Shown here one piece after another: positions 1 to 31,416 of a DNA stretch of 31,416 nucleotides. The position numbers were made by a program, and so were the translations under genes. The stretch comes from a virus: positions 1 through 31,416 of IMG/VR virus record IMGVR_UViG_3300035212_002752; one strand, 5' to 3'. Position 1 is the first letter of the stretch. Each line of letters starts with the position of its first letter. The notes beneath the pieces were generated by a model. It did no database searches and was not told the DNA's origin. It was given only the letters and a program-made list of their open reading frames with translations.

Positions 1-127
1 CACACCAGCTTTCACCTCGTGTTTTACTTGACTGGTAAAATTGTCAATCCATTCTGTGTTGTAATCTGTCGCATCAATTTTCGCCAGGATCTGCCCGGTA
101 GTTCCACCAATTGCAACGCCTGGTCCG
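1..127. repeat. Terminal direct repeat, left copy (contig join)
   Basis: The first 127 bases are identical to positions 31290-31416. A coding frame passes through the join without a break, so the molecule is circular or circularly permuted, with a unit length of 31,289 bp. The length of exactly 127 equals a common maximum assembly k-mer, so the repeat is more likely an assembly overlap than a physical terminal repeat. Confidence 0.97.
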
Positions 128-399
128 GCTGGCCCTTTGATGTTTCCAACAGGCCACCAGATTCCACCAGCTTTCTCGTATACATCGCCGTTTATTGTAT
201 TCAAATAGTAATCGCCATTTACACCCAATCCAGACGATGGCGTACCGGCACCATCAAACCAAGCTGCACCACCACCGCCACCGCCTGTTTGCTCATCAAT
301 CAATACCACCGCATCAATCACGCTGGCAAGTTGTTCGTGAGTTACAAATCCGGGCGATTTCCGTAAATCACGAAGTCGAATTCTTTTTGGTGATGGCAT
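1..399 (-). CDS. Tail fibre/receptor-binding candidate, 5' part of gene split by contig ends
   Basis: This is the N-terminal 133 residues of a 473-aa protein that continues at 31289-30267 after circularisation (399 + 1023 bases = 474 codons including stop). The ATG at 397-399 overlaps the stop of the upstream 828-aa tail gene (ATGA). Visible segments are a basic start (MPSPKRIRLRDLRKSPGF), a run of six glycines near residues 39-44, a short GPAGPG stretch, and a segment of the type GGTTGQILAKIDATDYNTEW. That last segment is common in tail-fibre and tail-tip proteins. It closes the tail gene row, which fits a distal tail or host-recognition role. Fibre function is inferred from composition and position. 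Confidence 0.8.
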   Translation of the reverse strand, partial: MPSPKRIRLRDLRKSPGFVTHEQLASVIDAVVLIDEQTGGGGGGAAWFDGAGTPSSGLGVNGDYYLNTINGDVYEKAGGIWWPVGNIKGPAGPGVAIGGTTGQILAKIDATDYNTEWIDNFTSQVKHEVKAGV

Positions 400-2885
400 C
401 AGCTGATTGAATAAAGGGTAATGGTTGCCAAATTATTTTCCATCGGAAAACTCGTTTTCATTTCCGAATAAAGGTAATACTGATTGTGAATCTTAATCAA
501 CCGATCTGGCCGAAGTTCCTGGAGAAGTATTTCGTTCATCGGAATCTGGATTACTGTCCGCTTTCTTTTTTGGACAAAATTTATCCAATCTTTTCCCCAG
601 ACATTATAAAGGCCGTAGTCTCCTTCCCATTTAAGCGATCCCAGCGACCCAGCATCGTTGGTGGCAAAAGGAACAATGTCTGTTCCTCCGGCTGGATTAG
701 TAACCAAGCCAGCATAATAAAGGAATCTCAGAGTGCATTTTGTTTTTTCCTTAAATGTCTTTGAATTCCGGCTGATGCTGGACATTGGCATTTTTACGAA
801 ATCATAATCCCTGGCAGCCCAATAAGTGGCATTGGTCAATGGAATGTTTTCATGCTCCACCAGGCATTCATAGTAATCGCCATTTTGGTCAAGAACAAAA
901 TCGCCAACCCGGTAAGTGTTGTTGATGGACTGGATAAAAAATGGCGGAAAATATTCTGCCCCTTCCAGCCAATCGTGGCCGGTGTACATCAATGTGGTGG
1001 ATGCCTTCGGCTGGTAAACTGTCAGGACATTGTCGTCCGCATCTGGGAGTTCAAGACCATAAAGATTTTTTGAAAAATATTGCCATTCAATTGAGGCATC
1101 AAAAATCCTTACAGCCAAATAATATTGATCTTCATCAATCACGAGTGCCAAATCGTTTTCGTTTGGCGATGCAGGAAGTGAGGCAAAATCGGCGACCGCC
1201 GGAACCAAATTCAATTCCAGATTGTAGATGTCGTTCGTAAAAACTGAAATCAATTCGTCCCCTGGATCATTGGTGTAATCCAGAAAAAAACCTTTTGGAT
1301 CTTCGTAAATAATTTCCTGAAAATTTCCGGCGATGTCGGTCAAATCATAGGAGTTTTCAAAGTCCGTCAAGACATCGGAAAGCTTGCGATATTTTACCCG
1401 GTTGCTGAAGAAATCGAAAAAGACTCCCAGAAAAAAGTAATTCCGGAAACCGTTTATAAAATCTCCCAAACTTATCGGAGGCAAAAACTGGCTTACATTT
1501 AAAATGTTCGCGCCTAAATCTGACTCCAACCAGGGAGAGGTTCCGGATGGTTTAAATTTTGTAAAGCGATCGGCTGAATAATTTGAAAACAGATACAGAT
1601 CAATGATAAAATTGTTGTTCGAAATGTTAGGCATATCCGAATCCTTGTCGAATTCAGATTCCAAATAATCGTGCATCTTCTGGATGGCGTAAAGTGCATT
1701 TATCGAAATGGAATGGGCGTGTTTTTGCAGCCAGCCAAAATCGTAATCGTTACCAAAAAAGCCGCCGTTCTTCCAGTAATTTACGACGCCGCAGTATTCC
1801 GGATTTGGTGAAAATGTCGGATTTAAGATTGGATAGGCAACGAAGTTTTCTCCAGCCGCTGCGTTGTTTACTTTTCTGGTCAAGTAAATCGGGAGGTAGT
1901 CGTTGAAAATATCAGCGGTTGGATAGGTGTAATTAATGCCGCCAAAAAAAGACCAATACCCGACATCGTTATTCTGATCTAGAAATTGATTAAATGAATC
2001 AAAATTCAGTGTGTAAGTTTCTCCATAGTTGTCGTAGAGCGTTATGCTTTCGCCATTGGAAAACGCTTTAAATGCTTTGTTCGCAAAAAACAAATCATAC
2101 TTCCACCAGTTTCGATTATCTCCTCCTGAATTGTATTCGGCTCGTTTTGTCGGCCAATCGGCTTTGTCGCATAGATAATTCCAAGTCGCACCGGGAAAGG
2201 TGTTTCCCAAATTATTATCCTGATCGCTGGCGTAAATAAAATCGGTTGCGGGATCCAGTGCCAAATCATATTCCATGTAATTCGTATCAACCGCATAGTT
2301 GCCTATCGGGCGATACTTACTTATCTGGCCGGCAATGGCAACCATCAATTCTGCCGCAGTCTGGCCAGTGTATTCGATACCGTAAACATATTCATCGTAA
2401 GTCGGTCCAGCGGTTTCATACCGAACGGTTGCAAACAGATAAGCATTCATCAAAGGCGGCGCCAGTAATGTAAGCCGGTAAGCTGCAAATTGAATTTCTG
2501 TTTTTACATCTATGCTTTCTGTCGGAACATCGGGCATAATTTTATTTCGCAGCTTGTCAGCCACCGCACCGGATGCCAGATAAAGCGAAACATTGAATCC
2601 ATCACTAGTGATGGAATCGAGCGAAAGTGTGCATGGCATTTCAATCACACCGGATTTAAATTTAAGCCCGGTGTATTCCTTCTGATAAGTTGCCAAGGAA
2701 TTGATGTGATCCGAAAATCCAAAAAACAATTTGTTTGTCGGCGACATGGGAAGCGAAAAAGTGTAGGTATAACTCCCACGCAAAACCTCAGTGCTGAATA
2801 TTGGATTAAAAAAATTTACCTGAACCACCGTGCCCGGGTTCATGTCTAACTCAAATCCGTTCTCGCCGATAATTGTCAGGTTCAT
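399..2885 (-). CDS. Large tail/baseplate protein with carbohydrate-binding-like module
   Basis: This 828-aa protein follows the 468-aa tail gene with an ATGA overlap and precedes the fibre candidate with another. It has no signal peptide or obvious membrane segment and is rich in Tyr, Phe and Asn, as tail-tip proteins often are. Two small modules stand out near the C-terminus. Residues about 568-607 start ASLPASPNENDLALVIDEDQ. Residues about 657-692 run YRVGDFVLDQNGDYYEC to ATYWA, the pattern of family 5/12 carbohydrate-binding modules (Y..GD.V...G..Y.C...H....W). A baseplate-hub or tail-tip role is inferred from size, order and this module. I do not recognise a named family for the first 500 residues. 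Confidence 0.8.
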   Translation of the reverse strand: MNLTIIGENGFELDMNPGTVVQVNFFNPIFSTEVLRGSYTYTFSLPMSPTNKLFFGFSDHINSLATYQKEYTGLKFKSGVIEMPCTLSLDSITSDGFNVSLYLASGAVADKLRNKIMPDVPTESIDVKTEIQFAAYRLTLLAPPLMNAYLFATVRYETAGPTYDEYVYGIEYTGQTAAELMVAIAGQISKYRPIGNYAVDTNYMEYDLALDPATDFIYASDQDNNLGNTFPGATWNYLCDKADWPTKRAEYNSGGDNRNWWKYDLFFANKAFKAFSNGESITLYDNYGETYTLNFDSFNQFLDQNNDVGYWSFFGGINYTYPTADIFNDYLPIYLTRKVNNAAAGENFVAYPILNPTFSPNPEYCGVVNYWKNGGFFGNDYDFGWLQKHAHSISINALYAIQKMHDYLESEFDKDSDMPNISNNNFIIDLYLFSNYSADRFTKFKPSGTSPWLESDLGANILNVSQFLPPISLGDFINGFRNYFFLGVFFDFFSNRVKYRKLSDVLTDFENSYDLTDIAGNFQEIIYEDPKGFFLDYTNDPGDELISVFTNDIYNLELNLVPAVADFASLPASPNENDLALVIDEDQYYLAVRIFDASIEWQYFSKNLYGLELPDADDNVLTVYQPKASTTLMYTGHDWLEGAEYFPPFFIQSINNTYRVGDFVLDQNGDYYECLVEHENIPLTNATYWAARDYDFVKMPMSSISRNSKTFKEKTKCTLRFLYYAGLVTNPAGGTDIVPFATNDAGSLGSLKWEGDYGLYNVWGKDWINFVQKRKRTVIQIPMNEILLQELRPDRLIKIHNQYYLYSEMKTSFPMENNLATITLYSIS

Positions 2886-4288
2886 AATCTGGATGGCATA
2901 TTGTTTTCAAACGCTGGACGATATTCAAAAGAAAAAGACCGCAATCCCTGCCTGGTGGAATTGAGATATTCAACTGACTTGGTAGAAACTACCACCGGAA
3001 TGAATTTTCCCAAATCAGAATCCCACTTGAATTTTTTTGGAGATAAGGCGAAGTCCTGTAATAGTTGATCAATCATTTGTTCCGGCATAAATCCAGTTGC
3101 AACTTTAAATCGCTTCATTCCAAGTGACCGCCAAACCTCGGTAGTTGCAATATTATCGGCGGTGTAATATTGAAATTGTTGTTGTTTCTCATAACTGTTT
3201 TGAGAAACTTCTAAAATCGAAGTCAGGTTGGAAGTGCAAGTAAGTGTCCGCCATCCGTTTCTAAGTGACAAGAAAACAAACTCCTCAATTTGTTCGTGCG
3301 GATAATTATCAATTATCATTTCAGTGGTCAAATCATCCTCACCTAAATCAATTGTGATAATTGATTTATAAGTGTCCGCCGGATTATTGACCGGAAGTTT
3401 TACCACTGACCAATTATCTCCAGTTGTAAATGTTCCAGATGCGGTGCCATTAAATGCTCCATTATAAATTTCATGTTCAATTCCCCATGAATAGGTTCCC
3501 GCGGTTTCAATTAACAAGTAAACGGCAGTATCAATCGCTAGGCTTTTAAAATTGTTTTGATTGGTTAAAAGAAATTGAGATGTCAATTCCAAATTACCAC
3601 TAGTAACTTCCTCATATGCTCTGCCACCAAACAAAACATAATCAAGTTGAGAATCCACCCAAGAAGACCAGCTTCCAGAATCATAATATCTCGAACTAGT
3701 ATAAAAACGAATTGAATGCAAAGGAAGAATTTCAATTGCATTATCATTATTAGGTACAGATTGTTTAAGAATTTTTAAACAATAGGCATCAAGAATCGAA
3801 CTGATGTCCTGATTAACAAATTTTAAGGCATCCGAAATAAACCTGAACGTTCCTAATAAAATAAAATCTCCAGTTGATCCATTAAATGGCTCTGCATAAA
3901 CCCTAATTTCGGCGGTGTTAAATGGGCTCCATGTTTCAACCGAAACATTGATTGGATTTTTGGAATAGAAACATTTGCTGGAAACATAAACAAATGGAAC
4001 ATTTACAGATGGTGATGATGGCTCAGTAACACAATCGCCAAAACCATATCCAAACAATAATGTTTCTTCGCCCAGCGTTTCCAAATTTACTGATCCAATT
4101 ACCTGACCAGTTGAATTGTCAAATGTTGAAACCGTAACGCTTACTCCTCCAACGGTAAAAAAAACATAAGTACCAATAAACTCCGGAGCGCATCCGGGCA
4201 TATTGGTGATTGGATTTTCTTCCCATTCCGGAATGAAATTGAAAGTGCCATCGGCATTTACTATAACTTGATTCAATAAAACTGCCAT
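2882..4288 (-). CDS. Putative tail protein, 468 aa
   Basis: The ATG lies at 4286-4288, two bases after the stop of the 156-aa gene, and the end overlaps the 828-aa tail gene by four bases. The protein has no signal peptide, transmembrane segment or catalytic motif. It is a beta-rich, Ser/Thr/Asn-rich chain with aromatic residues spread throughout, ending in a mixed segment (KKFKWDSDLGKFIPVVVS). Its place between tail-chaperone-like genes and the large baseplate-like gene suggests a distal tail or minor tail structural protein. The family was not recognised, so function rests on context only. Confidence 0.72.
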   Translation of the reverse strand: MAVLLNQVIVNADGTFNFIPEWEENPITNMPGCAPEFIGTYVFFTVGGVSVTVSTFDNSTGQVIGSVNLETLGEETLLFGYGFGDCVTEPSSPSVNVPFVYVSSKCFYSKNPINVSVETWSPFNTAEIRVYAEPFNGSTGDFILLGTFRFISDALKFVNQDISSILDAYCLKILKQSVPNNDNAIEILPLHSIRFYTSSRYYDSGSWSSWVDSQLDYVLFGGRAYEEVTSGNLELTSQFLLTNQNNFKSLAIDTAVYLLIETAGTYSWGIEHEIYNGAFNGTASGTFTTGDNWSVVKLPVNNPADTYKSIITIDLGEDDLTTEMIIDNYPHEQIEEFVFLSLRNGWRTLTCTSNLTSILEVSQNSYEKQQQFQYYTADNIATTEVWRSLGMKRFKVATGFMPEQMIDQLLQDFALSPKKFKWDSDLGKFIPVVVSTKSVEYLNSTRQGLRSFSFEYRPAFENNMPSRL

Positions 4289-4290
4289 TT

Positions 4291-4761
4291 TTAATTCCAG
4301 TTATTTGGGTTGTAACAAATATTTATCGCATTCGTGATGGTAAATTCAAAGCGCCATCCGATGCAGTTGTCCACCAGTAGTGGGTCAATGGGATCAAGGT
4401 CGCATTCTGAAATATTGATTTTGTGAATGCCTTCGACCGCATCCTTCCGAAGCTTTGAAATAATGTCCAAGGCGATTCCCTCCAGCTGATCTAAAGTGTC
4501 GTCCTGTTGATCATCGGTGTTGTTGTTGGCGTTCATTTTTCCCAGGATTACCACGGCAGATTTTTTGTTTGCCATAATTGCGGATCCAGTATTGTAGATT
4601 TCAATCATTGGCGTCTCAAACCACATCAACGGATATTTCATTTTTGAAAGCACATCGGCCCGGAGTTTAGAAATCCCACCGTGAACAAAATTTCCATCAA
4701 GTAAAATATGGCTGTCGGCCATACTTTGAAAATATACTTTAAGCGCCAGAAAATTATTCAT
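4291..4761 (-). CDS. Putative tail completion/terminator-type protein, 156 aa
   Basis: The start overlaps the stop of the preceding gene by one base (TAATG), indicating coupled translation. The N-terminal half has a plain alpha/beta composition, with KYPLMWFETP near residues 42-51. A polar stretch (MNANNNTDDQQDDTLDQLEG) near residues 75-94 is followed by a helix and a C-terminal beta segment (GWRFEFTITNAINICYNPNNW). Size and position resemble small tail-terminator or tail-completion proteins, which are diverse and hard to identify by eye. A minor tail protein is the main alternative. Confidence 0.7.
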   Translation of the reverse strand: MNNFLALKVYFQSMADSHILLDGNFVHGGISKLRADVLSKMKYPLMWFETPMIEIYNTGSAIMANKKSAVVILGKMNANNNTDDQQDDTLDQLEGIALDIISKLRKDAVEGIHKINISECDLDPIDPLLVDNCIGWRFEFTITNAINICYNPNNWN

Positions 4762-5525
4762 TACTGTTTTGCCTTATTGTTTTGAAGATTCAAGTATTTA
4801 ATCACCATCGAAAATGGTGTTTGCATGGTTTGCTCAAAATTGCCAAACAAACCCCTTTCCGAAATTTCCATTGCAGCTTCAACCCAGTCGCCACCTGATT
4901 TCCCAGATCCAGAGAAAAGTACCTGGTTGGTTCGTTGCACCTCCCAGCGCAGCTGCACCACCCACCAAACGACCATCAATTTGATGTGCAATGGAACCGC
5001 TGCAATTTTTGGCGACCGGTCTTCTGCGATGGCTGAATGGAATTTCTCCCGGATGTCACCATTCCATTTGAGATTAAATTTTTTCCAAAATGGAAACATC
5101 TGAATCCACCATTTTTTCGGACGGCAAATTGATGCCACCAGTTGGTTCAGAAATACTTCGTTTCCAGATGTCAAAAATGCTTTCACTAATTGTTCGGAAA
5201 ATGCCCAATCCGCAAGCAAGATATTGTTGCGATCCGGCAAATAATACGACCGAAATCCAATACGGAAAAGCTTCATAGATTTAAGCTTAACCGGCTCTTT
5301 CATGAATTCGGTGAGTGGCAGCAATGCCAGCAATTCATCGTCATCCAGATTCACCCAAACCGATGGATGAACCTTTGGTGTAAGAAGTCGAATAATCATG
5401 TACTGCAATGCCGGTGTCCATTGATTCAGCAATACATGACCAACCCGGCTAAAATCCTCCGGAGTTAGTTCTTCCCATTTTTCAGGAAATAAAATTTTTG
5501 TTTTTCCGATTTCAATCTTTACCAC
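4761..5525 (-). CDS. Tail assembly chaperone-like protein
   Basis: The frame has no in-frame ATG near its start. It opens with TTG at 5546 or GTG at 5525. I chose GTG because it gives MVKIEIGKTKILFPEKWEEL, begins right after GGAGAA, and leaves only a short overlap with the upstream membrane-protein gene (ends 5512). That gives 254 aa; the TTG start gives 261 aa. The N-terminal pattern (WEELTPEDFSRVGHVLL) and the C-terminal FGNFEQTMQTPFSMVIKYL recall Bacteroidota phage proteins of tail-assembly-chaperone type. Such genes normally sit next to the tape measure, but here the tape measure is about 20 kb away. No frameshift signal was seen. Confidence 0.62.
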   Translation of the reverse strand: MVKIEIGKTKILFPEKWEELTPEDFSRVGHVLLNQWTPALQYMIIRLLTPKVHPSVWVNLDDDELLALLPLTEFMKEPVKLKSMKLFRIGFRSYYLPDRNNILLADWAFSEQLVKAFLTSGNEVFLNQLVASICRPKKWWIQMFPFWKKFNLKWNGDIREKFHSAIAEDRSPKIAAVPLHIKLMVVWWVVQLRWEVQRTNQVLFSGSGKSGGDWVEAAMEISERGLFGNFEQTMQTPFSMVIKYLNLQNNKAKQ

Positions 5526-5757
5526 TTCTCCGTGCCATTTTATCAATTAGGTAAAGGAACGCATATCCCAGCATAATTGGCAATACAACCAAATGCGCTG
5601 AATCAATAACCTTTGGCGAATTGATTTCACATTTACCATCCACTGCCCAAAATACAGTAGACCAAAATGCCATGCCAGCGCAGTAAATAAAAATCATGTC
5701 TAAAACAAAAACCCCAAACATTACTGGGCCATCGTTTACATTTTCAGGTTCCACCAT
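5512..5757 (-). CDS. Small two-helix membrane protein, lysis-associated
   Basis: This 81-aa protein has two hydrophobic segments (residues about 12-38 and 55-72) and a basic tail (DKMARRSGKD), so it is very likely an inner-membrane protein. It overlaps the CHAP-type hydrolase gene upstream (ends 5736) and the chaperone-like gene downstream. Size, topology and position at the end of the lysis cassette fit a holin, antiholin or holin partner. The 146-aa protein two genes earlier is a competing holin candidate, and which one forms the lesion cannot be decided here. Confidence 0.68.
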   Translation of the reverse strand: MVEPENVNDGPVMFGVFVLDMIFIYCAGMAFWSTVFWAVDGKCEINSPKVIDSAHLVVLPIMLGYAFLYLIDKMARRSGKD

Positions 5758-6254
5758 CGTGCAAAATTATAGATTGATTTTGTTGGTCGAGTAAGACGAT
5801 AAACCCCGCCACCATCACGGCTTCCAAAGGTTCCGGTGTTACCTTCAATCGTGACGATGAATTTTCCGTTTGGCAAAACCATTTCAACCATGCCAATGTG
5901 GGCGATTCGTTTTAGTCCGGAATTATAAATGGAAAAAACATCCCCAGGTATTTGATTAAATTTTATCAGCCGTGTTGGAATAAACCAGCTAGGCGAATAA
6001 CCTGATCCGGATTTTCTGCCACATTTAATGTGGATGAACTTTTGAAAATATCCGCACCAAGCTTGCCCCGGCTTTCCACCAGAAAACAAAATGATTTTAT
6101 CCACATCTGGCCCACGATTGTTTGCACCAACTTCCCGAACATTCAACAGGCTTCTCGCCTGATCGAGTAAACATTGGGCATCGGCTTGCCAAGCATTTAC
6201 AACAGGGCTGTTAAAGCCCAGATTGAAAATCCATAATAGAGAAAGTAAATGCAT
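5736..6254 (-). CDS. Secreted CHAP/NlpC-type cell-wall hydrolase (endolysin candidate)
   Basis: This 172-aa protein starts with a likely signal peptide (MHLLSLLWIFNLGFNSPVVNA) with probable cleavage after residue 21. The mature part matches the CHAP-like cysteine hydrolase pattern: NNRGPDVDKI, then GQAWCGYFQKF with catalytic Cys67, AHIGMVE with His119, and IEGNTG with Glu137/Asn139 as the likely third residue. Such enzymes cut peptidoglycan amide or peptide bonds. It sits within a run of small membrane-protein genes, so a host-lysis role is the simplest reading, and the signal peptide would export it through Sec. The 5' 58 bases overlap the last membrane segment of the upstream gene. A tail-borne hydrolase is less likely. 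Confidence 0.83.
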   Translation of the reverse strand: MHLLSLLWIFNLGFNSPVVNAWQADAQCLLDQARSLLNVREVGANNRGPDVDKIILFSGGKPGQAWCGYFQKFIHIKCGRKSGSGYSPSWFIPTRLIKFNQIPGDVFSIYNSGLKRIAHIGMVEMVLPNGKFIVTIEGNTGTFGSRDGGGVYRLTRPTKSIYNFARWWNLKM

Positions 6255-6637
6255 AGTCCGGTGATAGTTTCGGTTTCCTTTGGCGAATAATTGGTGACAA
6301 AAATAATGTGGTAAAATTTCGGAAAATTAAACTTTGTCGCCATGGTTGCCATGATTCCAGCCACATACATGATCATCGCCCCGGCTAAAATATTGGTAAA
6401 ATATCCGGGCGGAACAAGTCCAGCCTCTGGTCCAAAATGCTGATACACGAAATAATATCCAGCAAAAAAAACCAACATCGCCAGCGGCGATAAAATCATT
6501 TCATTCCAGATTCTCCACCATCTATTTACCTGGGCATAACGCTGAGATTCCGCAGTGTGTCCAATCGTGAATTCGGATTCATGATCACTAGGTTGAATCT
6601 TTTTTCTCTTCTTCTGAACAGGTGTTTCAACTTCCAT
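6197..6637 (-). CDS. Three-helix membrane protein, holin candidate
   Basis: This 146-aa protein has a hydrophilic, basic N-terminus (VQKKRKK) followed by three hydrophobic helices at residues about 48-68, 80-100 and 124-145. It lies between the coiled-coil membrane protein and the secreted hydrolase, the usual place for a holin. The ATG at 6637 makes a 112-base overlap with the upstream gene. An internal ATG (residue 47, position 6499) would remove the overlap but start at the first helix, so the long form is preferred with reservation. The 81-aa protein at 5512-5757 is the alternative holin. Confidence 0.7.
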   Translation of the reverse strand: MEVETPVQKKRKKIQPSDHESEFTIGHTAESQRYAQVNRWWRIWNEMILSPLAMLVFFAGYYFVYQHFGPEAGLVPPGYFTNILAGAMIMYVAGIMATMATKFNFPKFYHIIFVTNYSPKETETITGLCIYFLYYGFSIWALTALL

Positions 6638-7146
6638 TTTTCTAGGTCTTCTATAATGTAAAACGAATTTAAAGTACTGTCAATTTTGATTGCCTCTTTT
6701 CCCTTCACCGTAATTTGGCTAGTTCCGAATTTGTCCGTAAACCTAAACACCAGAACCGTGTCCATCTTTGGCGCAGCCGTAGAATCAAAGTGCCAAACCA
6801 TCACCGTGTCCTTGCCGTGCATTTTCTGTTTCGTAATTGTTTTCACGGAAACTTGTGTGATGGTTTCAATTCGGTTGAATCGAGTATTCAAACGGGTTTC
6901 CAGCTGATCAATCTTTTCGCCCATTATCTGATTGAATGTCTGGCGGCTGACTTCAACTTTCGCCTGGCGAATTAATGTTTCGCCCGAATCCCCTTTTATC
7001 ACTTCCTGATTTTTAGCCGAAAGTAATTTCATAAGGTTCCCATTTTCAGAAAGTACCTGACCAAATTTCCGTTCCCGATAAATTAAGTAAATGCCCATTG
7101 CAATCAATAGGATAAACGAAACAACCGGAATAGAAATTAATCTCAT
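6526..7146 (-). CDS. Membrane-anchored coiled-coil protein, spanin-like candidate
   Basis: This 206-aa protein has one N-terminal membrane helix (residues about 4-23), then a long heptad-rich helix (about 25-105) and a mixed C-terminal domain ending in a basic strand. The ATG overlaps the preceding stop (ATGA). It lies first or second in the lysis cassette. An N-terminal anchor plus periplasmic coiled coil matches the topology of inner-membrane spanins, but no partner outer-membrane lipoprotein is adjacent. Similar proteins occur near lysis genes in Bacteroidota phages, so spanin function is inference from topology and place. Confidence 0.68.
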   Translation of the reverse strand: MRLISIPVVSFILLIAMGIYLIYRERKFGQVLSENGNLMKLLSAKNQEVIKGDSGETLIRQAKVEVSRQTFNQIMGEKIDQLETRLNTRFNRIETITQVSVKTITKQKMHGKDTVMVWHFDSTAAPKMDTVLVFRFTDKFGTSQITVKGKEAIKIDSTLNSFYIIEDLEKWKLKHLFRRREKRFNLVIMNPNSRLDTLRNLSVMPR

Positions 7147-7394
7147 AGTCGTGGCAAATTCTGATTGGCTTCCAAAAATCCTGATAGTCGCTGAATCGAT
7201 AGTGCCAGATTGTGCAAAACCTTAGTTTGTTCTTTGCGTTCGGCTGCATCGATTCTGCCCTGTTCTTCCAGCTGGGCAATCTTTTCATCGATTACTGAAA
7301 CCTTGGAATTTAACTGGCTATAAATTCCAATCACTGATGCAATCAGTGCCGCACCGACCGCAATAATAGTGGCAATAATTTCTGGCGACATCAT
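7143..7394 (-). CDS. Small membrane protein with coiled coil (lysis cassette)
   Basis: This 83-aa protein starts at the ATG overlapping the stop of the connector gene (ATGA at 7393-7396). A TTG one codon earlier is not needed. A hydrophobic helix at residues about 6-26 is followed by a charged coiled coil (VIDEKIAQLEEQ...) to about residue 60. This is the layout of single-helix holins or holin accessory proteins, and related small proteins often precede lysis genes. It is coupled at its 3' end to the spanin-like gene by ATGA. Function is inferred from topology and neighbours. Confidence 0.68.
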   Translation of the reverse strand: MMSPEIIATIIAVGAALIASVIGIYSQLNSKVSVIDEKIAQLEEQGRIDAAERKEQTKVLHNLALSIQRLSGFLEANQNLPRL

Positions 7395-8383
7395 CAAAAA
7401 CGGAATGATTTTTTAAAAGTATTATCGGCAATTTGAAAATTGGCACCTGGATCAGTCGGCAAAACAGGAACCTCATACAATGGATAATCCGAATAATTAT
7501 CGTTTAAGAATTTTCGCAAAAGAGCCTCGTAAGTAGTGGCATTTCCACGATACTGCATCACGATTCCGTTTTGGGTGTCCTCCGCTGATCGGTTGCGCTG
7601 GCTGTCGTACTGATTTAATATTCGGATTCCGGTTGCACCGACTGCCACCGACATATTTGGAAGACAATCGACCATTGCATTGTATGCAACAACTGGCCGA
7701 ATCTTTGTAACTAGTAAAGCGTTTTCAGGAGTTAGTGTTCCGGCAGCCATTTCCGATTTTAGTTCATCAAAAAAAGCAGTGCCCAGAATTTCGTGAATCA
7801 GTAGGCTTTCAACTTTGTTCACACTTGGAATCATGCCCAGATAAAATCGGCGTGGCTCGGTCATTGGAATAAATTCTCCCAGGCGTTTACCTCCATCCAA
7901 AAATAATTTCCTTTGGTTTTGGCGGCTTTCGCTTTCATCCCAAAAAAGATAATCTTCAGCGTTCACCTCCAAAAACAAAAGCAGATTTTCCGCAAATGTG
8001 TCCGCTGATTGGCTTAGGTATTCGACAAGCTTTTCGTAAACAAACAAACGAACCGGTGTGGTTCCATCTGTTGTTTTTTCGGTTAGTCCATTGTCACCCA
8101 AATCCAGCCCTAATGTTGGTGCCGCATCCAACATCATGTAATACACCAGGCACCTTTGGATGTGGGAAAGCAGTTTGGCATTGGCTTCATCAACCGGATC
8201 AGTTGTAGTGCCATCCCAGCTAACATACCACAACTCCATCACATCGATGGTTTCCTGTCCAATCAGCGGAGTCAGGTATTTAATCGTGGCATCCTGAATG
8301 AATGAAGTGAATGAAGTGAAATCTGAATTAATATTCAGCCGGGAATAATACCCTTTAATTTCTTCGATGTTAGAAAGTAACAT
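7394..8383 (-). CDS. Head-tail connector/neck protein candidate, 329 aa
   Basis: The ATG lies 14 bases inside the end of the portal gene. The N-terminus (LLSNIEEIKGYYSRLN, then FIQDATIKYLTPLIGQET) is the pattern of a conserved Bacteroidota phage protein found next to portal genes (DUF6712-like by memory). The predicted chain is mostly helical and soluble, with no membrane segment. Its position directly after the portal supports a head-completion or adaptor role joining portal and tail. The family assignment is from pattern memory only. Confidence 0.68.
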   Translation of the reverse strand: MLLSNIEEIKGYYSRLNINSDFTSFTSFIQDATIKYLTPLIGQETIDVMELWYVSWDGTTTDPVDEANAKLLSHIQRCLVYYMMLDAAPTLGLDLGDNGLTEKTTDGTTPVRLFVYEKLVEYLSQSADTFAENLLLFLEVNAEDYLFWDESESRQNQRKLFLDGGKRLGEFIPMTEPRRFYLGMIPSVNKVESLLIHEILGTAFFDELKSEMAAGTLTPENALLVTKIRPVVAYNAMVDCLPNMSVAVGATGIRILNQYDSQRNRSAEDTQNGIVMQYRGNATTYEALLRKFLNDNYSDYPLYEVPVLPTDPGANFQIADNTFKKSFRF

Positions 8384-9650
8384 TGGACATTACAGTTTGG
8401 TTGCCGGTTGGATTATTGTCTAGGGTTGTCAATTCAAAATCTTTCGGAGCGATGAAAAGATCGGGCGCGAAGTTCATCAGCTTCATTGCGATTTTAATTG
8501 GCTGCAAAAGAATTGTTCTTGGAATCGGTGTCCTCAGTGAAATATGAAGTTGTGCAGCCACTCGCATTTCTGAAGCACTGCCGCCCAGTTTTCCGCCGGT
8601 ATCCACATTTGCAAGACCGGGATGAATTCCAACTGAACTTGCCGCATTAATCCTGAAATCTTTTGAGAGCGATAAATATTGTTCATCTGTTTTCACTTGC
8701 TGAAGCGCGAGAATTTCAAAGCCCGGCAGCGGCTTGTTAGAAACCGGATCGATGAAAAATTTAGTCATCACAGTTTTATTGACATTGTTCACTCCGCACA
8801 ATTGCTCATCCATGGCATCTTGTAAATTAATCCATGCTTTATCTTTTTCCTCTTGAGTGCCGAACTGGTCGAGATATAAACTTGGAACCTTAACATGATA
8901 TTTGACATTGTAACCGTTATCGATTCCTGATCCGTGGAATTTTGGAATCCGGTTCAGAACTTTAATTGTTTCCAAAGCACCAAACCAAATCGGCAAACCA
9001 TAAACTGCCTGGCCGCTGGTCGGCATTTTTCCATGATAAATAAATTGTGGCGAATAATTCTGGATGCCGGTGTAATATCTTGGCAATGCCTGAACCTTGA
9101 TTTTATTATCATCAATTATTCTTTCGCCAAAAAGTAAATACTGATTTATCTGACCGGTGGTTTCATCCACTTGTTCTGCCCGAACGGTTGACCAATCATA
9201 AATGTTCATCTCAACCGGCTGGCCGGCAATGTTCAAATTAAAACCGGTGTAAACATTGGCACCGGTAACAAACTGAATGCAGGCTTTCAGCCAGTAATCC
9301 GAAATGTGAATCTTTTTCATCCATTCATCGACTGCCGGATCAAACACCGGTTCAATGATTTCTTTGGCTGGCATTTGGTCGGTACCAGGGACAATTCTTT
9401 TTCGAAAAACTCCCAATCCAGAACCATGCAAAAACGCAGCTTCAGTGTGAAGTAACTGCGGCATGAAGTCGTTTTCCCAAACTGCGGTAAGGATTTCATC
9501 TGGGAGTTTATCATCGGCTCCAAATTTTTCATATTTGAATCCATCCAAGTTACCTTGGTTTTTTGTCCGCAAAACATTTTTCGTGTTTGTCAGAGTCATA
9601 ACCGATCGGCTCTTCTTTAAGAATGCCACCAGGTGATTGTCATTTTTCAT
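8370..9650 (-). CDS. Portal protein
   Basis: This 426-aa protein has the feel and length of siphovirus portal proteins, which form the dodecameric DNA channel of the head. Supporting segments are an N-terminal region ending in HTEAAFLHGSGLGVF, a central INQYLLFGERIIDDNK stretch, a middle helix with GLPIWFGALETIKVLNRIPKFH, and a C-terminal section starting LSKDFRINAASSVGIHP. That section is typical of the portal wing and crown, where Bacteroidota portals carry the SxxxGIxP signature. It starts 11 bases inside the end of the small gene upstream and is the first large gene after the 9958-10512 non-coding region. Confidence 0.85.
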   Translation of the reverse strand: MKNDNHLVAFLKKSRSVMTLTNTKNVLRTKNQGNLDGFKYEKFGADDKLPDEILTAVWENDFMPQLLHTEAAFLHGSGLGVFRKRIVPGTDQMPAKEIIEPVFDPAVDEWMKKIHISDYWLKACIQFVTGANVYTGFNLNIAGQPVEMNIYDWSTVRAEQVDETTGQINQYLLFGERIIDDNKIKVQALPRYYTGIQNYSPQFIYHGKMPTSGQAVYGLPIWFGALETIKVLNRIPKFHGSGIDNGYNVKYHVKVPSLYLDQFGTQEEKDKAWINLQDAMDEQLCGVNNVNKTVMTKFFIDPVSNKPLPGFEILALQQVKTDEQYLSLSKDFRINAASSVGIHPGLANVDTGGKLGGSASEMRVAAQLHISLRTPIPRTILLQPIKIAMKLMNFAPDLFIAPKDFELTTLDNNPTGNQTVMSNVTF

Positions 9651-9957
9651 TGTGCCAACGAACTAGAATTTTATTGAATGCCATTAGTAAGGCGATTTTT
9701 ATTTCAAACGGACGATTTTTTTGAATGTCAAAAAGCAGAAGATTATGTGATCGGTTGATTTGATGGCCCCAGGATTTGTTTGCCACGACCGGTTCACCCC
9801 TTAATTTTTTCATTTTTCCTTCAGATGGCGGAACACCGATTCGAACCCTTGGTTTGATGACTCGTTCGCTTCCATCCTTTCGGATGAATTCTATTTCAAA
9901 CTCGCCCAATGTGGTGTGAATCATTGTCAATATCTGCCCGATTCTTAATTCTGCCAT
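9640..9957 (-). CDS. Small protein ahead of portal, unknown
   Basis: This is a 105-aa basic protein starting at ATG 9957 (MAELRIGQILTMIHT). An in-frame TTG two codons upstream is disregarded. It has a beta-rich first half (GEFEIEFIRKDGSERVIKPRVRIG) and a mixed second half, with no membrane segment or cysteine motif. It is the first gene after the repeat-rich non-coding region, so it would be the first product of any transcript starting there, and it overlaps the portal gene by 11 bases. I do not recognise the family. Confidence 0.62.
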   Translation of the reverse strand: MAELRIGQILTMIHTTLGEFEIEFIRKDGSERVIKPRVRIGVPPSEGKMKKLRGEPVVANKSWGHQINRSHNLLLFDIQKNRPFEIKIALLMAFNKILVRWHNEK

Positions 9958-10021
9958 TTTCAACGATACGAATATCAGCCGATTTAGGAATTCATTTTAG
10001 GACAACTATTTTTTTACTCCG

Positions 10022-10060
10022 GTTGGAACGGTTGGAACGGGTTGGAACGCCATTCCAACC
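10022..10060 (+). repeat. GTTGGAACG array A1 (three direct, one inverted copy)
   Basis: Perfect 9-mers lie at 10022-10030, 10031-10039 and 10041-10049, giving periods of 9 and 10 bases. They are followed by an inverted, one-mismatch copy (ATTCCAACC) at 10052-10060. Near-helical phasing suggests binding by a protein that contacts the same face or an adjacent face of DNA. Confidence 0.93.
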
Positions 10061-10105
10061 GTATTTCTAGCCTTCCAGCTGGCTCAGTGTGTGCGTAACT
10101 CACTC

Positions 10106-10146
10106 ATATATATATATTTATTTTATTTTAAAGTATATATATATAA
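10106..10146. other. 41-bp A/T tract, candidate DNA unwinding element
   Basis: Forty of 41 bases are A or T, with alternating TA runs at both ends (a loose inverted repeat) around TTTATTTTATTTTAAAG. It lies between the two GTTGGAACG arrays, 4 bases before array A2. Such tracts melt easily and serve as unwinding elements at origins, a role inferred here from its placement. Confidence 0.6.
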
Positions 10147-10150
10147 GGCG

Positions 10151-10177
10151 GTTGGAACGGTTGGAACGGTTGGAACG
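10151..10177 (+). repeat. GTTGGAACG array A2 (three perfect tandem copies)
   Basis: Three exact 9-bp units lie at 10151-10159, 10160-10168 and 10169-10177, followed by AAAAT. Two units plus AAAAT (23 bp, 10160-10182) recur exactly on the opposite strand at 17827-17849 in the other control region. Confidence 0.95.
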
Positions 10178-10255
10178 AAAATGGTGCCGATGTTTCCAAG
10201 AAAAAGCATATTACAAGCGCGGAAGTGCGCGAGGTTTCCGGAAAAATCTCAACTA

Positions 10256-10276
10256 TTTTTCCAAATTTTGGAAAAA
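10256..10276. promoter_or_regulatory. Perfect 21-bp palindrome, operator-like
   Basis: Two exact 10-base arms (TTTTTCCAAA and its complement TTTGGAAAAA) flank a single central T. The size suits a dimeric DNA-binding protein. It is A/T-rich and lies in the 9958-10512 control region near an 11-bp direct repeat (CAACTATTTTT). The binding factor is unknown. Confidence 0.55.
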
Positions 10277-10481
10277 CACAAAAACACTGGTTTAGATAAT
10301 TATAAAAAAACCGCCACAACACAAAGCAAAACGGCATTTATGGTATTCCTCACCAAATCGCCGAATTTAGCAATCACATAAAACACATAAGCCATTGGCC
10401 GATTGACAGCGGGGGCGCCCTTTAACAACAGGCAATCCCCATTCCGCATCTCTGCTTATATGAAAACTTGCAAATGGCAAT

Positions 10482-10500
10482 CCGTGACTGATGTTCACGG
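10482..10500 (-). other. Hairpin after the terminase gene
   Basis: CCGTGA and TCACGG form a 6-bp stem with a 7-base loop, beginning 12 bases after the terminase stop on the minus strand. No T-run follows, so it does not qualify as a standard intrinsic terminator. It could be an RNA 3'-end, processing or packaging-associated structure. Confidence 0.4.
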
Positions 10501-10512
10501 TTCCAAAAACAA

Positions 10513-12048
10513 TTATCTCCCGATTACAATGCTGGACCAGATGGAGTCGTTGCCGCTCGCCATGATCCTGGCATAAAGACTTACAAGTATGTAATCAAAT
10601 GTATCGCTGAGGTGTGTGGCAAACTCTTGCTGGATGTTCTGGGCCTCGCTTCGCTTATCCTTAGTGTAATCATTTTTGATTGGCGCATTCATTACCGACA
10701 TGATTAATGCCCGGCAGTTGTTTGCGTTAATCATTATCACCGGAAATCGCATCTCGTTTCGACGCAATATGTTGTTGATTAATATGTGGCGCATCTCATG
10801 CCCTGGCAGCTTACTTGATGCTTTAATGTTTCCTTGCCATCCATTGTGTTTCAATCTTGCCACCGCCTGTTCGAATAGTGGTGGCGCACCTAGTCTGCGG
10901 TTGTTACCGGATGCATCGCCATACAATTCTACATACTTGATTGGATGGTGTGAATACTTCTGGCAAAACTGGTCGATTAGGGTGTCAATCAGTAATTCGC
11001 CATCCTTATCGTTCAATGGATCAGGTTTTGAAAACAGATTATCGCAAACACGAAATTCCTGAAACTGTGTCTGGCTGATTTGCTGGCAAACAATCATGCA
11101 AGTGAAAGTGATGTTAAAATCCAGCGATAATAAAAGAGGCTTATCCCGGTGGATAAACGAATCCCTTTTGATGGTCATCCTTCCGCCAGAATCCCAGTCG
11201 TAATCGTAAGTTATAATGGTTGAATGCTTTTCCTCGCTGAAGCTTGGATAATATCCGCCACCAGGCTGGCGATCCAACCGCCCATTCAAAACCTCGATGT
11301 AGTATTCCAGCGGAGACAAACTATTCTTCAGATTATCGATGTAATCCTCGCCCAGAATGGCGATGTTGTCCGTGGTTTTGCCAGACATAAAAAAATACTT
11401 GTCCGGCATCTGCTCTGCCAGCTTTTCCCACTTAAAAACCCATTGGCCCTCCGGTGACCAGGGAGCCGATGTGAAATGGCAAATCGACTGGTGCATATAG
11501 TGAATTTTTGGGTCGTATGATCCTGGGCCAATTGTGCGACCTCTGACTGATGTCACAAATATTTTATTCCAGACATCTTCTTTAAAAAGTGCGGATTCAT
11601 CACCACAAAGCGCATCATAAGAACCACCACGAAAACGATCCTTTACTTCCAGACTCCCCAGTTCAATTACATGGCCGTTAATGAAAAAATAACAGTATTC
11701 CGGGTTTTTCGGCATTTTATAAGGCTTCGCCCAATGTGCCGGTGGTCTTCGACCGAAAATCCACTGCCCAGTCTTTTTCCGATCATCCCATTCGGTTATG
11801 CCGTACTCCTTCCAGGCAGATTCCATTTCCGGACAAGTCTTTGTCAAAAGCTGGTAATAAGTAGATGAAACCGCAAGCGATTTTCCGGTTGGCAGATTGC
11901 GAAACAAACGGAAAACGTGGTGGCCCATTACATGGGTTTTCCCGAATCCGCGTCCAGCAATTAATGCCTTCCTTTTCTGCCTGGCATTAAGAAACTCCGC
12001 TTGCTTCGGAGTCAGGTAAATTATCTGGTAGTGTTCCTTCTTCTTCAT
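10513..12048 (-). CDS. terL: Terminase large subunit
   Basis: This is the packaging motor ATPase and nuclease, 511 aa from ATG 12048. A TTG one codon earlier is in frame but less likely, because GGAGGTGATTG immediately precedes the ATG as an unusually good Shine-Dalgarno sequence. Walker A is GRGFGKT at residues 32-38. Walker B is YDALCGDE with acidic pair 150-151. The C-terminal RNase H-like nuclease shows Asp310 (LLLSLDFN), Asp378 (ELYGDASG) and Asp482/Asp485 (HLSDTFDYI). Full length is normal for the family. It overlaps the small terminase gene by 62 bases, and a 555-base non-coding region follows. Confidence 0.95.
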   Translation of the reverse strand: MKKKEHYQIIYLTPKQAEFLNARQKRKALIAGRGFGKTHVMGHHVFRLFRNLPTGKSLAVSSTYYQLLTKTCPEMESAWKEYGITEWDDRKKTGQWIFGRRPPAHWAKPYKMPKNPEYCYFFINGHVIELGSLEVKDRFRGGSYDALCGDESALFKEDVWNKIFVTSVRGRTIGPGSYDPKIHYMHQSICHFTSAPWSPEGQWVFKWEKLAEQMPDKYFFMSGKTTDNIAILGEDYIDNLKNSLSPLEYYIEVLNGRLDRQPGGGYYPSFSEEKHSTIITYDYDWDSGGRMTIKRDSFIHRDKPLLLSLDFNITFTCMIVCQQISQTQFQEFRVCDNLFSKPDPLNDKDGELLIDTLIDQFCQKYSHHPIKYVELYGDASGNNRRLGAPPLFEQAVARLKHNGWQGNIKASSKLPGHEMRHILINNILRRNEMRFPVIMINANNCRALIMSVMNAPIKNDYTKDKRSEAQNIQQEFATHLSDTFDYILVSLYARIMASGNDSIWSSIVIGR

Positions 12049-12547
12049 CAATCACCTCCGCATCCTGTGTTTCAAACTCAATTATTTTGTGGGCGTTTTC
12101 CAGCGCTTTAGGATCTGTCATGATAATGAAACCATCCGGCCGCATCCACTCGTTTGGATTCTCCAAATGCTCTTCATCATCGTTGGTCAATCCAAGCAAT
12201 TCGTTGGCATCTTTTATCAAAAGTCGGGCCGTGGCAAACTCGCCTCGCTCCTCACATCGTTGCGCCAGCTTCATAAGTCTTTCGTAATTGGCGACCTTCA
12301 TTCCACGCTTTGAAAAGCGATTGGCATCGCCAAAAACCGCAACCGATTCCCGAACGATTCTTAAAGCCATCGTTTCGCCAACTTCAAATGTGGTGATGAT
12401 GTCTTTGGCCGTTTGCATTGGCGTGAACCCTTCGCAGAGCATCGTAAAAGCATGGCGAAACCGGGCGATGCTTTCCTTTTGTTTTTCCGTTCCGGATCGC
12501 TTGCCCAGAACTATGGCCCTATATCTGTCGATTTTGTCGCCTTCCAT
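11987..12547 (-). CDS. terS: Terminase small subunit candidate
   Basis: This 186-aa, mostly helical protein lies directly before the large terminase gene and overlaps it. The N-terminal half (EKQKESIARFRHAFTMLCEG, then TAKDIITTFEVGETMALRIV) looks like a helix-turn-helix region for DNA recognition, followed by a helical oligomerisation segment (KLAQRCEERGEFATARLLIK). An acidic tail (EVIDEEEGTLPDNLPDSEAS) is common for contact with the large subunit. Sequence alone would not prove this, since small terminases are diverse; location and architecture carry the call. Confidence 0.75.
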   Translation of the reverse strand: MEGDKIDRYRAIVLGKRSGTEKQKESIARFRHAFTMLCEGFTPMQTAKDIITTFEVGETMALRIVRESVAVFGDANRFSKRGMKVANYERLMKLAQRCEERGEFATARLLIKDANELLGLTNDDEEHLENPNEWMRPDGFIIMTDPKALENAHKIIEFETQDAEVIDEEEGTLPDNLPDSEASGVS

Positions 12548-12579
12548 TTTGTAAATCTAATTTATTCGATCTTTCAATT

Positions 12580-12963
12580 TTAAGACTGGTTGCCAAATGC
12601 AACCTTGATTCCTATTTTCTCGCAATACTGCGAGGCCAGTATAAATGACTCAGTGACTGAATCCTCCCGGCTGATGGTCACAATTGTATCGGCTTCCTGA
12701 ATTCCTTCCCGAATAATCCGATGCAGATGGTTTTCATTGTCCAGCATCAGCATATTTACGCAGATAAATGCCCTTCTCCTTTTTTTATCATAGCCGACTA
12801 TTTTTTCGTAAAAAATCGACTCTGATTTTTCAATTCCGCAAACAGCTTTTACCCTCAAGAATTCATACATCTCCGCCGGATGGCTGGCAAAGTATAAATC
12901 TAGTTCATCAAAGTTATGCCGGATCAAATAGTTTGTCAGCTGGTGTCGAAATTGAAAGTGCAT
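12580..12963 (-). CDS. Unknown protein before small terminase, 127 aa
   Basis: The ATG at 12963 is preferred over a GTG one codon upstream. The gene overlaps the coiled-coil gene by about 50 bases and ends 32 bases before the small terminase start. The protein is soluble, with alternating helix and strand (FYEKIVGYDKKRRRAFICVNM, then ADTIVTISREDSVTESFILA) and three cysteines that form no zinc motif. It lies in the terminase group, so a role in packaging or head assembly is possible. No family was recognised. Confidence 0.7.
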   Translation of the reverse strand: MHFQFRHQLTNYLIRHNFDELDLYFASHPAEMYEFLRVKAVCGIEKSESIFYEKIVGYDKKRRRAFICVNMLMLDNENHLHRIIREGIQEADTIVTISREDSVTESFILASQYCEKIGIKVAFGNQS

Positions 12964-13648
12964 CACGCTGGTAATGTAATTCCTTCAGCTCGTAAAGTTT
13001 TTTCTGCAATTCCTCTGCATAACGCAGATTCTCTGGGTTCTTTTCAAACCGCTGCCGGGCTTTGGTCACATAGGTATTTTGATTCTTTATTTTCTTCCGG
13101 ATGTCCTCCAGGGTAATCTTTTTCTGCTGGTCATCCACTGGTGTTTTATCATCAACCGGCAATGCCCCATACCTCCAGTAATATTCGACTTTGGAATCAA
13201 CCGCCTTTATAATTTCATCCAGTTCCAAAATGGATTTTACAAGTTCCTGAACCGATTTTGGAATAACCGTCTGGCCCTTGGTTTCATCCTGAACCTGCTG
13301 GCTCAATTTGTTTCGCTCCAGATAAAATCCACGCTTCTGGATAAATAATTTTTGAACCGGGTCTGGCAATGATTTAATATCGTAATCGCTTTCCTCAATC
13401 GGCTTTGTGGCAATCGGTTTTGCCACTGGCGTTTCAATTATTTCCGGAGGATTAATCGGCTTGTAATCGATGTTTAAATATTTTCCTAATTCATAATGAA
13501 TCTTTTCAAGATTATTTGGCGTTTCTTTTTTACCTAGGTTCATTACCAAAACCCTATTTCGGCAAACCTTTTGCAAAAGCGAAAGACCTGAATAAAAATC
13601 CTTCTCGATTGAATTAATCCACTCTTTAATCTGTTCATCTACATTCAT
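12914..13648 (-). CDS. Coiled-coil structural/accessory protein, 244 aa
   Basis: The ATG at 13648 (MNVDEQIKEWINSIEKDF) is chosen. An earlier ATG at 13669 would lie inside the terminator hairpin at 13655-13684. The N-terminal segment (SGLSLLQKVCRNRVLVMNLGKKE) is a pattern I associate with an uncharacterised protein upstream of terminase genes in Bacteroidota phages. A proline-rich linker (INPPEIIETPVAKPIATKP) separates it from a charged C-terminal coiled coil (residues about 170-235). Its transcript must read through the terminator or start locally, so its level is likely below that of the capsid protein. Function unknown. Confidence 0.72.
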   Translation of the reverse strand: MNVDEQIKEWINSIEKDFYSGLSLLQKVCRNRVLVMNLGKKETPNNLEKIHYELGKYLNIDYKPINPPEIIETPVAKPIATKPIEESDYDIKSLPDPVQKLFIQKRGFYLERNKLSQQVQDETKGQTVIPKSVQELVKSILELDEIIKAVDSKVEYYWRYGALPVDDKTPVDDQQKKITLEDIRKKIKNQNTYVTKARQRFEKNPENLRYAEELQKKLYELKELHYQRDALSISTPADKLFDPA

Positions 13649-13654
13649 AGGCAC

Positions 13655-13684
13655 AAAAAAAGGGAGCATTTCTGCTCCCTTTTT
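13655..13684 (-). terminator. Intrinsic terminator after the capsid genes
   Basis: GGGAGCA and TGCTCCC form a 7-bp GC-containing stem with a four-base loop (TTTC), extended by A/T pairs on both sides. On the minus strand it is followed by seven T. It sits 20 bases after the 182-aa gene and just before the coiled-coil gene, so it can set a lower level for terminase genes than for capsid genes. The symmetric A and T tracts could also stop opposing transcription. Confidence 0.88.
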
Positions 13685-13703
13685 AAGACTGATTATTGAA
13701 TTC

Positions 13704-14252
13704 TTAATCGTTTAATCCAACTGTCGTCAAATCGGCAACGGTTCCAGCGTATTCAACCATTCCGGTGGCAGACTTGAAGTAAAATTCAAGTTCCTGAACA
13801 TTCGCAACCTCAAGATCGTTTCCGAATTTCCGGTTGTATTTACGAAGAATAGATGGAGTGCTTGGCGTTCCAATCAAAAAGATTTGGCCGGAATTCATTA
13901 CCGCACCCAATACACCACGGAAGCCCTGGCGCACTGCGTTAAGGTAAGCACGATTGATGGCAGAGTTACCTTTTACCGCCATAGTCACGATTGTTTCGTA
14001 AGCTGGCGACTGCGGAGTCCCGATGTCATTTTCATCAATTCCAGCCTTACCACCTTCAGAGTTTTTAACGAAATCAAATTCGTGCATCACTCCGGTTAAG
14101 GTGTATACCAAACCAGTTTGAGGAACCTTTTTCGTTGTCGGATCAATATCCGCAATGCTCACGACATCTTCAGCCTGAATGCCGAAAAGTCTGGCAATAC
14201 CACCAGCTGCACTCTCGCAGCTGGCGGACATATCAATTAGAGAAACACACAT
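13704..14252 (-). CDS. Abundant structural protein after capsid (tail-tube or decoration candidate)
   Basis: This 182-aa protein starts at ATG 14252, 23 bases after the capsid stop, and is the last gene before the strong terminator, so it shares the capsid's high expression. It is predominantly beta, rich in Gly, Ala, Thr and Val. The central section (YETIVTMAVKGNSAINRAYLN) and the section QIFLIGTPSTPSILRKYN, followed by LEFYFKSATGMVEYAG, are like tail-tube or head-decoration folds. A major tail tube protein must exist in a long-tailed phage and no better candidate is visible, but a capsid decoration protein fits the position equally well. Confidence 0.65.
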   Translation of the reverse strand: MCVSLIDMSASCESAAGGIARLFGIQAEDVVSIADIDPTTKKVPQTGLVYTLTGVMHEFDFVKNSEGGKAGIDENDIGTPQSPAYETIVTMAVKGNSAINRAYLNAVRQGFRGVLGAVMNSGQIFLIGTPSTPSILRKYNRKFGNDLEVANVQELEFYFKSATGMVEYAGTVADLTTVGLND

Positions 14253-14275
14253 ATCTTTTTATTGATTTAGTGTTT

Positions 14276-15226
14276 TTAAGCCTCGTTACCGTTGCACCAG
14301 ATCACAGAGCCATCACGGAAGTTCACACCTGCACGGAAATCCATCATCACTTTGATAGTCCTGTTGAACTCCTGAGTAAGGATGTTCGATGCAGCACCTT
14401 CGATGTCATATCCGAAAACCAAGTTGTCCTTTGGAGTGATAAGGATACGATTTGAATCTGTGCCGACCATTCCAGGGATTGCCACAAGCTGAGTCTGTGT
14501 GCCTTCGATTAATACCTGTGTGTAATCACGGTTGTAAACAACTGAACCAACTGAAGTCTGGTAATCGTCCATGTAGTTGTCAAAGTTGGCAACTGAAAGG
14601 AAGCAATACATTGGCTTGTTGCGATACTGACCAGCAATCTTGTTTCTAACCTTGCGAACCTCATCTAAAGCGTTTGTAGCAGTGATTGCAGTGAACGCAG
14701 TTACATTTGCAGCTGGTATTTCAGTTGAAGTTACTGCGGCTTTTACAAGCTGAAGTAAACCATCCATAGTATCGGCAGATGTAGTGCCAGAACCACTGTA
14801 AGTACCATTCCAAACGGCTCCTTCCAAATCATCCTGCGCCTGTTTTGCGATGGCTTCCATTATGAATTGTTCAAAAGGAATATCAAATGGAGATGATGGC
14901 GGCGCTCCAGCTAATTGACCAAGCCAAGAATTGTAGAGATCCAAAGGAACAATTGAAATGTCAGCAGAAATTCTGCGAGCATTCAAAATCCTTGCTCCAA
15001 AAACCAATGCATCATCTGTGGCAGTAAATCCACCACCAGCAGCATAAGGCTTAAGAATGCTTCCAGTAGTCAATTTGGCTAAAGGAAGTTGATCGATTGA
15101 TCCAGTAAATGTCGTGAAATACTGGGCCGTAGATTCGCGAAGAATCTTGTTAAAAATATCCACCTTCTCCTGGCGAGCATATGCGCCAAGTGCGGAATTG
15201 AGTGCGGTAATGTTTACTGATGCCAT
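14276..15226 (-). CDS. Major capsid protein, HK97-like
   Basis: This 316-aa protein lies immediately after the protease/scaffold gene, the standard order for HK97-type heads. It has the expected layout: a variable N-terminus that the protease may trim, an alpha/beta core (IEGTQTQLVAIPGMVGTD, ILITPKDNLVFGYDIE) and a C-terminal beta strand ending in KVMMDFRAGVNFRDGSVIW. That ending, where the last strand carries FR.GV...G, is typical of this fold. No start ambiguity (ATG 15226). The DNA between it and the protease is only 31 bases, so co-transcription is likely. Confidence 0.87.
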   Translation of the reverse strand: MASVNITALNSALGAYARQEKVDIFNKILRESTAQYFTTFTGSIDQLPLAKLTTGSILKPYAAGGGFTATDDALVFGARILNARRISADISIVPLDLYNSWLGQLAGAPPSSPFDIPFEQFIMEAIAKQAQDDLEGAVWNGTYSGSGTTSADTMDGLLQLVKAAVTSTEIPAANVTAFTAITATNALDEVRKVRNKIAGQYRNKPMYCFLSVANFDNYMDDYQTSVGSVVYNRDYTQVLIEGTQTQLVAIPGMVGTDSNRILITPKDNLVFGYDIEGAASNILTQEFNRTIKVMMDFRAGVNFRDGSVIWCNGNEA

Positions 15227-15257
15227 TTCTTATTTTATGGTTTAAATTTTTGAAAAC

Positions 15258-16643
15258 TTATTTTTTTGATGCCATGATTCTGCGGCGTTCTGCTTCCCAT
15301 GGACTGAGTGGGCCATCGTTTCCACGAAGATTTGAAACATTTACATCTGGTGATGCGAAAACCCTAGGTGCAAGCGGAGCATTGCGAAGTGAATTTATTT
15401 CATCGGAAAGTGATCTAACGCTTTCGGTTAATTTATCAATCAGGTCTTGCTGCTTTTCTACAACATTAACCACTGAATCGATTGCACGGTTGGTTTCTTC
15501 CAACTCAGCGGAATTAGAAACAACAACCACATCTTCCATCATTGGATCGCCTTCCACGATTACTGGCTCAACAACGGATGTAATTACGCCAGCTTCATCA
15601 AGTGTGATGGTGTAGCCTTCCAATTCTCCGGTTAATTGATGATCTCCAGCTGGAGCGGTTTCGGTGGACCCGGCGATAAAAACAACATTCCCAACCGCAG
15701 GAAAATCGGCATCGGTTTCAATTGTAATTGCCACGCCATCCATGGTAGTGGTTTCAATGCTTTTTTGTGCGACGAAAACGGCTTCCAATGCCGCTTTTGC
15801 GCGCTGGAGCAGATTGCCAGCCTTTTTCTCTGATTTGTTCATTTTTAGATTTCTATAATTTTCGTATTTAGAAACAAACTGTTCAACAATCTCCGGCTGG
15901 TTAGATAGAATCTCCCATACTTGTGGATTAGAATCTAGAAAATCAAATGCTTTTGCACTCAATAATTCATTTCCCCGATTGTCCCTGAATAGGTCGGTCG
16001 TGTTGGCTCCCTGGTCCACAAAATCCGTGTAGTGCCAATCCATTACTGTCTCGTAAAGTATCCGATCCACATCCGCCAAATCAGCCATGAATTTCACTTG
16101 CTCATCTTCTCCAGTCCAGACCTCACGGCTGCCATCGGCATTAATGAAGTAATGATCACCAGGAGTAAACACGATTGACATCATAATGGCTTGAGAATCC
16201 TCCTGTGCCAGGTCCAAAATATACTGGCGAAGATTTCCCTTCCCCGGCGCATTTTCCGCAGCTGCGGAAAGGTGTATGTCTGCAATTACTTGGTTTCCAC
16301 GCTGGCGGATGTTCTTTGCTCTGCCAGCATAACTTCCCAAAACTTGATCGCACATTCCGGGATGGCCAAAACGGACTTGGTGTCCATTTTCGCCCTGGCG
16401 AGTTTCTGCAATGTTGACCAGCCTAGAAATAAATTCAACCGGTGTTTTAATTGTCACCGGGAAAGCTTCGTCAATTGTTTCAATATATGATTCACCAGCC
16501 TGTCCCCTCGGCTGCATGGCTTGGCACAGGACGACATCAAAAAGAATTCCCTTTTCAACATCGACATTCATGCCGGTAAGCATTGCAGCAATGGATCTGG
16601 TAGCCCAGCCTTGCGAATTGACTCGGATAAGGCGATTATTCAT
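15258..16643 (-). CDS. Prohead protease fused to scaffold-like C-terminus
   Basis: In this 461-aa protein, residues about 15-200 resemble phage prohead proteases of the HK97/Mu type, with likely catalytic His94 (VRFGHPGM) and Ser156 (AIMMSIVF). After about residue 270 comes a Lys/Ala helix, then a beta-rich insert (about 300-370: FIAGSTETAPAGDHQLTG), an acidic helix and coiled coil (about 385-430: VVEKQQDLIDKLTESVRSLS), and a basic tail (ERRRIMASKK). The C-terminal part looks like a scaffolding domain that would be cut by the protease. GGAG precedes the ATG by about ten bases. Immediately upstream of the capsid gene, as expected. Confidence 0.83.
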   Translation of the reverse strand: MNNRLIRVNSQGWATRSIAAMLTGMNVDVEKGILFDVVLCQAMQPRGQAGESYIETIDEAFPVTIKTPVEFISRLVNIAETRQGENGHQVRFGHPGMCDQVLGSYAGRAKNIRQRGNQVIADIHLSAAAENAPGKGNLRQYILDLAQEDSQAIMMSIVFTPGDHYFINADGSREVWTGEDEQVKFMADLADVDRILYETVMDWHYTDFVDQGANTTDLFRDNRGNELLSAKAFDFLDSNPQVWEILSNQPEIVEQFVSKYENYRNLKMNKSEKKAGNLLQRAKAALEAVFVAQKSIETTTMDGVAITIETDADFPAVGNVVFIAGSTETAPAGDHQLTGELEGYTITLDEAGVITSVVEPVIVEGDPMMEDVVVVSNSAELEETNRAIDSVVNVVEKQQDLIDKLTESVRSLSDEINSLRNAPLAPRVFASPDVNVSNLRGNDGPLSPWEAERRRIMASKK

Positions 16644-16695
16644 AATACAAATCTCCTTGAATCTTTACAGTTTTTATTAGGACTTGCCGACTCAA

Positions 16696-17187
16696 TTAAG
16701 GCGGTGGCGGCGTTGGTGCCTCATATTTAATGATTGGCCTTAGTTGGCTCGACATCAATTCAATATCATATCCCTGAATTTCTCCAGCTGACTTGCCGGT
16801 CAAATATTCGTAATTAATATAATAAGGCAATGCATTTGATCCACTCACATACCACTGCGCCCCTTTTAAGAAAACCAAGAAAAAAGGCTTTTCCTTATTT
16901 TGAAATAACCATTCTGTCACATCCTTGGAATATCGAAACGAAATTGAGTTATCGAAATTGATTCCGGCATCAGATTGCCGCATCCGGCTTTTAAAATTAC
17001 ACGAGTGAAAATCAAAATCAATGTTGATTGCCGTTTCGCTGGTCACTATGTCGTTTATAATTTCCGGCTCATAAACAAAAATTTGGCTCATGTCTGCCGG
17101 TACCAGGTAAAGCGCATCAATGCCAGAGATTTCAACTTCACAAGTCGAAATATTGGTTGCGCCACTGATTAAATCATTCAAGTTCAT
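16696..17187 (-). CDS. Putative virion-associated protein, 163 aa
   Basis: The ATG at 17187 lies 14 bases inside the end of the preceding gene. It is a beta-rich soluble protein with evenly spaced aromatics (KGAQWYVSGSNALPYYINYEYLTGK) and a proline tail (EAPTPPPP). The segment NFDNSISFRYSKDVTEWLF followed by a strand-rich end is a pattern I associate with small tail proteins of Bacteroidota phages. Second gene of the capsid operon. Function beyond a probable virion role is unknown. Confidence 0.68.
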   Translation of the reverse strand: MNLNDLISGATNISTCEVEISGIDALYLVPADMSQIFVYEPEIINDIVTSETAINIDFDFHSCNFKSRMRQSDAGINFDNSISFRYSKDVTEWLFQNKEKPFFLVFLKGAQWYVSGSNALPYYINYEYLTGKSAGEIQGYDIELMSSQLRPIIKYEAPTPPPP

Positions 17188-17653
17188 AAAGTCGTAATTG
17201 AATAGGATTCAAAGTTACCGGCATCGCCTGTTCTTCGTTGCGGACTCTGGTCGGATGTAAATACCGATCCTTACGCCGCTGCCATGTTCGGTAGGCCGAA
17301 TCCAAATCATATTCATCTGGAGTAATTCCATACATTGATAAAAACTCCCTGGCGGCCTCTCTTGCCGGGATGCCTTTAAAAACCGCGTATGCCATTACGC
17401 TAAATAATTTGTCCCTGAATTCTCTGGCCAGTGTTGAATGGAGCGCATATAAAGTGTAGAGCGATGAACAATTCATTTCCACCATGATAAAGCTGGTCGC
17501 ATCATTGGATTTTTCAAAGTATTTTGTCACTGCGTTTTTATCCCGAATTGTTCTAACTATGCGATTCTTTATTTTAAGTACCCCACGGTTGGAAAGGTCG
17601 GGCGCCACATACTTGCGGACATAAGGTTTGCACGGTAATTTGTGAAGCTTCAT
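17174..17653 (-). CDS. First gene of the late operon, unknown, 159 aa
   Basis: This basic, helical protein starts about 100 bases downstream of the likely late promoter at 17762-17790, so it is the first late product. It includes a mid helix (CSSLYTLYALHSTLAREF) and a conserved-looking C-terminal half (AREFLSMYGITPDEYDLDSAYRTWQRRKDRY). There is no recognised DNA-binding or catalytic motif. A GTTGGAAAG near-repeat lies in its coding sequence at 17588-17596. It may be a regulator or assembly factor, but this is only context. Confidence 0.7.
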   Translation of the reverse strand: MKLHKLPCKPYVRKYVAPDLSNRGVLKIKNRIVRTIRDKNAVTKYFEKSNDATSFIMVEMNCSSLYTLYALHSTLAREFRDKLFSVMAYAVFKGIPAREAAREFLSMYGITPDEYDLDSAYRTWQRRKDRYLHPTRVRNEEQAMPVTLNPIQLRLYELE

Positions 17654-17761
17654 AGTGTTTATTTTTAGTTGTAAATGCTTAAAGAAAACTCAGACATAAC
17701 AGGACATAAATATACTGAAAAACAATAATTTATAAGTCCTTTTATCTGTGTCTTTATTGGA

Positions 17762-17790
17762 CAAATTTATTCCAAAAATACAAACCGCAA
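17762..17790 (-). promoter_or_regulatory. Late operon promoter, flavobacterial type
   Basis: On the minus strand TTG (17790-17788), an 18-base spacer and TAAATTTG (17769-17762) match the known Flavobacterium consensus TTG-N17-23-TAnnTTTG exactly. The start of transcription would fall near 17755, giving a leader of about 100 bases. A short inverted repeat (AAAAC TG GTTTT, 17790-17801) abuts the -33 element and could bind a regulator. Repeats lie about 40-60 bases upstream. Confidence 0.72.
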
Positions 17791-17831
17791 AAACTGGTTT
17801 TGGACATCGCTCACCCTCGATGCCCTATTTT

Positions 17832-17849
17832 CGTTCCAACCGTTCCAAC
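17832..17849 (-). repeat. GTTGGAACG array B1 (two tandem units)
   Basis: Two exact units lie on the minus strand at 17849-17841 and 17840-17832, followed by AAAAT. Together this is the same 23-bp string as array A2 at 10160-10182 on the plus strand, so the two regions carry it in inverted orientation. Confidence 0.95.
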
Positions 17850-17896
17850 TTTTCTTAGCAGTGTCACCAAACGCACAGAGTTTCAATAAAATAACG

Positions 17897-17958
17897 GTTG
17901 GAACGGGTGTTCCAACTTTTCCAACTTTGTGCAATTTATTGCACGATTGGTTGGAAAG
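17897..17958. repeat. GTTGGAACG array B2 (mixed orientation)
   Basis: One exact plus-strand unit (17897-17905) is followed by an inverted one-mismatch copy TGTTCCAAC (17908-17916), an inverted two-mismatch copy TTTTCCAAC (17917-17925), and a plus-strand GTTGGAAAG (17950-17958). The first pair forms an inverted repeat with a 2-base gap. An operator palindrome is embedded at 17928-17945. Confidence 0.88.
17928..17945. promoter_or_regulatory. Operator-like palindrome, copy 2
   Basis: TGTGCAA-TTTA-TTGCACG is a palindrome with six perfect base pairs per arm and a four-base spacer. It is the same site as the operator over the early promoter (TGTGCAA-TAGC-TTGCACA at 29992-30009), so one regulator probably binds both. 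Confidence 0.7.
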
Positions 17959-18116
17959 GCTTTTTGCCAATAATAAGGATTTTAAGCCACCATTTCGGTG
18001 ATATTAACGATATGGTTTGCCCCAATTATCCGGAATTTCCAAATGGTTTAAAATTGAACTATTCGAATATTTCAGTATTTCAGTCGGCTTCAAATTGTAG
18101 CCATCTGAAATAAAAA

Positions 18117-18134
18117 TCCGGCATTACTGCCGGA
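18117..18134 (-). terminator. Third stacked terminator hairpin
   Basis: TCCGGCA and TGCCGGA form a 7-bp stem with a TTAC loop. On the minus strand it is followed by TTTTTA. It lies about 110 bases beyond the second terminator and ends the stretch that may hold a small RNA. Confidence 0.72.
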
Positions 18135-18235
18135 GAAACCTGCGTCCAGGTAAACCCTCGCTTCTGGGCGGTCGGGTATCGAAAGCCAACCCAATGCACC
18201 ATTTGGTGTGGTCAGCCTTATTATTTCAAAAATGC
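18135..18235 (-). ncRNA. Possible small structured RNA between terminators
   Basis: The 101 bases between the second and third hairpins are visibly more GC-rich than the surroundings. They contain local inverted repeats on the minus strand (CACCAAATGGTG; ACCTG-GACG-CAGGT; GGGT...ACCC). A frame running through all three hairpins has no credible start, and the hairpins themselves explain its sequence. A transcript ending at the third hairpin could be a regulatory RNA. Only structure by eye supports this; no known RNA family was recognised. Confidence 0.25.
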
Positions 18236-18260
18236 AAAAAAACCGGCAAATATGCCGGTT
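18236..18260 (-). terminator. Second stacked terminator hairpin
   Basis: AACCGGCA and TGCCGGTT give an 8-bp stem with a four-base loop, followed on the minus strand by a T-run (complement of 18236-18240 and the A's beside it). It lies between the first terminator and the third, with no gene between them. Confidence 0.78.
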
Positions 18261-18303
18261 CCTTTGACTTATAAAATAAACAGAAGCGATAATCTGCAAA
18301 GTT

Positions 18304-18334
18304 AAAAAAACCGCCAGGATCCCCAGCGGTTTTT
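18304..18334 (-). terminator. Terminator of the replication operon
   Basis: AAAAACCGC and GCGGTTTTT make a 9-bp stem around an 11-base loop that can pair further, followed by T residues on the minus strand. It lies 19 bases after the stop of the last gene of the replication operon. Confidence 0.83.
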
Positions 18335-18352
18335 CAATTCTCAATTAACCTA

Positions 18353-18655
18353 TCACAAAAAACAATCTTTAACCGGAGGCCGGATTAATCCTTCCCTTAC
18401 TTCGATATGATTCTCAGGAGGCGATTTTTTTGGGGATCTCCAATGTCGGCAAAAACAATTCCATCCCATGTCCTTTAACCGGTGCCTGGTTTCAATTTCT
18501 TCCATGTGCGTATATGCCCAGAATTTCATTTTGTCGTACTTTTTAAACGGCGCAACCGACTGCCGGTAATAAACATAAACGATTCGCTTATGATATCGAA
18601 AAACCCTTGTTTCTCGTTCGACCAATTTCAAATCTAGTTCCGAAAGCTTTCTCAT
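18353..18655 (-). CDS. Last gene of replication operon, unknown, 100 aa
   Basis: This basic protein is rich in Arg, Lys, Trp and Tyr (RVFRYHKRIVYVYYRQ, MGWNCFCRHWRSPKKSPP). The start overlaps the stop of the 93-aa gene (ATGA). Charge and aromatics suggest nucleic-acid or protein binding, but there is no recognised domain. A terminator follows at 18304-18334. Confidence 0.66.
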   Translation of the reverse strand: MRKLSELDLKLVERETRVFRYHKRIVYVYYRQSVAPFKKYDKMKFWAYTHMEEIETRHRLKDMGWNCFCRHWRSPKKSPPENHIEVREGLIRPPVKDCFL

Positions 18656-18933
18656 AACTCTTCCAATTTTTCAAGTAAAAAATTCCTCTCTTGGTTGAGG
18701 TAAGATTGAATCCAAAGTAAAAAAAAACCACTTGTTACACTGGATGGAATTTCAGTAGGTGATGAAAAGTCAATATCATTTTTTACAGTTAAAATCCTTT
18801 CCTCAGCTGGCGCATTTGGATCACGGATTAAAATATCCAATCTATCTGGATTTTCCAGTGCAGAAATCCATTGTTCCAGTTTTTGCAATTTAGTTTGGAT
18901 GGCTAGTGCCTTACCGATATTTTCTCGCTTCAT
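18652..18933 (-). CDS. Small coiled-coil protein, 93 aa
   Basis: Both ends overlap neighbours by four bases (ATGA), a sign of coupled translation. N- and C-terminal helices (IGKALAIQTKLQKLEQWISAL; SYLNQERNFLLEKLEEL) flank a central strand-rich portion (ILTVKNDIDFSSPTE), giving a hairpin-like helical layout. It is not a membrane protein and the family was not recognised. It sits in a row of small accessory genes after the primase-helicase. Confidence 0.68.
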   Translation of the reverse strand: MKRENIGKALAIQTKLQKLEQWISALENPDRLDILIRDPNAPAEERILTVKNDIDFSSPTEIPSSVTSGFFLLWIQSYLNQERNFLLEKLEEL

Positions 18934-19265
18934 TTTATTTTGATGTAAAAAAACTGTTTCTGAAAAATTAGTTTGTCAAAAATATCCCTGGCTCTTCCCA
19001 TTGTCCAGACTTCATTTGGTCGATTTACTTCCAAACTTTTTTGAATCTGCCGGAAATCAACTGGCTTAAAAAATTTGATTTCAATCAAATCTTCCCGATC
19101 CTGAATTGATTCCGGGTAATAACATGATTCTGCCGGTGTGTGGCATTTTGGACAAGTGATTTTGATTGGTGCCAGCCATTCGGCAATGATTGGCTCGGTT
19201 GTGAATGTCATGTGCCGATTTTGGCAATAATAGACATTGATTTTACTGCGTTCTTCTGTTTCCAT
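18930..19265 (-). CDS. Small zinc-ribbon-like protein, 111 aa
   Basis: The N-terminal part has cysteines and a histidine in zinc-ribbon spacing: Cys14 and His18 (YCQNRH), then Cys38 and Cys41 (ITCPKC), with Cys48 nearby. A helical, charged C-terminus follows (FRQIQKSLEVNRPNEVW). Zinc ribbons of this kind bind nucleic acid or protein partners. It starts eight bases after the lipoprotein gene and ends with an ATGA overlap. Function not known. Confidence 0.7.
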   Translation of the reverse strand: METEERSKINVYYCQNRHMTFTTEPIIAEWLAPIKITCPKCHTPAESCYYPESIQDREDLIEIKFFKPVDFRQIQKSLEVNRPNEVWTMGRARDIFDKLIFQKQFFYIKIK

Positions 19266-19273
19266 ATTTTCGA

Positions 19274-19459
19274 TTATTTTTCTTTTATCTTGATGTAAAA
19301 AGGATTCGGTGTGTGCTTTGCTTTTATCGGATGTTTTTTACTTCTAAACGGCTTCCCTCTGCCCATATACATGTCCCATTTTTGGGTAGTGTGATTAAAA
19401 ATAAATCTCCGGTAGCAGCTTGATAAAAAAAGCAAACAAAAAGCAAATATTAACCTCAT
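19274..19459 (-). CDS. Small predicted lipoprotein 2, 61 aa
   Basis: The hydrophobic signal (MRLIFAFCLLFLSSC) ends in a lipobox-like LSSC, so cleavage before Cys15 and lipid attachment are likely. The mature part is short and very basic (GRGKPFRSKKHPIKAKH). It overlaps the previous lipoprotein gene by ATGA. Small phage lipoproteins made with early genes often block superinfection or alter the envelope, which is a family-level inference, not a demonstrated role here. Confidence 0.72.
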   Translation of the reverse strand: MRLIFAFCLLFLSSCYRRFIFNHTTQKWDMYMGRGKPFRSKKHPIKAKHTPNPFYIKIKEK

Positions 19460-19695
19460 CTACAGTCCACGGTTAAAATTTTAGTGACAAGGGTATCATT
19501 TAAAATAAACCTTTGGACATTTACCTGATCTCCTATCCATGAATTATTTGAACCGCATGAATAGTATGAACTTGAGGTGGTTTTTGGATATCCAATTCTA
19601 GCTGGATAATAGTCTTCCGCCAGTGTCTGCGTACAGGTTTGGCAGTCCTGTTTTTTACAAGCCATCATTATCAGGCAAATCAAAATCCTTTTCAT
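19456..19695 (-). CDS. Small predicted lipoprotein 1, 79 aa
   Basis: The signal MKRILICLIMMAC ends in a lipobox-like MMAC (Cys13), followed by KKQDCQTCTQTL. Further cysteines in the mature part (QDCQTC, SYYSCGS, VDC) could form disulfides outside the cytoplasm. Its last bases overlap the next small lipoprotein gene (ATGA) and its start overlaps the NUMOD1-RHH gene. Two lipoproteins in series suggest a joint envelope function such as superinfection exclusion. Confidence 0.73.
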   Translation of the reverse strand: MKRILICLIMMACKKQDCQTCTQTLAEDYYPARIGYPKTTSSSYYSCGSNNSWIGDQVNVQRFILNDTLVTKILTVDCR

Positions 19696-20018
19696 TTTTG
19701 CTTTTCCAGTTTAATCCAGTCCGCAATCAAATTCCGGATAATGTTTTGTTTGTTTCGCTGCCCGGCTAGAGTAATCAAATCATCCGACATGGTTTTTGTC
19801 AGGATGATGGATGATTTTACAGACAATGGTTCCTCATAATAAATTCGATCCGGATTGAATTCCGGATGCTTGGAAAAAAACCATTTCCCGTGGCATTTAT
19901 TCTCGTTGATGATTGCAGAACTTATGGTTTTCCAGCTTATCCCAATAAATTCTGATGCCTCTTTCAGGGTTTCAAATTTTGCGATAGGTATCTTTTCTAA
20001 ATTAAATTGGTACACCAT
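19692..20018 (-). CDS. NUMOD1-like plus ribbon-helix-helix regulator
   Basis: This 108-aa protein has two DNA-binding-type parts. Residues 12-50 (IAKFETLKEASEFIGISWKT, then KCHGKWFF) match the NUMOD1 helix-turn-helix usually attached to homing-type HNH or GIY-YIG nucleases, but no nuclease domain is present. Residues 67-104 (SSIILTKTMSDDLITLAGQR, IRNLIADWIK) follow the ribbon-helix-helix pattern. The fusion suggests a sequence-specific repressor that has kept the DNA-reading module of a nuclease. Coupled to the lipoprotein gene by ATGA. The HNH endonuclease itself is about 7.4 kb away. Confidence 0.72.
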   Translation of the reverse strand: MVYQFNLEKIPIAKFETLKEASEFIGISWKTISSAIINENKCHGKWFFSKHPEFNPDRIYYEEPLSVKSSIILTKTMSDDLITLAGQRNKQNIIRNLIADWIKLEKQK

Positions 20019-20021
20019 AAA

Positions 20022-20252
20022 CTACTCAATCAAAAGATTCACATTGATGTCATGGCGATCCAGGATAATTTGAATTTTACTTTGTAAAGTCAATCCATCA
20101 ATTGTTTTGCCATCCTCGCTTTTTTTTAGTTGAGTCCTTAAAACCATTTCGATTTCATTTATTGCCAATGCCATTTCCAATGCCTTAATGCACCGGCGAT
20201 GGGCAAAATTATCATCGTAATCGTCCAGGTTAAAAATCAGGTTCGCCTTCAT
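20022..20252 (-). CDS. Small conserved-type phage protein, 76 aa
   Basis: The pattern MKANLIFNLDDYDDNFAHRR followed by ALEMALAINEIEMVLRTQLK resembles a widespread small phage protein of unknown role (beta start, long helix, acidic turn). It overlaps the preceding Cys-rich gene by 23 bases and ends three bases before the NUMOD1-RHH start. The family is known by sight only, without a named function. Confidence 0.74.
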   Translation of the reverse strand: MKANLIFNLDDYDDNFAHRRCIKALEMALAINEIEMVLRTQLKKSEDGKTIDGLTLQSKIQIILDRHDINVNLLIE

Positions 20253-20421
20253 AATTTTCCGAATTGAAAAATTTTACTTCTCGAAAATATTCACAATTAC
20301 CCTCGTCGTCTGGTTCAAATTGCGAATAAGATTGATAATGATGATCCGGCTTTGTAACGAATCGTTCACAATTTTCGGATAATGGGCACAAGTAATTTTT
20401 GCAAAGTGAAAAATCTGCCAT
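20230..20421 (-). CDS. Small Cys-rich protein, 63 aa
   Basis: Cys7, Cys12, Cys18 and Cys43 in CKNYLCPLSENC and GNCEYF suggest a zinc- or metal-binding fold. The motif with YQSYSQFEPDDEGNCEYF is a type I associate with Bacteroidota phages. It starts five bases after the primase-helicase stop. It may assist replication proteins, though only position supports that. Confidence 0.72.
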   Translation of the reverse strand: MADFSLCKNYLCPLSENCERFVTKPDHHYQSYSQFEPDDEGNCEYFREVKFFNSENYEGEPDF

Positions 20422-20426
20422 AATTA

Positions 20427-23294
20427 TTAAAAAGGGACTGAATTGTATTCGACTTGTGGAAGATGATCCGGAACCGCCAATTGTGTTTCGCTAGTGTCAG
20501 CCATATAACTGATTTTACGAATGCTGAAATCATCCTGGAGAATCGTATAATTGAAAACCATGGCTGATGAATTGCTTTCTCCAAACTTCATGGATTTCTT
20601 TTCTCCGATATAGGCCGGTGAATTTTTTAGATAACTACGCAAAGTATCTGAATCCATATATTTCTGGCCTCGCTGCCTCATTTCCTTCGCATATACCGGC
20701 TGGATTTGATTCAACCGTATAAACACCACTTCTGTGGTCTGTGCAAAATTTACAATGGTTTCCGATTTGGCAGAATCCTTTCGCACCGCGATGGCATTTA
20801 ATTCCCGGAAAGTGAATTGGCGATTTTCTTCCAGAATTCCAGAATGCACCAGGTAGGTCATAGCCTCCCAGAACTGGGATGATTCCTCCGAATTCTGCAT
20901 CATGCCGTTTTGCGCCTCGGCAATCTTTTCCAAGCTGATCCGCAATTCATCCTCCACAAATGGAAAATTCATCTTACTGGATAGGGTTTGATAAATCGCC
21001 ATCACAATGGCGCAGTGTTGACCAATCCGGCTCACATTGGTGCCCACAAACCGCTTGGCGAAACGCTTTTTCCAGTGTTTATAATTTGCCGCATAATTCT
21101 CCTCCATTTCTGGGCGGTGCTTTAAAATACTTGTGGCGATTTGCGTCAATGATTCATTTTGCAGTGACTTCAAATCTGAAATCAATTCCATTGATTCTTC
21201 CGAAAAGCCATCGTTTTTGAAAAACTGAAGAAGAACCACCCTCGTGAATAGTGCCACATCTGCCACCGGTAAGTGCTGGCCGGTTATAACAACACTGGAT
21301 TCAATCTGATGGCTCACAGTCCTGTTTGAGGTATTTGACTGAGAAGAATCGGCTTTTAAATATGCATCTCGGTTCCAGATTTGTTTTAAAATTTCTACTT
21401 GTTTCGTGTCCAGTTCATTGTTGTATTCCTCCAATAAAACCATGCCGTTTCGGACTTGTCCAAGCTTTCTGAATAATGCCGCCATTGATACTGAATTGAT
21501 ATTGCTTCCGACTGATTTGCCTTCGGTTTTGTGCAGTAGGCTTAAGATTGAATAAGCCATAGTCGATTTTCCTGACTCCGGTTTGCCGTATAAATAAAGC
21601 ATTGGGAAAAATCCATCTGTCTTAAAAATGATGTCCGAAAACATCGCCATGCAGCAATACATTAATCCGATGCGGCCATTCTCGCCATACACTTTGCAGA
21701 ATAACTCGGCCCAGCTGCTGAATGCGATGTTGCGCTTTACATGGACAAACTCGCGTTCGAATTGATAGGTCATCCGGTTGTTCCGGTATATATCCGAAAG
21801 TGCCGGGAAAAAATAGTTTTTCGTTTTCAAAGTCACGATTCCAAGGTTGTTGATTTCGTGAAATTTCCCATCTGCCAGAATCCCATTTGAAAAAGCAAAG
21901 AATCCATCCTCTTGTTGGCCCAGTGTGTTGATTTCTTTGGCCGCTGGTGTCACCTCATAAAGCCACGATTTTACTTTGGTCCACTCCCGGCGATCAAATA
22001 GTGACCAGAAATTTCCCCTCTCCACATATTTCGCAAATGAATCCACGGAAACAAATGCATCGGTTGTTATGTGGTCAATTCTGCGTTCCTTTTTTGAATT
22101 AACGAATTCAATAATCCTGGTTGTTTTGCCTTCTTCGTCAGTCACCAAATAGTGCGGTGCCATTGTGAAATTTGATTTGGGTTCAAAAGTCATTTCGCCA
22201 TCTCGGATTTTGCCGATGTAGGTGATATTTTTCCAGCTTAGAAATCCATATTTTCGCACAAAATCACCGCATTCTTTTTCCTCTGATTTTGTAAGCTTCA
22301 CCGGGAAACGAATTACCAAAACATTGTTGACCATTTCTTCTGGCTCCTCCGGGCTGGCCTGATTTCCGGATTTCCGGACGGGCTGAACGGATTCCGTGCG
22401 GATAAATTTTCGCATATCGCATCCAGCTTTTTTTGCCTGGCTCAGGAAATATGCCGGATCGCGCCATGTGGTTGTTTTCAGACAGTTGTCGAACTTCAGG
22501 TCGCAATCCTTTTCGTTGTAATCTGGATTGTTTCCGCTTACCTCATGAAATAAATGTCTGCCAGCTTCACCCAGAGATGCCAGAGAAAATCCGATTTTCA
22601 GCCACTCATTGTAACCGGTGGTTAAATCAATCTTGAAAAGATTCACCTGATTGACAATTCCCTGAACATAGTCAAATTCAGATTTTACTTCAAATGTTTG
22701 AAACTGCCTGACATTGGTCAATACCTCACCGGTTTCCATATCAACTTCCATTTCAATGTCCGGCAGATAAACGCTGGAATCCTCGTTCACATATATGTTT
22801 TCATCGATTGATTCAAAACAGGCTCGGCAAATGTCCTTTCCGGATGCATCTAGTTCCAGCCCATATTTGTGATGGAAATATTTCGCCAGGGAATTAAACG
22901 ATTCAAGATGTTTATCGGAATCAATCTTTGCCAATGCTTTTAATCCCTCGCCACCGGTTGACCTAAACATCACCATGATGTAACGGTCTTCCATCAACTG
23001 GAGTGCGACCGCCTCCACATCTCCGACATTATCAAAATCCAAAGTGATCAGTCCGGAATGTTTTTCCAAACTCGCCGCATTTCTCGCGGAGAAAGTGCCA
23101 GAAAAAGTAAAATAGGAACACCGCTTTTTCAGTTCCTTCTTTTTCTTCTCATCGGTTTCAATCCGCACTGGGCGAATTGTCGCATATCCTTTTCCATCCC
23201 GGATATATTCAATGGCCTCATCCAAAAAAACATTTCTGGTCGGCTTGGTAACGGCGATACCGCCCTCAAAAAAACTTACTTGAATGTTTTTCAT
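20427..23294 (-). CDS. Primase-helicase (VirE_N-type primase plus AAA/SF3-like ATPase)
   Basis: This 955-aa replication protein has an N-terminal VirE_N/BT4734-like primase domain: LDFDNV with DxD at 86-88, RSTGGEGLKA at 111-120, and CRACFES at 156-162. A PriCT-2-like region follows (about 222-293), then a linker and an ATPase domain. Walker A is GKPESGKST (570-578), Walker B is MVLLEEYN (acidic pair 622-623), and SSVVITGQ (666-673) is a probable sensor. The chain would synthesise primers and unwind DNA, making replication partly host-independent. The start overlaps the small DNA-binding gene by ATGA. No DNA polymerase gene was seen, so the host polymerase is presumably used. Confidence 0.86.
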   Translation of the reverse strand: MKNIQVSFFEGGIAVTKPTRNVFLDEAIEYIRDGKGYATIRPVRIETDEKKKKELKKRCSYFTFSGTFSARNAASLEKHSGLITLDFDNVGDVEAVALQLMEDRYIMVMFRSTGGEGLKALAKIDSDKHLESFNSLAKYFHHKYGLELDASGKDICRACFESIDENIYVNEDSSVYLPDIEMEVDMETGEVLTNVRQFQTFEVKSEFDYVQGIVNQVNLFKIDLTTGYNEWLKIGFSLASLGEAGRHLFHEVSGNNPDYNEKDCDLKFDNCLKTTTWRDPAYFLSQAKKAGCDMRKFIRTESVQPVRKSGNQASPEEPEEMVNNVLVIRFPVKLTKSEEKECGDFVRKYGFLSWKNITYIGKIRDGEMTFEPKSNFTMAPHYLVTDEEGKTTRIIEFVNSKKERRIDHITTDAFVSVDSFAKYVERGNFWSLFDRREWTKVKSWLYEVTPAAKEINTLGQQEDGFFAFSNGILADGKFHEINNLGIVTLKTKNYFFPALSDIYRNNRMTYQFEREFVHVKRNIAFSSWAELFCKVYGENGRIGLMYCCMAMFSDIIFKTDGFFPMLYLYGKPESGKSTMAYSILSLLHKTEGKSVGSNINSVSMAALFRKLGQVRNGMVLLEEYNNELDTKQVEILKQIWNRDAYLKADSSQSNTSNRTVSHQIESSVVITGQHLPVADVALFTRVVLLQFFKNDGFSEESMELISDLKSLQNESLTQIATSILKHRPEMEENYAANYKHWKKRFAKRFVGTNVSRIGQHCAIVMAIYQTLSSKMNFPFVEDELRISLEKIAEAQNGMMQNSEESSQFWEAMTYLVHSGILEENRQFTFRELNAIAVRKDSAKSETIVNFAQTTEVVFIRLNQIQPVYAKEMRQRGQKYMDSDTLRSYLKNSPAYIGEKKSMKFGESNSSAMVFNYTILQDDFSIRKISYMADTSETQLAVPDHLPQVEYNSVPF

Positions 23295-23506
23295 ATTTCC
23301 TCAGCCAGAACTTCTTTGATTTCGTTTAATAATGCCCAGTCTTTAAACTGTCCAGAAATAACCCTGTACACTTGACTTTGCGTAACTGGCTTTCCTTTTT
23401 TCTGCGCTGCGGAAATCACTTTATCCGTGTATCCGAAATAAGTCAACCCTTTGACTTCATTTAAAACCGCCAAATATTGCGGCCGATCTTTTCGTCTTAT
23501 CGCCAT
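23291..23506 (-). CDS. Small DNA-binding-type protein, 71 aa
   Basis: The ATG at 23506 (MAIRRKDRPQYLAVLNEV) is preferred over a TTG 24 bases earlier, which lies inside the likely promoter. It is a basic helical protein with VTQSQVYRVISGQFKDWALL, the pattern of a helix-turn-helix in which an SQVYRV helix reads DNA. It starts the replication operon and overlaps the primase-helicase start, so it may regulate the operon or assist at the origin. Confidence 0.7.
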   Translation of the reverse strand: MAIRRKDRPQYLAVLNEVKGLTYFGYTDKVISAAQKKGKPVTQSQVYRVISGQFKDWALLNEIKEVLAEEI

Positions 23507-23527
23507 TTTGTTCTGTTTATTTTTTTG

Positions 23528-23557
23528 CAACTTTAATGAACTTTATTGATGTTTCAA
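23528..23557 (-). promoter_or_regulatory. Replication operon promoter candidate
   Basis: TTG (23557-23555), a 19-base spacer and TAAAGTTG (23535-23528) match the flavobacterial consensus with one mismatch in the -7 element. The start point would be near 23521, 15 bases before the chosen ATG. It lies in the gap after the tape-measure gene. Confidence 0.5.
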
Positions 23558-23610
23558 AAAAGATTCAAAATCATTTTCATAAAAAAAATAAACAGAAAAT
23601 AAATTTGGAA

Positions 23611-26088
23611 TTAACTATTGGCTCGGCTTTCGATTCGTGCCGCATCTGAAAGCTGCCTCTGCTGCTGCTCATAGACCACCACGGCAGAAAGTTGTTTTGG
23701 AAATGCTGCAAATGCCGCATTAAGCTGGCGCATTTCTGCAATCTGTGCTTGTGCCAAGGAAACATTCACGGCTCCGGAATCGCCGCCTGGTCCAGCTTTG
23801 GTATTAAGGTCAATCATACCACCATCCGCATATTTGCGACCCTCTACTGGCGCTCCACCACGATACAGGCTTGAATTTAAAAGTGCATCAATTGTGCCCT
23901 TGTTGTTTTGATACGCAGTCCGGCTGAATACTGTTAGGAATTCACCCCTTTCCACCTCTCCCAAGTGCGCCCCTGTGCTGCCATCTGTAAGGTGAATTCC
24001 TCCAGCGGAATGTCGACTTCCTTCGGATAGGTAACCGCCCTTCGGAGTTATCATTCCACCTTTTTCAAATGTGATTCCTCCGGCCTTGGCTGCGGCGAAT
24101 GAAGTTCTAGCAATGGCAAATGCAGACTGAATGGTGGCAAACGCTGGACCCCATCCGGGAATCACTGCGTTCAATGCGTTCATGTTGGCATTGGACCAGA
24201 TTCCCTGGATTTCCTTTACTCCTGAAATGGCAATCTCTGCCACGGTCAATGCTTTAATAATGCCGCTGAATCGCCTTCTGTTTCCTTCATCCTCTGCCAA
24301 TGCTGCTTTGATTCCACCAACTGTGCCCTTAAATAAATCAAGCCGTGCCGCCGATAACTGTTCTTCGTTTACTGCGGTTTTTTTCGCCAAATCAATCCGT
24401 TTTTTGGATTGTTCAACATCAAGCTTTTCGATTGCCAAACCGATTTTTTTTGCTTCTGTGCTTTCTGCCTGTCCTAAATCCTGAAGAAGTTTTAATCGTT
24501 TTTCAAGTCCCAGGCGTTTTACTTGAAATATTCTTTCCTCTTTGATTGTTTCAGATGCCACCAGTTTTTCAACGGCAATTGTTTGTCGCTCCTCCTCTAG
24601 TGCGATTTCCTCTTCCCCGGCTTTAATCTGATCCTCTGCTTTCTTTTTCTTGCGCTCTTTCTCCGCAACTTCACGATCAAGTCGGTTTTGAAGTAATGCG
24701 GCATCCTGTTTATTCTCCAGTTCAATGGAGATTTCAGCCGTTAATTGTCCGTTAGCCTGTAATGTGGCCAACTCCCTTTCAAAGGCCACCATGATTTCGG
24801 CATCCTTTCGGTCGTATTCATCCTTGATGTTGGCAATTCTTAAATCTGTCAGCTTCCGTGCATAATCTAGCGCAGCCTTATCCGCTTCCTCCTGGGCTTT
24901 GGCTTCCGAATCTCGGCTCTTTTGGCTAGCCTCATCAATTGAATCTAGCAATTGATTTCGTCGATTGGTAATTTTCTCCTGAAGATTTATCGATTCAGTC
25001 CGCAATGCAATTTCTTCCGCCTGGGCTTCCTTAAATTTACGCCTAGCTTCATCGGATGCCACATCGTTTTCGCCTAATTGGTCAAATTCAAGTTTTGCGA
25101 TTTCCGTTTTTTGCTTTGCAATAGCCAAATCTTCGGCTAGTTTCTGCCTTTCCAGTGCAGATGCACGATCCAATATGGCCAGCCTGTCTTGCTCTGATTT
25201 TGTCCGATCCTTAGATTGCAAAATCAACCGGGTAATCTGCTGTTCAAGCTGGGCTGATTTCACTAGATTATTGGCTGAATCCTCGTCAAGCTTGTCGTTT
25301 AGTTCCGCCAATTGATTACCAACCGCCACAGCAGCGCTCAATTCCTTATTGAATTCCTTTGCCTTTGTCGTGGCATCCTCAATGCCAGTGGTCAATTGAA
25401 TGGTTCCATTAGCGATTTTCTCCATGTCGGCGGATAATATGCCCTCTAGAATTACGCCGAAAGCCGTAAACCGGTTGATTAAGTTATTTAAAACAAGATT
25501 TCCCAATTCCTGCAATGCCTTTTTTGGGTTTTCAAAAGCCATAAATATGGCCTCACCTAGTTTAGCCACCACACTGGTGACCACTTTAAATGCCAGCCCC
25601 AAACCTGTGGTAATACCTTCCAGCTTTTTCATGCCTTCATCGGTTTTTGTCAGGTAAGTGTAAAGCGATGTAAGCGCCAGGACGATTGCTCCGATGCCTG
25701 TCGCAGCAAGTGCAATTCGGAGCGCTCCCATGGCGGCCACATTTGCCATGATTGCAGTCCTGACCGCTCCGAATGTGGTTGCAAAATCCTGAATCATTCG
25801 TCCAGTGCTGGTCATTCCTAGGATGTCGGCATTGGCTTTCTTGGCACCATCGCCTAAAAGCGCCATTTGTTCACGCACTTTTTTGGTGGCATCCCTCACC
25901 TCGTTCAGCCGGTTGGTCGCTGTGCCCAATTCCTTTGCCTTATCTGCAAATTCCTGACTGCCCACAGGCAGTAATCTCATTTCTCGATTAAGGTTCTTTA
26001 CCTCGGTTTCAAGTTCCTTAATCGTTTTGGCAGCGATTTCGCCGTTGATCTTTAGACCAATCTGTGTTTCAGTTTTATTTCCAGCCAT
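23611..26088 (-). CDS. Tape measure protein
   Basis: This 825-aa protein has the standard layout: a charged N-terminus with coiled coil (residues 1-80), a long hydrophobic stretch at about 112-146 (ANVAAMGALRIALAATGIGA), long Glu/Lys/Ala coiled-coil repeats (about 240-580), and a C-terminal Gly-rich region. At 670-723 it carries GGMITPKGGYLSEG, then HLGEVERGEFLTVFS, typical of Bacteroidota phage tape measures. It sets tail length; at about 0.15 nm per residue it implies a tail of roughly 120 nm. It is placed among early genes, far from the other tail genes, after a terminator, and overlaps the 181-aa gene by TAATG. Confidence 0.9.
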   Translation of the reverse strand: MAGNKTETQIGLKINGEIAAKTIKELETEVKNLNREMRLLPVGSQEFADKAKELGTATNRLNEVRDATKKVREQMALLGDGAKKANADILGMTSTGRMIQDFATTFGAVRTAIMANVAAMGALRIALAATGIGAIVLALTSLYTYLTKTDEGMKKLEGITTGLGLAFKVVTSVVAKLGEAIFMAFENPKKALQELGNLVLNNLINRFTAFGVILEGILSADMEKIANGTIQLTTGIEDATTKAKEFNKELSAAVAVGNQLAELNDKLDEDSANNLVKSAQLEQQITRLILQSKDRTKSEQDRLAILDRASALERQKLAEDLAIAKQKTEIAKLEFDQLGENDVASDEARRKFKEAQAEEIALRTESINLQEKITNRRNQLLDSIDEASQKSRDSEAKAQEEADKAALDYARKLTDLRIANIKDEYDRKDAEIMVAFERELATLQANGQLTAEISIELENKQDAALLQNRLDREVAEKERKKKKAEDQIKAGEEEIALEEERQTIAVEKLVASETIKEERIFQVKRLGLEKRLKLLQDLGQAESTEAKKIGLAIEKLDVEQSKKRIDLAKKTAVNEEQLSAARLDLFKGTVGGIKAALAEDEGNRRRFSGIIKALTVAEIAISGVKEIQGIWSNANMNALNAVIPGWGPAFATIQSAFAIARTSFAAAKAGGITFEKGGMITPKGGYLSEGSRHSAGGIHLTDGSTGAHLGEVERGEFLTVFSRTAYQNNKGTIDALLNSSLYRGGAPVEGRKYADGGMIDLNTKAGPGGDSGAVNVSLAQAQIAEMRQLNAAFAAFPKQLSAVVVYEQQQRQLSDAARIESRANS

Positions 26089-26633
26089 TATCCAATTTCC
26101 TTGTCTAAGTTGTATTCGAAAAGTTTTGTTGATGATGTGCCAATCACATCAATTGAAGTCTGAATCAGCTGGGCGATTAATGGCCCATACATTAATTTGG
26201 CAAACCATGGTTTGCGGCGGCCAAATCCTTTTTCATATCGCTTTACCGCCACTCCCCAGGCAATTCGCCTAGCGGCAACAGTGTCCACCAGTCTTTTATT
26301 TGAATTTTTATAACCGGGAATGTATTTAAATTTCCCAATTCCCTTACTTAAAACCCATTCGGTTATAAGATCAACCGGAGGCAGCTTTGAATACTGGACA
26401 TTTTTTCTATAATCGGCAAACCTAGCTGAATTTTTAAAGTCAATCAGAACATCGATTTGCCCATCATCCATTGCAACCATCCGCCCTGCGATGGACTGAA
26501 TACTTTCGCCGGTATTATTTAGCTTTTTATCTGCGGCATTTTTTTTCATTCTCAGGATTGCCATTTGTAGCCATGCGGCCACGGCATCCTGAAGTTCTTC
26601 GACCATTTCCGCAGATAGTTCCTTGACCGCCAT
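26088..26633 (-). CDS. Tail-associated protein before tape measure, 181 aa
   Basis: It is coupled to the tape-measure start by a TAATG overlap. It is a basic, helical and mixed protein. The end of the first half (QIDVLIDFKNSARFADYRKN) and the middle (TEWVLSKGIGKFKYIPGY) resemble tail-completion/HK97-gp10-type proteins. The pairing with the tape measure indicates a tail role, but the family call is by pattern memory only. Terminator 26677-26706 lies just upstream. Confidence 0.68.
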   Translation of the reverse strand: MAVKELSAEMVEELQDAVAAWLQMAILRMKKNAADKKLNNTGESIQSIAGRMVAMDDGQIDVLIDFKNSARFADYRKNVQYSKLPPVDLITEWVLSKGIGKFKYIPGYKNSNKRLVDTVAARRIAWGVAVKRYEKGFGRRKPWFAKLMYGPLIAQLIQTSIDVIGTSSTKLFEYNLDKEIG

Positions 26634-26646
26634 AATTCAAATTTGC

Positions 26647-26674
26647 AAAATCTAGTTGGTTCAAATTAGGACAA
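26647..26674 (-). promoter_or_regulatory. Weak promoter candidate for the tail unit
   Basis: TTG (26674-26672), a 17-base spacer and TAGATTTT (26654-26647) followed by G give one mismatch to TAnnTTTG. It lies between the terminator and the ATG at 26633, where a separate start is needed if the tape-measure genes are to be expressed late. Confidence 0.3.
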
Positions 26675-26676
26675 AC

Positions 26677-26706
26677 AAAAACGGCGATCAATGACCGCCG
26701 TTTTTT
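26677..26706 (-). terminator. Terminator closing the first early operon
   Basis: AAAAACGGCG and CGCCGTTTTT make a 10-bp stem (5 GC-containing pairs) around a nine-base loop, followed by T-rich DNA on the minus strand. It lies 28 bases after the stop of the 68-aa gene and separates the early genes from the tape-measure unit. The symmetric tracts may stop transcription in both directions. Confidence 0.86.
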
Positions 26707-26733
26707 CGTCAACTTTATACCAAATCACATTAA

Positions 26734-26940
26734 TCACAATTTTAATCCCTCAAATATAGCTTTTTGATTAGAAATCAGACAAGCCACTAAGTTTTCCCAG
26801 TTGTTTGATGTATATAAATAAACCATTGCTTTTTCAACTGTCCATTCTTCACGGCACATTTTAGCTTCATCCAATATCGAAACCACCATTGGAATTAATA
26901 TTTTCAAATCCTTTGCCGTTGGCTGAATAAAACTGATCAT
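26734..26940 (-). CDS. Last gene of first early operon, unknown, 68 aa
   Basis: This is a helical, soluble protein (LKILIPMVVSILDEAKMCREE, then NWENLVACLISNQKAIFEGL), coupled to the upstream membrane-protein gene by ATGA. It ends 28 bases before the terminator. No known domain was recognised. It is probably a small early accessory protein. Confidence 0.66.
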   Translation of the reverse strand: MISFIQPTAKDLKILIPMVVSILDEAKMCREEWTVEKAMVYLYTSNNWENLVACLISNQKAIFEGLKL

Positions 26941-27173
26941 TTAAAAATTAAAAACCCAAATATGAATCCAATCATTGCAAAAAGAAACATTTGCCTCCTG
27001 ATTTCTTTGGTTTTATTTTCTATGTAAAGCAAAAACAAAAATGGAAGGATAATAAATGGTAAGATGAACCACAGGCAGACAGAATGAATAAAGGCTGGAA
27101 TCTGATGATTTATGTTTAAGTGCGTTTCCAGTCCCATGACAAAGAAAAACACAAAGTAAAAAACCCCATTCAT
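26937..27173 (-). CDS. Small membrane protein, 78 aa
   Basis: There are two or three hydrophobic helices: residues about 4-20 (weak), 32-53 and 62-78. They are separated by a short basic loop (ENKTKEIRRQ). It is flanked by ATGA overlaps on both sides, so it is part of the early operon. An inner-membrane location is clear. Function is unknown; host envelope modification or superinfection exclusion is possible. Confidence 0.7.
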   Translation of the reverse strand: MNGVFYFVFFFVMGLETHLNINHQIPAFIHSVCLWFILPFIILPFLFLLYIENKTKEIRRQMFLFAMIGFIFGFLIFK

Positions 27174-27391
27174 CGTAGTTCAATGGTTTTATCGTCCGGA
27201 ATAAAGTTGGTGCCGTTAGTTCCTGTCAGCTTCATGTAACTGACTTCAACTTTGGCCGAATTTATCACGGCATTGGCGACCTCTGCCACGACTCTGGCTC
27301 GTTCAATATCCATTGGCTGGTCCTGATCCAGGAGCGATTCAATGGTGGCGAAAAGATGGTTTCGCAAATCTTCAATCTTATTCTTTGGCAT
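27170..27391 (-). CDS. Small conserved-type phage protein, 73 aa
   Basis: The pattern IEDLRNHLFATIESLLDQDQ followed by MDIERARVVAEVANAVINSA, then VEVSYMKLTG, recalls a small helical protein seen in many phages and prophages without known function. It lies 14 bases inside the HNH gene end and overlaps the membrane-protein gene by ATGA. A helical, possibly oligomeric accessory protein. Confidence 0.74.
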   Translation of the reverse strand: MPKNKIEDLRNHLFATIESLLDQDQPMDIERARVVAEVANAVINSAKVEVSYMKLTGTNGTNFIPDDKTIELR

Positions 27392-27995
27392 CGCAAATTC
27401 TGTTTATTTTATTTTTTAACCTGATTAACTCTTTCAAATCCTCCGGCAAATTATGGATGGTATTGTTTGCCATATTTTCTGCCCGACTAATTAGCCGGAG
27501 ATTGCCCAAAACGCAGTTCAGTGGATTTCCATCTATGAACTTTAGCGCATATCCAGCCGGTACCCTTCCGTGTTCCGACTCCCACATCCATTTGTGTTTT
27601 AAAACATATTGGCGATCCCTCAATTTGACCATCAAATATCCATCTTTTGTAATTCGCTCGTGGCCCACTTCCTTAGTGTTCCAGGGCTTATTGCCTTTGG
27701 GGAAAAATGTCTTTGAAACCTTGTCCCTGATGGACTCGCTCAGCCTTTTGCCCTTATTGTAACTTACTCCGCCGGGCTTGTAACGATAAGCTTCTCCACT
27801 TTTTTTTAATTTCTGCGCTTCTTTCATCAGCATTTCGTGAATGTATGCCGGATCTTTTTTTAATCCCAGCACTTGCGCCCTTCCAACAATGCTTCCATAA
27901 CTCCTATGCATTGCCTCAGCCACTTCCATGTTGTGCATTTGAGGGTAAATATTGACCAACTTACGGTCTTCCTCTGGACTCCAGTGTTTCTTCAT
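27378..27995 (-). CDS. HNH endonuclease with N-terminal Myb-like domain
   Basis: This 205-aa protein starts with a Myb/SANT-like DNA-binding part (about residues 1-45: KKHWSPEEDRKLVNIYPQ, RSYGSIVGRAQVLGL). A basic linker follows, and then an HNH domain at about 110-178: LKHKWMWE with His134, KFIDGNPLNC with Asn160, GNLRLISRAEN. This matches a family of phage HNH nucleases that often act as homing enzymes or in packaging. The position usually taken by the central His is Phe153 here, as in other phage members, so the active site may use other residues. It overlaps its neighbours by 14 and 35 bases. Without a nearby intron or target, homing is only one option. Confidence 0.86.
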   Translation of the reverse strand: MKKHWSPEEDRKLVNIYPQMHNMEVAEAMHRSYGSIVGRAQVLGLKKDPAYIHEMLMKEAQKLKKSGEAYRYKPGGVSYNKGKRLSESIRDKVSKTFFPKGNKPWNTKEVGHERITKDGYLMVKLRDRQYVLKHKWMWESEHGRVPAGYALKFIDGNPLNCVLGNLRLISRAENMANNTIHNLPEDLKELIRLKNKINRICDAKE

Positions 27996-28161
27996 TTTGC
28001 ATCTTATTTATAATCGCTTCTCTGATTAATTCTGACCGGCACCGCTGCCCTGCCCAGCTGAGAAACATTTCCCATTCTGGTGTTGGCATTTTAAAGGTAA
28101 CCGAATTCACCATTTTGGATTGATATTTTAATCCATATTGGTTATTTTTTGGTGCGCCCAT
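27961..28161 (-). CDS. Ribbon-helix-helix regulator candidate, 66 aa
   Basis: The pattern VTFKMPTPEWEMFLSWAGQR followed by CRSELIREAIINKMQNEE matches the strand-helix-helix layout of Arc/CopG-type repressors (residues about 21-57). The basic N-terminus (MGAPKNNQYGLKYQSK) may reach DNA. The gene overlaps the HNH gene start by 35 bases and lies in the early operon, so it may repress an early, replication or late promoter. Confidence 0.72.
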   Translation of the reverse strand: MGAPKNNQYGLKYQSKMVNSVTFKMPTPEWEMFLSWAGQRCRSELIREAIINKMQNEETLESRGRP

Positions 28162-28167
28162 GCTCTT

Positions 28168-28473
28168 TTATGTTTGGCTCAGGTAAATGTGTTCCAAAAT
28201 AAGTGAGTAACACTGAAGATCCCGGATGGTGTCCCGGATGGATTCGTGATTCGGGATCCTTCCAGCTTCAGATAAGTTCCGCAAACGGACAATCTTTGTC
28301 CCAATGAAAACATGGCAAACCGATTCCATGTCCATTTCAAGTAATTCGCCCACTTGCCGGAATGCTTTCAAAACATCATCTTCGCCTGCATAGTCTTGGC
28401 TTTTACTTGTAATTATCTTTTTAATTTCGGCCAGCTGGTGGTCGAGTATTTCATTTCTGTTTTGGCTCGTCAT
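28168..28473 (-). CDS. NMAD1/DUF1599-like protein (MazG-type helical fold)
   Basis: This 101-aa helical protein shows the motif set of the nucleotide-modification-associated domain 1: KSQDYAGED (Asp27), FIGTKIVRLRNL (Lys60, Arg63), NHESIRDTIRDLQCY (Asp81, Asp85). The family is all-helical and related to MazG-type nucleotide pyrophosphohydrolases. It is often found in phages that make modified nucleotides, and pool clean-up is a plausible role. No modification enzyme was seen here, so the substrate remains open. Overlaps the next 101-aa gene by 23 bases. Confidence 0.72.
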   Translation of the reverse strand: MTSQNRNEILDHQLAEIKKIITSKSQDYAGEDDVLKAFRQVGELLEMDMESVCHVFIGTKIVRLRNLSEAGRIPNHESIRDTIRDLQCYSLILEHIYLSQT

Positions 28474-28756
28474 ATTCGAATTTATCCATGTGTTTCAAAA
28501 AATTCTCTCTGGTCTCTGGCTCCATATCGAAAATCTGCCAAACCAGATTGCAGATTTCAGAATTGATTTCATCTTCATCTTTCGCCATTGCCCCTAGTTC
28601 CTTGTGGATAAACTTTTCAAACAAAGTGCAAGCATTTTTCACCTGATTAAAATGATGCCTCACCTCGTGCCGCATCTGTTTTCCGGAATAGTGAACCACT
28701 TCGCTGGTGATTAGGGTGCATTTTACGAATGCACATAACTTATTAAAATCATTCAT
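28451..28756 (-). CDS. Early protein, unknown, 101 aa
   Basis: This is a helical protein with a His/Lys-rich middle (GKQMRHEVRHHFNQVKNACT) and an acidic end (FEYDEPKQK). The ATG at 28756 overlaps the stop of the preceding gene (ATGA). It has no membrane segment, and its cysteines are not in a zinc spacing. No known family was recognised. Lies between the HTH group and the NMAD1-like gene. Confidence 0.7.
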   Translation of the reverse strand: MNDFNKLCAFVKCTLITSEVVHYSGKQMRHEVRHHFNQVKNACTLFEKFIHKELGAMAKDEDEINSEICNLVWQIFDMEPETRENFLKHMDKFEYDEPKQK

Positions 28757-29064
28757 ATAATTGACTTGATCATCGTGTAAAAAATCTTGTTTTCCTCGAG
28801 CAGTTCAAAAATTTTGGCTTCATTCAGCTGGATTTTTCGGTGGTAATAGGCATTCAATGCAGTGTCTGCGGATTCAAAAAGGAATTCACCTGGCGATTTC
28901 TCGCTAGACATCAAGAATCCGTTTCCATCCGCATCCCGGAAGAAATCAACCCCTTGATCGGATGATGAAAATTGCACCAACCATGGGCGGACAAATGGAT
29001 CAGATACATCCATCGGCGGTTTAATTGTCCAATACTTCCGCCCCAGCTTAATTTTCAAGTCCAT
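28753..29064 (-). CDS. Early protein, unknown, 103 aa
   Basis: The start at ATG 29064 (MDLKIKLGRKYWTIKPPMDV) is preferred. The frame is open to 29256, but that part lies entirely inside the helix-turn-helix gene in another frame and translates to implausible Arg/Leu-rich residues. The accepted protein has beta-like first and middle portions (VQFSSSDQGVDFFRDADGNG) and a helical tail (NEAKIFELLEENKIFYTMIK). No family was recognised. It overlaps the HTH gene by 17 bases. Confidence 0.64.
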   Translation of the reverse strand: MDLKIKLGRKYWTIKPPMDVSDPFVRPWLVQFSSSDQGVDFFRDADGNGFLMSSEKSPGEFLFESADTALNAYYHRKIQLNEAKIFELLEENKIFYTMIKSII

Positions 29065-29263
29065 CAGTTTCAATTTTGATTTTATATCCCAGGATTCGGG
29101 CATATTGTAAAGTCCGATTAAGGCTGATATTTCGACCAGTCTCCATTTTCGAAACTGCTGACCTATCGATTCCCATTGATTCCGCAATCTCTGCCTGAGA
29201 TTTGCGCTGGCGAATGCGCTCCGCCTTAAGCCGTGTAAAAATGCTTCTGATTTCATCGTTCAT
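29048..29263 (-). CDS. Cro/CI-type helix-turn-helix regulator
   Basis: This 71-aa protein has a classic HTH_3 (XRE) helix-turn-helix at residues 22-42 (SQAEIAESMGIDRSAVSKME), flanked by a basic helix (FTRLKAERIRQRK) and a C-terminal helix (NRTLQYARILGYKI). Being early and small, it resembles a Cro-like repressor. The shared palindrome at 29992-30009 and 17928-17945 is a natural binding-site candidate. The start overlaps the 72-aa gene stop by ATGA. No separate CI-type repressor or opposing promoter was found, so a lysogeny switch is not supported. Confidence 0.86.
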   Translation of the reverse strand: MNDEIRSIFTRLKAERIRQRKSQAEIAESMGIDRSAVSKMETGRNISLNRTLQYARILGYKIKIETDGLEN

Positions 29264-29478
29264 AATTTTAATTTGCTGATAAGTTTTCCATTTTCATCAT
29301 AAAATTCGTGGCGAATACTTATGATTTTGCCCGAAAAATCGGGGCGAATATTGACCCAATCGTTTACCCTACTGTTGGCAGCTGGGACATTGAATTTTTT
29401 TGATTGTTTCAGATTTAAAAAATGCACCATCTCCCTGATGCCATTTAAATTTTCAATTATAAAATGGCTTATAACCAT
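29260..29478 (-). CDS. Early protein, unknown, 72 aa
   Basis: This is a basic, beta-rich protein (KKFNVPAANSRVNDWVNIRP; GKIISIRHEFYDENGKLISK). The ATG at 29476-29478 overlaps the last ten bases of the 45-aa gene, and the end overlaps the HTH gene by ATGA. The C-terminal hairpin pattern suggests a small SH3- or OB-like barrel. No match to a named family. Confidence 0.68.
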   Translation of the reverse strand: MVISHFIIENLNGIREMVHFLNLKQSKKFNVPAANSRVNDWVNIRPDFSGKIISIRHEFYDENGKLISKLKL

Positions 29479-29606
29479 GATTTAAGGTCATTTACAATTT
29501 TACGATTTACCAAATGATTGTTTCCGTTCAGTTGATACCACCATTCGAGGATAAATTGAGCGCCAATTACTGTTTTGACCATTTTGACTTTCATAAACTT
29601 TTTCAT
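29469..29606 (-). CDS. Small early protein, 45 aa
   Basis: ATG at 29606; product starts MKKFMKVKMVKTVIGAQFIL and ends NDLKSWL. The reading frame is complete and overlaps the next gene by ten bases, as with its neighbours. It has a basic N-terminus and a Trp-rich centre (EWWYQLNGNNH). Short length keeps confidence moderate, but the tight overlap and sensible composition favour a real gene. Confidence 0.52.
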   Translation of the reverse strand: MKKFMKVKMVKTVIGAQFILEWWYQLNGNNHLVNRKIVNDLKSWL

Positions 29607-29626
29607 CGCTTTTGTTTGTTTAAAAA

Positions 29627-29722
29627 TTAAAAAGAAGTTAGTGCCATTGCGGCAATCAGGAATGCAAAAAATCTTAATAGATGGTAAAGATTTTCTTTGA
29701 AAGGTGTTTCAGGCAGTTGCAT
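29627..29722 (-). CDS. Small hydrophobic protein, 31 aa
   Basis: ATG at 29722; the product contains a single hydrophobic helix (YHLLRFFAFLIAAMALTSF) after a polar start (MQLPETPFKEN). It fills the only gap between the 65-aa and 45-aa genes in this early operon. A membrane microprotein is the straightforward reading. Only composition and position support it. Confidence 0.45.
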   Translation of the reverse strand: MQLPETPFKENLYHLLRFFAFLIAAMALTSF

Positions 29723-29734
29723 AATTTTAAAAAA

Positions 29735-29932
29735 TTACAATGCTTTTAGCTGTGAATAATAAGTTTCAATCAATAAGCTTGATGCCAAATCTTCTCCAGC
29801 TTCATCAAAGTCAAACAAGTTTAATGATGTTGCCCATGTATCTGGGTGATTAACATTACCAAAAATTGAACAAGCATTTAAAATTTGAACTTTAAAGTTT
29901 GAAAAATTGGAGGCGGTGATAACTAATTTCAT
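29735..29932 (-). CDS. First gene of the early operon, unknown, 65 aa
   Basis: The ATG at 29932 (MKLVITASNFSNFKVQILNA) is chosen because the TTG at 29971 lies inside the promoter's -7 element. It is an acidic, mixed protein (NLFDFDEAGEDLASSLLIET). It is the first product of the early promoter, with a leader of about 30 bases. Early position suggests a host take-over or anti-defence role; no domain was recognised. Confidence 0.66.
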   Translation of the reverse strand: MKLVITASNFSNFKVQILNACSIFGNVNHPDTWATSLNLFDFDEAGEDLASSLLIETYYSQLKAL

Positions 29933-29968
29933 TTTGCTTTCGTTTATTTCTGCTCCGTTGCAGTGAGA

Positions 29969-29998
29969 CAAATGTACTACCTTTTTTTAATTGTGCAA
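29969..29998 (-). promoter_or_regulatory. Early promoter, flavobacterial type
   Basis: On the minus strand TTG (29998-29996), a 19-base spacer and TACATTTG (29976-29969) match the flavobacterial consensus exactly. The start would be near 29963. The operator palindrome at 29992-30009 covers the -33 element, so a bound regulator would block it. Confidence 0.78.
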
Positions 29999-30009
29999 TA
30001 GCTTGCACA
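29992..30009. promoter_or_regulatory. Operator palindrome over the early promoter
   Basis: TGTGCAA-TAGC-TTGCACA is a perfect palindrome (seven bases per arm, four-base spacer) overlapping the early -33 element. The same site recurs at 17928-17945. It is suited to a dimeric helix-turn-helix regulator such as the 71-aa protein at 29048-29263. Confidence 0.8.
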
Positions 30010-30054
30010 CTTTTTATAAAAAATATTAGAAAACTTTTTTTCGCATCCTAAAAA

Positions 30055-30267
30055 TCAATTGGATAGCGTTTCCACAATCATTTCTGAGTTTATCTGAACC
30101 ACTCCGTTGATTGTGGTTTCGTTAGCTACTAAAGCAATTATTGATAGATAAATATCATTTTGAATTGTCACCAAAACATTTACATCTGAAGTTGAATCTA
30201 TTTCAATAACTTCATAGTTAATATCATCAAAAAATAAAATTTTATTAATGAATAATAGTTCTTTCAT
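30055..30267 (-). CDS. Last late gene, unknown, 70 aa
   Basis: This is an acidic, beta-rich protein (FDDINYEVIEIDSTSDVNVL; TTINGVVQINSEMIVETLSN). The ATG overlaps the stop of the fibre candidate by TAATG, so it is coupled to the tail operon. It could be a fibre-assembly chaperone or small tail component. No known family was recognised. No hairpin terminator was seen after it; the early promoter region follows 46 bases later. Confidence 0.66.
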   Translation of the reverse strand: MKELLFINKILFFDDINYEVIEIDSTSDVNVLVTIQNDIYLSIIALVANETTINGVVQINSEMIVETLSN

Positions 30268-31416
30268 TATTGAGGTATGATTTGAATTGACCTTACAAAT
30301 GCTGAATAAGCTGCATTATTTGTTGCGGTGGTTATTATTATATATTGATTGACTGACCAATTGATGTTGGCGATGTTTTGAACCCCCGCAATAACATCTG
30401 TTGCCGTTGAATTTGCAGTAAAAGTAAAAACTGTTTGTGTTGAACTTATAATAGTAAGGCTTCTTTCAAGTATTATTCCAGTAAAATTACTTACTGCACC
30501 AAAAAGAACATTGGCAATCAAAGTAGCTCCTACAATTGAGGCAGGATTTGTTCCAATATATATTCTTGTTGTTGTTTGATTAAATCCCTGATTATCTTTT
30601 CTGATTCTTGTAATAATTTTTAAACCAGATTGTGCCGAAAATCTATTTGCAGGTATTAAAAGCGTTTTATTTATAGTTTCAACAGTTCCAGTTGTACTTG
30701 TTTCTGTGGTGTCCATAAAATAAGCAGCATTAATTCTGCCTCCATTTTGCCAGGTGAAACTACCTGATCCATCTGTTTGAAGTAATTGTCCCGAAACTCC
30801 ATTTCCTAGGTTTTCGGTAATAATTTGAGCCAGTGTCTTGTTCTTCCAAAGTAAGGTGGCAGCTTCATACATCAGCAGCTGGGCATTTGCAACACTAGAA
30901 ATTGCCACATTGTGCAATTCCTGAAGTTCAAATCCATTTTGAACACTTATAAAAATCTCCCCATTAACAGATTGTTTTCGCGTAACGACCCCAATATAAA
31001 CCATGTGGGCTGGAGCGCTTGGTTTATTGGCAATTCCATAAAGTAAATTCCCATTTGTGCCAAGCCAAACTGGATCGCCAGCTGAACCGGCTGCGCTTGT
31101 ATCAAGTCCAGCCAGTAAGCCTTCTGTAATTACAAAACCAAAATCATTTATTGCCAAATTCTGAGCAATCAAACCGATGGTTTTACTTGATTGTGATTCC
31201 GTAGAATTGTCAGATTTTCCAACAATCATATTTGTTCCGCTTCCACCGGTTGATCCAGTCACATAAACCGCCTGGCCTTTGGTCAATGCCACACCAGCTT
31301 TCACCTCGTGTTTTACTTGACTGGTAAAATTGTCAATCCATTCTGTGTTGTAATCTGTCGCATCAATTTTCGCCAGGATCTGCCCGGTAGTTCCACCAAT
31401 TGCAACGCCTGGTCCG
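30267..31416 (-). CDS. Tail fibre/receptor-binding candidate, 3' part of the split gene
   Basis: This is the C-terminal part of the 473-aa protein begun at 399. The frame is open to the window end, and bases 31290-31416 duplicate 1-127. A GTG at 31304 is only an internal codon. The first part (VKAGVALTKGQAVYVTG, then GLIAQNLA and GEIFISVQNG) resembles beta-rich repeats seen in many phage tail-fibre proteins. The last about 150 residues are rich in Thr, Ile and Asn, in alternating hydrophobic patterns typical of a beta-sandwich or beta-prism, and could contact the host. The stop overlaps the ATG of the next gene (TAATG). Receptor specificity cannot be read from the sequence. Confidence 0.8.
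   Translation of the reverse strand, partial: GPGVAIGGTTGQILAKIDATDYNTEWIDNFTSQVKHEVKAGVALTKGQAVYVTGSTGGSGTNMIVGKSDNSTESQSSKTIGLIAQNLAINDFGFVITEGLLAGLDTSAAGSAGDPVWLGTNGNLLYGIANKPSAPAHMVYIGVVTRKQSVNGEIFISVQNGFELQELHNVAISSVANAQLLMYEAATLLWKNKTLAQIITENLGNGVSGQLLQTDGSGSFTWQNGGRINAAYFMDTTETSTTGTVETINKTLLIPANRFSAQSGLKIITRIRKDNQGFNQTTTRIYIGTNPASIVGATLIANVLFGAVSNFTGIILERSLTIISSTQTVFTFTANSTATDVIAGVQNIANINWSVNQYIIITTATNNAAYSAFVRSIQIIPQ
31290..31416. repeat. Terminal direct repeat, right copy (contig join)
   Basis: This is the second copy of the 127-base repeat at 1-127. It should be removed once when the genome is circularised. It lies inside the tail gene whose 5' part is at 1-399 and whose 3' part is at 30267-31289. 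Confidence 0.97.

Follow-up and report, generated by a model that had tools for sequence, protein, structure and literature searches.

The window, that is the whole 31,416-nt stretch of DNA analysed here, is an IMG/VR virus contig whose 127-nt terminal overlap closes it to a circle of 31,289 bp. All genes of the map used are carried on the minus strand. An intergenic gap of 555 bp (positions 9958-10512) contains six exact copies of GTTGGAACG, together with a single near-copy in inverted orientation and an A/T tract of 41 bp (array 1 and its tract; Table 1), which confirms what the preliminary description of this DNA had reported. Successive direct copies are spaced by 9, 10, 110, 9 and 9 bp, and the tract possesses an AT content of 0.97, with one G in 41 positions; a 40-mer as AT-rich as this occurs in about 1% of 350-bp windows in the genome. 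With up to one mismatch allowed, GTTGGAACG gives 16 matches against 6.6 expected, and the largest cluster of a non-A/T 9-mer in 30 first-order Markov simulations comprised two to three copies, compared to the six observed. The gap had also been described as standing out among genes that nearly all touch; its length is real, but further gaps of 699, 744 and 1010 bp are present. The last of these (29257-30266) is of low GC content (about 31%) and is without a long minus-strand ORF. A 96-aa ORF on the plus strand (10091-10381), running through triplet B, was regarded as spurious, all other mapped genes being on the minus strand. A DnaA-box-like sequence (AGTTAYGCACR) adjoining the A/T tract is conserved in relatives of the phage and takes the form TTATGCACG in one of them (G004).

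Table 1. Features of the window phage discussed in the text (positions in the window)
Feature	Position	Strand	Remarks
Iteron triplet A, GTTGGAACG x3 (10022, 10031, 10041)	10022-10049	+	kept in G001-G004
Inverted iteron GTTGGAATG, one mismatch	10051-10059	-	also inverted in relatives
DnaA-box-like TTACGCACA, one mismatch to TTATNCACA	10090-10098	-	putative function
A/T tract, 41 bp, TA alternation at both ends, candidate unwinding element	10106-10146		A/T character conserved
Iteron triplet B, GTTGGAACG x3 (10151, 10160, 10169)	10151-10177	+	exact copies, conserved
Predicted 12-nt cos overhang, GGCGCCCCCGCT on the minus strand, physical ends on either side	10408-10419		from contig ends of relatives
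Array 2, tandem GTTGGAACG pair	17832-17849	-	conserved in relatives
Array 2, GTTGGAACG	17897-17905	+	conserved in relatives
Array 2, GTTGGAACA	17908-17916	-	conserved in relatives
Array 2, GTTGGAAAG	17950-17958	+	conserved in relatives
Primase-helicase (BT4734-like_N + PriCT_2, P-loop helicase part), candidate initiator	20427-23294	-	
Small HTH-like protein, directly upstream of the primase-helicase, alternative iteron binder	23291-23506	-	HTH recognised by eye

A second cluster of GTTGGAACG (array 2, 17832-17958), missed by the preliminary description, is located in the gap of 699 bp that precedes the capsid operon; it lies 2.5 kb downstream of the primase-helicase gene and 7.4 kb from the predicted cos site. 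A conserved, operator-like palindrome, GTGCAATAAATTGCAC (17931-17946), adjoins this array. Five IMG/VR contigs were found to carry both the terminase and the primase-helicase of the window phage. Array 1 and the A/T tract are kept in all four of the relatives that cover the site (G001-G004) and array 2 in all five, with DNA identity to the window being about 70-76% for two of the relatives with conserved clusters; the expectation that the motif would recur in related phages was therefore borne out across the clade. Loss of the array from homologues that keep the primase-helicase, which had been named as an argument against an origin, was not seen in this near family, but about half of ten distant loci lack arrays. 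Among GTDB genomes the 18-mer was located in 30 stretches from scattered taxa, which were not taken as relatives of the window phage. The switch in GC skew that had been predicted near 10.1 kb was not found, the detrended minimum being at 29.2 kb and the maximum at 21.9 kb; skew is hard to interpret in this genome because of the placement of all genes on one strand.

The 555-bp gap also holds a cos-like site that had been overlooked. Both ends of contigs G001 and G004 flank the same 12-nt sequence, and the right end of G005 and the left end of G003 fall at this site within an alignment uncertainty of a few bases, while the window and G002 read through it (TTGTTAAAG, GGCGCCCCCGCT and GTCAATCGG in succession). 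A fixed end site and a short gap between contig ends, by which a 3' cos is recognised, are thus both present, and the absence of the 12 nt from the linear contigs is what would be expected from end repair of a 3' overhang. An HNH protein is often required by 3' cos phages; an HNH_3 endonuclease gene of the window phage is found at 27378-27995, distant from the terminase.

Two proteins were considered as candidate binders of the iterons. Pfam analysis of the primase-helicase identified only BT4734-like_N and PriCT_2, with no match to D5_N, DUF5906 or Pox_D5, all three of which are matched by the alpha protein of phage P4. Structure prediction of the full-length protein was unusable (pLDDT 33), and a PDB sequence search gave nothing informative. 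Residues 789-955 were modelled at a pLDDT of 79, the last part forming two helices followed by a two-strand hairpin; a PDB fold search with this model returned no significant match, and a C-terminal winged helix is not confirmed despite the confidence of the model. These residues resemble the C termini of other phage Toprim/primase proteins. The small HTH-like protein encoded next to the primase-helicase showed no Pfam match.

Arrays of the same layout were sought in unrelated phages. A relaxed 9-bp-phased pattern (TTGGAACNNTTGGAACNNTTGGAA) gave 46 stretches, about half of which are coding repeats and were set aside. The remainder are intergenic, often mixed-orientation arrays in phages with a GC content of 0.34-0.60. 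Outside the clade of the window phage, nine of 15 records with TTGGAAC arrays encode a D5/DUF5906, VapE or window-type primase-helicase within about 2.6 kb. Among the six without a nearby SF3-like helicase, four records of two clades possess an AAA ATPase of another kind at a distance of a few kb, one possesses an S24 repressor (with an rve protein in its close relative), and for one nothing relevant was found nearby. Phages with TTGGAAC arrays but no such helicase nearby include L163, L169, L179 and L190 (G032-G034 and G036): in the first three an AAA ATPase of approximately 364 aa lies a few kb from the array, and in G036 TerL is near the array, which includes a 95% AT 40-mer. The arrays of L198 and L199 (G037 and G038) consist of TTGGAACTT in all-direct order and adjoin the S24 repressor gene, with G037 also encoding an rve-domain protein; these are probably operators and not an origin.

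As a control, a scan with the reversed 18-mer was performed (58 loci). Arrays were present at only four of these (AAGGTTG repeats, for the most part 9-bp-phased, with an AT content of 53-82% at the array), and the four records concerned (L034, L038, L047 and L069) are those with VapE, which is near the array in three of them and, provided that the contig is circular, at a distance of 1.6 kb in the fourth. No VapE or DUF5906 was identified in the other control records searched (0/24), and the backward pattern had no match in the array records. Pooling gives a helicase in 13 of 19 array records against none of 24 controls (Fisher p 7e-7), a value that is optimistic in that the control arrays were pooled after being seen and some records are close relatives. 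A scan by layout only added three records, two of which belong to a single clade. In L224 the end of a D5 helicase gene is separated from the array by 5 bp, and the same sequence is present in L223. Comparisons with ten distant loci encoding homologues of the window primase, cultured or metagenomic, showed arrays at five; most of these are built from other motifs, and each is located no more than 3 kb downstream of the primase gene. The spacer between iteron groups is similar in several of the phages: 110 bp in the window phage, 119 bp in G025 and G026, 120 bp in G027, 118 bp in G036 and 101 bp in G039. Array 40-mers across the phages sharing this spacer, the window phage included, are 78-97% AT, two unrelated phages among them having a genome GC content of 0.54-0.57. 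Against genome background the A/T signal is strong in the window phage, G025, G026, G036 and G039, less marked in G027 and within the ordinary range in G023 and G030. Like the window phage, G025 and G026 have two sites.

A related phage, G018, differs in its replication module. It is syntenic with the window phage over the terminase, portal and capsid genes (TerL 61%, portal 65% and MCP 63% identical) and carries a cos-like TGTTAAAG site, but no array was found at that site or upstream of its capsid operon. The window primase-helicase had no BLAST hit in G018, which instead encodes a DUF3987 helicase adjoining a TTTGGACCG array (14656-14904). Since cos and the late operons are kept there without the arrays, the latter appear, as judged from this one genome with a diverged TerS (only 37.5% identical), to go with the replication module and not with packaging or late transcription.

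Taken with the conservation of the locus and the same-layout arrays near primase-helicases in unrelated phages, which support the earlier iteron-origin interpretation, region 10022-10177 is likely to be the core of a replication origin, its two triplets being bound by a phage initiator and array 2 serving as a second site. The distance of 10 kb between array 1 and the helicase gene speaks against this reading. The following course of initiation is inferred, both for the protein that acts as initiator and for the loading of rings, the melting, the direction and the part played by array 2. The initiator, most likely the primase-helicase, would bind both 9-bp-phased triplets through its C-terminal domain and open the A/T tract between them; helicase rings would then assemble, unwind outward and prime synthesis, while array 2 may act as a second initiator-binding site in the manner of P4 crr.

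The distance of only 230-390 bp from array 1 to the predicted packaging end raises another explanation, namely a cosB-like element in which the arrays bind the small terminase subunit at cos and position cleavage. Array 1 indeed separates cos from the first head gene, and TerS-TerL is found on the opposite side. However, repeats are not kept at cos in G018, even though its terminase, portal and cos-like site are the same (its diverged TerS could recognise another sequence); all relatives carry the second same-motif array far from cos, and the arrays of unrelated phages are mostly found by primase-helicases, not terminases. A role of this kind is considered highly improbable. Scarcely more plausible is that the arrays are operators of a phage regulator switching on two late operons, each array being upstream of one. 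It is true that the two operons concerned, portal and capsid-terminase, follow arrays 1 and 2 respectively, that a TGTCCT element is found downstream of both and that the similar TTGGAACTT array of L198/L199 adjoins a repressor gene, but G018 keeps both operons without arrays, and an origin better accounts for triplets on both sides of a conserved A/T tract.

A different question is whether the origin type is right but the iterons are bound by the small HTH-like protein or another small protein. The gene of the former is directly upstream of that of the primase-helicase, and a homologue exists in G018, where the iteron (TTTGGACCG) is similar and the helicase is unrelated to that of the window phage by BLAST. 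On the other hand, iteron binding in P4 and the SaPIs is carried out by alpha and Rep themselves (PMC7581432; P4 record), and elsewhere the shared TTGGAAC motif tracks helicases, in a comparison that covered the helicases. A small binder is therefore regarded as unlikely, and the origin bound by the primase-helicase itself as the preferred reading.

To our knowledge, most origins have yet to be mapped in phages whose primase-helicase is of the VapE, D5 or BT4734 type. 9-bp-phased TTGGAAC iterons with an A/T spacer of approximately 110 bp may constitute an origin code shared by BT4734/window-type, D5/DUF5906 and VapE helicases, with the origin having moved beside the packaging end in the clade of the window phage; this proposal falls a little short of an even chance. 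If true, it would permit sequence-based origin prediction across unrelated phages. The recurrence of the signature beside several helicase families would extend such prediction to many uncultured phages, and suggests that the target of the initiator is more conserved than the initiator. A P4-like two-site layout outside the P4 lineage, as defined by Pfam, would also open the function of the second site to testing.

Comparisons with known systems show partial likeness in each case. Polaribacter phage Leef (Helgolandviridae), which is distantly related, has a TerL 28% identical to that of the window phage, the same portal/terminase order round its ends, and Cos 3' ends predicted by PhageTerm (PMC8776804). 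Its replication region differs, and no GTTGGAACG array was found at its left end. Six copies of AAGATTACA lie between its integrase gene and head genes (L133:29148-29389), possibly representing att arm sites or an origin. The R sites of lambda cosB bind terminase and position cos cleavage; array 1 resembles them in placing repeats beside cos and differs in that repeats are absent at the G018 cos and a second copy is far from cos. SaPI Rep and SCCmec Cch2 bind iterons downstream of their own genes via a C-terminal domain (PMC7581432), and the window phage shares with them iterons near the gene of a self-loading helicase. In contrast to SaPI Rep, neither array 1 (10 kb from the gene) nor array 2 (2.5 kb) is directly downstream; the second array and the sequence family also set the window phage apart from SaPI Rep and Cch2.

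The closest functional match is P4, with its ori, crr and alpha primase-helicase. The ori of P4 consists of three direct repeats, one inverted repeat, an AT-rich stretch and two direct repeats, and the order in the window phage is the same, with three direct repeats at the end; its inverted iteron stands where P4 ori has its one type 1 repeat in inverted orientation. In both, phasing is near one helical turn (9, 10, 9 and 9 bp in the window phage; 10, 11 and 10 bp in P4), and the iterons TTGGAACG of the window phage and GGTGAACA of P4 have GAAC in common. In the P4 record, crr comprises type 1 repeats in 9-bp phase and directly follows alpha, with ori 4.7 kb away, whereas the second site of the window phage is 2.5 kb downstream of the helicase gene; the mechanism of crr beyond that record is general knowledge. 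Unlike that of P4, the putative ori of the window phage adjoins cos, and its helicase is without the P4-type Pfam matches. By this analogy, the window phage would work like P4 without being, by Pfam, a member of the P4 family.
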